DNA of 64,000 bases from an uncultured Bacteroidales bacterium (GTDB taxonomy: Bacteria; Bacteroidota; Bacteroidia; Bacteroidales; Paludibacteraceae): contig CACZOA010000054.1 of NCBI GenBank assembly GCA_902782665.1, positions 58,753 through 122,752 on the forward strand. The letters are read 5' to 3'. The notes below the pieces were generated by a model that saw only the letters and a program-made list of their open reading frames with translations, was not told where the DNA came from and ran no database searches. Made by a program: the position numbers and the translations under genes. Positions 1 to 64,000 of this stretch are shown here, piece by piece (within the stretch, counting starts at the first letter, position 1; each line of letters begins with the position of its first letter).

Positions 1-72
1 CTTTGAAGCCATCACACGGCTTGTTGCTGTAAGACGAGCCATCAACTCGTCGCTATTCACTGAAAATCTCAT
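1..72 (-). CDS. dnaN: DNA polymerase III beta subunit (sliding clamp), N-terminal fragment
   Basis: The reverse strand from position 72 reads MRFSVNSDELMARLTATSRV and runs off the left edge of the window, so only 24 codons are visible. The pattern (M-[KR]-F-x-V-x-S-x-x-L, then L-x-x-x-S-R-V) matches the start of Bacteroidota sliding clamps, the ring that tethers the replicative polymerase to DNA. A Bacteroidota -7 box (TACTTTTG) lies 24 bp upstream, which supports the start. With so few residues the call is likely rather than certain. Confidence 0.7.
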   Translation of the reverse strand, partial: MRFSVNSDELMARLTATSRVMASK

Positions 73-95
73 AAGTTTTGATTTAAATATTTCTT

Positions 96-103
96 CAAAA
101 GTA
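96..103 (-). promoter_or_regulatory. -7 box of the dnaN promoter
   Basis: On the minus strand the sequence reads TACTTTTG, matching the Bacteroidota sigma-ABfr -7 consensus TAnnTTTG, 24 bp before the dnaN ATG. No strong -33 element was identified. Confidence 0.55.
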
Positions 104-177
104 GTGAAAAATCACTACTATATCATTATCATTTAATTATTTTTCTCGCAGACGCGATTTTTCCCGTCTACGTTTGA

Positions 178-972
178 TTATACGCTGACCGCACCTTTGA
201 TTGGCGGATGGCATTCGTAATTCTCCAACACGATATCATCCGCTGTGAAATCGAAGATATCCTTCACATCAGGATTCAATCTGATTCTTGAAAGATGCAA
301 CGGCTCTCTGCTCAACTGCAATTTCACCTGATCGATATGGTTGTTGTAGATATGAGTGTCTCCGAATGTATGGACGAAATCGCCTGGTTCCAATCCCGTC
401 ACCTGAGCCATCATGAGAAGAAGCAACGAGTAGCTCGCAATATTGAACGGCACTCCCAAGAATAGGTCTGCGCTTCTCTGATAAAGCTGCAAACTCAATT
501 TTCCATCTGCCACATAGAACTGGAAGAAACAGTGGCATGGAGGAAGATTCATGTTGTCGATATCCGCAACATTCCATGCTGACACAATGATTCTGCGTGA
601 GTTAGGATTGTTTTTGATCGTCTCCACAACCTCCTTGATCTGGTCGATATGTCCGCCATTATAATCTGGCCAACTTCTCCACTGATATCCATACACATGG
701 CCAAGACCACCATCAGGATCAGCCCACTCATCCCATATATGCACATTGTTGTCGACAAGATACTTGATGTTGGTATCGCCCTTCAAAAACCATAACAACT
801 CGTGCAACACTCCTTTGAAGTACACTTTCTTAGTTGTCACCAATGGGAATCCGTCTTTCATCGAAAAACGCATCTGATGACCGAATATACTTCTTGTGCC
901 TGTGCCTGTACGGTCGCCTTTTACGACTCCCTCATCCAACACTTTCTGCAATAAATCTAAATACTGTCTCAT
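178..972 (-). CDS. thyA: thymidylate synthase
   Basis: ThyA converts dUMP and methylene-tetrahydrofolate to dTMP and dihydrofolate in the cytoplasm. The protein is 264 residues, the same length as E. coli ThyA. It shows the folate/dUMP fold landmarks: DRTGTGT near residue 21, the catalytic cysteine in PPCHCFFQF (about residue 146), [16 protein letters not shown] near 175, and a C-terminal extension ending KGAVSV. It is the last gene of a minus-strand run folA, porE-like, thyA, separated from the middle gene by about 10 bp. Pairing with folA makes sense because folA recycles the dihydrofolate that ThyA makes. Confidence 0.97.
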
Positions 973-982
973 CTTGTCTTCC

Positions 983-2968
983 TTAATACATATTATATGT
1001 AGTCTTCAACACACGGAACTCAGTACGACGATTGATCTTGTTGGCAATCTCCTGATTTTCTTTTGAAAGTGCGTCGATAAAATCTTCATTCAATTCATCA
1101 TTCTCCTTCAAGAATGAATACTGTTTAGCTAAATTCTTATCCACCACAACAGGCTTGGTCTTTCCATATCCTTTTGCAGTAAGACGTGGGGCTTCTATTC
1201 CTCCCTTGATCAGATAGTTGACTACACTCTGCGCACGTTCTCCAGACAGAGCAAGGTTTCCTTCCGCACTACCGACCTTATCGGTATGAGCACCAATCTC
1301 AATCGTGATATTAGGATTATCCTTTAGCAGTTTCACCAACTTATCCAAAGCGTTTGACGACTCTGCTGTCAATGTAGCTTTACCAAACTCAAAGAAGATG
1401 TTGTCAAGACCGACTGGTTTTGATACAGACGCCAATGTGAATGGGACATCAAATGTTTTTGAATCCTCAAGTCCAAGTGTGTTGACAGCATTTTTCTCGT
1501 TCAAGTAGCCACGACAGTTGCCAAGCATCACGTATTCCACTCCAGGTTTCACCTCAAACGAGTATGAACCATCATTTTTTGCTTTGATTTTCACGTTTGT
1601 ACCGTCAGTTCCGACGATTCTGACATTCGCGTCGCCCAAAGCGTCTCCGTCTGTGTTCTTCACCTTACCGGATATGATGTATCTGATAGGAGGTGCGACG
1701 AAGGTATAGATTTTGTCGTAACCCTTATTCTCTCCACGGTTGCTGGAGAAAGCACCCTGCTCCGCGCCAGCCACAAACGAGATTCCGAAATCATCTCCAT
1801 TGGAGTTGATTGGAGCTCCCATATTCTCAACTATCCACTTTTTCGCTGTATCCTCTTTTGCTCGATAGATATCCAGACCTCCGAATCCTTCATGACCGTT
1901 AGATGAAAAATAAAGTGTGGAATCTTCACGGATGAATGGATACATCTCATCTTTATCTGTGTTGATATCCGGACCAAGGTTTTCAGCAGCGGAATAAGTC
2001 TCTCCCGTCTTCATACATCTCCAGATATCCTTTCCACCTATACCACCTGGCATATCAGAAACGAAATAAAGCCAGTTGCCATCAGGCGACAACGCAGGAT
2101 GAGCCACTGTGACCGAGCTGTCTTTCAACACCATCACACGTGTTGCCTTGCCCCATTTTCCGCTCTGACGCTGCGACATCCAGATCTCTCCTCCATGAGT
2201 CTCACCCTTAACATATCGGCAACGGGTGAAAAGCATGATTTTTCCATCCGACGAGAAAGATGGGCTACCCTCATCATCCTCTGTATTAATATCAGAATCA
2301 ACAAGTTCAAGATTATCCCATTTGCCTACAGCATTCTTTTTCGCAAAATAGATATCATTGTTTGGTGTACCTGTGATATTGCTCACCTTATGGGCTGTCT
2401 GCTTGTTGTCACGCGATGATGCGAAATAGACGATTGTGCTGTCGCCTCCAGGGAAACGTGGACTGCTCTCACTCTTCTTGCTGATGAAGAATGGATCCTT
2501 GAAGACCTCATAGCGTCTCTTTGCATTCTCCCACTCAGAATATTTCAAAGCGGAAATCTTTCCGTTGAGCGCGACAACCGAATTAGGATTATGCTTCAAG
2601 TAGACGTCGTACATCTCAGCAGCCTCCTTGTTTTTCTTCTGCTTGCGAAGCACATCAGCATAAAGCAAATATGATGTTGTGTCCGCATACTTGTATCGCA
2701 CGCAGTTCGCCAACATTCTCTCCGCCTTATCCGTCTCACCAAACTTATCATAGCAATCACCCAATCGATAAGCCACGTAACCCTTCTGCTGCTTGTCTGC
2801 CAACTTGACACGAGAATAGGCAGTCTTGTATATGCTCGCAGCCTTATGGTACTCACCGATCTCATATTTCTTGTCGGCCTTGCGGATCTTCTTATTCACC
2901 GAACAAGAAGAGATAGCCAGCAAAAAAAGAGATGCTATAACACAAATTGAATAATTCTTATTCCTCAT
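983..2968 (-). CDS. porE: PorE-like T9SS lipoprotein (TPR, PD40 propeller, CRD, OmpA)
   Basis: This 661-residue protein has the domain order of Porphyromonas PorE, an outer-membrane-linked lipoprotein of the type IX secretion system. It has a lipoprotein signal with the lipobox ISSC (Cys about 22); TPR-like helices at about 30-140; about five PD40/WD40-like propeller repeats at about 165-420 (for example SPSFSSDG and [14 protein letters not shown]); a carboxypeptidase-regulatory-like beta domain at about 430-515; and a C-terminal OmpA peptidoglycan-binding domain at about 535-655 with the core [13 protein letters not shown]. It begins 2 bp after folA ends and is followed closely by thyA, so it is probably cotranscribed with folate genes. 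The window also holds two T9SS-sorted proteins. Other PD40-OmpA proteins share this architecture, so the exact name is likely but not proven. Confidence 0.72.
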
Positions 2969-2970
2969 AC

Positions 2971-3474
2971 TTAAAATCTTTCGTAGTCAACAAACGAATA
3001 GTTGAAGTCGTTCTTCTCATCCGCCTCGTGACTTTCCCTACCAACCTCAATCCATTCCATAGGATTCAGTTCAGGGAAAAATGTATCTCCATCTGTTATT
3101 TCGGTATCCACCTCAGTAAGATAGACCTTCTTTGCGTATGGCAAAAACTGCTTGTAGATTTCCCCGCCTCCGATTATAAACACATTGCCTTCCAATGTTT
3201 TATCGTTCAGCAAATCCTCCACACTCTTCACAATATCACATCCATCAATAGCATCAGTAGAACGAGTGATCACAATATTGCGTCTGCCTGGAAGCGGACG
3301 GCCGATCGATTCGAATGTACGTCTGCCCATCACAATCGGATGACCAGTGGTAAGTGACTTAAAACGTTTCAAATCAGCAGACAAATGCCAAGGTATTCCA
3401 CCGTCTCTGCCAATCACATTATTTTTGCTTGTCGCTACTATAATTGAAAATTCCATCAGTTTTTTATATTTCAA
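2971..3474 (-). CDS. folA: dihydrofolate reductase
   Basis: FolA reduces dihydrofolate to tetrahydrofolate with NADPH, which replenishes the cofactor that ThyA oxidises. The 167-residue protein has the family marks: an N-terminal IIVATSKNNVIGRDGGIPWHL stretch containing the substrate-side loop, MGRRTFESIGRPLPGRRNIV (NADPH binding), and FIIGGGEIYKQFLP. The reading frame opens MKYKKLMEFSIIVA; the start may be the internal methionine at MEFSII (3456), which fits the usual DHFR N-terminus better. It is the first gene of the folA, porE-like, thyA run, with a -7 box at 3499-3506. Confidence 0.95.
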   Translation of the reverse strand: MKYKKLMEFSIIVATSKNNVIGRDGGIPWHLSADLKRFKSLTTGHPIVMGRRTFESIGRPLPGRRNIVITRSTDAIDGCDIVKSVEDLLNDKTLEGNVFIIGGGEIYKQFLPYAKKVYLTEVDTEITDGDTFFPELNPMEWIEVGRESHEADEKNDFNYSFVDYERF

Positions 3475-3498
3475 TGTGCATTTCGCACCATAAGTCTA

Positions 3499-3506
3499 CA
3501 AATTTA
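3499..3506 (-). promoter_or_regulatory. -7 box of the folA operon promoter
   Basis: The minus strand reads TAAATTTG here, 24 bp before the first possible folA start. It matches TAnnTTTG. Confidence 0.5.
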
Positions 3507-3637
3507 CATATAATAAATGTTTAGACACAATTTTGACGGGTTTATTTGTCAACAGTTTTCCTTTTACATAAGCGTAATGTTTGGTTATGTCCTCAAATAA
3601 AATAGGATTTTGGTTTCGAACCATTCGCCATACAAAA

Positions 3638-3668
3638 AAATCCCCCACCATTGGTGAGGGATTTTCTA
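3638..3668 (-). terminator. intrinsic terminator after the COG0523 gene
   Basis: The arms AAATCCCCCACC and GGTGAGGGATTT form a 12-bp stem with a short loop. A T-run follows on the minus strand, 20-odd bp after the stop of the metallochaperone gene, which is the end of the mlaE-mlaF-mutL run. Confidence 0.8.
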
Positions 3669-3688
3669 TATGATATCTATTTGGAATC

Positions 3689-5014
3689 TTATTTCTCCAA
3701 GCAAGCATCCAACTCTGCGATGATCTTCTCCTTATCCATCTTCTGTCCGATGAATACGATCTTCTGCATCTTGTCGCCGTACTTCTCATCCCAGTCGTTC
3801 AAAATCTCTGGATTCTCTGCCAAGATCTCCTTCAACTCCTCCTCTGGAGCTGTGCAGAACCACTGTCCTGCCTCTGTCACTTTCTTCTGAACTCCAGCCT
3901 GTTCAAACAAATACGACATCTCTGGGTTCACATTGAAGTAGCAGACTCCCTTTGTACGGATGATGTTCTTAGCCCATTTCTTTGAAACGAACGCCTCGAA
4001 TTTATCAAGGTTGAATGCAGGTCGACGGTAGTATACGAATGTTCCGATACCATACTCTTCAACCTCTCCACCGTCGTGATGATGATGATGGTGATGGCAA
4101 CTACAATGTGGATCATCACACTCTTTTCCATCTTCATGATGATGGTGGTGATGCTCATGTTCGTCGTCATCATCATCGTCGTGATGGTGGTGGCAGTGGT
4201 GCTCGTGCTCGTCGTCATCATCGTCGTGATGGTGGTGATGATGGTGATGGCCGTCTGCATCTGCCTTCTCCTCCTCAGTCAACGGACGCTCCAACTCCTT
4301 TATCCATCCAGCTGAGATAGAAGCCTTCTCCATCTGGAATCTGCCAGTGTTTATAATCTTATCCAAATCCACATCAGCGTAATCACACTCAATGATCTCT
4401 GCGTATGGCTGGAGAGTCTTGATAATCTCTTTGATTCGTGCAAGTTCCGACTTCTCAACTTCAGAAGCCTTGTTAAGCAAGATGATATTGCAGAACTCAA
4501 TCTGCTGGATCACAAGGTTTTCTATATCCTCTTCATCAAGTTCTTTGCTCTTCAATGCATCTCCGCATTCAAACTCACTCTGTAGACGAAGAGCGTCGAC
4601 AACAGTGACTATACTATCCAAAAAACATGCCTCTCTGCCAGCATACTTGCTGCTCATCTGCTGAAGAGAGACAAGAGTCTGAGCGATAGGAGCAGGTTCA
4701 CACACACCGCTCGCCTCGATCACGATATAGTCGAATTTATTCTGCACAAGGATCTCGTTGACCTGCTCCACCAAATCCATCTTCAGTGTGCAGCAGATAC
4801 ATCCGTTCTGCAATGCCACAAGGCTGTCGTCTTTCTTGTCGACCACACCACCCTTCTGTATCAAATCGGCATCAATGTTGACCTCGCCTATATCGTTTAC
4901 AATCACAGCGAATTTGATACCACGCTTGTTAGACAATATATGGTTTACCAAAGTTGTCTTTCCGCTACCTAGGTAACCAGTAAGTAGCAATACCGGAATT
5001 GATTTTGCTTCCAT
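3689..5014 (-). CDS. COG0523/CobW-family GTPase metallochaperone with His/Asp-rich insert
   Basis: This is a G3E-family P-loop GTPase. Walker A is GYLGSGKT at residues 13-20; the metal-binding motif CICC, diagnostic of COG0523, is at 72-75; NKAS near 181 stands in for NKxD; the CobW C-terminal domain starts at about 322. Between the two domains (255-316) sits a 62-residue stretch made almost entirely of His, Asp and Glu with a few Cys, so the protein is 441 residues, longer than most relatives. Proteins of this type deliver or store zinc (ZNG1/ZigA class) or other metals. It starts 7 bp after the mutL stop, so it is probably cotranscribed with mutL. Zinc as the metal is inference; no Zur site was found. 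Confidence 0.9.
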   Translation of the reverse strand: MEAKSIPVLLLTGYLGSGKTTLVNHILSNKRGIKFAVIVNDIGEVNIDADLIQKGGVVDKKDDSLVALQNGCICCTLKMDLVEQVNEILVQNKFDYIVIEASGVCEPAPIAQTLVSLQQMSSKYAGREACFLDSIVTVVDALRLQSEFECGDALKSKELDEEDIENLVIQQIEFCNIILLNKASEVEKSELARIKEIIKTLQPYAEIIECDYADVDLDKIINTGRFQMEKASISAGWIKELERPLTEEEKADADGHHHHHHHHDDDDDEHEHHCHHHHDDDDDDEHEHHHHHHEDGKECDDPHCSCHHHHHHHDGGEVEEYGIGTFVYYRRPAFNLDKFEAFVSKKWAKNIIRTKGVCYFNVNPEMSYLFEQAGVQKKVTEAGQWFCTAPEEELKEILAENPEILNDWDEKYGDKMQKIVFIGQKMDKEKIIAELDACLEK

Positions 5015-5021
5015 ATTCTAA

Positions 5022-6953
5022 CTAATTAAATCTCTTCTTTATCTCTTCCGCCGTCACCACAGTCATGATTGGCTTGCAGTCTGGCGTAAAATTATAATTG
5101 TCACACGCAAAAAGTGATTCACACAAATGTTTGATCTCAGCATCACTCATCTCCTTGCCGTAACGTATAGCCTGGCTCTCCGCCATACTCTGAGCCACTT
5201 TGTCGTTCATGATGAGATCATCACCGATCTCTCCTTCCGAAATAGACGAGATGATCTCCAACAACGACGCCACGTTATCTTCATTTGTCTTGTCGGCCGG
5301 CACACCACGTATCTCATACACATCACGGGTGATAAGTTGCAGATCGTAGCCAAGATTATTTAGTTGTGGCAGAATCTCCTCCACCGTCGCAGCTTGAGCG
5401 GCTGAAAGTTCAAGTGTCTGACGGAACATCACCTGATGCGATGGGATCGGTGAATCTTTCAGCTCCGACAGGAATTTCTCATACAGCACTCTGATGTGAG
5501 CTCTGCGCTGGTCAATATACATAAGATTATCGCCCGACGAAGCAACGATATATCGTCCTGCCAACTGGAAACAGTTACCTACTTCCGGGTGTATATCCGT
5601 CGACTGCAATAAAGATCCATTAAATCCTTTGTGCTCAGTATGAGTTTCTCGGATATCCAAAGCCGACGGGATATCTTGGTAATCTATAGCATTATCGCCA
5701 CTCGGTATTTCAGGAGAGGCTTTTTCGAAATAATCGTAGATATTGCCGAATGTACTTTCATTGTCATTTGGCTTGAATCGTCCGCCACATCCGGAATTTT
5801 TTCCGCTTGATGAGCTGTTGCTCGACCCGGATGAGGATCCAAAATGTTTGAACGGATCAAAATCTGTATCTATATTCAGATCAGGAGCTTCCAGAGTAGC
5901 CTTCTCAAAACCAGGGACATAGGCATCATTTATATTGATGTCAAAATCCAAAGTAGGGAAGATATTGCATTTTCCCAACGACTCTCTGACAACCGCAGTC
6001 AACACCTTATAAAGATCCTGTTCATACTCAAACTTGATCTCCGTCTTCGTAGGATGGACATTGACATCTATCTGATGCGGATCGACCTCAAAATATATGA
6101 AAAAGCTTGGAGACGTACCGTCGTGAAGCAGACGGTCGTATGCGCTTGTCACTGCTTTTCTGAAATACGGATGCTCCATATATCTTCCATTGACGAAGAA
6201 AAACTGCTTCTTGTTTCGCTTGATCGCAGTCTCTGGAGTACCGACATATCCGCTTATTTTTCCAAACGATGTCTCAGCACCGATTGAAAGCATCTTGCTA
6301 TTCAGTCCGTTACCGTAAATCTTTCCTATTCTCTCTCGTATATTGCTCTTATTCAGGCTATAGCAAAGTTTATCGTTATGATAAAGTTCGAAGAAGACGT
6401 CGGGATAAACAAGAGCGATACGTATAAAATCACGCTCGATATTGCCAAACTCCACATTGTCGCTCTTCATAAACTTGCGTCGGGCAGGGACATTATAGAA
6501 GAGGTCTCTGACTGAGAAGTTCGCGCCCACAGGACACGACACTTTATTAATAGCCTCAACTGTGCCACCAGATATCAGCACCTGTGTGCCAAGTTCATCC
6601 TCCTCACGTCTAGTGCGGAGCTCAACATGTCCGACAGCGGCGATACTGGCAAGAGCCTCTCCACGGAATCCCATTGTGCAAAGCACACTCAAATCCTCCA
6701 CCGAACGGATCTTTGATGTAGCATGACGTTGGAAAGCCACGACTGCATCCTGCTCACTCATGCCTTTACCGTTGTCGACCACCTGAATCAGAGTGCGTCC
6801 CGCATCCTTCACTATGACACGAATCTCTGTTGCACCGGCGTCGATAGAGTTTTCCACCAACTCCTTAATCACCGAACTTGGTTGCTGCACAACCTCTCCA
6901 GCAGCAATCTGATCGGCGACCGTATCCGGAAGCAAATGTATTATATCGTCCAT
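5022..6953 (-). CDS. mutL: DNA mismatch repair protein MutL
   Basis: MutL couples mismatch recognition by MutS to strand removal. The chosen start MDDIIHLLPD gives 643 residues; a methionine six codons upstream would overlap the previous gene. The N-terminal GHKL ATPase is clear: IAAGEVV, ELVENSIDAGA, DNGKGM, then GFRGEALASI. A Ser/Gly/Asn-rich linker lies at about 370-400. The C-terminal domain contains IDQRRAH where endonuclease-type MutL proteins have DQHAxxExxxxE, and no clear CPHGRP-like motif, so nuclease activity is doubtful. It overlaps or abuts the small membrane protein gene upstream and is followed 7 bp later by the metallochaperone gene. Confidence 0.95.
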   Translation of the reverse strand: MDDIIHLLPDTVADQIAAGEVVQQPSSVIKELVENSIDAGATEIRVIVKDAGRTLIQVVDNGKGMSEQDAVVAFQRHATSKIRSVEDLSVLCTMGFRGEALASIAAVGHVELRTRREEDELGTQVLISGGTVEAINKVSCPVGANFSVRDLFYNVPARRKFMKSDNVEFGNIERDFIRIALVYPDVFFELYHNDKLCYSLNKSNIRERIGKIYGNGLNSKMLSIGAETSFGKISGYVGTPETAIKRNKKQFFFVNGRYMEHPYFRKAVTSAYDRLLHDGTSPSFFIYFEVDPHQIDVNVHPTKTEIKFEYEQDLYKVLTAVVRESLGKCNIFPTLDFDININDAYVPGFEKATLEAPDLNIDTDFDPFKHFGSSSGSSNSSSSGKNSGCGGRFKPNDNESTFGNIYDYFEKASPEIPSGDNAIDYQDIPSALDIRETHTEHKGFNGSLLQSTDIHPEVGNCFQLAGRYIVASSGDNLMYIDQRRAHIRVLYEKFLSELKDSPIPSHQVMFRQTLELSAAQAATVEEILPQLNNLGYDLQLITRDVYEIRGVPADKTNEDNVASLLEIISSISEGEIGDDLIMNDKVAQSMAESQAIRYGKEMSDAEIKHLCESLFACDNYNFTPDCKPIMTVVTAEEIKKRFN

Positions 6954-6960
6954 AGTTTTT

Positions 6961-7272
6961 TCAGATTCCAAAATATTTTAGGGCCAAGTAAACAATCAGC
7001 ACTGCCGCAGAAATAACGACGACCTTCATCAATTTGTTTTCGTCGGCGACACCAGCTCTACCTCGCTGTTCACGTAGGAAACCGTGTTGCAAAGTGGTGC
7101 GGTGAGTGCCTTCCGAACGAGAATCGTCATCGTCTTTGTTGGCACGTCTCTGTTCACTCTGCAATTGTTTGCGGATTCGAGCCCTACGCTCCTCCATCGC
7201 CTCCTTGCGAGGATCCCAGTAGCGGGGTGTATAGTTGAACTGACGTATTTCTGGTTTACTGAAAAATCCCAT
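6961..7272 (-). CDS. small conserved protein with C-terminal membrane anchor
   Basis: The protein starts MGFFSKPEIRQFNY and is 103 residues. I chose the ATG at 7272 because the only upstream alternative is a TTG overlapping the mlaF stop. The N-terminus is followed by a highly charged Arg/Glu/Lys-rich segment (about 20-75), probably helical, then a single hydrophobic segment at about 83-100 (KVVVISAAVLIVYLALKYF). It lies between mlaF and mutL with almost no gaps, the position where Bacteroidota carry a similar small gene. I do not know its function. Confidence 0.8.
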   Translation of the reverse strand: MGFFSKPEIRQFNYTPRYWDPRKEAMEERRARIRKQLQSEQRRANKDDDDSRSEGTHRTTLQHGFLREQRGRAGVADENKLMKVVVISAAVLIVYLALKYFGI

Positions 7273-7277
7273 ATTTT

Positions 7278-8042
7278 TCAAATACCCATCTGATGGGCCT
7301 TTTTAATTTTCTTATACAAGTTGGAAGCAAAGATAAGGCTTTCCAAATCCTCGTTTCCTGTGTCATAAATCTCTGTGTTGTTGCCTTGCCAACTCTTGTG
7401 TCCCTTACTGATGAAAACGATATTCTCACCGATCTCCATCACAGAGTTCATATCATGAGTGTTGATAATTGTAGTTATGTTATACTCATGTGTGATTTCA
7501 AGAATCAAATGGTCGATAAGCAACGATGTCTTCGGATCCAAACCTGAGTTTGGCTCGTCGCAGAACAGATATTTAGGATTCAACACAATAGCTCTTGCGA
7601 TAGCAGCTCTCTTCTGCATACCTCCACTTATCTCAGACGGATAAAGATCCAAAGCACGGAGAAGATCCACTCTTTCCAGACAGAAACGTGCTCTTTCCTC
7701 CATCTCCTCCTCACTCTTATTGGAGAACATACGCAATGGGAACATCACATTGTCTTTCACCGTAAGAGAGTCGAACAATGCGGATCCTTGGAAAAGCATT
7801 CCAATCTCACGTCGCAACAGATTTAGCTCTTGCGACTTCATCTGCGAAATGTTTCTTCCGTCGTATAGGATTTCACCACTGTCTATACGATGGATTCCAG
7901 CCACAGACTTCATAAGCACCGTCTTTCCGCTACCACTCTGACCGATAATAAGATTTGCACGTCCCTCAAGAAGATTGGCTGAGATGTCGAACAACACCTG
8001 CTTGCCATCAAACGATTTGTTTACATTCTTAACCTCAATCAT
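7278..8042 (-). CDS. mlaF: ABC transporter ATP-binding protein, MlaF type
   Basis: This is the ATPase subunit of an Mla-type lipid transporter that moves phospholipids between inner and outer membranes. The 254-residue protein has Walker A GQSGSGKT (about 34-41), signature SGGMQKRAAIARAI, Walker B YLFCDEP and the following SGLDP, and the switch His in NTHDMN. The SGGMQKR form of the signature is typical of MlaF. It starts 11 bp after the mlaE-like permease ends. The MCE substrate-binding protein (mlaD) is not next to it here. Confidence 0.9.
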   Translation of the reverse strand: MIEVKNVNKSFDGKQVLFDISANLLEGRANLIIGQSGSGKTVLMKSVAGIHRIDSGEILYDGRNISQMKSQELNLLRREIGMLFQGSALFDSLTVKDNVMFPLRMFSNKSEEEMEERARFCLERVDLLRALDLYPSEISGGMQKRAAIARAIVLNPKYLFCDEPNSGLDPKTSLLIDHLILEITHEYNITTIINTHDMNSVMEIGENIVFISKGHKSWQGNNTEIYDTGNEDLESLIFASNLYKKIKKAHQMGI

Positions 8043-8053
8043 ATCTCAACTTT

Positions 8054-8794
8054 TTAGGACAACAACAATTTAGTCAACATCACGTCGAAGAGCAAGATGA
8101 TCACACTGCTGTTCACCACAGCATTTGTACTCGCTTTTCCCACTTCTCTCGCTCCACCCTTCACAGTGTAGCCATAATAAGATGCCACTGATGTCACGAT
8201 GAACGCGAACACCAGACTCTTCTCTATCGAATACTGGATACTATATGGCAAGAACGAGTATTGGATTCCTTGTTCATACTCCATCGGAGTGATCATTTCC
8301 GTAAGCAAAGCCACACCGAAACCTCCGAGCAAACCAGTAGTGATACTGAATGTGACTAGACAAGGAATCATTGTGACGAACGCCAATATCTTAGGCAGAA
8401 TCAAATAGTTGGCTGAATTGACACCCATAATATCCAAAGCGTCAATCTGCTCTGTGATTCTCATTGTTCCAATTTCAGATGCGATATTCGAGCCAACCTT
8501 ACCAGCAAGGATAAGACACAAAATCGCAGAAGAAAACTCCAGAATCATAGTCTCACGAGTAGCATAACCCGTAAGCTGAGACGGAAGGAATGGACTCTCC
8601 GTATTGATTCTCATCTGAATACAGATCACCGCACCGATAAACACCGATATGATGCACACAATCGGCAAGGAGTTGATTCCCTGCTTATGTAGTTCACGCA
8701 CATATTGTTTGCCAAACATCTTCCAACTGTCTGGTTTTTGGAATGTCTTCCACATCAATCTGCTATAATCGCCTACCCTTTCAATGGCATTCAT
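8054..8794 (-). CDS. mlaE: ABC transporter permease, MlaE type
   Basis: This 246-residue MlaE-family permease has the family's membrane segments and the conserved EIGTMRITEQIDALDIMGV loop that contacts the ATPase (about 125-145). It forms the inner-membrane core of the Mla lipid transporter with MlaF. It heads the minus-strand run mlaE, mlaF, small membrane protein, mutL, metallochaperone. A -7 box sits at 8820-8827. Confidence 0.92.
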   Translation of the reverse strand: MNAIERVGDYSRLMWKTFQKPDSWKMFGKQYVRELHKQGINSLPIVCIISVFIGAVICIQMRINTESPFLPSQLTGYATRETMILEFSSAILCLILAGKVGSNIASEIGTMRITEQIDALDIMGVNSANYLILPKILAFVTMIPCLVTFSITTGLLGGFGVALLTEMITPMEYEQGIQYSFLPYSIQYSIEKSLVFAFIVTSVASYYGYTVKGGAREVGKASTNAVVNSSVIILLFDVMLTKLLLS

Positions 8795-8819
8795 AATTAG
8801 TCGAAAATTAGTTCATCTG

Positions 8820-8827
8820 CAAAGATA
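8820..8827 (-). promoter_or_regulatory. -7 box of the mlaE-mutL operon promoter
   Basis: TATCTTTG followed by C on the minus strand, 25 bp before the mlaE start. It is a full match to the Bacteroidota consensus. Confidence 0.65.
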
Positions 8828-8832
8828 ACAAT

Positions 8833-8870
8833 TTCAATGCGAAATGCGAAATCAGGAATGCGAAATAAAA
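8833..8870. repeat. short AT-rich repeat (AATGCGAAAT type)
   Basis: The 10-bp word AATGCGAAAT and variants occur three times in a row. The reverse complement (ATTTCGC words) is repeated at 26170-26255 before proC. It belongs to the simple dispersed repeats found between genes in this window. Confidence 0.5.
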
Positions 8871-9036
8871 AACAAAAACTATTTGCGAAACTGTTTAACT
8901 TTAAGAAGAAGGAATATGAAGAACATTCAACAAGGGAAGGCTATGAAAAGTTTGTGATAAAATAGTTTTGCAAATTTGCATATGTTGGAATATTTTGTAA
9001 AATTTGCAGAGAATTTGGTTTAGTAACATTAAAGAA

Positions 9037-9975
9037 ATGAAAAAACAAAGTTTTGTAGCGAATCCTTTATACGACAGCGTGTTTAAGTTCATGATGGAAG
9101 ATGAGCAAGTAGCGCGTACGTTGTTGTCAGCATTGTTGAAGAAAGATATTGTCAGTGTTGAGATGCGTCCGAATGAGTACTCCAACGCCAACAAGGATAA
9201 TGACCGTATATCAATATTTCGTATTGATTTTGGAGCTCTTGTTAGAGAGAAAGATGGCAAGGAACATTTGATCTTGATTGAGGTACAGAAGACGTGGCGC
9301 AGCACAGAGATTTCTCGTTTCCGCCAATATCTTGGAGTTCAGTATGAGAATAAAAGGAATCTGGATGTTAATGGAAATTCTTTGCCTATAGTGTCTATTT
9401 ATATACTTGGACATAAGGTCGGCAAAATCAAGGAGCCGGTCGTTTATGTTAGTCGCAAGTATTTAGATTACGATTCAAAAGAGATTACAGAAGGTGTGCC
9501 AGATCCTTTTGTTGAGAGCCTTACTCATGACAGCATAATTGTACAGGTCCCTTATCTAAAAGGAAAGGCTAGGAATAGAGTAGAAAAATTGTTATCGGTA
9601 TTCGACCAGACTTATGTTCAGGATGGAGATCCTCAATTTGTTTCTGTGTCAGACCGAGATATTTCAGAAGATAAAGATATGGAAAGAATCATCAATCGAC
9701 TTGCAAAAGCAGCCACAATCTCAGATATTCGTATGACTATGAATATCGAGGATGAAATTTATTCTGAGTTGGAAAACTTAGACACAAAGATTCTTTCCCA
9801 GAAAAAAGCATTAGCTCAGAAGGATAAGCAGTTGGCTCATCAGGAAGAACAGTTGGCACATCAGAAGGATATGCTTCGATACACAATCAAGATGCTTGTG
9901 GAAAGTGGCAAAACTCTGTCAGAAATTGCTGATAATCTACATCTTGATATCGAGGATATTAAAGAACTGATGTAG
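9037..9975 (+). CDS. Rpn family recombination-promoting nuclease / putative transposase (PD-(D/E)XK)
   Basis: The protein starts MKKQSFVANPLYDSVFKFMM, the typical opening of Bacteroidota Rpn/PDDEXK transposase-like proteins, and is 312 residues. The nuclease core is seen as RIDFGALVREKDG followed by LILIEVQKTW (Asp and E-x-Q). The C-terminus has a Gln/Lys/His-rich coiled coil with near-identical heptads (QLAHQEEQLAHQKD) at about 258-280, then a short helix-turn-helix-like end (SGKTLSEIADNLHLDIEDI). It stands alone, on the opposite strand to its left-hand neighbour. Rpn proteins promote recA-independent recombination in E. coli; here the role is unknown. Confidence 0.85.
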   Translation: MKKQSFVANPLYDSVFKFMMEDEQVARTLLSALLKKDIVSVEMRPNEYSNANKDNDRISIFRIDFGALVREKDGKEHLILIEVQKTWRSTEISRFRQYLGVQYENKRNLDVNGNSLPIVSIYILGHKVGKIKEPVVYVSRKYLDYDSKEITEGVPDPFVESLTHDSIIVQVPYLKGKARNRVEKLLSVFDQTYVQDGDPQFVSVSDRDISEDKDMERIINRLAKAATISDIRMTMNIEDEIYSELENLDTKILSQKKALAQKDKQLAHQEEQLAHQKDMLRYTIKMLVESGKTLSEIADNLHLDIEDIKELM

Positions 9976-10060
9976 GAGAACCGTTTTAGGGCAAATGAAA
10001 TTCAATAATTTGCGTATTTTCCTAGGTTTCATGTTCTAATTTGAATCTTTAAAACAATAA

Positions 10061-10095
10061 AGACGAGTCGATGACTCGCCTTTTGTTTTTTTTCC
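10061..10095 (+). terminator. hairpin terminator after the Rpn gene
   Basis: GAGTC-gat-GACTC stem within AGACGAGTCGATGACTCGCC, followed by TTTTGTTTTTTTT. It could serve the plus-strand nuclease gene. Confidence 0.65.
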
Positions 10096-10110
10096 AAGCG
10101 TCAAAAATTC

Positions 10111-10428
10111 TCACATCATATATGACAACCCCACCGTCAACAGACAGAATGGGATGCTCAAGATTGTGGTCCACTTTAGATCAGCTCCCAAATAATAAAG
10201 CATGCACGCTGAAAACAGAAGGTTGAAGACGGAATTGAGCGCAATCGCTTCCCCTCCTAAGTCGGCAGCAAACCACGCTCCGGCTATAGTGACACATACC
10301 AGATAGACTAACAGGTCTATTCGGTTAAACCCGTGAGTGACAAATGCCGCCTTAATTCCCAATACCAGCAGAACTGCGGCATGGATCAGGAAGAGCGGAC
10401 AAAGTGCATTTTTAAACACTTCAAACAT
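10111..10428 (-). CDS. small membrane protein, unknown
   Basis: This 105-residue protein is almost wholly hydrophobic, with about four predicted membrane helices (about 12-30, 37-55, 60-78, 85-103). It follows sufE by 6 bp on the same strand, so it is likely cotranscribed with the sufS-sufE genes. I do not recognise the family, and nothing in it points to iron-sulfur chemistry. Confidence 0.7.
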   Translation of the reverse strand: MFEVFKNALCPLFLIHAAVLLVLGIKAAFVTHGFNRIDLLVYLVCVTIAGAWFAADLGGEAIALNSVFNLLFSACMLYYLGADLKWTTILSIPFCLLTVGLSYMM

Positions 10429-10434
10429 AGTATT

Positions 10435-10863
10435 CTATTTTTGTTGCTGTGCAGCGAATGCCATCGCATACAATCTCATCTGCTTGATCATCGCCAACAT
10501 TCCGTTGGAACGAGTCGGAGTAAGATGCTCCTGCAAACCGATCTTGTCGATGAAAGTGAGTTTTGCATCAAGGATATCCTGAGGTTCATTGCCCGACAGA
10601 ATATACACAAGGATGGATACAATTCCGTTGACAATCTCAGTGTTGCTCTCGCCTTGATAGTAAACCTTTCCGTCCACCATCTCCGCATTCACCCACACTT
10701 TGCTCTGACATCCTTCAATCAAATGGCTGTCATCCTTGTAACGGGCGTCGATTCCGGCACCGTCGTTACCCTTATCTATAATCAACTGGTAAATATCCAA
10801 CCAATCATCTGAGAATGAGAACTCCTCTATGATTTCCGCTTCTCTTTCGTCTATCAAACTCAT
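10435..10863 (-). CDS. sufE: SufE-family sulfur acceptor
   Basis: SufE takes persulfide sulfur from SufS and passes it to the iron-sulfur scaffold. The 142-residue protein has the active cysteine in HLIEGCQSKVWV (Cys52, compared with Cys51 in E. coli), and the C-terminal helical end with LTPTRSNGM. It starts 8 bp after sufS. Confidence 0.95.
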   Translation of the reverse strand: MSLIDEREAEIIEEFSFSDDWLDIYQLIIDKGNDGAGIDARYKDDSHLIEGCQSKVWVNAEMVDGKVYYQGESNTEIVNGIVSILVYILSGNEPQDILDAKLTFIDKIGLQEHLTPTRSNGMLAMIKQMRLYAMAFAAQQQK

Positions 10864-10871
10864 ATCTGTAA

Positions 10872-12101
10872 TTAATGCTTCTTTCTGTTAAACATTGATG
10901 CCACTCTTGCCAATCCGGCTACAAATGTATCAATCTCTTCTTTTGTGTTGTAAAGGGCAAACGACGCACGCACTGTTCCTTCAATTCCGAAATGATGCAT
11001 GACAGGTTCAGCACAATGGTGACCTGTTCTGACAGCGATACCCAACTTGTCCAGAAGTGTACCGACGTCATACGGATGGATATCTCCAATCAAGAACGAT
11101 ACCAAACCGCTCTTCTGATCATTCTCTCCGATGAATCGCATTCCGTCGATCTCCTTCATTTTCTCTTCTGCATAAAGTCGCAACGACTCCTCGTATGCGT
11201 GAATCTCATCCATTCCGAGAGCAGAGACGTAATTGAGTGCCGCAGCCAACGCCGTAGAGCCGATATAATCAGGTGTGCCAGCCTCAAACTTGAATGGAAG
11301 TTCATTGAATGTGGTGCCAGCGAAACTTACATTCTTGATCATCTCTCCACCACCCTGATATGGAGGCAGTTTATCAAGCCATGCCTCTTTTCCATAAAGG
11401 ACACCTATTCCAGTAGGTCCATAAACCTTATGTCCTGAGAAGACGAAGAAATCAACATCCAACTTCTTCACATCCACCTTTATATGAGGTGTCGACTGTG
11501 CTCCGTCCACAAGTACAGGCACATTGTGAGCATGCGCGATTTTTACGATCTCTTCCACTGGATTGACAGTGCCAAGAGTATTGGAGACGTGGGTCACAGA
11601 GACTAATTTGGTACGTGACGTGATCATCTCCTCCAATTTCTCCACCTGTAGATGTCCTCTCTCATCAAACGGAATGACCTTTATCTTGATGTCTTTTCTC
11701 TGTTGCTGAAGTTGCCAAGGAACGATGTTGGAATGGTGCTCCATCTCCGACACAATGATTTCATCCCCGTCTACACACTGGCTTCTGACAAATGAATCCG
11801 CCACAAGGTTGATCGCTTCTGTTGTGCCACGAGTGAAGATTATCTCACACGATTTCTCAGCTCCGATGAATTTCTGTACTGTCTCTCGTGCCTCCTCATG
11901 AGCGACAGTGGCTGTCTGGCTCAAAAAGTGAACTCCACGATGGATATTGGCGTTTTGTGTTGAATAGTTGCCGACAATTGTGTCAAGCACTATCTGCGGT
12001 TTCTGCGTAGTAGCCGCATTATCAAAATATATCAATGGCTTTCCGTAAACCTCCTGGCCTAAAATCGGAAAATCCTTACGAATCGTCTTTATATCAAACA
12101 T
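10872..12101 (-). CDS. sufS: cysteine desulfurase SufS
   Basis: SufS is a PLP enzyme that removes sulfur from cysteine for Fe-S cluster assembly. The 409-residue protein has the PLP lysine in FFVFSGHKVYGPTG (Lys225), the catalytic Cys in RTGHHCAEP (Cys363, group II desulfurase position), and the N-terminal FPILGQEVYGKPLIYFDNAATTQKP. It is first in the run with sufE; the sufBCD scaffold genes are not in the window. Confidence 0.97.
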   Translation of the reverse strand: MFDIKTIRKDFPILGQEVYGKPLIYFDNAATTQKPQIVLDTIVGNYSTQNANIHRGVHFLSQTATVAHEEARETVQKFIGAEKSCEIIFTRGTTEAINLVADSFVRSQCVDGDEIIVSEMEHHSNIVPWQLQQQRKDIKIKVIPFDERGHLQVEKLEEMITSRTKLVSVTHVSNTLGTVNPVEEIVKIAHAHNVPVLVDGAQSTPHIKVDVKKLDVDFFVFSGHKVYGPTGIGVLYGKEAWLDKLPPYQGGGEMIKNVSFAGTTFNELPFKFEAGTPDYIGSTALAAALNYVSALGMDEIHAYEESLRLYAEEKMKEIDGMRFIGENDQKSGLVSFLIGDIHPYDVGTLLDKLGIAVRTGHHCAEPVMHHFGIEGTVRASFALYNTKEEIDTFVAGLARVASMFNRKKH

Positions 12102-12138
12102 TTGCTTTTTCGTTTTACGGTTGTTCGTTTTTGGACTG

Positions 12139-12146
12139 CAAAATTA
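12139..12146 (-). promoter_or_regulatory. -7 box of the sufS promoter
   Basis: TAATTTTG followed by C on the minus strand, 37 bp before the sufS start, matching TAnnTTTG. Confidence 0.6.
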
Positions 12147-12197
12147 CAAACTTTTTACAGCATTTTTCAATATATCAAACAATTATTGCCTAATATT

Positions 12198-13157
12198 TTA
12201 CTTTCTGCTCACCTCAGGCCTACATTTCACTATATCAATATCATACAGATTGACCCTGGTCTCTTTTTTGCCAAACGTCACTTTAGCCATCTGAGCCTTG
12301 TTGCCATCCTCTCTCTTTTGGTCAAAAACAAAATTTCCAAGGCTGTATATCACCGTACAGTTTTGAATCTTTTTCACCGGTTGCACAACATGCGGATGAT
12401 GCCCCACAATCACATCCGCACCAGCAGATGCCAATAGCATGGCATCCATTTGTTGCTGATTGGATGGGAATGGCATAAACTCTATGCCCCAATGCACAAC
12501 AGCAATTATTTTTGTATCAGGATGTTTTTGTCTGTAAGCAGAAATATGGTTTGCCATCTCGTTGCCTTTCGCCATACATATCCCCGGTTCACCGTCTGTC
12601 TGGATCCAGTTTTCAAGTCGCAGAGACACACTGTTGAAAAGAGCTACTTTGATTCCGTTTTTCTCCAATTCAACAGGTTTGGCACGCTCTTCATCCGTAT
12701 AGCCAAACCCCATCGGGACAATGTCATTGTCGTTTAGAGCCCTGACAGTATGTTCCAATCCAGTACTGCCTTGGTCGTAAGTATGGTTGTTGGCCATAGC
12801 GGCATGAGTAACTCCATATTTTTTTAACGACGCTGTCCACTTCTCATCAGCTTTGAAAATATACTTTTTCATCACTGGGGTGTAGACGTCGGTAAGCGGA
12901 CATTCAAGATTGATCACCGTCGCATCAGCTGCCAGAAAGGAATCTTTTACAGCCGAAAAAATATGGTCGATCCCATTCCGCTCTATCTGCGTCCTCACTC
13001 CACGGTCGAGCAAGACATCGCCTGTAAACAGAATGCTGAACTCATCTTTGTTAGTGGAGACGCGATGCCCCACGTCTCCAGAAGAACAGCTATTTGCTAT
13101 TACGGCTAAAAAGAGAAATATGTATTTAGCAACCCGACGAATACAGATAGTCAACAT
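12198..13157 (-). CDS. CapA/PgsA-like metallophosphatase-fold lipoprotein
   Basis: The 319-residue protein matches the PGA_cap (CapA) family. The fold and metal ligands show as LFTGDVLLDRG, INLECPLTDV, AMANNHTYDQG, VVHWGIEF and GHHPHVVQP. The N-terminus is a lipoprotein signal ending ANSC, so it acts outside the inner membrane. Its first 32 bp overlap the end of the DUF3160 gene, which means tight coupling with that gene. CapA proteins are named from poly-gamma-glutamate synthesis, but the substrate here is unknown and no capBC genes are present. Confidence 0.85.
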   Translation of the reverse strand: MLTICIRRVAKYIFLFLAVIANSCSSGDVGHRVSTNKDEFSILFTGDVLLDRGVRTQIERNGIDHIFSAVKDSFLAADATVINLECPLTDVYTPVMKKYIFKADEKWTASLKKYGVTHAAMANNHTYDQGSTGLEHTVRALNDNDIVPMGFGYTDEERAKPVELEKNGIKVALFNSVSLRLENWIQTDGEPGICMAKGNEMANHISAYRQKHPDTKIIAVVHWGIEFMPFPSNQQQMDAMLLASAGADVIVGHHPHVVQPVKKIQNCTVIYSLGNFVFDQKREDGNKAQMAKVTFGKKETRVNLYDIDIVKCRPEVSRK

Positions 13158-15642
13158 TATCTCTCTTTACAGGCTTGTTGATCATGAATGGTGTGATCCA
13201 ATCTGGAACATTCGGACATTGAGGACTCTCATTCAATTTTTGCCATTCCTCGTCAGTCAGACGTTCGTTTAATGAACGTACAAACTCATAGTAGCTAAAT
13301 GTCGCTCCACGTGTCAGATAGTAATAGCCATTTATTTCCACTACCACATAAATCATGTTGGCTCTGCCGACTCCAGCATGAAGGATTCCACTCTTCTTAC
13401 AAGACAATACATTTCTGGTGTAGATATCAGCCACGACAGGCATCTTTTTGTCTACATCAGCCACGGATGTCCAATCAGCATACAGTTTATGATCAGCTAA
13501 GAAACCTACCGTCATATATTCTACATTACTGCCGATAGTTCTTATCGTCTCATACTCTTCTGTTGTAAGTCGTTTGCCTTGCAACTCCTTCTCACTGATG
13601 CGGATAAGGAAGTCCACAGTTTTCAAAAATGATTCTGTCTGACCACTCAGGTTTCTACCTACTTCAAAATTGTTTTCCACATCGTATCCTGCACGTTTTG
13701 CCATCTCGTAAGTTTGCTCTATGGCCTGCTTCAACGTTTTCCAAAATTTCAGATTCGGCTCAACATAACCGACAAGCACAGGGTCTGGCAAATGGTCTTC
13801 ATCTCCGCCGCCGCACTCCGCACACACTGGCTGCACCGCATACAAAATCGAGTTGTGCTTCAATTCCGACCATGACGCCAACGCACTGTTCAAGTTTTTC
13901 AGCTGCCAACTGCTGGTTTGCATATAGCCAGGATATTGTTTGTCTGGTGTCTGCAATTCAACCAACATGTGGATCCATTTATTGTAGGCGGTTTTGTTCC
14001 ATTCATTGAAAGCAGAGAATTTGTCACTCGCCTTCTTTCTGTACATCGGATATTCCTTCCACTCCTTATTATCTTTGAAGAATGTATCGTTAAGTGCTTT
14101 TGCCGCTTTTATACCAAAAGCATCAAACACATCCACTCCATGCGGATATGCACGTGCAGCATTCGGCAAACTGTCTGCCATCATGTTCAAGATGTCTCCA
14201 TCTGGGACATAACGTTGTGGAATGAAATTGATCTTTGGCTGACAGCTGATCTGAATCTTAGGTTGAATACTGCTCTTGCTCTTGTTGGCTTCGATAATAG
14301 CGACAGATGCGTTATCCATCACTTTTGGATCAAGCAGTTGCTCGAAGTCGACAATTCCAAGTTTGTCCAATTGAGTAGACAGTTCAAGAATCGGAATATT
14401 GTTTGGCTCGCCCATCAAATAATTCAACGGATCGAATGCCTGTTTTGCAGCCTCTTTTACATCAGCGTCGCTATCATTAAAAACTTTCGCCATGAAGAGA
14501 GCTTTCTGCAAACCGTTATTTTGAGCACAAAGGTAAGCAGTCTGCAACCACATCATCGTACGGAAGTATCGTTGGCTTGCTTCTGTTCTTGTATACTGGG
14601 CACGTGGCTTAAACAAGCTATATCCAAACTTTGCATCTGTTTTCAAGAGAGGAGAAAACTCGTCATTTCCCGCTTTAATCAGCTTCAATTCCGCATCATA
14701 CAACTCTTTGAATGAGTTTGGAACCTCATATTTCGATTCGTTGAGCAGAGATAAAGCAACAGCATAATATGCGACAGAGAATTCAGCTATCTCTTTGAGT
14801 TCTGGATCTTTAATTGTTTCTGCTATTGCTTTAGATTTTTTGTAAAGACCTCCACACATCTTGTTCAGAGCTGGAGTGATAGCCTCCTGCTCAATGCCAT
14901 CTAGCACGTAACGATTATAGAGGCTGAAAAGTTGTAGCATTATATCAGTGGTGACGAAACTTGGCACCATATTATAGTCGTTCTGCTCGTAGATTTGGAA
15001 CAGCTGTATATAGTTGGAAGATTGCAAAGCAAAACCATTCTTTTTCAACAGAGGCATCAAAGCAGGGTCATCCATAATGGTAACCTTGTTCACCAAATGT
15101 TCCGCATTATACAGTTTGAATCCTTCCACATTAGTGTATCTGCCCTTCTCCAGCTCTGCCATACGGGCCTTAACTCGCTTGACAAAAGTTATTTCTTCTG
15201 GAGTCAAAGAAGTAGACTCCTTCAAACGGTCGTAATCATTGTACCATCTCTTCCAATAGTCGGAACTCAAATCCGCCTTCAATTCCCAATAACTTCCACC
15301 ATCATACGAGTTTTCTTCATAGTAAGTCTCATTAATAAGATCTTTATACCATTTCAAAGAATAATATCTTGCATTAAGTTCATACTCCTTAAACCAGAAT
15401 GCATGTTTTGCGTATGGATAGTGATACAACAAGTACAGATCCGAATACGATAATCTGTTGAGATCCATATTGTAGTCTATGGAATCTAAAAGTAAACTGT
15501 CAAATTCTGCTTGTTCTGTTTCCGCATTAACCGAAATACTATCGGAATTGTTTGTTGAGCCTGGCACCTCCGCAGCTTTATCATTGCAAGCCGCCAATAT
15601 CACACTTGCGATAAATACGCATGCCATGTATATTCTTTTCAT
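13126..15642 (-). CDS. DUF3160 lipoprotein
   Basis: This 838-residue secreted protein begins with a lipoprotein signal ending ILAAC (Cys about 19). Most of it matches the DUF3160 family, with landmarks such as VPSFVTTDIMLQLFSLYN (about 225) and a C-terminal part containing YMTVGFLADH and ITPFMINKPV. A short CAECGGG segment (about 625) could bind a metal. It is the middle of a minus-strand set of three lipoprotein genes and overlaps the CapA-like gene by 32 bp. DUF3160 proteins have no established role. Confidence 0.85.
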   Translation of the reverse strand: MKRIYMACVFIASVILAACNDKAAEVPGSTNNSDSISVNAETEQAEFDSLLLDSIDYNMDLNRLSYSDLYLLYHYPYAKHAFWFKEYELNARYYSLKWYKDLINETYYEENSYDGGSYWELKADLSSDYWKRWYNDYDRLKESTSLTPEEITFVKRVKARMAELEKGRYTNVEGFKLYNAEHLVNKVTIMDDPALMPLLKKNGFALQSSNYIQLFQIYEQNDYNMVPSFVTTDIMLQLFSLYNRYVLDGIEQEAITPALNKMCGGLYKKSKAIAETIKDPELKEIAEFSVAYYAVALSLLNESKYEVPNSFKELYDAELKLIKAGNDEFSPLLKTDAKFGYSLFKPRAQYTRTEASQRYFRTMMWLQTAYLCAQNNGLQKALFMAKVFNDSDADVKEAAKQAFDPLNYLMGEPNNIPILELSTQLDKLGIVDFEQLLDPKVMDNASVAIIEANKSKSSIQPKIQISCQPKINFIPQRYVPDGDILNMMADSLPNAARAYPHGVDVFDAFGIKAAKALNDTFFKDNKEWKEYPMYRKKASDKFSAFNEWNKTAYNKWIHMLVELQTPDKQYPGYMQTSSWQLKNLNSALASWSELKHNSILYAVQPVCAECGGGDEDHLPDPVLVGYVEPNLKFWKTLKQAIEQTYEMAKRAGYDVENNFEVGRNLSGQTESFLKTVDFLIRISEKELQGKRLTTEEYETIRTIGSNVEYMTVGFLADHKLYADWTSVADVDKKMPVVADIYTRNVLSCKKSGILHAGVGRANMIYVVVEINGYYYLTRGATFSYYEFVRSLNERLTDEEWQKLNESPQCPNVPDWITPFMINKPVKRDNVDYLYSSGC

Positions 15643-15649
15643 AGGCTTT

Positions 15650-16216
15650 TTATTTTGTTACGTAATTTTCAAAATTCAATCCAAAAACACCAAGTTTGAA
15701 ACGTATCCCCTTAAAATTCCGACTGTTGATAGAATCCGGAAATATACGCTCGTCATACTCGTTTTGAGTGATGACACGTGCAGGGACAGAATCACGTTCG
15801 ATATGGAAATCAATCAGTTCACTGCCGGCTCTGGATCCCAGCCACAACGGTCTGATATGGTCGTAAGAATTGAGTTGGAAAATGAACAACCGTTTCCCCT
15901 TATTCTTGAAATACCTAGTGCTCTTTATCACACCCACAGCGATCTCTTCCTTCCCGTCGCCATCCAAATCTCCATGATCTAGCCGATATACGGGATATTT
16001 CAGCATCCACTCAGAAACCACGGAATCATTGCGGATGAATTTCAAGAAATGCAGACTGTCGTTCACCTGGTCCAATCTCACGATTCCACCATTACACTGA
16101 AACTCATTTGTCTTGTCGGTTGAAGAAGAGCAAGTGTAAAAAGCAATAGTCGTCAGACAAAACAAAACCTTGGAACAAATCCTCCATATCTTAATTCTTT
16201 TCCTGATCCATTCCAT
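15650..16216 (-). CDS. lipoprotein, unknown
   Basis: The protein of about 188 residues has a basic N-terminus (MEWIRKRIKIW) then a hydrophobic stretch ending in the lipobox FYTC. An alternative start lies 4 codons upstream (16228). The mature part has a pattern like an FG-GAP calcium loop, HGDLDGDGKEEIAVG, at about 105-118. It ends 7 bp before the DUF3160 gene, so it is probably the first gene of that set. I do not recognise it further. Confidence 0.72.
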   Translation of the reverse strand: MEWIRKRIKIWRICSKVLFCLTTIAFYTCSSSTDKTNEFQCNGGIVRLDQVNDSLHFLKFIRNDSVVSEWMLKYPVYRLDHGDLDGDGKEEIAVGVIKSTRYFKNKGKRLFIFQLNSYDHIRPLWLGSRAGSELIDFHIERDSVPARVITQNEYDERIFPDSINSRNFKGIRFKLGVFGLNFENYVTK

Positions 16217-16310
16217 ATCTATTATCAATGCAAATAGGCTTCATACCACATATAATTGGACACGGAACCTATTTCATATTTATAGTCATACCAAACGAAG
16301 TATTTCTAAA

Positions 16311-17228
16311 TCACTTCACCAGATTGATATCGTATGGAGTGATCTGATAAACGAAATAATTCAACCAATTGGTGTAGAACAAATTCGCATAACTTCTCCA
16401 CCTCACCTGAGGTCCCTTTTCAGGATCATTGTCCTTATAGTAGTTGATAGGAGGCTCTATCGGCAATCCCTTCTCCAGATCTCTGCGGTATTCAGTATCA
16501 AGAGTGTATGGAGAATACTCAGGATGACCTGTCAAGAAGAACTCTCTACCGTTGTTTGCCATCATCATGTATGGGCCAGGCACGTCGCCCTCCGCAAGAA
16601 TCTTCAAATCAGGTACAGCCTCAACATCTTTTTTATCCAAAGTACAGTGACGGCTGTGAGGCACAAAGAAAGTGTCGTCGAATCCACGGAAAATAGGATT
16701 CAACGGTTCAAGAATCTTATGCTCAAACACGCCAAAGATCTTTGAGTCCTTCATCACTTTGTTGATGCCATAAAAATGGTAGAGTGAAGCAAAAGCTCCC
16801 CAACAAACGTAAAGTGTGGATGTGACGTGTGTACGCGCCCAATCAAAAATCTCTGTGAGCTCATTCCAATACGACACCTCTTCATAATCCATAAATTCAA
16901 GAGGTGCTCCAGTAATGATCATACCGTCGTATTTGTTTTTCTTCAAGACCTCAAAACTCTTATAGAATGCCATCATATGTTCGATAGGAGTATGCTTTGA
17001 AGTGTGACTCGAAATCTGCATGAACTCAATCTCAATCTGCAATGGAGAGTTGGACAAAAGACGTATCAAATCAGTCTCCGTCGTAATCTTGACTGGCATA
17101 AGATTAAGTATCACAATCTTTAATGGTCGGATGTCTTGATTGGCGGCTTCAATAGAATCTTTAACAAAAATGTTCTCTTTCTTCAGTTCATCAACCGCCG
17201 GCAAATTCTTCGGTATGTTTAACGGCAT
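16311..17228 (-). CDS. metA: homoserine O-acyltransferase MetA (acetyl-type predicted)
   Basis: MetA activates homoserine for methionine synthesis. The 305-residue protein has the catalytic Cys142 in YVCWGAFA, the His of HSRHC, and the Glu of the C-terminal HPEYS region. Position 111 is Glu (ITGAPLE). In this family Glu at 111 is associated with acetyl-CoA use (as in Bacillus cereus) and Gly with succinyl-CoA (as in E. coli), so I predict homoserine O-acetyltransferase activity despite the usual succinyl label. It shares an 80-bp divergent promoter region with ispD. Confidence 0.95.
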   Translation of the reverse strand: MPLNIPKNLPAVDELKKENIFVKDSIEAANQDIRPLKIVILNLMPVKITTETDLIRLLSNSPLQIEIEFMQISSHTSKHTPIEHMMAFYKSFEVLKKNKYDGMIITGAPLEFMDYEEVSYWNELTEIFDWARTHVTSTLYVCWGAFASLYHFYGINKVMKDSKIFGVFEHKILEPLNPIFRGFDDTFFVPHSRHCTLDKKDVEAVPDLKILAEGDVPGPYMMMANNGREFFLTGHPEYSPYTLDTEYRRDLEKGLPIEPPINYYKDNDPEKGPQVRWRSYANLFYTNWLNYFVYQITPYDINLVK

Positions 17229-17265
17229 AATACCTCCTTCTTTAGTTCTCTTCTCAATTTCTTTG

Positions 17266-17273
17266 CAAAGATA
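17266..17273 (-). promoter_or_regulatory. -7 box of the metA promoter
   Basis: TATCTTTG followed by C on the minus strand, 37 bp before metA. No SAM riboswitch fits between the box and the start. Confidence 0.65.
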
Positions 17274-17311
17274 AGCATTTTTTAATATTTTTGAACAAAT
17301 TTATTAGTAGT

Positions 17312-17992
17312 ATGGACAGATTTGTGATAATTGTGGCCGGAGGTTCAGGATTAAGAATGGGTACGGAAATACCTAAACAGTTTCTGCCGATTGCCGGCAA
17401 GCCAATTCTTTTGCGCACCATTGATGCTTTCAGAAATGCAGTAGACGGAATTAAAATAATCGTTTGTCTGCCTGCCACTCATTTCGACTATTGGAACAAA
17501 TGCTGCAAAGAGTATGGTTTCAATGCCGACGGCATCACAATTGTTGAAGGTGGAAAGACGCGATTCCATTCCGTGCTCAACGGATTGAATACAATCAAAG
17601 CAGACGGTGATGCTCTCGTCGGCGTTCACGACGGAGTCCGTCCTTTCACATCCGCAGAGATGATCAACCGTTTGTATGATGCGGCGGCAAAACACAAAGC
17701 TGTTGTCCCTGTTGTTGATTCAGTCGACTCCGTACGTATTCTCTCACAGAATGGAGAGAACTCTCAGATAGACAGAAGAATGGTCAAACTTGTTCAGACT
17801 CCACAAGTGTTTGATTTGCAACTGCTGAAGCGTTCATACGGAGCCGGATTCATCGAGACATTCACAGACGATGCTAGCGTGGTGGAATATGGAGGACACA
17901 AAATCACATTGGTTGAGGGCTGTCGTGAAAATATAAAAATCACAACTCCAATGGATCTAGCCATCGCTGAATATATGCTTGGCAATCGTTGA
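17312..17992 (+). CDS. ispD: 2-C-methyl-D-erythritol 4-phosphate cytidylyltransferase
   Basis: IspD makes CDP-methylerythritol in the MEP isoprenoid pathway. The ATG at 17312 gives 226 residues; the only longer option is a TTG. The nucleotidyltransferase signature VAGGSGLRMG opens the protein, with the substrate motif GVHDGVRPF at about 105 and TDDASVVEYGG near 185. Its stop overlaps the start region of recG. Confidence 0.96.
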   Translation: MDRFVIIVAGGSGLRMGTEIPKQFLPIAGKPILLRTIDAFRNAVDGIKIIVCLPATHFDYWNKCCKEYGFNADGITIVEGGKTRFHSVLNGLNTIKADGDALVGVHDGVRPFTSAEMINRLYDAAAKHKAVVPVVDSVDSVRILSQNGENSQIDRRMVKLVQTPQVFDLQLLKRSYGAGFIETFTDDASVVEYGGHKITLVEGCRENIKITTPMDLAIAEYMLGNR

Positions 17993-20129
17993 TAAAGACA
18001 TAAAAAGATTTGATTTGTCGACTGCATTCTACAGAACAAGGGAACTGACACACTGCAGAGGCGTCTCTCCACGCAAAGCAGAAGTGTTGAAGGGAGAAAT
18101 AGAAGTGTTTCACCCAGAAGACTTGTTGTATTATTTCCCTTACAGATACATCGACAGAAGCAAATTCTACTCCATACGTGAAATTTCAGGTGCAAACACC
18201 TACGTCCAGATAAAAGGCAAAATAGTATCGATGAAAACCGTCGGCAAAGGGCGACAACTGCGTCTCACCGCAGAATTTTCCGACGGAAGAGACTCCATAT
18301 CTCTTGTGTGGTTCCAAGGTGTGCAATATTTTATCGACCGTATTCAGATAGACAAAGAATACATCATCTTCGGCAAACCTACCATGTTTGGTGGCAGATG
18401 CCAGATCGCACATCCTGAGATGGACACCATCGAGTCGGCTTCAAAAAAACATCTCACCAATGGTCTGATGAGCATGTACAACACCTCCGACAAGATGAAA
18501 CGCAACTATCTGGATTCCGCCGGTCTTCGACAAATCATCATGGATGAGTTGCAAAACCTGAAAACGTCGCCTCTCGAAGAGACTCTTCCTGCTGACATAC
18601 GTGAACGGGAGAATCTGATGGAACTCAACAGAGCTATCTGGAACATCCACAGTCCAGAAAACTCACAGACATTGGCAGAAGCACAATACAGACTGAAGTT
18701 TGAAGAACTTTTCTATATCCAGCTGAAGATGCAGCGCGCGTATAAACGCCAGATCAACGAACACGGTCTTGTGTTTTCACGCATCGCTGACTATTTCAAC
18801 AACTTCTACAACCAACAACTCCCATTTCCTCTCACCGGTGCTCAAAAAAGAGTGCTGAAAGAGATACGTGAGGATGTACGCACTGGAAAACAGATGAACC
18901 GTCTGCTACAGGGTGACGTGGGTAGCGGAAAGACCCTCGTCGCCACTATGACAATGCTGATGGCTCTCGACAATGGCTATCAAGCGTGTCTGCTCGCCCC
19001 AACGGAAATCCTTGCAAACCAACATTTTGAAACTATATTTGCACAGCTGACTCCAATCGGTGTCAACGTTGCTCTTCTGACCGGCAGCACGAAAGCAGCG
19101 GTCCGCAAGAAACTCTTGCCATCGCTAAAATCGGGGGAGACGCAGGTGCTTATAGGCACTCACGCAATTCTTGAAGACCCCGTCGTTTTTGCGAATCTCG
19201 GAATGGCTATCATCGATGAGCAACATCGATTCGGTGTGGCTCAACGCTCAAAACTATGGCATAAAAACACCATTCCGCCACACATCCTTGTGATGACGGC
19301 GACTCCGATTCCTCGCACCTTGGCAATGACACTGTATGGCGACCTCTCCGTCTCCGTAATCGATGAGCTGCCACCGGGAAGAAAACCAATCCAGACATTC
19401 CATCAATATGACACCAACAGAGCAAAGCTCTACCACTTCATGCGTATGGAAATCGCCAAAGGCAGACAGGTGTACGTGGTTTTTCCTCTGATAAAAGAGA
19501 GCGAAAAACTCGATTTTCAGAACCTCACCGCCGGATACGAACGTCTGTGCGCTGTGTTTCCTCAACCACAATATAATATATGTATGGTTCACGGCAAGAT
19601 GACGTCGGAAGAGAAGGACGAGAATATGCAGAAATTCGTGTCAGGCCAGGCAAATATTATGGTTGCGACGACGGTGATCGAGGTTGGAGTGAATGTGCCT
19701 AACGCCAGTGTGATGGTGATCGAAAGCGCCGAACGATTCGGTCTCAGCCAGCTACACCAGCTACGCGGCCGTGTGGGACGTGGAGCAGACCAAAGCTACT
19801 GTATTCTGGTGACTGATGTCAAACTTGCCAAAGAGTCAATCCGCAGGATGGAGATCATGACCCGTACCAACGACGGTTTTGAAATTGCTGAAGCGGATCT
19901 CCGTCTGCGAGGGGAAGGAGACATCGAAGGCACACAGCAGAGCGGAACACCGATGAAGATGCGTATCGCAAATATCGCCACCGACGGTGTTATCCTCATG
20001 CGTGCACGAGACGCTTCAATAAACATCATCGCAAAAGATCCCGATCTGAAACTGCCAGAGAATCAGATTTATGCAAACCAGCTCGCCCACCTGGCACGTG
20101 AGCTGAATGTATGGGGAAACATTTCTTAA
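17979..20129 (+). CDS. recG: ATP-dependent DNA helicase RecG
   Basis: RecG remodels stalled forks and branched DNA. The 716-residue protein has an N-terminal wedge/OB domain (about 60-165), Walker A LLQGDVGSGKT, motif II DEQHRFGV, ATPIPRTLAM, then VVFPLIKESEK and the C-terminal RecG signature RGRVGRGADQSYC. No ATG is available near the start: the reading frame opens with TTG at 17979, inside the ispD end (14-bp overlap), and another TTG falls in DLSTAF about 13 codons later. The true start is uncertain within this range. Confidence 0.95.
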   Translation: MAIVDKDIKRFDLSTAFYRTRELTHCRGVSPRKAEVLKGEIEVFHPEDLLYYFPYRYIDRSKFYSIREISGANTYVQIKGKIVSMKTVGKGRQLRLTAEFSDGRDSISLVWFQGVQYFIDRIQIDKEYIIFGKPTMFGGRCQIAHPEMDTIESASKKHLTNGLMSMYNTSDKMKRNYLDSAGLRQIIMDELQNLKTSPLEETLPADIRERENLMELNRAIWNIHSPENSQTLAEAQYRLKFEELFYIQLKMQRAYKRQINEHGLVFSRIADYFNNFYNQQLPFPLTGAQKRVLKEIREDVRTGKQMNRLLQGDVGSGKTLVATMTMLMALDNGYQACLLAPTEILANQHFETIFAQLTPIGVNVALLTGSTKAAVRKKLLPSLKSGETQVLIGTHAILEDPVVFANLGMAIIDEQHRFGVAQRSKLWHKNTIPPHILVMTATPIPRTLAMTLYGDLSVSVIDELPPGRKPIQTFHQYDTNRAKLYHFMRMEIAKGRQVYVVFPLIKESEKLDFQNLTAGYERLCAVFPQPQYNICMVHGKMTSEEKDENMQKFVSGQANIMVATTVIEVGVNVPNASVMVIESAERFGLSQLHQLRGRVGRGADQSYCILVTDVKLAKESIRRMEIMTRTNDGFEIAEADLRLRGEGDIEGTQQSGTPMKMRIANIATDGVILMRARDASINIIAKDPDLKLPENQIYANQLAHLARELNVWGNIS

Positions 20130-20163
20130 TTCATAATTCATAATGCGTAATGCATAATTAATT
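20126..20163. repeat. dispersed intergenic repeat (AATTCATAATGCATAATT type)
   Basis: Nearly tandem words AATTCATAATTCATAATGCG and TAATGCATAATTAATT follow the recG stop. The same words recur after many genes in this window (21590, 29110, 43136, 43222, 57735, 60084). Confidence 0.6.
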
Positions 20164-20283
20164 TGCGTGCCGACAAAGTGGTGACACCTACCTTCCCGTC
20201 GCCGTAGGTGACGCTTTGCCAACGGCAACGGTAACCGATTCCTGCGAGCATAGCGAGCAGGTGTCGGATAAAGAAAAAAAAAT

Positions 20284-21579
20284 ATGATCAACGAATATAT
20301 AAAAAATGCGGGCATTGCCCAGCTAAATGAAATGCAGGTGAAAATGCAGGAAGTGTATCAAAAAAATGACGCTATCCTACTTCTCTCACCTACGGGTTCA
20401 GGAAAGACCCTGGCTTTCCTTCTTCCTCTTTGTGCCGACGTGGTTAAAACCGGATCTAAAGCATTGATTCTATCACCGTCGAGAGAATTGTCGCAACAGA
20501 TATTTGAAGTGCTGCGAAGTCTGAAATCCGGAATCAAGGCGACGCTACTATGCGGAGGCCACTCCACAGCTGAGGAAGAGAAACGTCTGCGAGAAAAGCC
20601 ATCAATAGTGATTGGCACACCGGGCCGTGTGCTCGACCATATCCGTCGCCAGACATTCGCGGCGTCGACAATCAACACATGGGTAGTGGATGAGTTTGAC
20701 AAGGCTCTGGAAATGGGATTCTCATCCGAGATGCAGAGCATCAACGACAGTTTGACATCAGTAGACAAACGCATCTTCGTCTCAGCTACAAGCAGTGTAG
20801 ACATCACTCCATGGACAGGAGAGAAACCTGTGGAGACGCTGGATTTCACGACCGAGACTCCCAACGACAACCTAAAGTTGATGCGAGTAACGTCGCCAGA
20901 AAAAGACAAACTACCTACCCTTCAGGGACTTGTGACCACATTCAACAACGAAAGCACAATCGTGTTCTGCAACTTCCGCGACACTGTGGAACGAGTGGCA
21001 AATGCTTTGGAGAAAGACGGACACGACGTGGTGGTGTATCATGGCAAGCTCGAGCAGAAAGATAGAGAGAGAGCACTGTTCATGTTTGCATCAGGATGCT
21101 CAGCAATCCTCGTCACGACCGATCTTGCCGCACGTGGACTTGACATATCCCAAGTGAAGCATGTGGTGCATTTCGAGATGCCAAACACACTCGAGACATT
21201 CACCCACCGCAACGGACGAACAGCCCGACAGACCGCGTCGGGAACCGCCTATGTGATGATTTATAGAGAATTCAGTTTGCCGGATTTTCTTCCAAAGAAG
21301 TTGGAAGAATACAAATTCGAGCCGACTGATGCTGTGATGAAATCCGAATTCACGCCAGTCTATATCAGTCGTGGAAAGAAAGAGAAGATCAGCCGTGGCG
21401 ACGTTGCCGGATTTGTGATCAAGACGGCAGAGTTGGCGAAAGAAGACGTCGGTATGATCTTGCTATACGACCATTATTCCCACGTCGCCATCAGATCCGA
21501 CAAAGCCTTTGCCGCAATCAAGAAACTTGATGGAGCGAAGATCAAAGGAGGAAAAGCGAAAGTGGAGATAGCGAAATAA
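20284..21579 (+). CDS. DEAD-box RNA helicase, DbpA-like
   Basis: The 431-residue protein has the two RecA-like helicase domains: LLSPTGSGKTLAF (motif I), GTPGRVLDH, motif II DEFD in place of DEAD, SATSS (motif III), and the C-terminal THRNGRTARQT (motif VI). The last 75 residues (VYISRGKKEKISRGDVAGF and VAIRSDKAF) look like the DbpA RNA-binding domain, which in E. coli binds 23S rRNA helix 92. That suggests a role in ribosome assembly. It stands alone between repeat-rich spacers. Confidence 0.9.
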   Translation: MINEYIKNAGIAQLNEMQVKMQEVYQKNDAILLLSPTGSGKTLAFLLPLCADVVKTGSKALILSPSRELSQQIFEVLRSLKSGIKATLLCGGHSTAEEEKRLREKPSIVIGTPGRVLDHIRRQTFAASTINTWVVDEFDKALEMGFSSEMQSINDSLTSVDKRIFVSATSSVDITPWTGEKPVETLDFTTETPNDNLKLMRVTSPEKDKLPTLQGLVTTFNNESTIVFCNFRDTVERVANALEKDGHDVVVYHGKLEQKDRERALFMFASGCSAILVTTDLAARGLDISQVKHVVHFEMPNTLETFTHRNGRTARQTASGTAYVMIYREFSLPDFLPKKLEEYKFEPTDAVMKSEFTPVYISRGKKEKISRGDVAGFVIKTAELAKEDVGMILLYDHYSHVAIRSDKAFAAIKKLDGAKIKGGKAKVEIAK

Positions 21580-21612
21580 ATGCTAAATTAGAAATGCAGA
21601 ATGCGTAATTAT

Positions 21613-21653
21613 AAAATCCCCGATATTCTTGGCGGAATTCGGGGATTTTTTTC
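21613..21653. terminator. bidirectional terminator between the helicase and the DUF4143 ATPase
   Basis: The arms AAAATCCCCGA and TCGGGGATTTT form an 11-bp stem with T-runs on both strands. The two flanking genes converge on it. Confidence 0.85.
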
Positions 21654-21654
21654 T

Positions 21655-22872
21655 TTACCATTCGACAACTTGATTTAAGAAATCAATGATATTTAAGTGG
21701 GTTATTCCGTTTCTACTCATATCTATTGAATCCGCACTTATCACATATTTAGGATAATTGTTTCGTATAGACTCAAGATTACCAAATTCCCTATCAACAT
21801 CATGTTCCGTGATTAAATATGCCACTTGTATATATATTGTTTTGTCAGCTTTCGTACAAACAAAATCAATTTCTGCATCATTAAGTTTGCCAACATACAC
21901 ATTCCAGCCTCTGGCCACCAACTCCATATAGACCAAATTTTCACAGACATGACCGATATCCAGTTTGTCGGTTCTACTTAATATTGTACGAAATCCTAAG
22001 TCGACACAATAATATTTCTCAGAAGTCTCGAGAAGTTTCTTACCTGTAATATTATAACGAGGGACTGAATATAAAACAAATGATTTTGTAATAGATTCTA
22101 TATAAAGCAAAACAGTTTCTACACTCGTTTTTACACCTTCGCTTTTTAGTTTCTTCACTATGGAATTGGCTGAAAACGTATTTCCTATATTATCAACGAA
22201 AAACTCGAGCAATTTCCTCAGCAATACGATATTCTTTATTCCATTTCTCTCAAAAACATCCTTCAAAACAATTGTCTCATACAAATCAGAAAGATATATT
22301 TTTCTCGCGTCTTCATCTTGAAAAACAAATCTTTGAGGGAATCCACCATATTTTAAGAAATCAGCAAATAATTTTTCATCAGATATTGCGACTCCTTCAT
22401 TTTTGTAGTATTGCTTGGCTTCTGCAAAAGAGAAAGGAAAAACATTGAAAGAGACATATCTTCCACGTAGGTTTGTAGCCAATTCACCAGAAAGCAATCT
22501 GGAATTTGAACCTGTAATATATATATCACAGTCAAAATCTACTCTGAAGGAATTGATTGCCTCTTCCCAATTTTTGACCTCTTGAATTTCATCAAAAAAC
22601 AGATATGCTTTTCCATCACATTCCGACTGCCACTGACACACATAATCGTATAAGCTATCAGCATCCTTTATATGGTCGAATCGTTTTGACTCATAATTAA
22701 CACTCAATATTTGCTTTTGTGAAACTCCACGTTCAAGCAATAGATCTTTTATCTGTGTCAACAACGTGCTTTTTCCGCAACGACGGACTCCCATAAAGAC
22801 CTTAATCAAATCCTTATCTATAAAAGGAAGTATCTGTTTTATATAGCTATTTCTACGTATCATAAAATTCAT
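21655..22872 (-). CDS. AAA-type ATP-binding protein with DUF4143 domain
   Basis: The 405-residue protein has Walker A GVRRCGKS (about 28-35) and Walker B YLFFDEIQ (90-97) followed by a sensor-like ITGSNSRLL. A winged-helix-like middle lies at about 215-270, and the DUF4143 C-terminus at about 310-385 contains AEIDFV...IYIQVAY, a PD-(D/E)XK-like fold with the last catalytic position altered. Start is MNFMIRR or the second Met. Upstream lie three tandem palindromes that end 2 bp before the -7 box. Such ATPases are common in Bacteroidota genomes but have no settled role. The gene is AT-rich and likely mobile. Confidence 0.88.
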   Translation of the reverse strand: MNFMIRRNSYIKQILPFIDKDLIKVFMGVRRCGKSTLLTQIKDLLLERGVSQKQILSVNYESKRFDHIKDADSLYDYVCQWQSECDGKAYLFFDEIQEVKNWEEAINSFRVDFDCDIYITGSNSRLLSGELATNLRGRYVSFNVFPFSFAEAKQYYKNEGVAISDEKLFADFLKYGGFPQRFVFQDEDARKIYLSDLYETIVLKDVFERNGIKNIVLLRKLLEFFVDNIGNTFSANSIVKKLKSEGVKTSVETVLLYIESITKSFVLYSVPRYNITGKKLLETSEKYYCVDLGFRTILSRTDKLDIGHVCENLVYMELVARGWNVYVGKLNDAEIDFVCTKADKTIYIQVAYLITEHDVDREFGNLESIRNNYPKYVISADSIDMSRNGITHLNIIDFLNQVVEW

Positions 22873-22879
22873 TTTGAAA

Positions 22880-22887
22880 CAAAAATA
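22880..22887 (-). promoter_or_regulatory. -7 box of the DUF4143 ATPase gene
   Basis: TATTTTTG on the minus strand. The nearest palindrome of the array begins 2 bp upstream. The first ATG is only 7 bp downstream, so the transcript has a very short leader or starts translation at the second Met (22863). Confidence 0.6.
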
Positions 22888-22889
22888 GC

Positions 22890-23001
22890 AATTTTATCGG
22901 TCTCTGGACGTATAAAATTAGAAATTTTACAATTTTATCGGTCTTTGGACGTATAAAATTCGAAATTTTACAATTTTATCGGTCTTAAGACGTATAAAAT
23001 T
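22890..23001. repeat. three tandem 30-bp palindromes, period 41 bp
   Basis: Copies lie at 22890-22919, 22931-22960 and 22972-23001, each separated by exactly 11 bp. Left half AATTTTATCGGTC, right half GACGTATAAAATT; 11 of 15 positions pair in copies 1 and 2 and 13 of 15 in copy 3. The spacers (GAAATTTTAC core) are also conserved. The array abuts the promoter of the DUF4143 ATPase, which fits an operator. Confidence 0.9.
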
Positions 23002-23150
23002 AGGAAACTATTTGTCTGGCAATAAACACAAACGGAGGACCGATAATAATTTGCGTTTTCCGTTTTCAAATCGTAATTTTGCTCAAACTTATAATCTCAT
23101 AAAAAACATATAAAAAAAGGAAGATAGATTAATTTACATAATAAATAATT

Positions 23151-23302
23151 AAAGAAGCGTTCGCTTTAGAGTATTCCCGAAATCGCCAATTTTTGTAATA
23201 CTACTATAAAGTGGACGCCCGCGCTGTTTGGCGTGGGTGTCATTGTAGTAGTATGGGTGTTTGGCGATACCTGGGAATAGCAATGATATCCCACGCTTCT
23301 TT
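23151..23302. other. long imperfect inverted repeat, about 150 bp, upstream of HTH gene
   Basis: Four nested pairs fold into one long hairpin: AAAGAAGCGT (23151) with ACGCTTCTTT (23293); TATTCCCG and ATCGCCAA (23172-23189) with TTGGCGAT and TGGGAATA (23261-23279); ATACTACTA (23198) with TAGTAGTAT (23246); GACGCCCGCGC (23214) with GGCGTGGGTGTC (23230), closed by the loop TGTTT. It could be a structured RNA, the leader of the HTH gene, or a MITE-like element with 10-bp terminal inverted repeats. No target-site duplication is clear. Confidence 0.75.
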
Positions 23303-23319
23303 TCATAAATCGCCAAAAT

Positions 23320-23541
23320 ATGAAAAGAGAACAAATACATATAGGAAACATGATAGCCTCTTTTATGAAAAGTAACGGTATATCTAAATCTGAATTAGGA
23401 AGAAGAATCCCATGTCACAGGACTCATGTCTATGAAATTTTAAACAGTCCAAGCTTGCATTCTCAACAAATCCAACGCATCAGTGAAGTTTTAGACCACG
23501 ATTTCTTTGCAGATCTTAGTGAAAAGATGAAAGAAGTGTAG
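23320..23541 (+). CDS. small XRE-like helix-turn-helix protein
   Basis: This 73-residue protein has a Cro/C1-type HTH (about 14-58): MIASFMKSNGISKSELGRRI then HRTHVYEILN and a following helix, ending HDFFADLSEKMKEV. It is likely a DNA-binding regulator. The motif ATCGCCAA is found just before its ATG (23309), twice in the upstream hairpin and once, as TTGGCGA, after its stop (23566), which could be its own binding sites. The GTPase operon starts 89 bp downstream on the same strand. Confidence 0.75.
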   Translation: MKREQIHIGNMIASFMKSNGISKSELGRRIPCHRTHVYEILNSPSLHSQQIQRISEVLDHDFFADLSEKMKEV

Positions 23542-23630
23542 TGTAATAGGCTATATGTAGGGTGATTGGCGACGGTATTTGTTAAGATAATTCAGGACTA
23601 CATAGTTTTTTTGTAAAAAAAATTTGACTT

Positions 23631-24311
23631 ATGTTATTAGAGGTTATTTTTGACAACATCGGAGATTTTCAACAGGTTCATTGCATTGCTCCATTGCTAC
23701 CAGTAATTGCTGGGATTGGTGGGCTTATTGGAATAATAATCACCTATTTTTCTTCTAAAAAGAAGCCAGTAAAAGTAGAAACAATCAAAGAGAATGGAAT
23801 TTGTATATTAGGTCCTGAGCTATCTGGAAAAACTCAATTATTATCTGCATTAAGAGGAGTATCATATACGGAATTTCACCATTCGCAGATGGAAAAATAT
23901 AAAGAATTTGAAGTGTTTTTGGCTGGAGAAAAAATTAAAGTCAAAGCAGGATTTGATATAGGAGGAGAGGAATTTAAAGTAAAAAGCTATCCAAAGCTTA
24001 TCGAAAACAGCGATATAATATTTTTCACATTTGATTCCTATGAATATTTAAATAATCCTGAATATAGGACAAACGATGTAAATGCCAGATTATTTTTTAT
24101 TCATAAACATATCGGTAATAAACCAACTGTTATATTCGGTACACATTTGGATAAATTTGCAGAAGGAGATAGAAAGAATATCATCAAAAGAATTCTGAAT
24201 ACCATAAAAAACGAAAAATATTCTACATTGTTGGAAGATAATTTTACTGTAATGGATTTACGAGAGACCGACAAATTAAATGATTATTTGAAAGACATAA
24301 TTATCAAATAG
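23631..24311 (+). CDS. membrane-anchored Ras/SR-beta-like GTPase
   Basis: The 226-residue protein starts with a hydrophobic segment at about 21-40 (PLLPVIAGIGGLIGIIITYF) and a Lys-rich stop-transfer, then a small G domain: Walker A GPELSGKT (61-68), a DxxG-type G3 DIGGEE (109-114), and THLDK (171-175) in the place of NKxD. The layout (one N-terminal anchor, then a Ras-like domain) resembles the SR-beta/Arf-like class, with the G domain in the cytoplasm. It heads a three-gene run, 1 bp before the next ATG. I do not recognise a named family or system. Confidence 0.8.
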   Translation: MLLEVIFDNIGDFQQVHCIAPLLPVIAGIGGLIGIIITYFSSKKKPVKVETIKENGICILGPELSGKTQLLSALRGVSYTEFHHSQMEKYKEFEVFLAGEKIKVKAGFDIGGEEFKVKSYPKLIENSDIIFFTFDSYEYLNNPEYRTNDVNARLFFIHKHIGNKPTVIFGTHLDKFAEGDRKNIIKRILNTIKNEKYSTLLEDNFTVMDLRETDKLNDYLKDIIIK

Positions 24312-24312
24312 T

Positions 24313-24903
24313 ATGGGAAATTATTATATGACAGCTCAATCAAAAAAGAGCAACAAGAAATCAACATTTGTTATAAATGGTGAAGTTTCTTTGTTTTGCA
24401 ATGATCCAAAGCAACAGGAAGTTGCAGATAAGATGGAGGCAACGATGTTATGGCAAGAAGTACCATACGAAGATAGGCTGAGACAATCAGGTATTCCTGA
24501 GTGGTTTCAAATAAGATACAAAGCAGGTTCGGGTTATTTGATTTCATCTTGTTTTCAAGACGAGGACGAAGCTGGCAGGAAAATGGGATTTCAATTCCTT
24601 GCAGAAACTGATGATTTTGAAGAAACCATTTCTCTATTAAAATTGGCAGCAGAAAAGTCAGGCAGAAAATTAGATGAAAAAGAAATTGAAATATTATCTA
24701 ACATCCAACGTCAACATCAAGAAGAAACGAGGAAGAAATCAAAACGAAAAAATATGAAATATGCCTTAGGAGGACTACTAATAGTGGGAGGTATAACAAC
24801 ACTAATAGCCAAATCTTGCAATGAAGAAAACGAACAAAACAACAATAAATCAGAGTCGGATGCAGTTGTGATAGATACAACAAAAGTAAATAATAAAAAA
24901 TAA
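24313..24903 (+). CDS. unknown protein with C-terminal membrane anchor
   Basis: The 196-residue protein is soluble at the N-terminus (about 1-140, with VINGEVSLFCNDPKQQEVADKM near 20 and an acidic, helical middle), then a basic patch KKSKRKNMK and one hydrophobic segment at about 150-167, ending in an Asn/Glu-rich tail. It begins 1 bp after the GTPase stop and 5 bp precede the next gene, so the three genes almost surely form one operon. No family recognised. It could be the partner or effector of the GTPase; that is inference from position only. Confidence 0.75.
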   Translation: MGNYYMTAQSKKSNKKSTFVINGEVSLFCNDPKQQEVADKMEATMLWQEVPYEDRLRQSGIPEWFQIRYKAGSGYLISSCFQDEDEAGRKMGFQFLAETDDFEETISLLKLAAEKSGRKLDEKEIEILSNIQRQHQEETRKKSKRKNMKYALGGLLIVGGITTLIAKSCNEENEQNNNKSESDAVVIDTTKVNNKK

Positions 24904-24908
24904 CGATT

Positions 24909-25655
24909 ATGGAAGATCTTAAAGGAGATGTGATTTTGATTGAAAAGGATGAACCTGCTATTGCATACAAGTGGGAACCTGAATATGTAGAAGTTCGACC
25001 AGAGATGCAAGTATTACCATATTCATTTTTAGATGAATATAAGAAAAAATATAATCTTCAATTTGAAATTGGACAAAGATTAGTGCCTGGTGTAATGATG
25101 GTTAAACATCCTTATTTGGCAAACACATACGTTGATATTGTGAATTTTGAAGAAAATATGATCAAATACAAATTTGATTGTATGAAAACAATAGCTAAAA
25201 AATTAGGTGCAAAGCAAGTATCAACCAAAATATCAATGTCTGATTGTAGTACAAGAGATTTTGAAGGAAATGGAGATGTTGGTTACAAATGGGTAGGAGC
25301 AAGATTGGATTATAAAAATAGTCAAATGGAACGTCTCTCAAAAAAATATGAGAATGTAGATACAACAGAAGGAGAAATAACAGAACAAACTTACCAAGAA
25401 GCTAAAGAGCTTGCTGCACAAAGTGGATTGATTAATGATTCCGATATCAAAGATCTTTTAATTTTTGCTGAGCCAGGCTCTTCAATAAAAAATAAAACAA
25501 AACATATTTCTATCGACATAAGTAGTGAATCAAATAGATCTAAAGAAATCGCATTTTCTTTGAAGGCAATGAAAATGTTCAATCTAAATGCGGAAATTAA
25601 AGAAACCATTTGCAAAAAAATGAATTTGTCACTAGAAATCGACATTCTGTTTTAG
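24909..25655 (+). CDS. unknown soluble protein, third gene of the GTPase operon
   Basis: The 248-residue protein has no signal peptide and no membrane segment. The first 90 residues contain several aromatic and Pro-rich beta-like segments (EPAIAYKWEPEYVEVRPEM, VPGVMMVKHPYLANTYVDI); the rest is Lys/Glu-rich, with likely helices at about 130-180 and a beta-like end. I recognise no motif. It is low in GC like its two upstream neighbours, unlike the housekeeping genes to the right. Whether it is an effector, an adaptor or an immunity factor cannot be told from sequence. Confidence 0.72.
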   Translation: MEDLKGDVILIEKDEPAIAYKWEPEYVEVRPEMQVLPYSFLDEYKKKYNLQFEIGQRLVPGVMMVKHPYLANTYVDIVNFEENMIKYKFDCMKTIAKKLGAKQVSTKISMSDCSTRDFEGNGDVGYKWVGARLDYKNSQMERLSKKYENVDTTEGEITEQTYQEAKELAAQSGLINDSDIKDLLIFAEPGSSIKNKTKHISIDISSESNRSKEIAFSLKAMKMFNLNAEIKETICKKMNLSLEIDILF

Positions 25656-25818
25656 TAACAAAATGCCTCTATAGCATAAGTTTATGACGATTTTTGAGAA
25701 GGGGGGAATAGGATTCTGCCATTTCTCCCTTTTCCAGAATGCGAGCCAAAGATTAGCACATGTAACCCATTTCAATACATCAATCCGAAAACCCACAAAG
25801 GCATGACATTCTGTGATT

Positions 25819-25902
25819 TTGCACCAAAAACAGTGCAAAATTTTAAAATATTGCACTGTTTTTAGTGCAATTTTCGAAAAAGTTGCACCAAATTCAGTGC
25901 AA
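25819..25902. repeat. three tandem 20-bp palindromes, period 32 bp, no ATPase beside them
   Basis: Copies are TTGCACCAAAAACAGTGCAA (25819-25838), TTGCACTGTTTTTAGTGCAA (25851-25870) and TTGCACCAAATTCAGTGCAA (25883-25902), with 12-bp spacers. The outer TTGCAC/GTGCAA pairs are kept in all three while the centres vary. The design matches the arrays at 22890 and 48369, but no -7 box sits 2 bp away on either side and no ATPase gene adjoins. Confidence 0.9.
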
Positions 25903-26035
25903 TCGCAAAATCACTTCCAGAGTTCATTGACTTTCCAATTGGAAGGGAATCCCATTGCACACACATTTATACTTGGATATTTTGCAAATTTGTAGTTGAT
26001 TGTATGTACTCGTCACCATCCTTTATTAAATTAAA

Positions 26036-26083
26036 TAAAAAAACTTACCCTGAGCGCGCCGTTCTGACGGGAAGCGGGGTAAG
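26036..26083 (-). terminator. strong minus-strand terminator without a gene
   Basis: On the minus strand CTTACCCC...GGGTAAG with inner pairs CCGT/ACGG is followed by TTTTTTTATTT. No minus-strand gene lies upstream of it (to its right is proC on the plus strand), so it may be a relic of a lost gene. Confidence 0.6.
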
Positions 26084-26265
26084 TATGTTGATGCAAATGT
26101 ATAACAAATTGTCAAATTAAATTATATTCTTGAAGATTTTTTTCATTTGAGTATCCAAATCCGCATTTATATCGTCCTTTTTAATTTTTCGCATTTCCCA
26201 TTCCGCATTTTTCATTTTCTTCCTCATTTCGCATTTCGCATTTCGCATTTTTAATTTTTCTTTAG

Positions 26266-26273
26266 TATCTTTG
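26266..26273 (+). promoter_or_regulatory. -7 box of the proC promoter
   Basis: TATCTTTG followed by C, 17 bp before the proC ATG at 26291. Confidence 0.65.
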
Positions 26274-26290
26274 CAAAAAATTTCATAAAA

Positions 26291-27070
26291 ATGAAAATAG
26301 CATTTATCGGCGCCGGCAACATGGGTGGTGCTATCGCCAAAGGTTTATATAAATCAGGATTGTGCAAGGCAGAAGATCTTTTCATTTCTGACCCTATGCA
26401 GGCTAACAGAGACGCTTTCACAGCTCTCGACAGCAAAATTTTCACTACAGCGGACAACAAAGAGGCAGTCAAAAAGGCGGATTACGTGCTTATTGCCGTA
26501 AAGCCATGGCTTGTGGAGACTGTATGCAACGACATCAAATCGGCTATCGACGAGAAACAGCACAAGGTTATCTCTATCGCAGCAGGTGTGAGTCTTGACA
26601 CAGTGAAGGGATATATCGGAAAGAATGTTTCATATTTCCGTGTATTGCCTAACACAGCGATCGCACTATTGGAAAGTATGTCGTTCGTTTGCTCGCTCGA
26701 CGCTACTGAAGATGAGCAGAATGTAGTGCTTGACATCTTCAACCACCTTGGTAAAGCTATTATCATCCCTGAAAGCCAGATGGGTGCAATGACTTCTGTA
26801 AGCTCTTGTGGTATCGCATACGCACTTAGATTCATCCGTGCGGCAGCAGAGGGAGCATGTGAACTTGGAGTTCGCCCAGACATCGCACACGAGGTCGTAG
26901 CTCAGACAATGATCGGTGCAGCTCAGTTGATTCTTCAGAACAAGACAAACCCAGAGGTCGAGATCGACAAGGTGACTACACCTGGCGGCTGGACAATCAA
27001 GGGATTGAACGCTATGGAGAAAAACGGATTCTCGAATTCCGTAATTCAGGGTATTCTTGCAAACAAGTAA
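26291..27070 (+). CDS. proC: pyrroline-5-carboxylate reductase
   Basis: ProC makes proline from pyrroline-5-carboxylate with NAD(P)H. The 259-residue protein opens MKIAFIGAGNMGGAIAKGL, the Rossmann nucleotide-binding motif, then VKPWLVETV, RVLPNTAIAL, and the C-terminal TTPGGWTIKGLNAMEKNGF signature. proB follows by 9 bp, so the two proline genes are an operon; proA is not in the window. Confidence 0.96.
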   Translation: MKIAFIGAGNMGGAIAKGLYKSGLCKAEDLFISDPMQANRDAFTALDSKIFTTADNKEAVKKADYVLIAVKPWLVETVCNDIKSAIDEKQHKVISIAAGVSLDTVKGYIGKNVSYFRVLPNTAIALLESMSFVCSLDATEDEQNVVLDIFNHLGKAIIIPESQMGAMTSVSSCGIAYALRFIRAAAEGACELGVRPDIAHEVVAQTMIGAAQLILQNKTNPEVEIDKVTTPGGWTIKGLNAMEKNGFSNSVIQGILANK

Positions 27071-27079
27071 AGATAACTA

Positions 27080-28156
27080 ATGTCGAAATTCAAACGAATA
27101 GCTATCAAAATAGGCTCTAATGTGCTGACTAAAAAAGACGGCACATTGGATGTCACTCGTATGTCTTCCATCGTCGACCAAGTGTCGGAGTTGCACAAAC
27201 AAGGTGTGGAGATCGTGATGATCAGTTCTGGTGCTGTGGCAGCAGGAAGGAACAAGGTTCTTGTCGACAAACTGGATGCTGTGAGCCAACGTCAGCTTTT
27301 CTCCGCTATCGGACAAGCTAAACTTATCAACCGATACTATATGCTTTTCCGTGACAACGACATCACTTGCGGACAGGTGTTGACAACAAAAGAGAGTTTC
27401 CACACACGCCAGCACTATCTCAACCAGCGCAACTGCATGCAGGTGATGATAGAGAACGGTGTGATCCCCATCGTCAACGAAAACGACACCATCTCGCTGA
27501 CTGAGTTGATGTTCACTGATAATGATGAATTGTCGGGATTGGTTGCGACAATGATTGACGCTCAGGCTCTTATCATTCTAAGCAATATCGACGGAATATA
27601 CAACGGCAATCCTGCCGACCCAGAAAGTCAGGTGATCCGAGAGGTTTTGCCTGGAAAGAGAGACCTATCTCAGTATCTGCAGACAAGCAAATCAAGTTTC
27701 GGACGCGGAGGAATGCAGTCGAAGATGGGAATCGCCAGCAAGGTCGCAGACGAAGGTGTTGAGGTAATCATCGCCAACGGAAAGAGAGACAACATCATCC
27801 TTGACCTACTTGACGACACAAAAGATATCGTTTGCACACGTTTTCTTCCAGATGAGCAGGTTAGCAGCGTCAAGAAATGGATCGCACACAGCGAAGGTTT
27901 CTGCAAAGGAGAAATCAAGATCGACGCGGGTGCGGAGAAAGCCATTCTTGCAGACGAGAGATGCTCGATCCTGTCGGTAGGAGTCATCAGCGTGAGCGGC
28001 AAATTTGAAAAAGGAGACATCATCAGAGTCGTTTCTGAATCCGGCGAGCAAATCGCACTCGGAAAGACCGACTACTCAAATGAGGAAGTGGCAGAAATAA
28101 TAGGAAAAAAAGGAGACAAACCCGTCATCCACTGCGACTACCTCTACGTTTTATAA
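27080..28156 (+). CDS. proB: glutamate 5-kinase
   Basis: ProB phosphorylates glutamate in the first step of proline synthesis. The 358-residue protein has an N-terminal amino-acid kinase domain (IAIKIGSNVLT, VISSGAVAAGRNKV, GVIPIVNENDTIS, TDNDELSGLVA, SNIDGIYNGNP, GRGGMQSKM) and a C-terminal PUA domain (about 275-355). It lies 9 bp after proC. Confidence 0.96.
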   Translation: MSKFKRIAIKIGSNVLTKKDGTLDVTRMSSIVDQVSELHKQGVEIVMISSGAVAAGRNKVLVDKLDAVSQRQLFSAIGQAKLINRYYMLFRDNDITCGQVLTTKESFHTRQHYLNQRNCMQVMIENGVIPIVNENDTISLTELMFTDNDELSGLVATMIDAQALIILSNIDGIYNGNPADPESQVIREVLPGKRDLSQYLQTSKSSFGRGGMQSKMGIASKVADEGVEVIIANGKRDNIILDLLDDTKDIVCTRFLPDEQVSSVKKWIAHSEGFCKGEIKIDAGAEKAILADERCSILSVGVISVSGKFEKGDIIRVVSESGEQIALGKTDYSNEEVAEIIGKKGDKPVIHCDYLYVL

Positions 28157-28340
28157 TTTAGAATTAAGAATTAAGAATTAAGAGTCAGGCTCGTAGAGAC
28201 GCACGGACGTGCGTGTTACAACATGTCCTAAACAACGTGCGTGTTACAACATGTCCTAAACAACGTGCGTGTTATAAAGACACATATTATAACATGTCCC
28301 AAAAAAGTGCGTATCATTACAAAATGAATCTGACATCTTA
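28157..28340. repeat. AATTAAG repeat and 28-bp tandem repeat
   Basis: After proB there is GAATTAAG three times, then a 28-bp unit beginning ACGTGCGTGTTACAACATG at 28207, 28235 and (partial) 28263, with a decayed fourth copy. The first 27 bp of this segment (CTCGTAGAGACGCACGGACG and following) occur in reverse orientation at about 43155-43186. It carries no gene and looks like an intergenic repeat that has expanded. Confidence 0.8.
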
Positions 28341-28364
28341 ATGCGGAAAACAAATTATTTAAAT

Positions 28365-29111
28365 ATGAAGTTACTAGAAGGAAAAGTGGCTCTTATCACA
28401 GGAGCAGCAAGAGGAATCGGTAAGGCTATCGCACTTAAGTTTGCGAGCGAAGGTGCAGACATTGCATTCACAGACTTGGTCATCAACGAGGATGCTCAGC
28501 AGACAGAGAAAGAGATCGCCGCACTTGGAGTAAAGGTAAAAGCTTATGCTTCAAACGCCGCTAACTTCGACGAGACACACACTGTAGTTGAGTCTATTAA
28601 GGAAGAGTTCGGACATATCGATATCTTGGTTAACAACGCAGGTATCACAAAGGACGGTCTAATGCTAAGAATGACAGAGCAGCAGTGGGATGCTGTCATC
28701 GGCGTAAACTTGAAGTCAGCATTCAACTTCACACACGCACTTGTTCCAATCATGATGCGTCAGCGTGGCGGTTCTATCATCAACATGGCTTCTGTAGTAG
28801 GTGTACACGGTAACGCAGGTCAAGCTAACTACTCAGCATCAAAGGCTGGTATGATCGCATTGGCAAAGAGTGTGGCTCAGGAGATGGGTTCAAAGGGTAT
28901 CCGTGCAAACGCTATCGCACCAGGATTCATCGAGACTGCCATGACAGCCGCTTTGAAGGACGAAGTTCGTGAGGAGTGGGTTAAGAAGATTCCTTTGCGT
29001 CGCGGAGGAAAGCCAGAGGATATTGCAGACGTTGCGACATTCCTTGCTTCAGACCTTTCAAGCTACGTTTCTGGCCAGGTTATCCAGGTAGACGGTGGTA
29101 TGAATATGTAA
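28365..29111 (+). CDS. fabG: 3-oxoacyl-ACP reductase
   Basis: FabG reduces 3-oxoacyl-ACP in fatty-acid elongation. The ATG at 28365 (MKLLEGKVALITGAARGIG) gives 248 residues, a normal length; an upstream ATG adds eight unlike residues. It has the classical SDR motifs TGAARGIG, NNAG, catalytic Ser/Tyr/Lys in NMASVVGVHGNAGQANYSAS and KAG, and the typical C-terminal SGQVIQVDGGMNM. It stands alone. Confidence 0.94.
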   Translation: MKLLEGKVALITGAARGIGKAIALKFASEGADIAFTDLVINEDAQQTEKEIAALGVKVKAYASNAANFDETHTVVESIKEEFGHIDILVNNAGITKDGLMLRMTEQQWDAVIGVNLKSAFNFTHALVPIMMRQRGGSIINMASVVGVHGNAGQANYSASKAGMIALAKSVAQEMGSKGIRANAIAPGFIETAMTAALKDEVREEWVKKIPLRRGGKPEDIADVATFLASDLSSYVSGQVIQVDGGMNM

Positions 29112-29135
29112 TTCGTAATGCATAATGCATAATTG

Positions 29136-29163
29136 GAGACGCAAGAAATTGCGTCTCTTTTTG
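29136..29163 (+). terminator. terminator after fabG
   Basis: GAGACGCAA-gaaa-TTGCGTCTC stem followed by TTTTTG. It sits just after an AATTCGTAATGCATAATG repeat. Confidence 0.85.
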
Positions 29164-29216
29164 TTTTATTGCCAACGATTCCCTACTTTTACGAAATCAT
29201 TGAAAGATAGCACACT

Positions 29217-30014
29217 ATGGATAAAAGCAAAATCACCTGCGAAACATTAAAAGCCATTCGTAAACAAGTGGCGGATGCTAACGGCATCGTCTACACTCCT
29301 GCAAAATGCGATTTTGAAGGTGTGTGCGCTGGCACGTGTCCTGCATGCGAGAAGGAACGGGAATATATCGAAAACCAATTATCCTTGAAACGTAAGGCTG
29401 GAGAGATTGTCAAGATCGCCGGACTCGTAGCTGGTTTGACTACCCTTGCCCCTTTAGCCACCGTCGCCCAAGAAATGAATTCTCCCGAACCAACAGAACA
29501 AATTTCCCTTTTAGACGAAGAATATTTCTTTGATTTCGGAGGAATCAGACCAGAATATGAAGAAAGGTATGATTATCTTGCAGAACTTATATCCCCAATG
29601 CCGGGAGAAGTCTTTATTATTGCTGGACACACCGACACCAGAGGATCAAAAATATACAATCTAAAACTCTCCCAGGAAAGAGCTGAATATGTCAGGAGCC
29701 TCATTCTAAGCAGATTGGAAGGAAACGGTTACAATATAGAAGACTATATAATCATTCCAGTAGGAGTAGCTTTCCTCGCACCTAACATTCCGAATGCAAA
29801 AACCGAACCAGAGCATGAGCAGAACAGACGGGTGTCACTATTCCTATATAAAGAACATTCGTTGAAAGGTGAAGCCGCATGTATTGTGAATGATAAAGTC
29901 AAAGAGAATTTTTCTCTTTTGGGAGAGAGACTTGGGACAACCAAATTCAATGAAATAAAAGAAATTTGGACAGAGAAAGTGAAGAAAGAAAAGGAAAGCA
30001 TTACGAATCATTGA
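29217..30014 (+). CDS. Cys-motif, single-TM, OmpA-domain protein (copy 1)
   Basis: The 264-residue protein has three parts. The cytoplasmic-type N-terminus carries four cysteines in C-x5-C-x3-C-x2-C (Cys31, 37, 41, 44; EGVCAGTCPACE). A hydrophobic segment lies at about 65-84, then an OmpA-like peptidoglycan-binding domain at about 105-205 (AGHTDTRGSKIYNLKLSQERA and the EHEQNRRVSLF end). The tail (205-264) is charged and helical. The Cys part could bind zinc. The adjacent gene is a close copy, including about 20 bp upstream of the start. Similar N-termini occur in other Bacteroidota membrane proteins. Confidence 0.85.
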   Translation: MDKSKITCETLKAIRKQVADANGIVYTPAKCDFEGVCAGTCPACEKEREYIENQLSLKRKAGEIVKIAGLVAGLTTLAPLATVAQEMNSPEPTEQISLLDEEYFFDFGGIRPEYEERYDYLAELISPMPGEVFIIAGHTDTRGSKIYNLKLSQERAEYVRSLILSRLEGNGYNIEDYIIIPVGVAFLAPNIPNAKTEPEHEQNRRVSLFLYKEHSLKGEAACIVNDKVKENFSLLGERLGTTKFNEIKEIWTEKVKKEKESITNH

Positions 30015-30027
30015 AATACAGCATACT

Positions 30028-30720
30028 ATGGACAAAAGCAAAATCACCTGCGAAACATTAAAGACCATACGAAAACAAGTGGCAGATGCTAACGGCATCG
30101 TCTACACTCCTGCAAAATGCGATTTTGAAGGCGTGTGTGCCGGCACGTGCCCAGCTTGCGAACATGAACGTGAATATATCGAAAACCAATTATCCTTGAA
30201 ACGTAAGGCTGGAGAGATTGTCAAGATCGCCGGACTCGTAGCTGGTCTGACTACCCTTGCCCCTTTAGCCACCGTCGCCCAGGAGATGAATGCTCCAGAA
30301 CCGACTGAACAGATTTCCCTTTTATCCGAGGAATATTTCTTTGAGTTCGGAGGAATCAAACCAGAATATGAAGACAGAATAGACCAACTGACAGAACTTG
30401 TTTCTCAAATGCCAGGTGAAGTTTTTGTTATTACAGGACATACAGACGGCAGAGGGTCGGAAGCATACAATCTGAAACTCTCTCAAAAAAGAGCTAATTA
30501 TATCAGGAACCTCATCCTAAATAAATTGGAATACCAAGGATTCAATATAGAAGACTATAAAATCATCTCCATTGGTCTTGCTAACATCGCACCAAATATT
30601 CCTGATGCCCAAACCGAAATAGAGCATGATCAGAACAGACGGGTGTCACTATTCCTATTAAAAGAGAATTCACGAGTCGCTACCATTTTAAAAGAAAAGT
30701 TTCCAAAATGGAAGGAATAA
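30028..30720 (+). CDS. Cys-motif, single-TM, OmpA-domain protein (copy 2)
   Basis: This 230-residue paralog starts 13 bp after copy 1. The first 90 residues are almost identical, including all four cysteines and the membrane segment, while the OmpA part has diverged (TGHTDGRGSEAYNLKLSQKRA) and the C-terminal tail is shorter and different. The tandem copies therefore share the membrane-spanning sensor-like half and differ in the periplasmic half. Peptidoglycan binding is inferred from the OmpA domain. Confidence 0.85.
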   Translation: MDKSKITCETLKTIRKQVADANGIVYTPAKCDFEGVCAGTCPACEHEREYIENQLSLKRKAGEIVKIAGLVAGLTTLAPLATVAQEMNAPEPTEQISLLSEEYFFEFGGIKPEYEDRIDQLTELVSQMPGEVFVITGHTDGRGSEAYNLKLSQKRANYIRNLILNKLEYQGFNIEDYKIISIGLANIAPNIPDAQTEIEHDQNRRVSLFLLKENSRVATILKEKFPKWKE

Positions 30721-30789
30721 GCGGAACGTATAATCAGGAAAGAGAAATAGAAGGAAGAAGGGAAAATTAAAAATAAAATTATAGACTTA

Positions 30790-31284
30790 ATGGACAAAGC
30801 AAAGTATATAAAGATTTCTCCAGAATACGGATGCGAGCCGATTTGGATTAGTGAAGACGGCAAACTTTATAATTATGATGACGACGGACTCGTTTTGAGC
30901 GACCCTGAAATTTCTGTCCAATTACTTAAATGGGACAGCATTTTCCAAAATACTTTTGACTCATCTTATCCTCCAGATTCTCGTTTCGAAAGTGCCCAAC
31001 AACTACATGATTACGAATTAGAGGGTATTGAAATATGGGGACTTATCAAGAACAAATTTCCCGAGAGCATTGTTCTCTATTACAGCATAGTGTTTAATAA
31101 GGAATATGACGAGCCCGCCTATTTGCTAGACGATTTGGAACGTTACGTTACTGATCCTGATTTTGCGAATAATGATTGGCTTCAGGCAGAAAAGTTTCCA
31201 GAAACAAAAAAAAAAAACTACTCATTCTTTAACCTGCAAGTTCTATTAAAAAAAATAATATTACATTTGCATGATTGTTTTTGA
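30790..31284 (+). CDS. hypothetical protein
   Basis: The 164-residue protein has no signal peptide or membrane segment. It opens MDKAKYIKISPEYGCEPIWIS and is acidic, with several Trp and Tyr residues; the pattern recalls small immunity-type proteins of polymorphic toxin loci, but no toxin gene is adjacent, so that is weak. A run of 12 A (31206-31217) near the 3' end could cause slippage, and the residues after it (NYSFFNLQVLLKK) differ in character from the rest. Confidence 0.65.
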   Translation: MDKAKYIKISPEYGCEPIWISEDGKLYNYDDDGLVLSDPEISVQLLKWDSIFQNTFDSSYPPDSRFESAQQLHDYELEGIEIWGLIKNKFPESIVLYYSIVFNKEYDEPAYLLDDLERYVTDPDFANNDWLQAEKFPETKKKNYSFFNLQVLLKKIILHLHDCF

Positions 31285-31415
31285 AAAAAAATACAATATA
31301 ACAAGTGTTATACCAAAGTCTTATTTAGTATAATAGACATAAGTATAGGTGACTCACACTTGAATTTATTGTTTACACACCTCCAGAGTCGTCAAGGCAA
31401 CCAAAATAAATCATA

Positions 31416-32222
31416 ATGAAAAAATTTATATATTCTTGCGGCATCCTAGCATTAATTGCAGAATTAGTATTGTCTTGTAGCAAAGAAGACGAAAAAGAAC
31501 CGTATTCCCCACAAAAAAGGATAGCCCAAATGGTATTGTTTCCCGAATGCAATCCCATTTATAAATACTATGAATACGATAACAAAGGTAGATGCATCTC
31601 CTCTACTTATACATACGATGGTAAAGTAGAAAAAGAAAATTACACATACGAAGAAAATACAATGACAAAGACAACGTACTCGGATCAAGGAGACACGTCC
31701 ATCTCAATCTATACGTATAATTCCAAAGGTTATCTGGAATCAATAAAAGGAGAAAGAGAATACGGTTTGTTCACTTACGACAACCAAGGTCATTTGATTT
31801 CCGAAACAATCAACAGCGACATACACACATCAGCAACGTATGAATGGGAGAACGAAAATGTAACAAAAATCAAACGAAATATTAAAAGGGATTCTGAGGA
31901 ATTAACAATAACAACAATTTTAGAATATACAAATTATCGTCATCCGACACCTATTAAAAATGCAGTTAAACTTTCAGCATGGGAATCTGCTGGGGCACTT
32001 GAAATTGATCCTATTTTTACGAATTTGGGCGTTTCTCCAAAAAATCTTCCTGTACATGTAATATCTACAATAGATACATTTACTTACGAAGAGGATACAG
32101 TCACACAAAAACAAAGTTCTTATGATATAGAATGGGTATTAGACGGAGATCAATACCCAATAACAATTAATATTAAAAAAGGGTATACAGAAGAGACCGA
32201 TTTAACCGTATTTTGGGAATAG
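31416..32222 (+). CDS. lipoprotein with YD/RHS-like short repeats
   Basis: The 268-residue protein begins with a lipoprotein signal ending LVLSC (Cys about 21). The region 48-150 has imperfect repeats of the form Y-x-Y-D/N-x-x-G-x-x-x-S (YEYDNKGRCISS, YTYNSKGYLES, FTYDNQGHLIS), like YD repeats but short. The end is beta-rich. It resembles DUF4595-type surface lipoproteins and, in repeat style, the 405-residue protein at 44338. Function unknown. Confidence 0.78.
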   Translation: MKKFIYSCGILALIAELVLSCSKEDEKEPYSPQKRIAQMVLFPECNPIYKYYEYDNKGRCISSTYTYDGKVEKENYTYEENTMTKTTYSDQGDTSISIYTYNSKGYLESIKGEREYGLFTYDNQGHLISETINSDIHTSATYEWENENVTKIKRNIKRDSEELTITTILEYTNYRHPTPIKNAVKLSAWESAGALEIDPIFTNLGVSPKNLPVHVISTIDTFTYEEDTVTQKQSSYDIEWVLDGDQYPITINIKKGYTEETDLTVFWE

Positions 32223-32251
32223 CCCACCCTGAATCCGAATAAAAATCATAG

Positions 32252-32293
32252 AGAAGTCACATTGAGGTATACCTAAATGTGACTTCTCTTTTT
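32252..32293 (+). terminator. terminator after the YD-like lipoprotein
   Basis: AGAAGTCACATT and AATGTGACTTCT form a 12-bp stem followed by CTTTTTATG. Confidence 0.88.
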
Positions 32294-32869
32294 ATGAAGA
32301 AAAAACCGCAGACTACAACACATGCAATCTGCGATAAAGATAAAAAGGGTTGAATTAATTTTTGCTATATTCTCTGCCATATCCTTTGCGACGAATCCGG
32401 ATCAACGACCGTAATTTTTCTGAAAAGCCACACTTGTCAAATGATTGATTATATATGAATCCAGAATAATTTTTTCGCACAAAGGTCTTTCTTTTTCTAT
32501 TTTGGCAGCAAAATTAGTATTTTCAGTGACAAATGCAAAGAAATCCGCAAAATTATTTTCAATGATATATATTTGGTTGACAACAATAAAGATTGTAATC
32601 TACAAGTATCAATAAAAACTTTAAAAAATTGATAAATTTGTTAAAAAAAGTCAAAAAACAATAAACCATTAAAAATCAAGGAGTAAGTATATTTTCTAGC
32701 ACACTTACATTGCACATTACAACAAAAAATGTGCAGAAAATTGCATAAAAATCGCTCTATTGTATGAAAAAACTATAAATGATATGATTTATTTGTTATC
32801 TTTGCACCGTTTTTGGAATTAAAGTGCACCACTAGCGGTGGACTTTAGATACAGAAAAAGACAAAAAAT
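32294..32869. other. 576-bp gene-free stretch before the carboxylase operon
   Basis: No gene seen. It is AT-rich and holds a small CGCAGA/TCTGCG inverted repeat (32307-32333) and the promoter at 32797. The part between the terminator and the promoter has no features that I can read. Confidence 0.5.
32797..32804 (+). promoter_or_regulatory. -7 box of the acyl-CoA carboxylase operon
   Basis: TATCTTTG followed by CACCG, 65 bp before the biotin carboxylase start, matching the Bacteroidota consensus. Confidence 0.65.
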
Positions 32870-34387
32870 ATGATTAAAAAGATTTTAGTTGCCAACAGAG
32901 GAGAAATAGCGATGCGTGTAATGCGCTCTTGTAAAGAGATGGGCATTAAGACTGTTGCAGTATATTCCGAGGCAGACAGAACATCGAAGCATGTTTTTTA
33001 TGCAGATGAGGCATGTTGTATAGGACCAGCCGCATCAAGAGAGAGTTATCTTTGCATAGATAAAATTATTGAAGCGGCAAAACGTTTCGGTGCAGATGCT
33101 ATCCACCCAGGATACGGATTTTTGAGTGAGAACGCTGAGTTTGCAGCACGTTGTAAGAAAGAAGGAATCATCTTCATCGGCGCACCAGCAGAGGCGATGA
33201 TCAAAATGGGAGACAAAATCATGGCTCGTCAGACCATGATCGCAGCAGGAGTTCCAGTAGTGCCAGGCACACAAGAGGCATTGAAAGATGCAGACGAGGC
33301 TGTGAAGGTTGCAATGCAAATCGGTCTACCTGTAATGCTAAAGGCAAGTGCAGGTGGCGGTGGAAAAGGAATTCGCCTTGTTTGGAAAAAGGAGGAGATC
33401 GCCGATGCATTCAACACTGCTCAAAGCGAAGCCATTTCTTCATTTAACGATGGCACAATTTATATAGAGAAGTTCATTGAGACACCTCACCATATTGAGT
33501 TCCAGGTATTGGCAGACCAGCACGGCAACTGCGTACACCTGTTCGAACGTGAATGTTCAATCCAGAGAAGAAATCAGAAAGTAGTAGAAGAGAGCCCTTC
33601 CCCATTGATGACTCCAGAGGTCAGAGTCAAGATGGGAGAGATCGCTGTGCGTGCAGCAAAGGCTGTAAAATACGAAGGAGCCGGCACAATCGAGTTCCTT
33701 GTTGACGACCATCTAAACTTCTACTTCCTAGAGATGAACACTCGTCTACAGGTAGAGCACCCAATCACAGAAGAGGTTGTAGGTGTTGACTTGGTGAAGG
33801 AGCAGATCAATGTAGCAAACGGTCTTCCTTTGAGATTCAAGCAGGAGGATTTGTCGCAGAGAGGACATGCAATCGAGTGCCGTATCTGTGCTGAGGATGC
33901 AGAGAACAACTTCATGCCAGACACAGGTGTCATCAAGCAGCTACAGGAGCCACTTGGTATCGGAACACGTGTGGACAGCTTTGTTTACGAGGGTTATGAG
34001 ATTCCTGTGCACTACGACCCAATGATCGGTAAACTAATCGTTTGGGCTGTGACAAGAGAGTTTGCAATCGAGAGAATGAGACGTGTGCTTTACGAATACA
34101 GAATCACTGGTTTGAAGACAAACATATCTTACCTAAGAAAGATCATGGATGTGCCAGCATTCGTAGAAGGAAAGTACAACACTAAGTTCATTGCAGAGAA
34201 CAACGACAAACTTAGCGAAGAAAAACTTTACGAAGCAGAAAAGAGCGAGGTTGAGGATATCGCAATCATCGCGTCATATATGGATTATATTGTGAACTTG
34301 GAGGAGAACTCGCCAAAGACAAGCGACAACCGTCCTATCAGCAGATGGAGAGAGTTCGGCAAGCGCACTAGTATGGTCAGAATCTAA
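32870..34387 (+). CDS. accC: biotin carboxylase subunit of acyl-CoA carboxylase
   Basis: This subunit carboxylates biotin with ATP and bicarbonate. The 505-residue protein has the N-terminal ILVANRGEIAMRVMRS, the Gly-rich ATP loop KASAGGGGKGIRLV, FERECSIQRRNQKVVEESP, and EMNTRLQVEHPITEEV. It has an extra C-terminal segment of about 50 residues after the usual end. It is first of three genes (biotin carboxylase, BCCP, carboxyltransferase), a set usually called propionyl-CoA or methylmalonyl-CoA related in Bacteroidota. Confidence 0.94.
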   Translation: MIKKILVANRGEIAMRVMRSCKEMGIKTVAVYSEADRTSKHVFYADEACCIGPAASRESYLCIDKIIEAAKRFGADAIHPGYGFLSENAEFAARCKKEGIIFIGAPAEAMIKMGDKIMARQTMIAAGVPVVPGTQEALKDADEAVKVAMQIGLPVMLKASAGGGGKGIRLVWKKEEIADAFNTAQSEAISSFNDGTIYIEKFIETPHHIEFQVLADQHGNCVHLFERECSIQRRNQKVVEESPSPLMTPEVRVKMGEIAVRAAKAVKYEGAGTIEFLVDDHLNFYFLEMNTRLQVEHPITEEVVGVDLVKEQINVANGLPLRFKQEDLSQRGHAIECRICAEDAENNFMPDTGVIKQLQEPLGIGTRVDSFVYEGYEIPVHYDPMIGKLIVWAVTREFAIERMRRVLYEYRITGLKTNISYLRKIMDVPAFVEGKYNTKFIAENNDKLSEEKLYEAEKSEVEDIAIIASYMDYIVNLEENSPKTSDNRPISRWREFGKRTSMVRI

Positions 34388-34404
34388 AAACATGAGTCGA
34401 TAAA

Positions 34405-34929
34405 ATGGAAGTACATGTAGGAAACCGAGTGGCTGAAGTTGAACTTATCAGCAAAGAGGACAATAAAGTCACTATCAAGATTGACGACAAGACATACGAA
34501 GTCGACATCGTGATGGCAGAGAACGGAAGTTGTTCGATCATCACAAACAACGGACGAAGCTACAACGCTGAGTTTAAGAGAGAAAAGGGAGGAAAGAGCT
34601 ATCAGGTGAACACTCACTTCAACACTTTCCCTGTTGAAATCGTAGACCAGCAGGCTAAATATCTGCAGAACAGAAAGAAGGGCGACTCAAGCGAATCGCA
34701 GGATCGTGTATTCTCACCAATGCCAGGTAAGGTTGTCAAGATACTTGTACAGAAGGGAGAGGAAGTCAAGAACGGTCAGAGCGTAATCGTTGTTGAGGCG
34801 ATGAAGATGCAGAGCGACTACAAAGTGAAAAGAGATTGCATTATCAAGGATATCCTAGTGAAAGAGGGCGACGTGATCAACGGAGACCAGACACTTATCA
34901 CATTGATGGACATTCCAGAGAATGCTTAA
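34405..34929 (+). CDS. biotin carboxyl carrier protein
   Basis: The 174-residue protein carries a biotinyl domain at the C-terminus (about 100-172) with the biotin lysine in VVEAMKMQS. The N-terminal half (about 1-85) is a small beta-rich domain ahead of it. It carries CO2 between the biotin carboxylase and the carboxyltransferase, whose genes flank it by 17 and 15 bp. Confidence 0.92.
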   Translation: MEVHVGNRVAEVELISKEDNKVTIKIDDKTYEVDIVMAENGSCSIITNNGRSYNAEFKREKGGKSYQVNTHFNTFPVEIVDQQAKYLQNRKKGDSSESQDRVFSPMPGKVVKILVQKGEEVKNGQSVIVVEAMKMQSDYKVKRDCIIKDILVKEGDVINGDQTLITLMDIPENA

Positions 34930-34944
34930 TTCAAATAATTAACT

Positions 34945-36480
34945 ATGAGAGACAGAAAAGTAGTACTCGACGAATTTAACGAGTTTAGCCGTATCGCAGA
35001 GCTAGGCGGAGGTCAGGATAAGATCGACAAGCAGCACGAGCAAGGTAAACTTACTGCTAGAGAAAGAATTGATGTTCTTCTTGACAAGGGTACATTTGTA
35101 GAGATCGATAAGTTTGTTATCCACAACTGTTCTAATTTCGGTCTTGATAAGAAAAAAATCAGCGGAGACGGTATTGTTTCAGGCTACGGTAAAATCGACG
35201 GTCGTTTGGTATACGTATATGCATACGACTTCACAGTGCTTGGAGGTTCATTAAGCCGTACAAACGCTAACAAGATCACAAAGGTGCAGCGTCTTGCTTT
35301 GAAGATGGGTGCTCCTATCATCGCAATCAACGACTCTGGTGGTGCTCGTATCCAGGAGGGTGTTTCTGCCCTTGCAGGTTACGGTGACATCTTCTACCAG
35401 AACACAATATCTTCAGGTGTAATTCCTCAGATCTCAGTTATCATGGGTCCATGCGCAGGAGGTGCTTGCTACTCTCCAGCATTGACTGACTTCATCTTCA
35501 TGGTGAAGGAAAAGAGCCACATGTTCGTTACTGGTCCAGACGTTGTAAAGACTGTAACTCATGAGGATATCGACAAAGAGGGTCTAGGTGGAGCTGCGGT
35601 ACACGCTTCTAAGAGTGGTGTCGCTCACTTCGTAGGTGATACAGAAGAGGACACATTGATGATGGTTCGTGAGCTATTGAGCTTCTTGCCTTCTAACAAC
35701 TTCGAGGAGTGTCCATTCGCCAACACAATGGATGATCCAATGCGTGAGGACGAATCATTGAACGATTTGATTCCTGAGGATCCAAGCAAGCCATACGATA
35801 TGATCGAACTTATCGAGAGCATCGTCGACGACGGTAATTTCTTCGAAGTTCACAAGCATTTCGCTCAGAACATCATCGTTGGTTTCGCCCACATGGCAGG
35901 CAAGACAGTCGGTATCGTGGCAGACCAGCCAGCATTCCAGGCAGGTGTACTTGACATCGACTCTTCAGATAAGGCAGCTAGATTCATTCGTTTCTGCGAC
36001 TGTTTCAACATTCCAATCGTCACTCTAGAGGACGTTCCTGGATTCCTACCAGGCTGCACTCAGGAGCACAACGGTATCATCCGTCACGGAGCTAAGATCG
36101 TTTACGCTTACGTTGAGGCTACAGTTCCTAAAGTCACACTTATCACTCGTAAGGCTTACGGTGGTGCTTACATCGTGTTGGCTTCTAAGAACATCGGCAC
36201 TGATGTCAACTTGGCTTATCCAAGTGCAGAGATCGCAGTGCTTGGTGCTGAAGGAGCAGTAAACATTCTTTACCGCAAGCAGACTGGCGAGGAGAGAGCT
36301 CATACATTGGCAGAGTATGAGAAGACATTCTCTAACCCATACCGTGCTGCAGAGCTTGGATATGTTGATGAGATCATTCTTCCTGCTCAGACACGTCAGA
36401 AGATTATTCAGAGCTTGGATATGGCGCAGACAAAGAATCGCCAGAACCCAGCAAAGAAACACGGAAACATTCCACTATAA
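34945..36480 (+). CDS. acyl-CoA carboxylase, carboxyltransferase subunit (PccB-like)
   Basis: The 511-residue protein is a carboxyltransferase of the PccB/MmdA family: GKLTARERIDVLLDKGTF, the first oxyanion region NDSGGARIQEGVSALAGYGD, GPCAGGACYSPALTDF, and the second region VPGFLPGCTQEHNGIIRHGAK with KAYGGAYIVLASK. It transfers CO2 from biotin to an acyl-CoA, probably propionyl-CoA. A decarboxylase use (as in methylmalonyl-CoA decarboxylase) is possible, but no beta sodium-pump subunit is adjacent. Confidence 0.93.
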   Translation: MRDRKVVLDEFNEFSRIAELGGGQDKIDKQHEQGKLTARERIDVLLDKGTFVEIDKFVIHNCSNFGLDKKKISGDGIVSGYGKIDGRLVYVYAYDFTVLGGSLSRTNANKITKVQRLALKMGAPIIAINDSGGARIQEGVSALAGYGDIFYQNTISSGVIPQISVIMGPCAGGACYSPALTDFIFMVKEKSHMFVTGPDVVKTVTHEDIDKEGLGGAAVHASKSGVAHFVGDTEEDTLMMVRELLSFLPSNNFEECPFANTMDDPMREDESLNDLIPEDPSKPYDMIELIESIVDDGNFFEVHKHFAQNIIVGFAHMAGKTVGIVADQPAFQAGVLDIDSSDKAARFIRFCDCFNIPIVTLEDVPGFLPGCTQEHNGIIRHGAKIVYAYVEATVPKVTLITRKAYGGAYIVLASKNIGTDVNLAYPSAEIAVLGAEGAVNILYRKQTGEERAHTLAEYEKTFSNPYRAAELGYVDEIILPAQTRQKIIQSLDMAQTKNRQNPAKKHGNIPL

Positions 36481-36484
36481 AATT

Positions 36485-36516
36485 AAAAAGGCGTCTTTTT
36501 CAAGACGCCTTTTTAT
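36485..36516 (+). terminator. terminator of the carboxylase operon
   Basis: AAAAAGGCGTCTT and AAGACGCCTTTTT form a near-perfect stem 5 bp after the last stop, followed by T-rich sequence. Confidence 0.92.
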
Positions 36517-36792
36517 TAAATCTTTTGAATTGACGGAAACATCACACAACAACACTTTTGGTATTGTTTTCAGTCCGCTTCTATGCGAAAAATCCTAACA
36601 TACAACATATTGTTTATCTGTTTCTTCTTGTACGCAACGAGATAAGAGAGACAAAAACAACAATGATTTGCCAAACTGTAATACATGGAAAAGTTAAAAC
36701 ATCCATGCGGTTGCTGACATTGAAAGCATGGTATAATAAAGCATCCTATGATGCAAAACCAAAAATGACTATAATCTAAATACCCATATAAT
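36517..36792. other. 276-bp AT-rich spacer
   Basis: No gene, clear repeat or terminator seen. Short frames on both strands do not look like proteins. Confidence 0.45.
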
Positions 36793-38058
36793 ATGAGTTT
36801 AATAAAAAACATTTCATACAAGACTCTTATTCCGTTCGTATTAGCATTCATTGCGATACTGACATTCCATTTCTCAATTGATCTGACCACAGATGACTAT
36901 AAGTACTTCCGTATTTATGCGTTTGGATATTATGAGCAAGGAGACGTGTTGTCATTTTTACAATGGAGATATGCGACATGGACATCACGTGTGCTGATCG
37001 AATTCTGCACATTCTGGTTTGTACAATTCCCATTATGGGTATTTGCCATAGTCGATTCTACAATTGTGTTAGCGATAGTAGCGATGACATATTTGCTTTT
37101 CTCCAAGGGGAAAGGTATCATATATGCAGCTGTCGCAATATTGCTCACTTTCATGTATAGGATCACCGACCAAGGTTCGGCAGGGTATCTTGTGACAATG
37201 ATCGTGTATCTATGGCCTTTGGTCGCATTCTTGCCAACATTGTTTCCATTCAAAAAATCGTTGGAAAATGAAGAAGAGCCCCAATGGACAACATACGCAA
37301 TATGTGCAGCTTGCGCATTTTTCTGCTGTAACTGCGAACAGATTTGTGTGGCAGCCACTATGACGTGGGGAATGTTTGTCTTATACACATATTTCCAAAC
37401 AAAAAGCATCAACAAATTGTACTGTCTGCTTTTGCTAATCGCTTTCGCACATCTTCTGTTCATCGTAACATGTCCAGGCAATGCGGCAAGAACACAATGT
37501 GAGTTATCGCACATACCAGCCTTCGAGCATTATTCTCTTATCAGGAAAATTGCACTGTGCATAGGATCTCCAATAGTCAAATATATGGTTGTAACATCAC
37601 AGTCTTTAATAGTATGGGCATTTTCAATCATATTGCCACTAACGCTATTCATAAAGAACAAGAAAGCATACATTCCTTTGCTGGTTTCTCTGATTCCTTT
37701 TGGATTGCTTATATATTCATTTTTCAAATTCGATCCTGTTTTCACAATTTTGCATGAGACTACAGCAGGACAATTAGCGTATATCTGCGCAATATCAGTA
37801 GCTTTCTACGGATCTGTTTTCTTCACATTGTTTTATATCGGTAAAGACGAAGAATCAGTCATTACGAAATATGGACCATTATTTATCTTTTTTGTCGGAT
37901 TGACAACAAGAGCATGTCTTGGCATAACTGTTAGTTTCATAGAGATGGCAAGAACATTCTTCCTGTTGGAATACGCGATGATAGCGATAAGCATCCTGTT
38001 CATGACCCGTAATATATCAAATTGGATAGGCAGATCAAAAAAGGTAAATTTAGATTAA
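36793..38058 (+). CDS. polytopic membrane protein, DUF6056-like
   Basis: The 421-residue protein has about 11 membrane helices spread along its length. The first extracytoplasmic loop contains the charged motif DLTTDDYKYFR, followed by WRYATWTSRVLIEF; such early acidic loops are typical of GT-C-fold membrane glycosyltransferase-like proteins, and the whole fits the DUF6056 group. A lipoprotein gene follows by 19 bp and is probably cotranscribed. Glycosyl transfer is a guess from fold resemblance. Confidence 0.72.
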   Translation: MSLIKNISYKTLIPFVLAFIAILTFHFSIDLTTDDYKYFRIYAFGYYEQGDVLSFLQWRYATWTSRVLIEFCTFWFVQFPLWVFAIVDSTIVLAIVAMTYLLFSKGKGIIYAAVAILLTFMYRITDQGSAGYLVTMIVYLWPLVAFLPTLFPFKKSLENEEEPQWTTYAICAACAFFCCNCEQICVAATMTWGMFVLYTYFQTKSINKLYCLLLLIAFAHLLFIVTCPGNAARTQCELSHIPAFEHYSLIRKIALCIGSPIVKYMVVTSQSLIVWAFSIILPLTLFIKNKKAYIPLLVSLIPFGLLIYSFFKFDPVFTILHETTAGQLAYICAISVAFYGSVFFTLFYIGKDEESVITKYGPLFIFFVGLTTRACLGITVSFIEMARTFFLLEYAMIAISILFMTRNISNWIGRSKKVNLD

Positions 38059-38077
38059 CATTATTTCGGAATAGCAA

Positions 38078-38635
38078 ATGAAAAAGATCACATATTTTTT
38101 ATTAGTTTCTTTATTGTTGTCTGTAGTCACTTCATGTAAAAAAGAGGTGGTAAGAGGCACACAGACACCAAAAAATGTAATTGAGATTGAAGGAGGAAGA
38201 AAAATCGGACAGATGGCCAAGCACTATGATTTCAGGGAAAAGTTCTTGCCATGCTGGGACTATGGATTCTCCGACAATGAAGATTTCGGACGTTGGTGTG
38301 TAGGAGAAAAAGGATTTTTGATTTTTCAAGTCAGAAAGAACGCCACAGTCACATTGCGACTTGATTTCGTGGCATTTGTTTCTGACAACCATAAAGCAGA
38401 CAGTATCAGAATCGCCACAAACGGAGTGGAGTGTGGAGAATTTGTAATCACTGAGAACAAGTCCATCTTCCTGAATCTGGACAGCAGACATATCACGAAC
38501 AACAATGCGATAGAGCTAGAGTTGTTTCCTTTGAATCCGAAGACACCAAAAGAATTAGGAATCAACGAAGACATCAGAAAAATCGGTTTCGGTCTGAGAT
38601 CAGTGACACTGTGGGCTTATTATCCTGTAGAATAA
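38078..38635 (+). CDS. lipoprotein, unknown
   Basis: The 185-residue protein has a lipoprotein signal ending VVTSC (Cys about 20). The mature part is beta-rich with Phe/Trp (CWDYGFSDNEDFGRWCVGEKG) and a patterned end (IGFGLRSVTLWAYYPVE); it could be a carbohydrate-binding-like sandwich, but I recognise no family. It follows the DUF6056-like gene closely. Confidence 0.72.
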   Translation: MKKITYFLLVSLLLSVVTSCKKEVVRGTQTPKNVIEIEGGRKIGQMAKHYDFREKFLPCWDYGFSDNEDFGRWCVGEKGFLIFQVRKNATVTLRLDFVAFVSDNHKADSIRIATNGVECGEFVITENKSIFLNLDSRHITNNNAIELELFPLNPKTPKELGINEDIRKIGFGLRSVTLWAYYPVE

Positions 38636-38709
38636 ACGACTACATATGAGGGTTGGATTCAACACTCATTTTGTTAACAAGCGGCATGGAAATAATCGGT
38701 AAAATTTAG

Positions 38710-38717
38710 TAACTTTG
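38710..38717 (+). promoter_or_regulatory. -7 box of the queC-queF promoter
   Basis: TAACTTTG followed by CACCG, 19 bp before the queC ATG. The leader is too short for a preQ1 riboswitch. Confidence 0.65.
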
Positions 38718-38736
38718 CACCGTCAAAAATAAAGAT

Positions 38737-39390
38737 ATGGAAAAAACAGCGGTGGTATTATTGTCCGGCGGACAAGATTCAACAACTTGCCTATACTGGG
38801 CAAAAAAGAATTTCGACAAAGTGTACGCAATCGGTTTCAACTATGGACAGAAACATGTGTTGGAGAACGAGATCGCGACAGCCATAGCCAAAGAGGCTGG
38901 CGTCCCCTACGTCATCCATAAGATTGACACCATCGCAAATCTTCACCACAACTCACTCACCGACCATTCTATGGACGTATGCAAGGAGAAACCGGCAAAC
39001 GAACTGCCAAACACATTCGTCGCCGGCAGAAACCTGATATTCCTGACATACGCAGCCGTCTACGCATACACAATCGGTGCGCACCACCTTGTGACTGGAG
39101 TGTCGGAGGCAGACTACAGCGGATACCCAGACTGCAGAAACACATTCATCAAAGCAGCGAATGCGGCAGTGGCTCTCGCCCTCGACTATGATATCGAAAT
39201 ACACACACCACTGATGTGGCGTGACAAAGCGCAAGTATGGCAACTCTCAGACGAGCTTGGCGTACTTGATTTGGTGAGAACAAAAACACTCACATGCTAC
39301 AACGGCATCCCAGCGGACGGATGCGGAGAATGTCCGGCATGCCGTCTACGCAAAGCAGGATTGGAAAAATATTTGTCGACAAAGAAATAG
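38737..39390 (+). CDS. queC: 7-cyano-7-deazaguanine synthase
   Basis: QueC turns carboxy-deazaguanine into preQ0 for queuosine in tRNA. The 217-residue protein has the PP-loop [32 protein letters not shown] and the C-terminal zinc ligands in [10 protein letters not shown]. queF follows by 7 bp; queD and queE are not in the window. Confidence 0.96.
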
Positions 39391-39397
39391 TCATCAT

Positions 39398-39868
39398 ATG
39401 TCACTTACACAACTTGGAAGCAAACAGACAACATACTCGTCTGACTACAATCCATCAGTACTGGAAACGTTTGACAACAAACACCAGGGCAACGACTATT
39501 GGGTGAAATTCAACTGCCCAGAATTCACAAGTCTCTGCCCTATCACAGGTCAACCAGATTTCGCAACAATATACATCAGCTACATACCGAATGTGAAGAT
39601 GGTTGAAAGCAAGAGCCTCAAGCTCTATCTTTTCAGTTTCCGCAACCACGGAGATTTTCATGAAGACTGTGTCAACATCATCATGAAGGATCTTATCAAA
39701 CTGATGGATCCTAAATATATTGAAGTATGGGGAAAATTTATGCCACGAGGAGGAATCAGCATTGATCCATATTGCAACTATGGAAAGCCAGGAACCAAAT
39801 ATGCGGAAATGGCAGAATATCGTCTGATAAGGCACGATATGAACCCTGAAACTATTGACAACAGATAA
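39398..39868 (+). CDS. queF: preQ0 reductase QueF
   Basis: QueF reduces the nitrile preQ0 to preQ1 with NADPH. The 156-residue single-domain type has the catalytic Cys in [14 protein letters not shown], the substrate motif [21 protein letters not shown] and the C-terminal [12 protein letters not shown]. Together with queC it covers the last steps from CDG to preQ1. Confidence 0.95.
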
Positions 39869-39921
39869 TTTTCATAGCTTTTTTGCAAAAAATATGCAGG
39901 AAATGAATGTTTAATAATGTT

Positions 39922-39939
39922 TTTGTATATTTTTGCATA
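39922..39939. promoter_or_regulatory. candidate ARG box over the argR promoter
   Basis: TTTGTATATTTTTGCATA matches the ArgR consensus TNTGNATWWWWATNCANA at 11 of 12 fixed positions. It contains a -7 box (TATTTTTG, 39928-39935), so ArgR bound here would block the promoter of argR-GNAT-argG. Confidence 0.55.
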
Positions 39940-40058
39940 GTGTTTTGCAACATAAAAATTCGCAAAACTCATCACGGATACTTAATTTACTCATTTGCAA
40001 CCCGTTACCTTACATTTTCGATAAATTATGGTAGGTTGCAGTCATAAATGAAGCGACA

Positions 40059-40523
40059 GTGAAAAACAAAAACAGAAGAATTTCCGTAATACAGGAGATT
40101 ATAGCAACGACAAAAGTCGGAAGCCAGGACGAATTGCTCCAGCTTTTGACAAACAAAGGTTTCAACCTTACTCAAGCCACTTTGTCTCGCGATTTGAAAG
40201 CGATGAAGGTGGTGAAGACTCCGGCTGTAGATGGAGGATATTGCTATAAACTGCCTGCAAACGACGATCAAGCAGATGCACAGGCAGCATACCTATCCAG
40301 TGCAGCTGTAACGATAGATTTTTCTGGAAACATACTCGTCATCCATACACGTGCAGGATATGCGAGCAGTATGGCATACCGAATTGACGACGAGGCCTCA
40401 GATGTCATCATTGGCACCGTAGCAGGAGAGGACACTGTAGTATGCGTGATGAAAGAAGGGATGACAAAGCGTGCTGTAATCGAATCGCTAAGCAAGATTA
40501 TTCCAACATTGAAGAAAGATTAA
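40059..40523 (+). CDS. argR: arginine repressor
   Basis: ArgR binds DNA with arginine as corepressor. The 154-residue protein has an N-terminal winged helix (about 5-70, DELLQLLTNKGFNLTQATLSRDL) and a C-terminal arginine-binding domain (GTVAGEDTVVCVMK). The start is GTG; the nearby ATG at 40048 runs into a stop after four codons. It heads argR, GNAT, argG with 10-12 bp gaps. Confidence 0.95.
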   Translation: MKNKNRRISVIQEIIATTKVGSQDELLQLLTNKGFNLTQATLSRDLKAMKVVKTPAVDGGYCYKLPANDDQADAQAAYLSSAAVTIDFSGNILVIHTRAGYASSMAYRIDDEASDVIIGTVAGEDTVVCVMKEGMTKRAVIESLSKIIPTLKKD

Positions 40524-40533
40524 TTCATTAGCA

Positions 40534-41241
40534 ATGGATCAGATTCAAGATCAAAAGCAAGAACCAGAAATAAAGATTGTGCTTGCAGACGAGAGCCACG
40601 TGCACTACGTCGATGAAATTTTGGAGACTATAGCCGCAGCGGCTAAAGTGCGAGGCACAGGTATTGCCAAGCGAAATCCGGAATATGTAAAGCAGAAGAT
40701 GATTGAAGGAAAAGCTGTGTTGGCTTTATGTGGCGATGATTTTGCCGGTTTTAGCTACATTGAGACATGGGACAACAAGCAATATGTCACGACATCAGGT
40801 TTGATTGTGCCAGACAGATACCGTGGCAGAGGATTGGCTCGTCGAATCAAACACATGACATTCTCATTGGCTCGTGCGCGTTGGCCTGAGGCTAAGATAT
40901 TCAGTCTTACAAGTGGAGCGGCAGTGATGAAACTAAACACACAGCATGGATACAAACCTGTAACTTTCGCACAGTTGACAAACGACGAGAGTTTCTGGCA
41001 CGGTTGTGAAGGATGTGTAAACTTCGATGTCCTTCAACGTACAGACAGAAGATATTGCATCTGCACAGGTATGTTGTTTGATCCTAATGATCCAGACTGT
41101 TTGGAAACAGCTCAAAAGGAATTGGATCTTGATCCAACCTGCAGAGAAACAATAGAGGCAAAATATGGTCCTATGCCATACAAACTGCCAGAGAAAGAGT
41201 CTAAGACTCTATTGGATAAGATAAAGTCTTTATTTAAATAA
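40534..41241 (+). CDS. GNAT acetyltransferase in the arginine operon
   Basis: The 235-residue protein has an acetyl-CoA-binding GNAT core: GFSYIETW, LIVPDRYRGRGLARRIKHMTFSLAR (the Q/RxxGxG/A type loop), and FSLTSGAAVMKLNTQHGYKPV. The C-terminus (about 150-235) has Cys pairs (HGCEGCVNFD) and a charged end. It lies between argR and argG with tiny gaps, so a role in arginine biosynthesis is likely; N-acetylglutamate synthase activity is a reasonable hypothesis, since that step needs a GNAT enzyme. Confidence 0.88.
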   Translation: MDQIQDQKQEPEIKIVLADESHVHYVDEILETIAAAAKVRGTGIAKRNPEYVKQKMIEGKAVLALCGDDFAGFSYIETWDNKQYVTTSGLIVPDRYRGRGLARRIKHMTFSLARARWPEAKIFSLTSGAAVMKLNTQHGYKPVTFAQLTNDESFWHGCEGCVNFDVLQRTDRRYCICTGMLFDPNDPDCLETAQKELDLDPTCRETIEAKYGPMPYKLPEKESKTLLDKIKSLFK

Positions 41242-41252
41242 ATTAAATAAAA

Positions 41253-42461
41253 ATGGCAAACAAAAAAGTAGTAGTAGCATTCAGCGGCGGTTTGGATACA
41301 TCTTTCACAGTGATGTACCTTGCCAAAGAGAAAGGTTACGATGTATATGCAGCTTGTGCTAACACAGGTGGTTTCAGCGAGGAGCAACTAAAGCAGAACG
41401 AGGAGAACGCCTACAAATTGGGCGCTGTTAAATATGTCACTCTTGACGTAACAAAGGAATACTACGACAAGAGCTTGAAATTCATGGTATTCGGTAACGT
41501 ATTGAGAAACGGTACATATCCTATCTCTGTATCTTCAGAGCGTATTTTCCAGGGTATGGCTATCGCACGCTACGCAAACGAGATCGGTGCAGACGCAATC
41601 GCTCACGGATCAACAGGTGCCGGCAACGACCAGGTACGTTTCGATATGACATTCTTGGTAATGTCTCCAAACGTTGAGATCATCACTCTTACTCGTGACA
41701 TGGCACTTACTCGCCAGTATGAGATCGACTACTTGAACCAGCATGGTTTCGCAGCAGACTGGACTAAGTTGAAGTACTCTTACAACGTAGGTATTTGGGG
41801 AACTTCAATCTGCGGTGGTGAGATCCTTGATTCACGTGAAGGTTTGCCAGAGACAGCTTATTTGAAGCAGGTAACTAAGACTGGAAGCGAGCGTTTGAAG
41901 ATCGGTTTCAAGAAAGGTGAGATCTGCTCGGTTAACGGAAAAGAATACACAGACAAGATCGCAGCTATCCAGGAGATAGAGAAGATCGCAGCTGCATACG
42001 GTATCGGTCGTGATATGCACGTAGGTGACACTATCATCGGTATCAAGGGACGTGTAGGATTCGAGGCTGCAGCTCCAATGGTTATCATCGGTGCTCACAA
42101 ATTCTTGGAGAAATACACTCTTTCTAAGTGGCAGCAGTACTGGAAGGATCAGGTTGCAAACTGGTACGGAATGTTCCTACACGAGAGCCAGTATCTTGAG
42201 CCAGTGATGCGTGATATCGAGGCTATGCTTCAGGAAAGCCAGCGTCACGTAAACGGTGAGGTTATTCTTGAGCTTCGTCCTTACACATTCTCAACAGTTG
42301 GTGTTGATTCTAAGGACGACTTGGTTAAGACTAAGTTCGGTGAGTATGGTGAGATGAACAAGGGATGGACAAGTGAGGACGCTAAGGGATTCATCAAGGT
42401 GACTTCAGTGCCATTGAGAGTGTTCTACACAAACCACCCAGACGATGCAAAGGACATCTAA
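41253..42461 (+). CDS. argG: argininosuccinate synthase
   Basis: ArgG joins citrulline and aspartate with ATP. The 402-residue protein has the PP-loop VVAFSGGLDTSF, STGAGNDQVRF, IWGTSICGGEI and the C-terminal domain with EGFV-like substitutes (RVGFEAAAPMVI). It is the third gene of the arg operon. Confidence 0.95.
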   Translation: MANKKVVVAFSGGLDTSFTVMYLAKEKGYDVYAACANTGGFSEEQLKQNEENAYKLGAVKYVTLDVTKEYYDKSLKFMVFGNVLRNGTYPISVSSERIFQGMAIARYANEIGADAIAHGSTGAGNDQVRFDMTFLVMSPNVEIITLTRDMALTRQYEIDYLNQHGFAADWTKLKYSYNVGIWGTSICGGEILDSREGLPETAYLKQVTKTGSERLKIGFKKGEICSVNGKEYTDKIAAIQEIEKIAAAYGIGRDMHVGDTIIGIKGRVGFEAAAPMVIIGAHKFLEKYTLSKWQQYWKDQVANWYGMFLHESQYLEPVMRDIEAMLQESQRHVNGEVILELRPYTFSTVGVDSKDDLVKTKFGEYGEMNKGWTSEDAKGFIKVTSVPLRVFYTNHPDDAKDI

Positions 42462-42490
42462 AGCAAAGAACATTTAATATATTTATAGAA

Positions 42491-42518
42491 AGCGAAGGTG
42501 AAAATCTTCGCTTTTCTT
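42491..42518 (+). terminator. terminator after argG
   Basis: AGCGAAG-gtgaaaat-CTTCGCT stem followed by TTTCTTTTG. Confidence 0.85.
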
Positions 42519-42728
42519 TTGATTCTTCCATTCGCTGACTGATTTTGAGGATTGTTAAGGGCGGAACGCCCTACCCCCCTCCTACCCAAGTGCGAGCCGT
42601 AGGCGAGCACATATAAAAATACAGAGGAAGAAGTTCTATGAGAAAGTCTACGACTTTTTTAAGGGGATGAGACAAAAGATCAGTCAGAAACTATGGCAGA
42701 GTATTCATTTTAAACATCGGCTAAAACT

Positions 42729-43019
42729 ATGCAAGAAATAATAATGACTCCCGACGTATGTATGCGATTCCTTGTGTGGTCGTACTACTATCATGATATC
42801 CGTCCGGCAAAAAACATCAGTTATAAAGAGTGTGGCAAATTTTCTGATGCCGACGCTGCTCATCTTGATGAACTGAAAGAGATGCTTTTCAAATGTTTTG
42901 AGGAGGATTCTGTGGAGAGGGCATGCGACCAATTCTACAAAGCTAAGATGCTGCAGGAGCCATGTCCGTTTCCTCAAACGGAATTGGATATGATGTTTGC
43001 GAAGGAACTTGAACCGTAA
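42729..43019 (+). CDS. small hypothetical protein
   Basis: The 96-residue protein is soluble, rich in Cys, Tyr, Asp and Glu (CMRFLVWSYYYHDIRP, DAAHLDELKEMLFKCFEED, EPCPFPQTELDMMF). The amino-acid balance looks real. A longer frame on the other strand (42705-43091) is less protein-like, so I prefer this one. The function is unknown. Confidence 0.55.
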   Translation: MQEIIMTPDVCMRFLVWSYYYHDIRPAKNISYKECGKFSDADAAHLDELKEMLFKCFEEDSVERACDQFYKAKMLQEPCPFPQTELDMMFAKELEP

Positions 43020-43282
43020 AAATGCAAATGACATTAAAATATAACCTCTAACGAGGTAATGAATGACCCCCATCATCATATTTTCTACCAATATGTAACG
43101 TCTAACGGCGTAATTGGGATGTATTCATCTGCGATAATTACGCATTATGCATTTTATCATGACACGCACGTCCGTGCGTCTCTACGAGGGTTGAATCCAT
43201 CAGCAGTTTGGATTTTCCCAACAATTACGCATTACGCATTATGAATTACGAATTTTCCAGCGACCACAAGGGATCGCCCCTA
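43020..43282. repeat. 263-bp repeat-rich spacer
   Basis: It holds TAACCTCTAACGAGGTAATG and TAACGTCTAACGGCGTAATT words, then the reverse-oriented copy of the 28190 repeat (CACGCACGTCCGTGCGTCTC at about 43155), AATTACGCATTACGCATT words (43219-43256) and CGACCACAAGGGATCGCCCC (about 43260), which recurs at about 60133-60157. Confidence 0.75.
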
Positions 43283-44179
43283 CTATTTTATCAAATCTTT
43301 TATCTTGATTCCCTCTTTTGGCAGGGCGATTCGTGTCGGACCTAATCTATCATAATATTCTTTCTGTGCACGTCGTCCCATACATATTGCCCCGTAGACG
43401 TATTTGTAATCCATCTCCATTCCGAGATCCCAGTAGGCAAAACCGTTCTCTTTCAACCATGTGCCCAACGCAGCCATCTGCACTGTGCCACTGTTGTCTT
43501 CAATGTGGAAGCCACACAGACTGGCATAGGCATTACGTGTGATGAAACCGAGTTCTCCAGCCACCAACTCGTCGCCTTTCCATAGCTCCACACTGTCCAC
43601 ACTCACTTCGTCATCCGGATTGTCGTGGATTGCCTTAAATGTTTCGAGCAGAGGTGGCACGACCCACGTCTCCTCATATTGGGAAATGAGAGTCTCGGCA
43701 CATAAATCAAAATTTTTATTGAATGTCAGAGTATAGTCGCCAAAATGTTGACGGACATACCTCCTGGTTTTCTTCGGAAATTTGAACTCATCAAAGTCGA
43801 CGATCATCTTTTTCAGATGATGACGGATAGTCATGAAATATCGCCACGCATACACCCCACCCTTCACTTTCTTCACATTGGAAAGGCGATCTCTGAAATC
43901 CATCAGCTCCTCCTCCGTCATCACCATCTTCTCCATCGACATCGGATAATAGCCAAGAGAAAGAGCCTTTCTGACGATCTTCTCATCGAAATCCGCACAC
44001 ACAGCATCCTCCTCAATTGTTTCAAGTACATATTCGTCGATTTCCTTCAAGCCGACGGTGCTCTTGCAATTTCTGTGATTATCGACAAGTTTGACCTCCA
44101 GATTATCGAGATCTCCGACGTCGCATATTCTCACGCCAGACTCATAGGTTGCCAGTTCAAATACATCTTTATAGGTCAT
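43283..44179 (-). CDS. Aat-like leucyl/phenylalanyl-tRNA--protein transferase family protein
   Basis: The 298-residue protein has a C-terminal half (about 160-290) that fits the GNAT-like fold of Aat: VELWKGDELVAGELGFITR, then GTWLKENGFAYWDLGMEMDYKYV. Aat adds Leu or Phe to proteins for N-end-rule decay. The N-terminal 100 residues (acidic) are not typical of Aat, and the protein is longer than the usual 230 or so, so it may be a divergent relative with another acceptor. It stands alone. Confidence 0.5.
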   Translation of the reverse strand: MTYKDVFELATYESGVRICDVGDLDNLEVKLVDNHRNCKSTVGLKEIDEYVLETIEEDAVCADFDEKIVRKALSLGYYPMSMEKMVMTEEELMDFRDRLSNVKKVKGGVYAWRYFMTIRHHLKKMIVDFDEFKFPKKTRRYVRQHFGDYTLTFNKNFDLCAETLISQYEETWVVPPLLETFKAIHDNPDDEVSVDSVELWKGDELVAGELGFITRNAYASLCGFHIEDNSGTVQMAALGTWLKENGFAYWDLGMEMDYKYVYGAICMGRRAQKEYYDRLGPTRIALPKEGIKIKDLIK

Positions 44180-44262
44180 AAACGCAGTTTCTTATTCGTC
44201 TCACAAAAATATAAAAAGATACGGAATGCTTTTTGTTTATTTTTATCCCATTGTAAAATTAT

Positions 44263-44270
44263 TATATTTG
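44263..44270 (+). promoter_or_regulatory. -7 box for the YD-repeat protein at 44338
   Basis: TATATTTG followed by C, 67 bp before the start. Confidence 0.55.
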
Positions 44271-44337
44271 CAATTCAAATGACGTTTTTTGATTCAGTAA
44301 GATAACGGTTTGGAGAAAGTCTCTAATAATAAGCATA

Positions 44338-45555
44338 ATGGAAAAATCTCTTTATTCAGCAAAACATATTATTTATCTGGCAATCTTTATCTTTTTGTCA
44401 ATAAACAATGCTCATTCTGCACATAAGATACATCGTGAAAATGCTAGTGTATTTGAAGACATGTATACAGAAACCGGTTGGAGAATACCTCTTAACAACC
44501 GATTTAAAGGAAATGTCAAAACCGTTAAGGAAAATTATTACACTGTTTCTCCTCATGGCAGAATCAAAATAGACAAAAACAGACACAACAACTACTTTTA
44601 TGATCCAAACGGGAACATAATTGAATATGTTGAGAAAAACGAATCACGACAAATCAATTATAAATACATATACGAATACGATTCTGCAGGAAACAGGACA
44701 AAAATGTATTGCTATTCTCATGACTCCTTACGCTGCATTCTTTCTTCAATATACGACGACAGAGGAAACGAAATAGAATACAAAATCAATAATCACAAAG
44801 GCTTCTGTCTTCAAAAAACGACACAAAAGATCGATGAGAATGGAAATGTCATTGAAATACGGACTTTTAAGAATGACACTCTGCAATCTTTTTCAAAAGC
44901 ATCGTACGATTCGAAAGGAAACAAACTAACAGACAGCACTTTCAATCAAAATGGAGTTCTCATAAAAAGCACTGAGCTTTTCTACAATTCCGTCGGAGAA
45001 GTGAAAAAAATGATAACATACAATCCTTTGGAAAACAAAAAAGACTCATGCTTCTATAGTTACGAATATGACTCATTGGGAAACAAAACAACTTTTCAAT
45101 CTGAAATCATCAACGGAAAACTGACACTTACAAAAGGAATCAAAAATAATCCGAATGGGAAAAATCTTGGAACATGGTTTTATCACAATGGGGAAATCGA
45201 CCATTATCTACACTTATTCAAATACGATTCCGAAGGAAGACTAACAGATGTGATTCTTCCTGGCGGCGAATTTCCTAGGGACAGATTGAAATACAGACTT
45301 ATTTATGAATATGATAGCCAAGGAAATTTAGTGGCATTTTATCTATCTTATTCTATGGGGTCGGATTACGTGTATAAAATAGTTTACAAAAACAATGCCA
45401 AAGGTAATCCAAGGAAAACAAAAGCATATTACGAAAACGGAAAGCGTAATCCTGACATAGAAACGACCAGCCGATATAAGTATGAATACTATAAAAATCG
45501 GAAATCAAGAAGTGATATGGATCCTTCCCATATACAAAAAGGGACAGGTTTGTAG
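44338..45555 (+). CDS. secreted YD/RHS-like repeat protein
   Basis: The 405-residue protein has a signal-like N-terminus (IIYLAIFIFLSINNAHSAHK). From about 80 to 390 it has at least eight short repeats around D-x-x-G-N/R (YDPNGNIIEY, YDSAGNRTKM, YDDRGNEIEY, YDSLGNKTTF, YDSEGRLTDV, YDSQGNLVAF). These match the short YD-repeat class of cell-surface proteins rather than a full Rhs toxin. It resembles the lipoprotein at 31416. Confidence 0.8.
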   Translation: MEKSLYSAKHIIYLAIFIFLSINNAHSAHKIHRENASVFEDMYTETGWRIPLNNRFKGNVKTVKENYYTVSPHGRIKIDKNRHNNYFYDPNGNIIEYVEKNESRQINYKYIYEYDSAGNRTKMYCYSHDSLRCILSSIYDDRGNEIEYKINNHKGFCLQKTTQKIDENGNVIEIRTFKNDTLQSFSKASYDSKGNKLTDSTFNQNGVLIKSTELFYNSVGEVKKMITYNPLENKKDSCFYSYEYDSLGNKTTFQSEIINGKLTLTKGIKNNPNGKNLGTWFYHNGEIDHYLHLFKYDSEGRLTDVILPGGEFPRDRLKYRLIYEYDSQGNLVAFYLSYSMGSDYVYKIVYKNNAKGNPRKTKAYYENGKRNPDIETTSRYKYEYYKNRKSRSDMDPSHIQKGTGL

Positions 45556-45588
45556 TCCTGCCCCTACGATATGATAGTGTAGATTTCT

Positions 45589-47535
45589 TTAGAAACTAAC
45601 CTTCACTCCTCCCATTGCTGTGGCTTTTGGCATTGGATAGCCAGCAAGGATCTCATACTCCTGGGCAAGCAGGTTCTCTCCCTTAACCCATAAAGCTATA
45701 TACTTATTGAGATTATACTTCACTGTCGCGTTAAGCAATGTGACATTCTCTTTCTGCTCATCCTTACCCACAGCTGTGTATAAACCAGCAAGTTGTTGCA
45801 AACCGACTGATGCCATCCATTTGTGGTTTTCTGAATGCCAGTCGACGCCGAGATATCCCTTGTATGTCGGCACAGACACAAGTTTGTTTTCCTGATGCAA
45901 CCATGAATGGTTTGTGCTGATTCCCCAGTGTTCCTTTATTGTCCACGACAATTCAGCCTCAACACCCCAGTTTTCCAACTCCCCTGTATTGACGTTTTTC
46001 TTCGCCACAGTCTGGATCATATTGTCTGCCTTCATGTAGAACAGGTTGACACCGTAAGTGATTCCATGATTGTATTTTTCAACTTCGTCCACTCTTACAA
46101 CCTCATCATGGTAGTAGACAGAATCCATCTCTGTGTATTTTCCGGAAGTCAGACGTTGACGCCACGACAATTCATAGTTCCACAAACGCTCTGCCTTAAG
46201 ATCCTCATTTGAAGGTGGATACAGATACATATCTTTCGTCGACGGATTTCTGAATCCCTTGCTTGCCATCGCCTTGATTTCCCCTGATGAGACTGGACGG
46301 TAGACTGCTCCAAACTGAGGGATCAATTCAAGTCCGGCAACTGAGTGATGGTCAACTCTCAATCCAACGTCAAATGTCACATTTTTGATGTCCTGACGGA
46401 AATCCGCATATCCTGCCACCTCATGGTTGCGGACCTCAGCACTCTGCTTGTTCTTCGACTCAAGCACCTCACCTGTCTCACGAGATGTGTAATATGCGTC
46501 GCCATAAATATTCTGGTAATCAAAGCCTAATGTGATGCGAGAACCACCGTCGCACTCAGCACTCTGATAAACAGACACTCCCATCAATGCATCTTTCGAC
46601 TGGAAATAACGAGTCTGTGGTTTCGCCCCTTCCCCATATCCATCATTGATCTTATGTCTTCCAAAATTATCGTAGACGGAGATACGTCCATTCGTATGTT
46701 TGAAATGATTCTCCAACGCCAATGTGGCCACTCCACGTGTGATCCACTGGTCAGCCTCATACATCGGAGCATCCACAGTGCCAGGTTGAGACGCATTGAA
46801 ATGAGTCACATTACCGTCTGCCCAAAGATTCCAGTTTTCATTGAAGTCGTAGCCCAATTTAAGATAGCCGCCATACTGTTCAAATCCCATGCGAGGACGA
46901 TGGTTGTCGCTTCTGCCATACTGGCCGCTGACTGTGCTGCTAAACTTACCCTTCTTGAATCTGTTGGTAGCCTCTGCCTGAGCTGTTCCCCACGAACCGC
47001 CACTGATATTGATGTCCGTTTTCACACCGTCTTCCTTCATTCCACGAGTGACGATATTGATCACACCACCCATAGCGTTAGAACCGTAGAGCACAGATGC
47101 AGGTCCACGCAACACCTCCACACGTTCCGTGATCATTGTCTGATAAGAATCTGAAATAGGATGACCAAAGATACCTTGGTACTGAGGATGACCGTCAATA
47201 AGAACCAGCAAACCACCTGTTCCTCCTGAGATACCACGAAGGTTGATTCCTCCGGCAGCACCGCCACTCACTCCGTATCCCATCATTCCACGTGATGTGA
47301 CAAACAGACTCGGAACATTCACCACAGCCGACGGCAAAACATTAGGCTGTTCATTCTTCACCAATTCTTCTCTGCCCACGACAGACACAGTCATCGGCAA
47401 ATGACGAATATCAGATGTCTCACGTGCTCCTGTCACCACAACCTCATCAATCAACGTGACATCTTCATTCTTCTCATGAGCTTCCGCATAACCATAAATT
47501 GAGAGCAATAGTCCCAACATCGCATACTTCTTCAT
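45589..47535 (-). CDS. TonB-dependent outer-membrane receptor, BtuB-like
   Basis: The start MKKYAMLGLLLSIYGYAEA (47535) gives a signal peptide; the frame opens 25 codons earlier without one. The protein of about 648 residues has the TonB box region EVVVTGARE, the plug domain (LPSAVVNVPSLFVTSRG, GGTGGLLVLIDGHPQY, RVEVLRGPASVLYGSNAMGGVINI), and a beta barrel. No SusD partner, no carboxypeptidase-like N-terminal domain, and no cobalamin riboswitch fits in the short leader. The ligand is unknown; metal complexes or vitamins are typical. Confidence 0.93.
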   Translation of the reverse strand: MKKYAMLGLLLSIYGYAEAHEKNEDVTLIDEVVVTGARETSDIRHLPMTVSVVGREELVKNEQPNVLPSAVVNVPSLFVTSRGMMGYGVSGGAAGGINLRGISGGTGGLLVLIDGHPQYQGIFGHPISDSYQTMITERVEVLRGPASVLYGSNAMGGVINIVTRGMKEDGVKTDINISGGSWGTAQAEATNRFKKGKFSSTVSGQYGRSDNHRPRMGFEQYGGYLKLGYDFNENWNLWADGNVTHFNASQPGTVDAPMYEADQWITRGVATLALENHFKHTNGRISVYDNFGRHKINDGYGEGAKPQTRYFQSKDALMGVSVYQSAECDGGSRITLGFDYQNIYGDAYYTSRETGEVLESKNKQSAEVRNHEVAGYADFRQDIKNVTFDVGLRVDHHSVAGLELIPQFGAVYRPVSSGEIKAMASKGFRNPSTKDMYLYPPSNEDLKAERLWNYELSWRQRLTSGKYTEMDSVYYHDEVVRVDEVEKYNHGITYGVNLFYMKADNMIQTVAKKNVNTGELENWGVEAELSWTIKEHWGISTNHSWLHQENKLVSVPTYKGYLGVDWHSENHKWMASVGLQQLAGLYTAVGKDEQKENVTLLNATVKYNLNKYIALWVKGENLLAQEYEILAGYPMPKATAMGGVKVSF

Positions 47536-47579
47536 ATAATGTCTGTATAATTTATAAGTAGTATAATTTAAATTGCGTG

Positions 47580-47587
47580 CAAAAGTA
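47580..47587 (-). promoter_or_regulatory. -7 box of the TonB receptor promoter
   Basis: TACTTTTG followed by C on the minus strand, 45 bp before the ATG at 47535. It also argues for the internal start, since it lies inside the longer reading frame. Confidence 0.6.
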
Positions 47588-47729
47588 CATATTTTGAAGT
47601 CGACAAGCAATAAAAGAAAAAGAAAGTGTACAAAAAGTACGTCTCTTTATCTATTATTTAATCATTACAAAATCGGATTATAATTTTCTTTTTTATAAAT
47701 TGCCGACGTTTTCAAAAAGAGATAAAACT

Positions 47730-48311
47730 ATGAAAAACAGATCAGCATTCGGATTGATATTTTTTATTTGTTTCATCACAGCTATTTCTAGTTGCTCCGT
47801 GAAACATAAACTTTATAAAGAGAAAATAAACCAGATAAAAGACTCCACTGGTTTTGTATTTCATCCAACAGAGACAATGGAGGCAGTGAAAAAGCCAGCC
47901 AACTATGTTGACACCGACTTTGGATTTGAACTTTGGTATAAATCTACCGACGTAAAGAATGACATCAAACAGTTGACTGACGATCTCAAAAAGCAGTCGG
48001 AGACACTAAGTTCCAACACCAAACTTCCACTATTCTGGAGCACATGTTGGGGAAACAGATGGGATCATCTTGGCAGATGGGGACGAGAGAACATGTCGGA
48101 ATGGCACATCTCCCTTCCAAATAGCGCAGCAGATGCAAAATATAATAGTGGCGACGTTTCAGATCTCGGCCAAGTATGGAAAGTGTCGATAATGCCATAC
48201 GACAATTATATCCGCACCTATTTCCAGCTCGACTGTATCAAGTCTGATGGGAAATACTATCAATACGACAAAGGAGATCACGACATCTACATTCATAAAC
48301 AAGACAACTGA
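47730..48311 (+). CDS. lipoprotein, unknown
   Basis: The start MKNRSAFGLIFFICFITA gives a lipoprotein signal ending ISSC (Cys about 22) and 193 residues. The body is rich in Trp and Asn (FWSTCWGNRWDHLGRWGREN, WHISLPN) and ends KGDHDIYIHKQDN. No family recognised. It is divergent from the TonB receptor. Confidence 0.72.
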   Translation: MKNRSAFGLIFFICFITAISSCSVKHKLYKEKINQIKDSTGFVFHPTETMEAVKKPANYVDTDFGFELWYKSTDVKNDIKQLTDDLKKQSETLSSNTKLPLFWSTCWGNRWDHLGRWGRENMSEWHISLPNSAADAKYNSGDVSDLGQVWKVSIMPYDNYIRTYFQLDCIKSDGKYYQYDKGDHDIYIHKQDN

Positions 48312-48368
48312 TCGAGCCACGCATTTGCGACACAATATAAATATTTAATATTCAGCAAAATAACGCAA

Positions 48369-48489
48369 TTTAGTATTTACAGATACTAAATTTGAGCCAT
48401 TTTTAGTATTTGCATATACTAAAAACATCTAAAATTTAGTGTTTAGAGATACTAAAAATATCTAAAAATTAGTATTTCCAGATATTATT
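48369..48489. repeat. four tandem 22-bp palindromes, period 33 bp
   Basis: Copies lie at 48369, 48402, 48435 and 48468, each 22 bp with 11-bp spacers. Half sites are TTTAGTATTT and ATACTAAA; 9, 10, 8 and 7 of 11 positions pair, the last copy being degenerate. The array ends 2 bp before the -7 box (48492) of the ATPase gene. It has the same geometry as the array at 22890 but a different sequence. Confidence 0.9.
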
Positions 48490-48491
48490 TG

Positions 48492-48499
48492 TAATTTTG
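48492..48499 (+). promoter_or_regulatory. -7 box of the second ATPase gene
   Basis: TAATTTTG, 31 bp before the ATG at 48531, directly after the palindrome array. Confidence 0.6.
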
Positions 48500-48530
48500 T
48501 AACGTCGATATACAATAAAAAGAAGACGTT

Positions 48531-49742
48531 ATGGCAGAGTTAGAGATAGAATCACTAAGAAGGACATTCATCCGCAAGTTGATGAACACCCCAATGGATT
48601 TCTTCCGTTATCTTAATTATAAGATAGAATGGAAGGACTCCCTTATTGGCATAAAAGGTCCTAAAGGATGTGGAAAAACGACTATGCTTTTGCAACACAT
48701 CAAAGAATCTTTCCAAGGCAATGATCTCGACAAAGTGCTCTATATATCACTTGACAATCTTTACTTTGCGTCTCATGACATATTGGACGTAGTGGAAGCA
48801 CACTATAATAATGGAGGCACATACATTTTCATTGATGAAATCCATTATTACGAAAAATGGCAAACGCTACTGAAAAATATATCTGATGATTTTCCCGGGC
48901 TCAATGTCGTCTACACAGGATCTTCCATGCTTCAGATCCAAGCCGGAGAAGGAGATCTCTCTCGTCGCCAAGCAATGTATGAGATGAGAGGTCTTTCTTT
49001 CAGAGAATTCCTACAATTTGAGCAAGGCATAAAGCAAGATGTTGTGGGATTGGAGGAGCTGATGCACAACCATGTTGAAATCGCGATGAATATATGTTCA
49101 CAAACGGCGATTCTTCCTTTGTTCAAAAGGTATCTGAAATATGGCTACTATCCATTTTATAAAGATGTCCATAACGGAATAGACGTAAGATTGCAAGCCG
49201 TCGTCAACCAAATAATAGAAAACGACTACGCTAAAATTGACGATGTAAACCTCTCAACAATACGAAAAACAAAAAAGATGTTGATGGTTCTGTCGGAAAG
49301 AGTTCCACAACAGCCCAACATGAGCAGTCTGTACCGTGAACTTGAAACTGATCGTAACCAAGGATTGAAAATGCTATATGCGTTACAAAGAGGCGGTCTT
49401 CTTCTCCTTCTGGGCGATAATGTCAAAAGTTCAGACAATCTATCACGTCCAGACAAGATCTACGTCAACAACCCGACACTTATGTATGCCCTTTCTCCAT
49501 ACGCAGAAATCGGAACCATACGTGAGACATTCTTCTTCAACCAACTGTCGGAGGCTCACGACTGCCGCTATCCAAAAGCAGGTGATTTTCTCGTGGACAA
49601 ACATTATCTATTCGAGGTGGGAGGTAAGAACAAAACATTCGATCAGATAAAGGACATGCCTGACAGTTATCTTGCTGTCGACGATACAGAAATCGGCAGA
49701 GGTAACAAAATACCTCTTTGGCTGTTCGGATTACTTTATTAA
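48531..49742 (+). CDS. AAA-type ATP-binding protein with nuclease-like C-terminus
   Basis: The 403-residue protein belongs to the same broad class as the one at 21655: Walker A GPKGCGKTT (about 43-51), Walker B YIFIDEIHYY (about 98-107), YTGSSML (sensor), a winged-helix-like middle at about 235-310, and a PD-(D/E)XK-like end, DFLVDKHYLFEVGGKNK, which keeps Asp, Glu and Lys. The first ATPase has QVAY in that place, so the two differ in predicted nuclease competence. Its promoter lies right after a palindrome array. Confidence 0.87.
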   Translation: MAELEIESLRRTFIRKLMNTPMDFFRYLNYKIEWKDSLIGIKGPKGCGKTTMLLQHIKESFQGNDLDKVLYISLDNLYFASHDILDVVEAHYNNGGTYIFIDEIHYYEKWQTLLKNISDDFPGLNVVYTGSSMLQIQAGEGDLSRRQAMYEMRGLSFREFLQFEQGIKQDVVGLEELMHNHVEIAMNICSQTAILPLFKRYLKYGYYPFYKDVHNGIDVRLQAVVNQIIENDYAKIDDVNLSTIRKTKKMLMVLSERVPQQPNMSSLYRELETDRNQGLKMLYALQRGGLLLLLGDNVKSSDNLSRPDKIYVNNPTLMYALSPYAEIGTIRETFFFNQLSEAHDCRYPKAGDFLVDKHYLFEVGGKNKTFDQIKDMPDSYLAVDDTEIGRGNKIPLWLFGLLY

Positions 49743-49807
49743 TAAACTCTTGTTAGACGAGGTTCCACTCCCCGTCTACAATTCAAATGAAAAATTGACC
49801 ATACAAT

Positions 49808-51955
49808 ATGATAAACGAAAAAGATATAGCAGCATCAATCGCATCTGAACTCTCTTTGCCTGCCGACAAGGTGGCTAACGTACTGTCTCTTCTTGCAGAC
49901 AAATGCACGATTCCTTTCATCTGCCGTTACCGTAAGGAGATGACGGGAGGTATGGATGAGACAACTGTGGAGAGCATCATCAAACTGCAGAACCAGATAA
50001 TCGCTGTGGACGAACGTCGCAACGCAATCATAAAGAGCATTGACGAACAGGGTAAACTTACATCGGAGATCAAACATGCGTTGGAAAAAGCTTCGTCACT
50101 CTCTGAATTGGAAGACATCTATCTGCCATACAAACCGAAAAAACGCACGAAAGCGGAGAAAGCACGTCTGCTGGGACTTGAAGGTCTCGCAAAAATGATC
50201 ATGTCGCAGAATTCCCGTTCCGACAGTGATGAATTGGCAGACGAGTATTGCAGAAAGAACCGTATCGATATATCAGCCGACGAAGCGGTGCAAGGAGCTT
50301 TGGACATCATCACTGAGTGGATCAGCGAAGATTCACGCACACGATCACGCATCCGCAGTTCCTACCGTCGCAACGGATCCATACAAAGTGAGGTGGTGAA
50401 AAGCAAAGAGGACGAGGCTGGACAATACCACACCTATTTCTCTCATTCCGAACCATTGTCAAGATGTCCGTCTCACCGTCTTCTCGCAATGCGCCGAGGA
50501 GAAAAAGAGGGAATGCTGAAAGTGTCATTGAAATGTGACGACGACTGGTGTCTCGACAATATCGGAAATCTTTTCGTACACGGCAATTCCGAAAGTTCAT
50601 CACTTGTGAAATCTGCGGTGAAAACGGCATACAAAGATTATGCACGTCCTGCAATTGAGACTGAATTCGCCGATTCCAGCAAAACAAAAGCCGACGAAGA
50701 GGCTATTGACGTGTTTGCCAAAAACGTGAAGCAGGTATTGCTCGCGTCGCCTTTGGGAGAAGTGGCAGTGCTTGCCATCGACCCTGGTTTCCGCACTGGA
50801 TGCAAAGTTGTATGTCTTGACAAACAAGGCAAATTACTGACTCACACGGTGTTGTTTCTTTCTCGTGGTGGTGCTGACCTACCTAAGGAGCAGGACAAAC
50901 TGGTGACTCTATTAAAGAAATATAAATGTGGAGCGATAGCTATCGGCGACGGTACTGCGAGCAGAGAGACGCACGAAGCTGTGGAGAAAGCCTTGGAAGA
51001 TTCCAAACTCACCGATGTCGAAGTCTACATTGTGAATGAGAGCGGAGCCAGCATCTATTCAGCAAGCGAAGTGGCGAGAGAGGAGTTTCCCGACTACGAC
51101 ATCACAGTGCGTGGAGCGGTGTCTATCGGACGAAGACTGCAAGACCCATTGGCTGAACTTGTAAAGATTGACCCAAAGAGCATCGGTGTAGGACAGTATC
51201 AACACGACGTCGACCAGAAGATGTTGAAGGAAGCACTCGACAGAGTTGTGGAAAGTGCTGTAAACCATGTAGGTGTGAACCTTAACACAGCCAGCAAACA
51301 TCTGTTGACTTATGTTTCTGGAGTCGGTCCGAAACTAGCAGAAAACATCATCACTTACAGAAATGAGAACGGAGCATTCACGTCGAGAGATGAACTGAAG
51401 AAAGTTCCAAAACTTGGAGCCAAATCATTCGAACAATGTGCGGGATTCCTTCGTATACGCGGACAAAAGAACCCACTCGACAATACAGCAGTCCACCCGG
51501 AAAGCTACTCTGTGGTGAAGAAAATGGCAAAAGATTATAAAGTGACGGTGGAGGAACTGATCGCCAACAAACAGGTGAGAGATTCCATCGATCTGAACAA
51601 ATACGTCGACGCAAAAATCGGATTGCCTACACTGCAAGACATAATGAAAGAGTTGGACAAGCCGGGAAGAGACGTGAGAGAAAAGATCAAGCCATTGGCA
51701 TTCCGACAGAATGTGAAAGAGGTGACCGACCTTGAGATCGGAATGAGAATGGAAGGCATCGTCACCAACATCACAAACTTTGGAGCATTCGTCAACATCG
51801 GAGTGCATCGTGACGGATTGGTACACGTCTCCGAATTCACAAGACAACGCAACGTTGACTTGCAGACGATAGTGTCTGTGGGACAGCGATTAAACGTGAT
51901 TGTGAAAGAGGTGGACTTGAAGTTGAACAGAGTGGCATTGTCGTTGGATAAATGA
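49808..51955 (+). CDS. Tex-like S1 RNA-binding protein
   Basis: The 715-residue protein matches Tex: N-terminal helical region with FICRYRKEMTGGMDE, the YqgF-like domain starting VLAIDPGFRTGCKV (about 325), helix-hairpin-helix ENIITYRNENG (about 515), and a C-terminal S1 domain (about 640-715, GMRMEGIVTNITNFGAFVNI). Tex affects transcription and binds nucleic acid; the exact role is unsettled. It follows the ATPase by 65 bp. Confidence 0.95.
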   Translation: MINEKDIAASIASELSLPADKVANVLSLLADKCTIPFICRYRKEMTGGMDETTVESIIKLQNQIIAVDERRNAIIKSIDEQGKLTSEIKHALEKASSLSELEDIYLPYKPKKRTKAEKARLLGLEGLAKMIMSQNSRSDSDELADEYCRKNRIDISADEAVQGALDIITEWISEDSRTRSRIRSSYRRNGSIQSEVVKSKEDEAGQYHTYFSHSEPLSRCPSHRLLAMRRGEKEGMLKVSLKCDDDWCLDNIGNLFVHGNSESSSLVKSAVKTAYKDYARPAIETEFADSSKTKADEEAIDVFAKNVKQVLLASPLGEVAVLAIDPGFRTGCKVVCLDKQGKLLTHTVLFLSRGGADLPKEQDKLVTLLKKYKCGAIAIGDGTASRETHEAVEKALEDSKLTDVEVYIVNESGASIYSASEVAREEFPDYDITVRGAVSIGRRLQDPLAELVKIDPKSIGVGQYQHDVDQKMLKEALDRVVESAVNHVGVNLNTASKHLLTYVSGVGPKLAENIITYRNENGAFTSRDELKKVPKLGAKSFEQCAGFLRIRGQKNPLDNTAVHPESYSVVKKMAKDYKVTVEELIANKQVRDSIDLNKYVDAKIGLPTLQDIMKELDKPGRDVREKIKPLAFRQNVKEVTDLEIGMRMEGIVTNITNFGAFVNIGVHRDGLVHVSEFTRQRNVDLQTIVSVGQRLNVIVKEVDLKLNRVALSLDK

Positions 51956-52039
51956 CAATGTCTGACTTCGTATTTTTCTATCTATTAGCCAATCACTTAA
52001 AAATCATTGTTTTTATTTGCGTAACTTGAATTTCATATC

Positions 52040-52096
52040 TATATTTGTACACTCAACTAGATTTGTACACTAGACTATATTTGTGCACTTAGCTAG
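52040..52096 (+). promoter_or_regulatory. three tandem 18-bp units with -7-like boxes before rpiB
   Basis: Units start at 52043, 52061 and 52079: ATTTGTACACTCAACTAG, ATTTGTACACTAGACTAT and ATTTGTGCACTTAGCTAG. Each gives a -7-like box (TATATTTG, TAGATTTG, TATATTTG) 18 bp apart. A multi-start promoter or an operator is possible. Confidence 0.55.
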
Positions 52097-52135
52097 AAGA
52101 AAAAAGCTAAAACAAATTCATACTTAAATAAGAAC

Positions 52136-52585
52136 ATGAAGAATTTGAATGAATTGAAAATAGGTATTGCAAACGACCACGCTGGTACAGATTTGAAAAA
52201 ATACTTGGTAGAGCAATTGACTCCACTTGTCGCTGACATCAAGAATTTCGGTACGGACACAAACGATAGCTGTGACTATCCCGACTATGCCCATCCGCTT
52301 GCAGAATCAGTGGAGAAAGGAGAGGTTGACCTTGGAATCGCAATCTGTGGTAGCGCCAACGGCATATCGATGACTTGCAACAAGCATCAGGGTGTGAGAT
52401 GCGCGCTTTCTTGGGAAACAGAAATCGCATCACTTGCACGTCAGCACAACAATGCAAACATCGTCGGTTTGCCTGCCCGTTTCATCAGCAAAGAAAAAGC
52501 TTTGGAGATCGTCAAAATCTTCCTTACAACAGACTTCGAAGGAGGACGCCACGAGAAGCGTGTCGCAAAGATTGCTGTGAAATAA
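52136..52585 (+). CDS. rpiB: ribose 5-phosphate isomerase B
   Basis: RpiB interconverts ribose 5-phosphate and ribulose 5-phosphate in the pentose phosphate pathway. The 149-residue protein has IGIANDHAGTDLK, DYPDYAHPLAESV, ICGSANGISMTCNK (active Cys loop variant) and the C-terminal GGRHEKRVAKI. It is preceded by unusual 18-bp promoter repeats. Confidence 0.94.
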   Translation: MKNLNELKIGIANDHAGTDLKKYLVEQLTPLVADIKNFGTDTNDSCDYPDYAHPLAESVEKGEVDLGIAICGSANGISMTCNKHQGVRCALSWETEIASLARQHNNANIVGLPARFISKEKALEIVKIFLTTDFEGGRHEKRVAKIAVK

Positions 52586-52664
52586 ACGGTTTTTGAAATA
52601 AAAGACTATTGACAATACATCAATAATAAAAAAACACTATTAATAACTTACAATAGGGTAGATT

Positions 52665-55616
52665 ATGAAGAAGATATACTCATCTATTGCCGTAAAAGCG
52701 ACAGTTGTCGCACTGGCATTGTCATCGGCAAGCTCGATGACCGCTCAATCGTTCGACAATGAGCAGTATCAGAAAGCTCTTTGGATGACCGGTCGTTTTT
52801 ATGGAGCCCAGAGATCAGGAGCAGGGCACAACTGGCTTATCGCAGAACATGAGCCAACACAGACTGCATCATCTCTTACCGGCAATCTTAGTGCTTTTGT
52901 CAAAGGACAGGATTTCGTGAAAGATGCCGACGGTGATTATGATTTGACCGGAGGTTGGGTAGACTGTGGAGATAATGTGAAGTTCGGACAGACAGAGTTT
53001 TACTCTGGCTATATGCTTGCTTTGGGTTATTCTGAGTTTCCAACAGGATACGGTGACTATTATTCACAGAATTACGAAGGCTACATCGGTGCGAGCGACT
53101 ATACTTGGGAAGGCAAAAAGGGTAAGCCAAACGGCATTCCTGATATCCTTGATGAGCTAAAATATGCCACAGACTTCTTTATGAAGTGTGTGCGCGACGA
53201 AAAGACTTTCTATTATCAGGTGGGAGACGGAGGTCCAGACCATCAGGTATGGTGTACTTCACCAGTGAAGGCAACTCTTTCAAGAGCACAAGGTGGTGAA
53301 GCTGAAGGATCACGTAAAGTGTTCAAAGCCAATGGAAAGACAACATCAATGACATCTTTCTGTGGTGCGACTCTTGCAATCATGAGCCGTTGTTATCGCC
53401 CATTCGATTCAGACTACGCAGACAAATGTTTGGCTAAAGCAAAAGTGGCGTACGATTATGTGATGGGTACAGAAAAAGGAAATACCGGCAGCGACTTCTA
53501 TCCTTCAAAACCAAATTATGAGTCGGATATTGTAGTGCTTGCAATGGAATTGTACCGTGCCACAAATAACAGTGAATATTTGGCTACAGCCAAGGAATAT
53601 TCCAAATTTATGGCTGATTCTAAAACATTCAACCATAACTATTCTCTTAACTACAACAACACAGAGGATTTTGCATGCTATCTGATGGCCATGTACGCTG
53701 ATGATGCGAACGCCAAAACTGCATTACAGTTCTTCTGCGATTTGTACAAACCATCAAGTGGCTATTTCTTAAACAAGAAGAACGGAAGCTGGGGTATTCT
53801 TCGTTTCCCAGCAAATCAGGCATTTGTTTACGCCCTTAACGACAAAGTGCTAGGTAAAGAGAAGACCCTAAATCCGTATTCTCTTACTTCCATCGAGTAT
53901 ATCATGGGTAACAACGGAAAGAAATTCTCTTATATAGTAGGATTTGGAGATAACTTCCCTCATTATCCTCACCACCGTAATTTCTACGGTCTTGACAACG
54001 ACTCAGAGGCAAACTTGAAACCTCAAGATAAATTCATGCAGTTGGGATACATGGTAGGTGGATCAATCAACGACGGTGAATATATTGATAATGAGAAAGA
54101 GTACACATACAGTGAAGGTGGTATCGACTACAATGCCGGACTTGTAGCGTCTCTTGGATATATCAATTCAATCTTGAATCCTGTGGCTAGTTTGGCTGTT
54201 CATCCGACACCAAAACTTGGAGACGACCGCTCAATCTGTGGAGAGAGCTCAATCGTGCTCGACAGCAAGATCCAGGCTGACGGAAAGAAGAAATTCACTT
54301 GGTCGAAAGACGGAAAGCAGTTGGTATCTGACACTAAATCTACAACTTACGAAGTCAAAGAGGCTGGTGTTTACACTTGTGTCGTAGATTCTGCTGGCGA
54401 ATGGGAGACTTCAGCAAGTGTCACAATCCTAGGTGAGCTACCAGATGTACAGCTTGAAAGCGGAGAATTGTGTAATCCTGCAACTATCACATTGGATGCT
54501 ACTATAGACGTGAAGGGTGCTTCATACCAATGGGGTGTCGACGGACAAGATATAGAAGGTGCTAATTCATCTACATACACAGCAACTAAGGCTGGTATGT
54601 ACACTTGTAAGATATCTGTGACTGGATGTGGAAGCAAGAAAATCGAGACAGAAATCACATCAAAACTTCCAGTTGTGGCTGACGCAAAGTCTAGCAACAG
54701 TGGCAAAATCACATTCACTGCTGAAGGCGACGGTGAATATGAGTGGTATGACAAGGCTGAGGGAGGTACTCTTCTTGGCACTGGCAAGACATACACAACC
54801 ACAATCCACAAAGACATCGACGTTTACGTGCAGAGCTCAGGAAGCAGTTCATTCGTTGCTGGTCCGGACGAGAAGACATTCGCATCATCGTCAGCTTCGG
54901 ATTGGGGTGAAACAGCTGCATTGTTCACAGCCCACAAGCCATTCTCGATCACAGGTGTTTCTGTTTATTTGTCAGCTATCTACACTACTGGCAGCCAAAC
55001 TGTAACATTCACACTTACTCATAATGGCAAGAAGCAGACTTTCAACTCTGACCCTATCGATTTGCAGAACAAAGGCTGGTACACAATCACATTGAGCAAC
55101 CCAATCGAGATTTCTGAGACAGGCGATTATTCATTGTCTGCAAAACCAGCCAACGGTTCAATCCCATTCTATGCTAATGGAAAAGACTACAATACATTCG
55201 CTAACAATGGTGATGTAATCGAGTTTACTGGATGTGATAAGGGAGAGGCGAACAACAAGCCATTCCCTGCAATGATCAACTGGCAAATCCAGGCAGGTTC
55301 TGGTTGTGCGAGAGCTGTGGTTCATGGAACTTACGGCAGTGGATCCGGAGTCAATTCAATCGATGCTAACGAGAATGTCTGCAAAATATATCCAAACCCA
55401 GCATCTAATGTTCTGTACGTTGAGATTCTTAATGGAGACGTGAATGCATCCGTTCAGATCATGAGCATAGACGGCAAGGTTGTATTGACAGAGCAGACAA
55501 ATGATTCTGATTCAATCAACGGTATCGACATCGCTCATCTATCTAACGGAATCTACACAGTGATTGTAAACACTGAGTCAGCAAACCAGGCATTCAGATT
55601 GATTGTCAAGAAATAA
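52665..55616 (+). CDS. GH9 endoglucanase with Ig-like domains and T9SS sorting domain
   Basis: The 983-residue secreted protein has a signal peptide (1-27), a glycoside hydrolase family 9 domain (about 29-510) with GGWVDCGDNVKFGQTEF (catalytic Asp region), HHRNFY and the C-terminal EGGIDYNAGLVAS with the general acid Glu, two Ig-like domains (about 520-690), a further beta domain (about 740-890), and a C-terminal T9SS type A sorting domain (VCKIYPNPASNVLYVEI to the end). It should be secreted through T9SS and attached at the surface. GH9 enzymes cut cellulose and related beta-glucans. Confidence 0.93.
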   Translation: MKKIYSSIAVKATVVALALSSASSMTAQSFDNEQYQKALWMTGRFYGAQRSGAGHNWLIAEHEPTQTASSLTGNLSAFVKGQDFVKDADGDYDLTGGWVDCGDNVKFGQTEFYSGYMLALGYSEFPTGYGDYYSQNYEGYIGASDYTWEGKKGKPNGIPDILDELKYATDFFMKCVRDEKTFYYQVGDGGPDHQVWCTSPVKATLSRAQGGEAEGSRKVFKANGKTTSMTSFCGATLAIMSRCYRPFDSDYADKCLAKAKVAYDYVMGTEKGNTGSDFYPSKPNYESDIVVLAMELYRATNNSEYLATAKEYSKFMADSKTFNHNYSLNYNNTEDFACYLMAMYADDANAKTALQFFCDLYKPSSGYFLNKKNGSWGILRFPANQAFVYALNDKVLGKEKTLNPYSLTSIEYIMGNNGKKFSYIVGFGDNFPHYPHHRNFYGLDNDSEANLKPQDKFMQLGYMVGGSINDGEYIDNEKEYTYSEGGIDYNAGLVASLGYINSILNPVASLAVHPTPKLGDDRSICGESSIVLDSKIQADGKKKFTWSKDGKQLVSDTKSTTYEVKEAGVYTCVVDSAGEWETSASVTILGELPDVQLESGELCNPATITLDATIDVKGASYQWGVDGQDIEGANSSTYTATKAGMYTCKISVTGCGSKKIETEITSKLPVVADAKSSNSGKITFTAEGDGEYEWYDKAEGGTLLGTGKTYTTTIHKDIDVYVQSSGSSSFVAGPDEKTFASSSASDWGETAALFTAHKPFSITGVSVYLSAIYTTGSQTVTFTLTHNGKKQTFNSDPIDLQNKGWYTITLSNPIEISETGDYSLSAKPANGSIPFYANGKDYNTFANNGDVIEFTGCDKGEANNKPFPAMINWQIQAGSGCARAVVHGTYGSGSGVNSIDANENVCKIYPNPASNVLYVEILNGDVNASVQIMSIDGKVVLTEQTNDSDSINGIDIAHLSNGIYTVIVNTESANQAFRLIVKK

Positions 55617-55656
55617 GATTGTAAAAACAAAACGTTTTTTGAATTAAATACAAAAG

Positions 55657-55694
55657 GAGGGAACGCAATATATTTTGCGTTCCTTTCTTTTTCA
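55657..55694 (+). terminator. terminator after the GH9 gene
   Basis: GGAACGCAA-tatatt-TTGCGTTCC stem followed by TTTCTTTTT. Confidence 0.88.
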
Positions 55695-55695
55695 T

Positions 55696-55703
55696 TATTT
55701 TTG
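55696..55703 (+). promoter_or_regulatory. -7 box for the FemAB/GNAT-like gene
   Basis: TATTTTTG, about 71 bp before 55774. A simple repeat (GGTTGACGGTTGAGGGTTGA) lies between them. Confidence 0.5.
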
Positions 55704-55773
55704 TACTATCAATGGTTGACGGTTGAGGGTTGATGATTGAGGGTGGACCTTCGTCTCACTAAAATAAATGATT

Positions 55774-56757
55774 ATGAGCAATAAGGAAATATACAAAGAA
55801 ATATGCAGACAGCATCCAGAAATACCAGTGTTCTCGCAATACTGGTGGATGAACGCGAGCAATGGCGACAATTGGGACGTGCTGATCATACGTGACAAAG
55901 CCAACAACGTCATCGCCACTATGCCTTATGCCATATACAGAAAGTTTGGATTCACATTGATTTCCCAACATGAGTTTTGCCAGCACACTGGTCCATTCAT
56001 CTTCTATCCTGACACCGTCTTTGAAGGAAGATTGGCCAATTATAAAAAACTTGTGTTTGAGGAAAAAATATTCCAGAAGATCATCACAGAATTGGAGGAG
56101 ATGCATGCGGACATGTTTTGGCAGAATTTCTCTCCACGCATCACCAACCACCTTCCATTCCATTGGGCAGGATTCAAACAGTATACCCGCTACACCTACC
56201 GTATACCAAATATCGGAGACTCAGAAGAACTGTTTTCAAGAATCTGCATATCAAAACAGCAGTATATTCGTAAAGCGAAAAAGAATGGGCTGGTAACAAC
56301 ATTCGACATGCCTATAGATGAGTTTTTGGATTTCCACCGTCGCACCTATAAAGAACGAGGAAAAGAGGATCTGCTCGACAAATGGAACAGCAAACGTTTC
56401 ATTGAAGAGGCTAAAAGAGTCGGACAAGGAACAATAGTCAGCACTCGTGACGCAGAAGGCAATCTGCTGTCGGCTTTCTTCTTAGTGTGGGACTCAGAAT
56501 GGGCTTACTACATCTGGTTAGGAATCGATCAAAAAAGAAAAGGAGAAGGAGCTCCGACGCTGATGATATGGGACACTTTGGAATTTTTGAAAGGCAAGAC
56601 CAAAGGTTTTGATTTCGAAGGCAGTATGAACCAAGGTATCGGATCTTCACACCGTGAATTCGGGGCTGAACTCGTGCCGTTCATCCACGTCCACAAATAC
56701 TATAGCAAGACATTCAAGATTTTGGATTATCTGAGAGGAACCGCACAGAAAAGATAA
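55774..56757 (+). CDS. GNAT/FemAB-like acyltransferase
   Basis: The 327-residue protein starts MSNKEIYKEICRQHPEIPVF. It has the paired GNAT layout of FemAB-like enzymes: QEFC-type first half with HTGPFIFYPD, then ISKQQYIRKAKKNGL, DFHRRTYKERGKEDLLD, TRDAEGNLLSAFFLVWDSEWAYYIWLG, and a final GFDFEGSMNQGIGSSHREFGAELVPF. Such proteins add amino acids or acyl groups to cell-wall or lipid precursors. The substrate is unknown. It stands alone. Confidence 0.8.
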   Translation: MSNKEIYKEICRQHPEIPVFSQYWWMNASNGDNWDVLIIRDKANNVIATMPYAIYRKFGFTLISQHEFCQHTGPFIFYPDTVFEGRLANYKKLVFEEKIFQKIITELEEMHADMFWQNFSPRITNHLPFHWAGFKQYTRYTYRIPNIGDSEELFSRICISKQQYIRKAKKNGLVTTFDMPIDEFLDFHRRTYKERGKEDLLDKWNSKRFIEEAKRVGQGTIVSTRDAEGNLLSAFFLVWDSEWAYYIWLGIDQKRKGEGAPTLMIWDTLEFLKGKTKGFDFEGSMNQGIGSSHREFGAELVPFIHVHKYYSKTFKILDYLRGTAQKR

Positions 56758-56798
56758 CAGGAGACATGAGACCGTCCCTCAAACATCCGTTTGGGACA

Positions 56799-57224
56799 CT
56801 ATTTTTCCAAAAATTTCACGATTTTCTTCAAATGTCTCAATGAAATCACACCATAATTATTGAGATCCAGCCCCTCGTAGAATCTGACGAGAGTGGAAGC
56901 ATTGGACTGTTTGAGAAAATATCCAGCCACATTATTGGACGGATTATCCAGTTTATACAGCAACCTGTACTCTTTCGGCCTGTCAATAAAACTCTTCAGA
57001 GTGATCACCGCATCACCCTTAGTGCCAAGAGCGACATACATTGCCTTCACCCTACTCTGCTGTATCTTTATAACATATTTCTCTTCGTTCTCCTTCGTCG
57101 CACGGATGAGAGTGGCATCCCCTTTTTTGTAAACTTCACGCAGAGAATACTCAGAGATATTAGACTGTGCGGACAAGTTCAACGTCGCACACAAAAACAA
57201 TATAAAAAATAAAATATGTCTCAT
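56799..57224 (-). CDS. small secreted protein, unknown
   Basis: The start MRHILFFILFLCATLNLSAQS (57224) gives a clear signal peptide cut after LSAQ and a total of 141 residues. Longer starts upstream have no signal peptide, so they are less likely. The mature part has basic and Lys/Glu-rich beta segments. No family recognised. Confidence 0.72.
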   Translation of the reverse strand: MRHILFFILFLCATLNLSAQSNISEYSLREVYKKGDATLIRATKENEEKYVIKIQQSRVKAMYVALGTKGDAVITLKSFIDRPKEYRLLYKLDNPSNNVAGYFLKQSNASTLVRFYEGLDLNNYGVISLRHLKKIVKFLEK

Positions 57225-57332
57225 TTTTTCAATCATGCGACAAAAATAGGAAAATAATGAAGGAATCACATAAAATTTTGTTGCCCAACATAAAAAATCT
57301 CGGTTTTTGTTTTGTTTTACTAATTTTTTCCA

Positions 57333-57340
57333 TACCTTTG
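57333..57340 (+). promoter_or_regulatory. -7 box for the tRNA-Arg genes
   Basis: TACCTTTG followed by CACCG, with a -33-like TTTG 18 bp upstream (57311-57314), 32 bp before the first tRNA. Confidence 0.65.
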
Positions 57341-57371
57341 CACCGCAATTCACAAAAAAGTGGTTGTAACT

Positions 57372-57445
57372 GGCCCATTAGCTCAACTGAATAGAGTATT
57401 TGACTACGGATCAAAAGGTTACAGGTTTGAATCCTGTATGGGTCA
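57372..57445 (+). tRNA. tRNA-Arg(ACG), copy 1
   Basis: Acceptor GGCCCAT pairs with ATGGGTC (with one G-U); the anticodon stem-loop TTTGA-CTACGGA-TCAAA gives anticodon ACG (arginine, likely deaminated to ICG); T arm ACAGG-TTTGAAT-CCTGT. CCA is not encoded. It is followed by a near copy. Confidence 0.92.
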
Positions 57446-57460
57446 CAAAAAAAACGGTAT

Positions 57461-57534
57461 GGCCCGTTAGCTCAACTGAATAGAGTATTTGACTACGGAT
57501 CAAAAGGTTATAGGTTTGAATCCTATACGGGTCA
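57461..57534 (+). tRNA. tRNA-Arg(ACG), copy 2
   Basis: Same anticodon and D arm as copy 1. It differs at four bases that form two compensated pairs: A-U to G-C in the acceptor stem and C-G to U-A in the T stem. CCA follows the discriminator base (57535-57537). Confidence 0.92.
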
Positions 57535-57540
57535 CCACTC

Positions 57541-57577
57541 AAGGCTTTTGAAACTTCGGTTTTGAAAGCCTTTTTAT
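57541..57577 (+). terminator. terminator after the tRNA-Arg genes
   Basis: AAGGCTTT...AAAGCCTT stem followed by TTTATTATT. Confidence 0.82.
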
Positions 57578-57732
57578 TATTCTGTTTTGGTGGATGCATC
57601 TCAATTTAATGCGTCAAAATTTAGAATACCTCTTCAAATATAATGAGATGCCTATCTAATTTATTTTGAGTATGGATATAAATCATAAAACCTGCCTTAT
57701 TATTTCAAAAATGCATTAATGCAACGGCAACA

Positions 57733-57764
57733 ATTATGCATTATGCATTGCGAATTATGAATTA
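57733..57764. repeat. dispersed AATTATGCATTATG-type repeat
   Basis: Words ATTATGCATTATGCATTGCG and AATTATGAATTAATT lie just upstream of the acyl-CoA ligase promoter, the same family as the repeats after recG and fabG. Confidence 0.55.
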
Positions 57765-57769
57765 ATTCT

Positions 57770-57777
57770 TATATTTG
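57770..57777 (+). promoter_or_regulatory. -7 box of the acyl-CoA ligase promoter
   Basis: TATATTTG. It overlaps the longest possible reading frame of the next gene, so the real start must be downstream, at 57814. Confidence 0.55.
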
Positions 57778-57813
57778 ATGCGTAAGGATTTTCATTATTT
57801 ACGACAGATACTT

Positions 57814-59733
57814 ATGGCAGAGAAATTAGAAAACATCATAGATCTTCTTGACAGAGGCGTCAAGTTGTTCCCGAACAATACTCTTACTCTTGACAAAAGA
57901 AATGGGAAATGGGAAAGTCTGACTTTCACCCAAGTGAAACAGCAAGCACGTCATTTTGCGGCAGGCCTGATAAAGATGGGCGTCAAACCTGGCGACCGTA
58001 TCGCTCTTATGAGTGAAGGGCGACGTGAATGGCTGATCTGTGAGCTGGGAATGCTTATGGCTCGTGCCGTAAACGTGCCTCTATCCATCAAACTGAATGT
58101 GGAAGGTGAGGTGTCATTCCGTCTTGCCCACTCAGGAGCTCGCTATCTCATCCTTTCCGCTCCACAAGCTAAGCGTCTTGCCGACGTGGGGTTCGGTCCG
58201 GAAGGTATCACTCTGATCCATCTCGACAATTGTGAGGCTCTCAGCGATGGTGTCGCCACTTATGATGATATTGTCAACGACGGTGCGGAATGGCTGAAAA
58301 ACTCTAACAACGCCGCTCATCTGGACACTTTGATCGCTTCTATCGACAAGGATGACATGGTGAATATCAGCTACACCAGCGGAACAACTTCCGATCCTAA
58401 GGGCATCATGCTTACTCACGGCAACTACGTGTCAAACACTCTCCAGTCTGCTTCCCTTGTGAAGATTTCTCCTAACGACGTGACTTTGACCATCCTTCCT
58501 TGGGACCACAGTTTCGCCCACACCACATGTCTGTACTGCTTCATCTACTATGGAGCAACAATTGCGTCGCAGATCATAGGCAAGACTCCTATGGAGACTT
58601 TGAAACTTATCCCTCAGGCAATCAAAGAGGTTCGTCCGACTTTGATGATGAGTGTGCCAGCATTGTCAAAAGCATTCAGAAAGAATATCGAGTCGGGAGT
58701 GAAAGCGAAAGGTGATTTCGCATGGAAAATGTTCGAGTTCTTCCGCAAAAATGCATACGCATATAATAAAGACTATTTCCACAGAGGCTCAGGCTTGAGT
58801 TTCTTGCGCAAACCGCTTGTTTGGCTTGGCGACAAAATATTGATGAGCAAAATACGAGAGAACTTCGGCGGACGTCTGCAATACTTCATCGGAGGAGGAG
58901 CGCTGCTTGATGTTGAGCTTCAACGCTTCTTCATGTCAGTAGGAATTCCTATTTTCCAGGGCTACGGATTGAGCGAGGCTTCACCGGTGATCAGTTCAAA
59001 CGTCAGCGGACGAGCTAAGTTCGGAAGCTCCGGCACCCCAGTCAAATTTATGGATATCACAATATGTGATGCCGACGGAAAAGTTCTGCCAAACGGAGAG
59101 AAGGGAGAGATTGTCATTAAAGGTGGCAATGTGATGAAAGGTTATTGGAAAAACGAGACAGCCACACAAGAGACCATCGTAGACGGATGGCTTCACACCG
59201 GAGACATGGGCTACATGGATCCAGACGGATTCCTGCAGGTGCTCGGACGCTTCAAGAGTCTGCTCATATCGAGCGACGGAGAGAAATACTCACCTGAAGG
59301 CATTGAGGAAAGCATTGTGGAATTGTCGCCAATCATCGACCAATGCATGCTCTACAATAACCAGTCGCCATACACCATCGCTCTTATCGTGCCAAATGCA
59401 TCAGCGTTGAAAGCCCGTTTGGAAGAGCACGGTCATGGAGACCTCTCAAAGCCAGAAAACCAAAAGATCGCAACAGAGATGCTTTGGAATGAGATCTGTC
59501 AGATGCGTAAAGGCGGAAAATATGCAGGATTGCATCCAGAACGCTGGCTGCCAGCCACAATGGGTGTGCTTAGTGAAGGATTCACAGAAGCCAACCACCT
59601 GCTCAACTCAACAATGAAGATGGTTCGACCAAAAGTTTGCGAGAGATATGCCGATCTGATCGACTTCCTTATGACAACAGACGGAAAGAATATCTGCAGC
59701 GACAGAAATTTGGAATCAATATCAAAATTATAA
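57814..59733 (+). CDS. AMP-binding long-chain acyl-CoA ligase (FadD/FadD15-like)
   Basis: The 639-residue protein starts MAEKLENIIDLLDRG. The AMP-forming domain is clear: ISYTSGTTSDPKGIMLTHGN (ATP loop), FQGYGLSEASPVIS, WLHTGDMGYMDPDGFLQVLGR and the C-terminal KYSPEGIEESIVE. It activates fatty acids as acyl-CoA. The start was chosen because the promoter lies inside the longer frame. Confidence 0.9.
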   Translation: MAEKLENIIDLLDRGVKLFPNNTLTLDKRNGKWESLTFTQVKQQARHFAAGLIKMGVKPGDRIALMSEGRREWLICELGMLMARAVNVPLSIKLNVEGEVSFRLAHSGARYLILSAPQAKRLADVGFGPEGITLIHLDNCEALSDGVATYDDIVNDGAEWLKNSNNAAHLDTLIASIDKDDMVNISYTSGTTSDPKGIMLTHGNYVSNTLQSASLVKISPNDVTLTILPWDHSFAHTTCLYCFIYYGATIASQIIGKTPMETLKLIPQAIKEVRPTLMMSVPALSKAFRKNIESGVKAKGDFAWKMFEFFRKNAYAYNKDYFHRGSGLSFLRKPLVWLGDKILMSKIRENFGGRLQYFIGGGALLDVELQRFFMSVGIPIFQGYGLSEASPVISSNVSGRAKFGSSGTPVKFMDITICDADGKVLPNGEKGEIVIKGGNVMKGYWKNETATQETIVDGWLHTGDMGYMDPDGFLQVLGRFKSLLISSDGEKYSPEGIEESIVELSPIIDQCMLYNNQSPYTIALIVPNASALKARLEEHGHGDLSKPENQKIATEMLWNEICQMRKGGKYAGLHPERWLPATMGVLSEGFTEANHLLNSTMKMVRPKVCERYADLIDFLMTTDGKNICSDRNLESISKL

Positions 59734-59848
59734 TGTATGGGCGGGTATTGTATCCGCCCTATATTTATTTCAATATTTATCAATTTATAATGCGGGCAGG
59801 CACGAGACCCAGGGCAGGCACAAGACCTGCCCCTACATACATACCACA

Positions 59849-60097
59849 ATGAATGATTTATTGGAAAACATATCCCGCATCCACACCACCGAGATGGGGA
59901 AAGAACGTATACGTCGCAACCTTTCTCTTGCAGACGACACTGATGTCGTGAAATATTGCGTCGACGTGATTATGCGAGACAACTGCGTCTTCACCAAACA
60001 AGGAAAAAACTGGTATGCGGAATCCGACGGTGAAATCATCACCGTCAACTCTTATTCCTACACTATCATCACTGCACATGCAATTCATAATTCATAA
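59849..60097 (+). CDS. DUF3781 small protein
   Basis: The 82-residue protein opens MNDLLENISRIHTTEMGKERIRRN and has the pattern of DUF3781 (short, HTT[EM]xGxERIxRN, DVVKYCVDVI, FTKQGKNWYAE). The last residues AHAIHNS come from an AATTCATAATTCATAATGC repeat, which supplies the stop codon. Function unknown. Confidence 0.72.
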   Translation: MNDLLENISRIHTTEMGKERIRRNLSLADDTDVVKYCVDVIMRDNCVFTKQGKNWYAESDGEIITVNSYSYTIITAHAIHNS

Positions 60098-60157
60098 TGC
60101 ATAATTCGTAATTGTTGAGAAATACATCTGTAGGGGTAATCCCTTGTGGTCGCACAT
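60084..60157. repeat. AATTCATAATGCATAATTCG repeat and reverse GGGGATCGCC-type element
   Basis: TAATGCATAATTCGTAATT words lie over the end of the DUF3781 gene; then TAGGGGTAATCCCTTGTGGT (about 60133) which resembles the reverse complement of the element at about 43260. From 60158 to the CotH promoter at 60334 I see nothing else. Confidence 0.55.
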
Positions 60158-60333
60158 GATTTTGAAAAATGTGGTCGCCCATGTCTGGATATATTTTAGA
60201 CGGATTCCTCTCTTTCCCCCATCAGATGTTACTATTTTTATACATTTTCTCATTGACTTTCATTAATTCTCCTATTTTTATAGACAAATAACACTTTTTT
60301 ACCGACAAAAACTTGTACTCTAGTTTTTTTTCT

Positions 60334-60341
60334 TACTTTTG
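60334..60341 (+). promoter_or_regulatory. -7 box of the CotH gene promoter
   Basis: TACTTTTG followed by CC, with a -33-like TTG 18 bp upstream, 30 bp before the ATG at 60371. Confidence 0.6.
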
Positions 60342-60370
60342 CCGTAACGTTGATAACCAAATCAAAAGAC

Positions 60371-63300
60371 ATGAAACACGTTTACAAGTTTACTCAAATT
60401 CTAAAAACGCTATTATCATCAGTATTAGCTACAACAGCAGTTACCACATCAGCAACCGTGACAATCACAGAGATCATGCCAAGCAATATCGCCACAACAG
60501 TGAGCGACAAGTTTGACTACAACGGTTATGTTGAGTTTTACAACGACGGAGAGCCCATCAATTTGTACAGTTGGTTTGTAAAAAACACCAAAGAAGGCAA
60601 GTTCAACTGGAATTATGAGATGGGAAAGGCTCACATCCTGCCTACAGGCTACAGTTTGATGTTCTTTGGAAAAGAAGAGACATCTAGCGAGACAGCCAAG
60701 AAGGTGCATCCGCTTTACGTAGGTAGCGTTCCTAAAAAGTTGACTGCAGACGAAGGATCTGTAGTTTTCTACAATGCCAACGGTGATTCCATCACTTTTT
60801 CGTATCCAGCTCAGTATCCACACGTCTCTTATTCAAAAGAGGGATATATGGAGCCAACTCCAGGAGCTAAGAACGGAGCCGCTTTCAAGATTTCTGAGAG
60901 AGTGGCAAAACCAGTGTTTGGCGGAACTCCTTCAGGTCTAATCGGAGCCGGCAACACAGCGACAGTTGAATTGTCGTGCAAGACAGAAGGAGCAAAGATC
61001 TATTACACATTGGACGGAAGCATCCCTACTTTGGAGAAAGGTATTGAATACACAGCTCCGATCGAGGTTTCTGAAAACACAATCATCAGAGCTAAAGCAT
61101 TCAAAGACGGTGTTCTTTGGAGCGACGTCGCTACAGCATCCTACCTATATTTGGGTGAATACTATGAGACTTGTGGTGAGACCACACTTCCAATTGTTTC
61201 CATCGTAGCAGACAGCATAGATCTATACAGCGACTCTTTGGGTAGTTGTGTTGTCGGAACAAACGGAGCCCAGACAATCTGTTCGTCGGACAAGATCAAG
61301 AAGGCGAACTACCATCAGGAATGGTACCGTCCTGCCAACTTCGAATATTTTGTCGACGGTAAGTCAGTCAACAGTCAGGAGGTAGAAGTCGCATTGCAGG
61401 GTGGATGCTCACGATCTCATGGAGTGAAGAGTTTCAAGATCAAGACAAACAAACGTACTGGAGAAAACAAATTCCAATACAACAAGTTCTTTGCAGACAG
61501 AGACTACACAAAATACAAAGCTCTGACATTGAGAAACGGAGGAAACGGATTCGGTTACCTATTCCCTCGTTGGCGTGACGGATACATGCAGAATCTTGCA
61601 AAAGGCATGAACATCGATTTGCAGGCATATATGCCAGTGGCTTACTTCCTAAACGGTAAATTCCACGGAATGATGGGATTACGTGAAAGAATGGATGAGA
61701 CATATCTCTACCAGAATTACGGCATCGAGGAAGATGAGATCGACTTCTTGAAAGTGGTAAACGGCACTGGCTATGTGGCTCAGTATGGTTCTAACGAAGA
61801 ATTCTACGCTATGCAAGAGTATGCATACGTGCATCATCAAGATCCTGACTACTTCGACAAGATGTGTGAGATGATAGATATGGATGAATACATCGACTAT
61901 CAGATCCTTGAACAGTTTGTAGGAAACACAGACTGGGTGAAAAACAACATCAAAGTGTGGAGAAAGAAAAACGGAGGAAAATGGCGTTGGATGGTTTACG
62001 ACACTGACTTCGGTTTGTCTACTCAACATTCAAGCCCTACCAAAAACATGATGACGTTCGCAAAAACAAATGGCGATAGCGTCTTCACTATGATGTTTGA
62101 GGGATTGGTTCAGAATGAGGACTTCAAATATAAGTTCTCCGACAGATACATGTATGCGATGAACAAATATTTCAACAGCGAACGAGCATTGGCACTTGCT
62201 GATTCTATGTACAACCTTACACAGATCGATATGTGTGCCACTATGGCTTGTCCTGATTTCGGATATGTCGGCAACCAGACCAAATATGATTCTGAGATCG
62301 AGACAATGCGTAGTTTCGTCACTCGTCGACCTACATCTGTACAAAAGCAGTTGGCATCATATCTAGGATTAAAAAATGAGTTAGCGGATGTCACTGTCAG
62401 AATTGAGTTCGACGGTGATGAAGAGCCAGATTACGTATATTGGGTCAACAAGAACGAGTTCAAGAATGAGGTATTCAACCAGCAATTGTTTATTGGTGAG
62501 CGTGTGAAGGTTGAGCTAAGATTGCCAATCGGATACAAAGTCGCAAACTGGACAATTAACGGAACACTAACAGAAGATCCTTCAACAACAATGACAATCG
62601 ACAGTGCGAGTGTAGACGGTACAGACATCCAAGTGTTGTTGACAAAAGACGAGAATTTCAGAATTCCAAGATTGTTCATCAACGAGGTTTGTGCATCCAA
62701 CGGAGCTACTCTTGATGAGTTCGGATCAGCGCCAGACTGGATCGAGATCTACAATAGTGAGGCATACGATGTTGATTTGGCAGGAATGGTCATTAAAAAT
62801 GTGACAGCAGGAGCAAAGTCAACTATCCCATACGGTTCATCATCTTCTGTGATCCCTGCGATGGGTCATGCAGTGCTTTGGGCTGACAAAGGCAAGAACG
62901 TCGGAGCCCTTCACTTGAATTTCAAGTTGAACGATGCGATCGAGCAGAAGCTACAGTTGATCATGCCGTTGACTACAGGCGACACTTTGATTGACGAGAT
63001 GACATACAAACTTCACGAGCGTAACTTCTCTTACGGTAGAGTATCCGATGGAGACACAGCGATGACAATATTCGCTAAATGTGATGAATTGGCTTTTGGA
63101 CAGCAGAAGAACTCACCTCACGCAGCCAACGGAAGCATCATCTGTTCTGCAGAGACAATTGATGATGTGCAGCAGATCGACGCAGTTGTGGAGACAATCG
63201 TCTACCCTAACCCTACAAGCACAGCATGGACTATCAACGCAGATGGCGACTATGTGGTGACAACAATGCTCGGTCAGGTTGTAGAATTTGGAGAGGCTGA

Positions 63301-63388
63301 GGTTGGAACTCAAATCGGAGACAATTATCCAGCAGGAGTGTATGTGTTGAAGATGAACGGCACAGCGACGAAGATTGTAAAACAATAA
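60371..63388 (+). CDS. CotH kinase family protein with lamin-tail, CHB-like and T9SS domains
   Basis: The start MKHVYKFTQILKTLLSSVLA (60371) gives a signal peptide and 1005 residues. Domains in order: lamin-tail domain (about 35-150), a chitobiase C-terminal-like domain (about 190-265, CKTEGAKIYYTLDGSIPT), CotH kinase domain (about 275-640, MGLRERMDETYLYQNYG, VYDTDFGLS), a second lamin-tail-like domain (about 760-880, LFINEVCASNGATLDEFG), and a C-terminal sorting domain (about 935-1005, VYPNPTS and GVYVLKMNG). CotH is a protein kinase in spore coats; here the target is unknown. Confidence 0.9.
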   Translation: MKHVYKFTQILKTLLSSVLATTAVTTSATVTITEIMPSNIATTVSDKFDYNGYVEFYNDGEPINLYSWFVKNTKEGKFNWNYEMGKAHILPTGYSLMFFGKEETSSETAKKVHPLYVGSVPKKLTADEGSVVFYNANGDSITFSYPAQYPHVSYSKEGYMEPTPGAKNGAAFKISERVAKPVFGGTPSGLIGAGNTATVELSCKTEGAKIYYTLDGSIPTLEKGIEYTAPIEVSENTIIRAKAFKDGVLWSDVATASYLYLGEYYETCGETTLPIVSIVADSIDLYSDSLGSCVVGTNGAQTICSSDKIKKANYHQEWYRPANFEYFVDGKSVNSQEVEVALQGGCSRSHGVKSFKIKTNKRTGENKFQYNKFFADRDYTKYKALTLRNGGNGFGYLFPRWRDGYMQNLAKGMNIDLQAYMPVAYFLNGKFHGMMGLRERMDETYLYQNYGIEEDEIDFLKVVNGTGYVAQYGSNEEFYAMQEYAYVHHQDPDYFDKMCEMIDMDEYIDYQILEQFVGNTDWVKNNIKVWRKKNGGKWRWMVYDTDFGLSTQHSSPTKNMMTFAKTNGDSVFTMMFEGLVQNEDFKYKFSDRYMYAMNKYFNSERALALADSMYNLTQIDMCATMACPDFGYVGNQTKYDSEIETMRSFVTRRPTSVQKQLASYLGLKNELADVTVRIEFDGDEEPDYVYWVNKNEFKNEVFNQQLFIGERVKVELRLPIGYKVANWTINGTLTEDPSTTMTIDSASVDGTDIQVLLTKDENFRIPRLFINEVCASNGATLDEFGSAPDWIEIYNSEAYDVDLAGMVIKNVTAGAKSTIPYGSSSSVIPAMGHAVLWADKGKNVGALHLNFKLNDAIEQKLQLIMPLTTGDTLIDEMTYKLHERNFSYGRVSDGDTAMTIFAKCDELAFGQQKNSPHAANGSIICSAETIDDVQQIDAVVETIVYPNPTSTAWTINADGDYVVTTMLGQVVEFGEAEVGTQIGDNYPAGVYVLKMNGTATKIVKQ

Positions 63389-63414
63389 TTCTCACATATA
63401 TCCAATTAATTTGA

Positions 63415-63448
63415 TTGCGGTGACGACGGTTCGTCACCGCAATTTTTT
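63415..63448 (+). terminator. terminator after the CotH gene
   Basis: TTGCGGTGACGA-cggt-TCGTCACCGCAA stem followed by TTTTTTA. Confidence 0.93.
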
Positions 63449-63455
63449 ATCTTTG
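63448..63455 (+). promoter_or_regulatory. -7 box of the P-loop kinase gene
   Basis: TATCTTTG, 22 bp before the ATG at 63478, overlapping the T-run of the terminator. Confidence 0.55.
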
Positions 63456-63477
63456 TGTCATCTTGAATATTAAGACC

Positions 63478-63963
63478 ATGACACCAAAAGAACTTACGGA
63501 TTTCATCAGACAGGAAGCGGACGGCAGCCCGATATTGATACTCATGATGGGCATTCCAGCATCTGGGAAAAGCACGTTTGTTGCCCGTCATCTGCAAAAT
63601 TTCTCACGTATAAACCTGGATAATCTACGCACCAGGGAAAGAGAGGACGCTATGCTTCACGCTCTGTTCATCTCAGAAGAGGATATCGTCGTCGACAACA
63701 CAAACGTCTCCCCTGAGGAAAGAGAGAAATATTTCCAGCTTGCGGATCAAAACGGTTATATGACTGTAGGTATTTTCATGGAGAGCATCCTCAATGATTG
63801 TCTGAAAAGGAATGCCCAGAGAGAGGGCGACGCGAGGATTCCAGACATCGGTGTCGAAGCTCGTGCGAAAAACTTAGTTCCGCCGACAGATGATGAACCT
63901 TTCGACTATCTCTTTTTCGCTAAAATGAAAGACGGAGACTTTGAAGTGAATGCTAAATGCTAA
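63478..63963 (+). CDS. P-loop AAA/kinase domain protein
   Basis: The 161-residue protein starts MTPKELTDFIRQEADG and has Walker A MGIPASGKSTF (about 24-34), NLDNLRTRERED and VVDNTNVSPEEREKYF, the pattern of polynucleotide-kinase-like or zeta-toxin-like AAA_33 ATPases. Its substrate is unknown. The last residues (VNAKC) are encoded by the 7-bp repeat at the right edge. Confidence 0.78.
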   Translation: MTPKELTDFIRQEADGSPILILMMGIPASGKSTFVARHLQNFSRINLDNLRTREREDAMLHALFISEEDIVVDNTNVSPEEREKYFQLADQNGYMTVGIFMESILNDCLKRNAQREGDARIPDIGVEARAKNLVPPTDDEPFDYLFFAKMKDGDFEVNAKC

Positions 63964-64000
63964 ATGCTAAATGCTAAATGCTAAATGCTAAATGCTAAAT
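63949..64000. repeat. 7-bp tandem repeat AATGCTA
   Basis: At least seven copies of AATGCTA run to the window end; the array continues beyond it. It begins inside the end of the P-loop kinase gene and supplies its stop codon. Confidence 0.9.

Follow-up and report, generated by a model that had tools for sequence, protein, structure and literature searches.

A Probable Private Operator Array Beside a PDC-S01-Type ATPase Gene in an Uncultured Bacteroidales Bacterium

A stretch of 64,000 nucleotides from an uncultured Bacteroidales bacterium (here called the window, meaning the whole of the DNA that was analysed) carries a gene for an AAA_14 ATPase that is preceded by three tandem palindromes. 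The array is probably a dedicated operator of the adjacent gene, with the ATPase repressing its own promoter by means of a winged helix. Sites that lie beside the promoter, are private to the gene and are inherited together with it, along with a winged helix in the gene product, point to autoregulation of this kind.

The Array and Its Promoter

The array is made up of three copies of a 41-bp unit with a whole span of 22,889–23,011. The 30-bp palindromes within it lie at 22,890–22,919, 22,931–22,960 and 22,972–23,001, the first two matching their own reverse complement at 22 of 30 positions and the third, the best of them, at 26 of 30. The spacers between them are 11 bp each and have GAAATTTTAC in common. 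TAnnTTTG is the consensus of the Bacteroidota-type −7 box, and it is fitted by TATTTTTG on the reverse strand at 22,880–22,887, which lies ahead of the start codon of the ATPase gene (21,655–22,872, reverse strand) and 2 bp from the edge of the promoter-proximal copy at 22,890. The three palindromes, their period, the spacers with their common core and the 2-bp distance to the −7 box had been put forward in the original prediction and were confirmed, with the qualification that the palindromes are imperfect. The array scored 62 at a period of 41, as against a mean of 8.2 and a maximum of 11 in 20 dinucleotide shuffles; these shuffles and the control upstream regions described below rule out chance or a simple satellite.

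The unit is private to its place. A search of the draft genome (3.33 Mb, 88% complete) that allowed up to 3 mismatches found no second place for TTTTATCGGTCTNNNGACGTATAAAA, which rules out a regulon of scattered sites for the window unit, and a search of viral_contigs for operator copies in viruses gave 0 exact matches of the window pattern. Two other repeats were seen in the window, namely an inverted repeat (23,198–23,254) whose 12-bp arms are 33 nt apart, upstream of a small HTH gene, and a 28-bp tandem repeat of about 2.5 copies (28,207–28,277) ahead of an open frame, with no ATPase linked to it.

A second array at 48.4 kb consists of four 22-bp sites with a period of 33 bp (48,369–48,489, with starts at 48,369, 48,402, 48,435 and 48,468). 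Two bp after its last site comes the −7 box TAATTTTG (48,492–48,499, forward strand), and then a forward-strand gene for a second AAA_14 ATPase of 403 amino acids (48,531–49,742). The two arrays had been said to have the same geometry, which holds for the 11-bp spacer and the 2-bp promoter gap but not for the period (41 versus 33 bp) or the site length (30 versus 22 bp). The further proposal that the site sequences differ in spite of the equal spacer and gap was borne out. The 48.4-kb unit has one further place in the genome, C99:33412, with 2 mismatches, and a reversed-pattern control also gave 1 match.

The ATPase and Its Domains

The protein of the 22.9-kb locus is 405 amino acids long and matches AAA_14 (E 6.3e-34) and, over its full length, the PADLOC profile PDC-S01 (E 9.8e-156, residues 3–401 of 405). 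It is the only one of the two window ATPases with the Pfam DUF4143 match, as its original naming had it; the 48.4-kb protein goes to AAA_14 and has a weaker, partial match to PDC-S01 (E 2.9e-27, residues 35–341 of 403). PMC12988326, in its accessible text, describes PDC-S01 as an ATPase with a fused PD-(D/E)XK-superfamily domain and ranks it fourth in frequency among defences across prokaryotes, with validation pending for most candidates of this type; according to the corresponding parts of PMC13356809, it is the most frequent individual locus in the rumen genomes of that study. By its match to PDC-S01, the 22.9-kb ATPase is a candidate single-gene phage defence. A private operator is not part of the PDC-S01 description in these texts, the available portions of PMC12988326 and PMC13356809 make no mention of PDC-S01 operators, and no description of private operators of such ATPases was found in the accessible open PMC literature.

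A structure model built from 49 aligned sequences (mean pLDDT 90.8) shows an AAA core at residues 1–144 (22,441–22,872, bounds set by eye from secondary structure), a winged helix at residues 214–290 (22,003–22,233, likewise delimited from secondary structure) and a separate mixed alpha/beta C-terminal domain at residues 291–400 (21,673–22,002), all encoded on the reverse strand. The model and the covariation tests described below suggest the winged helix as the DNA reader. Walker A is present, with G28, G33 and K34 invariant among the 49 sequences. The C-terminal domain has a PD-(D/E)XK-like strand order, its fold being read within the whole model only, and it contains D336, Q349 and A351 without the usual Lys. 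The motif of D and Q without Lys, in which Q replaces E, is found in 12 of the 15 representatives with array periods above 36, the class of the window ATPase, whereas D, E and K are found in 32 of the 47 representatives with shorter periods. Most of the window's class thus differs from PDC-S01 in missing the catalytic Lys.

The best three Foldseek matches to the model were archaeal Orc1/Cdc6 proteins solved with DNA, and the others in the top ten were clamp-loader subunits, a plant NLR, a human replication complex and, tenth, 8bob, a structure from maltose-system regulation that contains MalT. Since the TM-scores by query length were 0.32–0.45 in the top ten, the likeness is at the level of domains and not of the whole protein. 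By sequence, 2fna and 2qen were the only structures to reach the ATPase profile at E 0.01.

Arrays across the Family

The draft genome of the window has 13 AAA_14 matches at E 0.001, nine of them above the cut-off. Seven of these nine genes have differing upstream repeats (judged by eye), the eighth has the window's array, and the ninth is missing its Walker motif. Three minus-strand loci (L009, L017 and L018), which had been displayed wrongly oriented, were left out of the reading by eye. Among nine draft genomes of the genus the number of matches at E 0.001 ranged from 5 to 37. Loci found in the genomes and 100 further fetched regions gave 150 distinct ATPase genes, and their upstream regions were scored for tandem repeats with periods of 26–60 at cut-offs of 14 and, more strictly, 16. 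A score of at least 16 was reached by 105 of the 150 genes and by 4 of 145 upstream regions that served as controls, drawn from these loci and from the window. Of the 126 genes scored within the genus, 104 reached at least 14.

Clustering at 75% identity gave 62 clusters, with periods of 32–33 in 47, 39–42 in 12, and 44, 51 and 52 in one each; periods of 34–38 were absent among the 62. In 39 of the 62 clusters an exact TAnnTTTG lies close to the array end, from 25 nt before it to 40 nt after it, where about 2.4 would be expected. The palindromicity of the tandem arrays, measured by a score of our own, was weak, exceeding all 30 shuffles in 11 of the 47 clusters of period 32–33 and in 3 of the 12 of period 39–42.

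Outside the genus the tandem form is sparser, with 7 of 23 genes from other genera reaching a tandem score of 14 and 16 of 23 falling below it. A phylum sample of 24 genes had a tandem array in 3, a palindrome score of at least 11 in 9 more, often close to the start codon, and neither in 12. Among 85 homologues of the window clade from the order, an array was present in 33 (with a period of 39–41 in 30) and an array or palindrome in 51. The 22 homologues from plasmids and phages, which came partly from Bacillota, Pseudomonadota, Fusobacteriota, Spirochaetota and an archaeon, included 10 with an array score of 14 or a palindrome score of 11. One homologue, L239, is on a 2630-bp circular record of Prevotella nigrescens (NZ_CP133466.1), a putative plasmid that also encodes a TaqI-like specificity protein. 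A palindrome score of 11 was reached by 69 of 174 genes and 5 of 206 controls, and an array or a palindrome score of at least 11 was found at 140 of the 174. Homologues without any array, which the original prediction had counted against itself, exist to this extent: 34 of the 174 show no array and no palindrome at these cut-offs. These last counts were 141 and 33 until L118, which owed its score to a stretch of N, was taken out of the positive set.

The placement of the repeats bears on the direction of regulation. A Listeria homologue and one of the two from Enterococcus have a perfect palindrome, of 34 or 36 bp, over the likely −35 and −10 boxes (placed by eye), which points to repression, and in some Bacteroidales homologues repeat copies flank the −7 box on both sides, again as read by eye. 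Both arrangements suit repression and argue against the idea that the ATPase binds the array to activate its own promoter in the manner of MalT-type STAND activators. The position of the Bacteroidota arrays is also compatible with an activator, the tenth fold match is to a structure of maltose-system regulation, and of the 39 clusters that have a −7 box close to the array only 12 show a TTG at the −33 spacing (a raw count, with no background computed), as at activator-dependent promoters. Activation is on balance unlikely, and self-repression is the reading we prefer.

Private Units and Shared Inheritance

The similarity of 107 arrays, taken as the best 22-base match between any two, follows the identity of the ATPases. 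At a protein identity of at least 80% the means were 20.8 to 21.9 of 22 bases; they were 15.4 at 50–60% identity, 15.2 at 40–50% and about 14 below 25%, with shuffled arrays also at about 14. Close orthologues have a common unit, and pairs at 40–60% identity are little above background. At least 18 of the 22 bases were in common despite a protein identity below 50% in 51 of 5524 pairs. The core of the original prediction, cognate pairs of ATPase and array that have diverged in specificity, is supported by this comparison of sequences, in which the ATPase would be the regulator of the array.

The array is also inherited with its gene. The window gene and an 89% identical gene in G012, which belongs to another genus, have DNA homology of 82.6% that covers the array and the gene up to its stop codon, and nothing else. 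Sixty orthologue pairs at 70–98.5% identity were compared (one more was skipped), and 37 of them were non-syntenic upstream. In 27 of the 37 the homology ends no more than 10 bp from an array edge, in 7 it ends more than 20 bp beyond both arrays, and in none does it end more than 20 bp short of both. Grouped into 14 clusters, the 37 pairs have a median homology end within 10 bp of the array edge in 10. On the other side 17 of the 37 pairs lose their homology at the stop codon, at a point from 10 bp before it to 1 bp after it (one with only 15 nt viewable), and in the other 20 the homology continues downstream of the stop codon. A common boundary could also arise if constraint acts on both gene and operator and the flanks diverge.

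The window's site, which follows a DEAD-box helicase gene, was compared among relatives. G001 and G002 carry both the ATPase and the array, G006 (C2, L191) has a decayed two-copy remnant of the array, and no array site passed the search at this site in G003 and G005; the G004 contig ends in the helicase, and G008 was without a match at the cut-off. In G007 (C13, L190) three intact sites are present and the cognate ATPase is absent. This orphan array precedes the gene for an ATPase from a different clade (24% identity) which, by eye, has a long palindrome of its own, so the orphan may be a leftover of a deletion or a captured operator. The evidence named at the outset as counting against the idea is in part present, in the homologues without array or palindrome and in this one relative with the array and without the cognate ATPase; arrays follow identity overall.

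An alternative is that the array is a site for maintenance or recombination, such as replication iterons, a centromere or an exchange point, for which the position at a promoter would be secondary. This explanation can draw on the resemblance of the ATPase fold to Orc1/Cdc6 initiators and on the differing genes beyond the array in G000, G001 and G002, with the remnant in G006 and the orphan in G007. It is made highly improbable by the equal 2-bp gap that both window arrays keep from their −7 boxes and by the many AAA_14 matches in each draft genome, and a varying gene neighbourhood is ordinary in defence islands. The orphan in G007 would likewise suit a host regulator other than the ATPase, the more so as binding of the array by the ATPase is something that we infer; this last alternative is barely plausible, however, given that the genome has no other copy of the window unit, that units differ among paralogues, and that array and ATPase have common homology boundaries.

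Protein Regions and Array Similarity

Covariation between the winged helix and the half-site sequence had been suggested at the outset as a test. Each part of the protein was compared with array similarity by partial rank correlation, whole-protein identity being controlled, over 62 representatives and 535 pairs at 25–75% identity. The first test used bounds of 191–290 picked after a sliding scan, and the repeats used bounds from the structure model. The winged helix gave a partial rho of 0.18 (permutation p 0.001), while the AAA core gave −0.06, the nuclease region −0.07 and residues 145–213 0.03 (p 0.03); these and all the following p-values are guides only, because related sequences are not independent. 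At other match lengths the winged-helix values were 0.18, 0.13 and 0.13 (p 0.002, 0.008 and 0.006), and in the 32–33-bp class, with 362 pairs, they were 0.22, 0.16 and 0.13 (p 0.004, 0.016 and 0.052).

The signal was absent in the longer-period class (66 pairs). In the enlarged window clade the winged helix gave 0.011 for upstream regions (90 representatives) and −0.004 for arrays (48 representatives). In these two sets residues 145–213 had values of 0.124 (p 0.001) and 0.139 (p 0.004); those of the recognition helix taken by itself were 0.07 (p 0.012) and 0.06 (p 0.12). The expected covariation is therefore seen over all arrays and in the 32–33-bp class and fails in the window's own class, even when that class is enlarged. 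This failure is counted against self-repression, as are the orphan array in G007 and the sparseness of arrays in other genera; counted in the same way are the plasmid and phage homologues, 10 of 22 having an array or palindrome, and the 51 cross-similar pairs.

A Self-Contained Unit and Known Systems

Under self-repression, the winged helix of the ATPase would bind the tandem sites of its own array, with ATPase dimers probably touching across the constant 11-bp spacer. The bound protein would cover the −33 region beside the −7 box and repress its own promoter up to the moment of its release by some event. In this view array and gene make up one self-contained unit, and the 5 to 37 AAA_14 matches in a genome of the genus need not cross-regulate, because each paralogue would have its own operator. 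A bolder extension, which is speculative but has some modest chance of being right, makes the array the sensor of a one-gene immune unit. The ATPase would be parked on its private array until an infection, by disturbing the occupancy of the promoter, releases or activates it, and the paralogues would form an independently triggered repertoire in which winged helices and arrays diversify in pairs, such that new copies neither silence nor trigger the others.

Parallels exist among known systems. The available literature on the WYL regulators BrxR (BREX) and CapW (CBASS) presents them as transcription factors likewise dedicated to defence systems; BrxR and CapW are separate regulator proteins, whereas here the regulator would be the effector ATPase itself. 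The ParA of type Ia partition is likewise an ATPase, and according to the accessible text of PMC8465637 the autoregulation of the operon to which it belongs is mediated by ParA itself, but that operon is one with a centromere, whereas the genes studied here have private arrays. The MITEs of Porphyromonas gingivalis (BrickBuilt, 464/PgRS) likewise give a Bacteroidota genome short repeats in tandem, 23 and 41 nt long, as described in the available part of PMC4596501, where one repeat is present in many dispersed elements, in contrast to one unit per ATPase. The MITE repeats were rejected as the identity of the arrays, having no ATPase link (the word ATPase is absent from PMC4596501).

A private operator at so many PDC-S01 genes would offer a direct handle on how PDC-S01 stays silent, and it hints that PDC-S01 may be costly when expressed. 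The family would also supply many natural pairs of protein and DNA specificity for working out a recognition code.

The region beyond the array looks like a variable defence island. In the window (23,320–25,655) it contains the small HTH gene, a weak match to a Roc/Ras-like GTPase and genes without assigned function; in relatives (L187; L188) it contains a KAP NTPase in G002 and two GTPases, septin/AIG1-like and MMR_HSR1, in G001.
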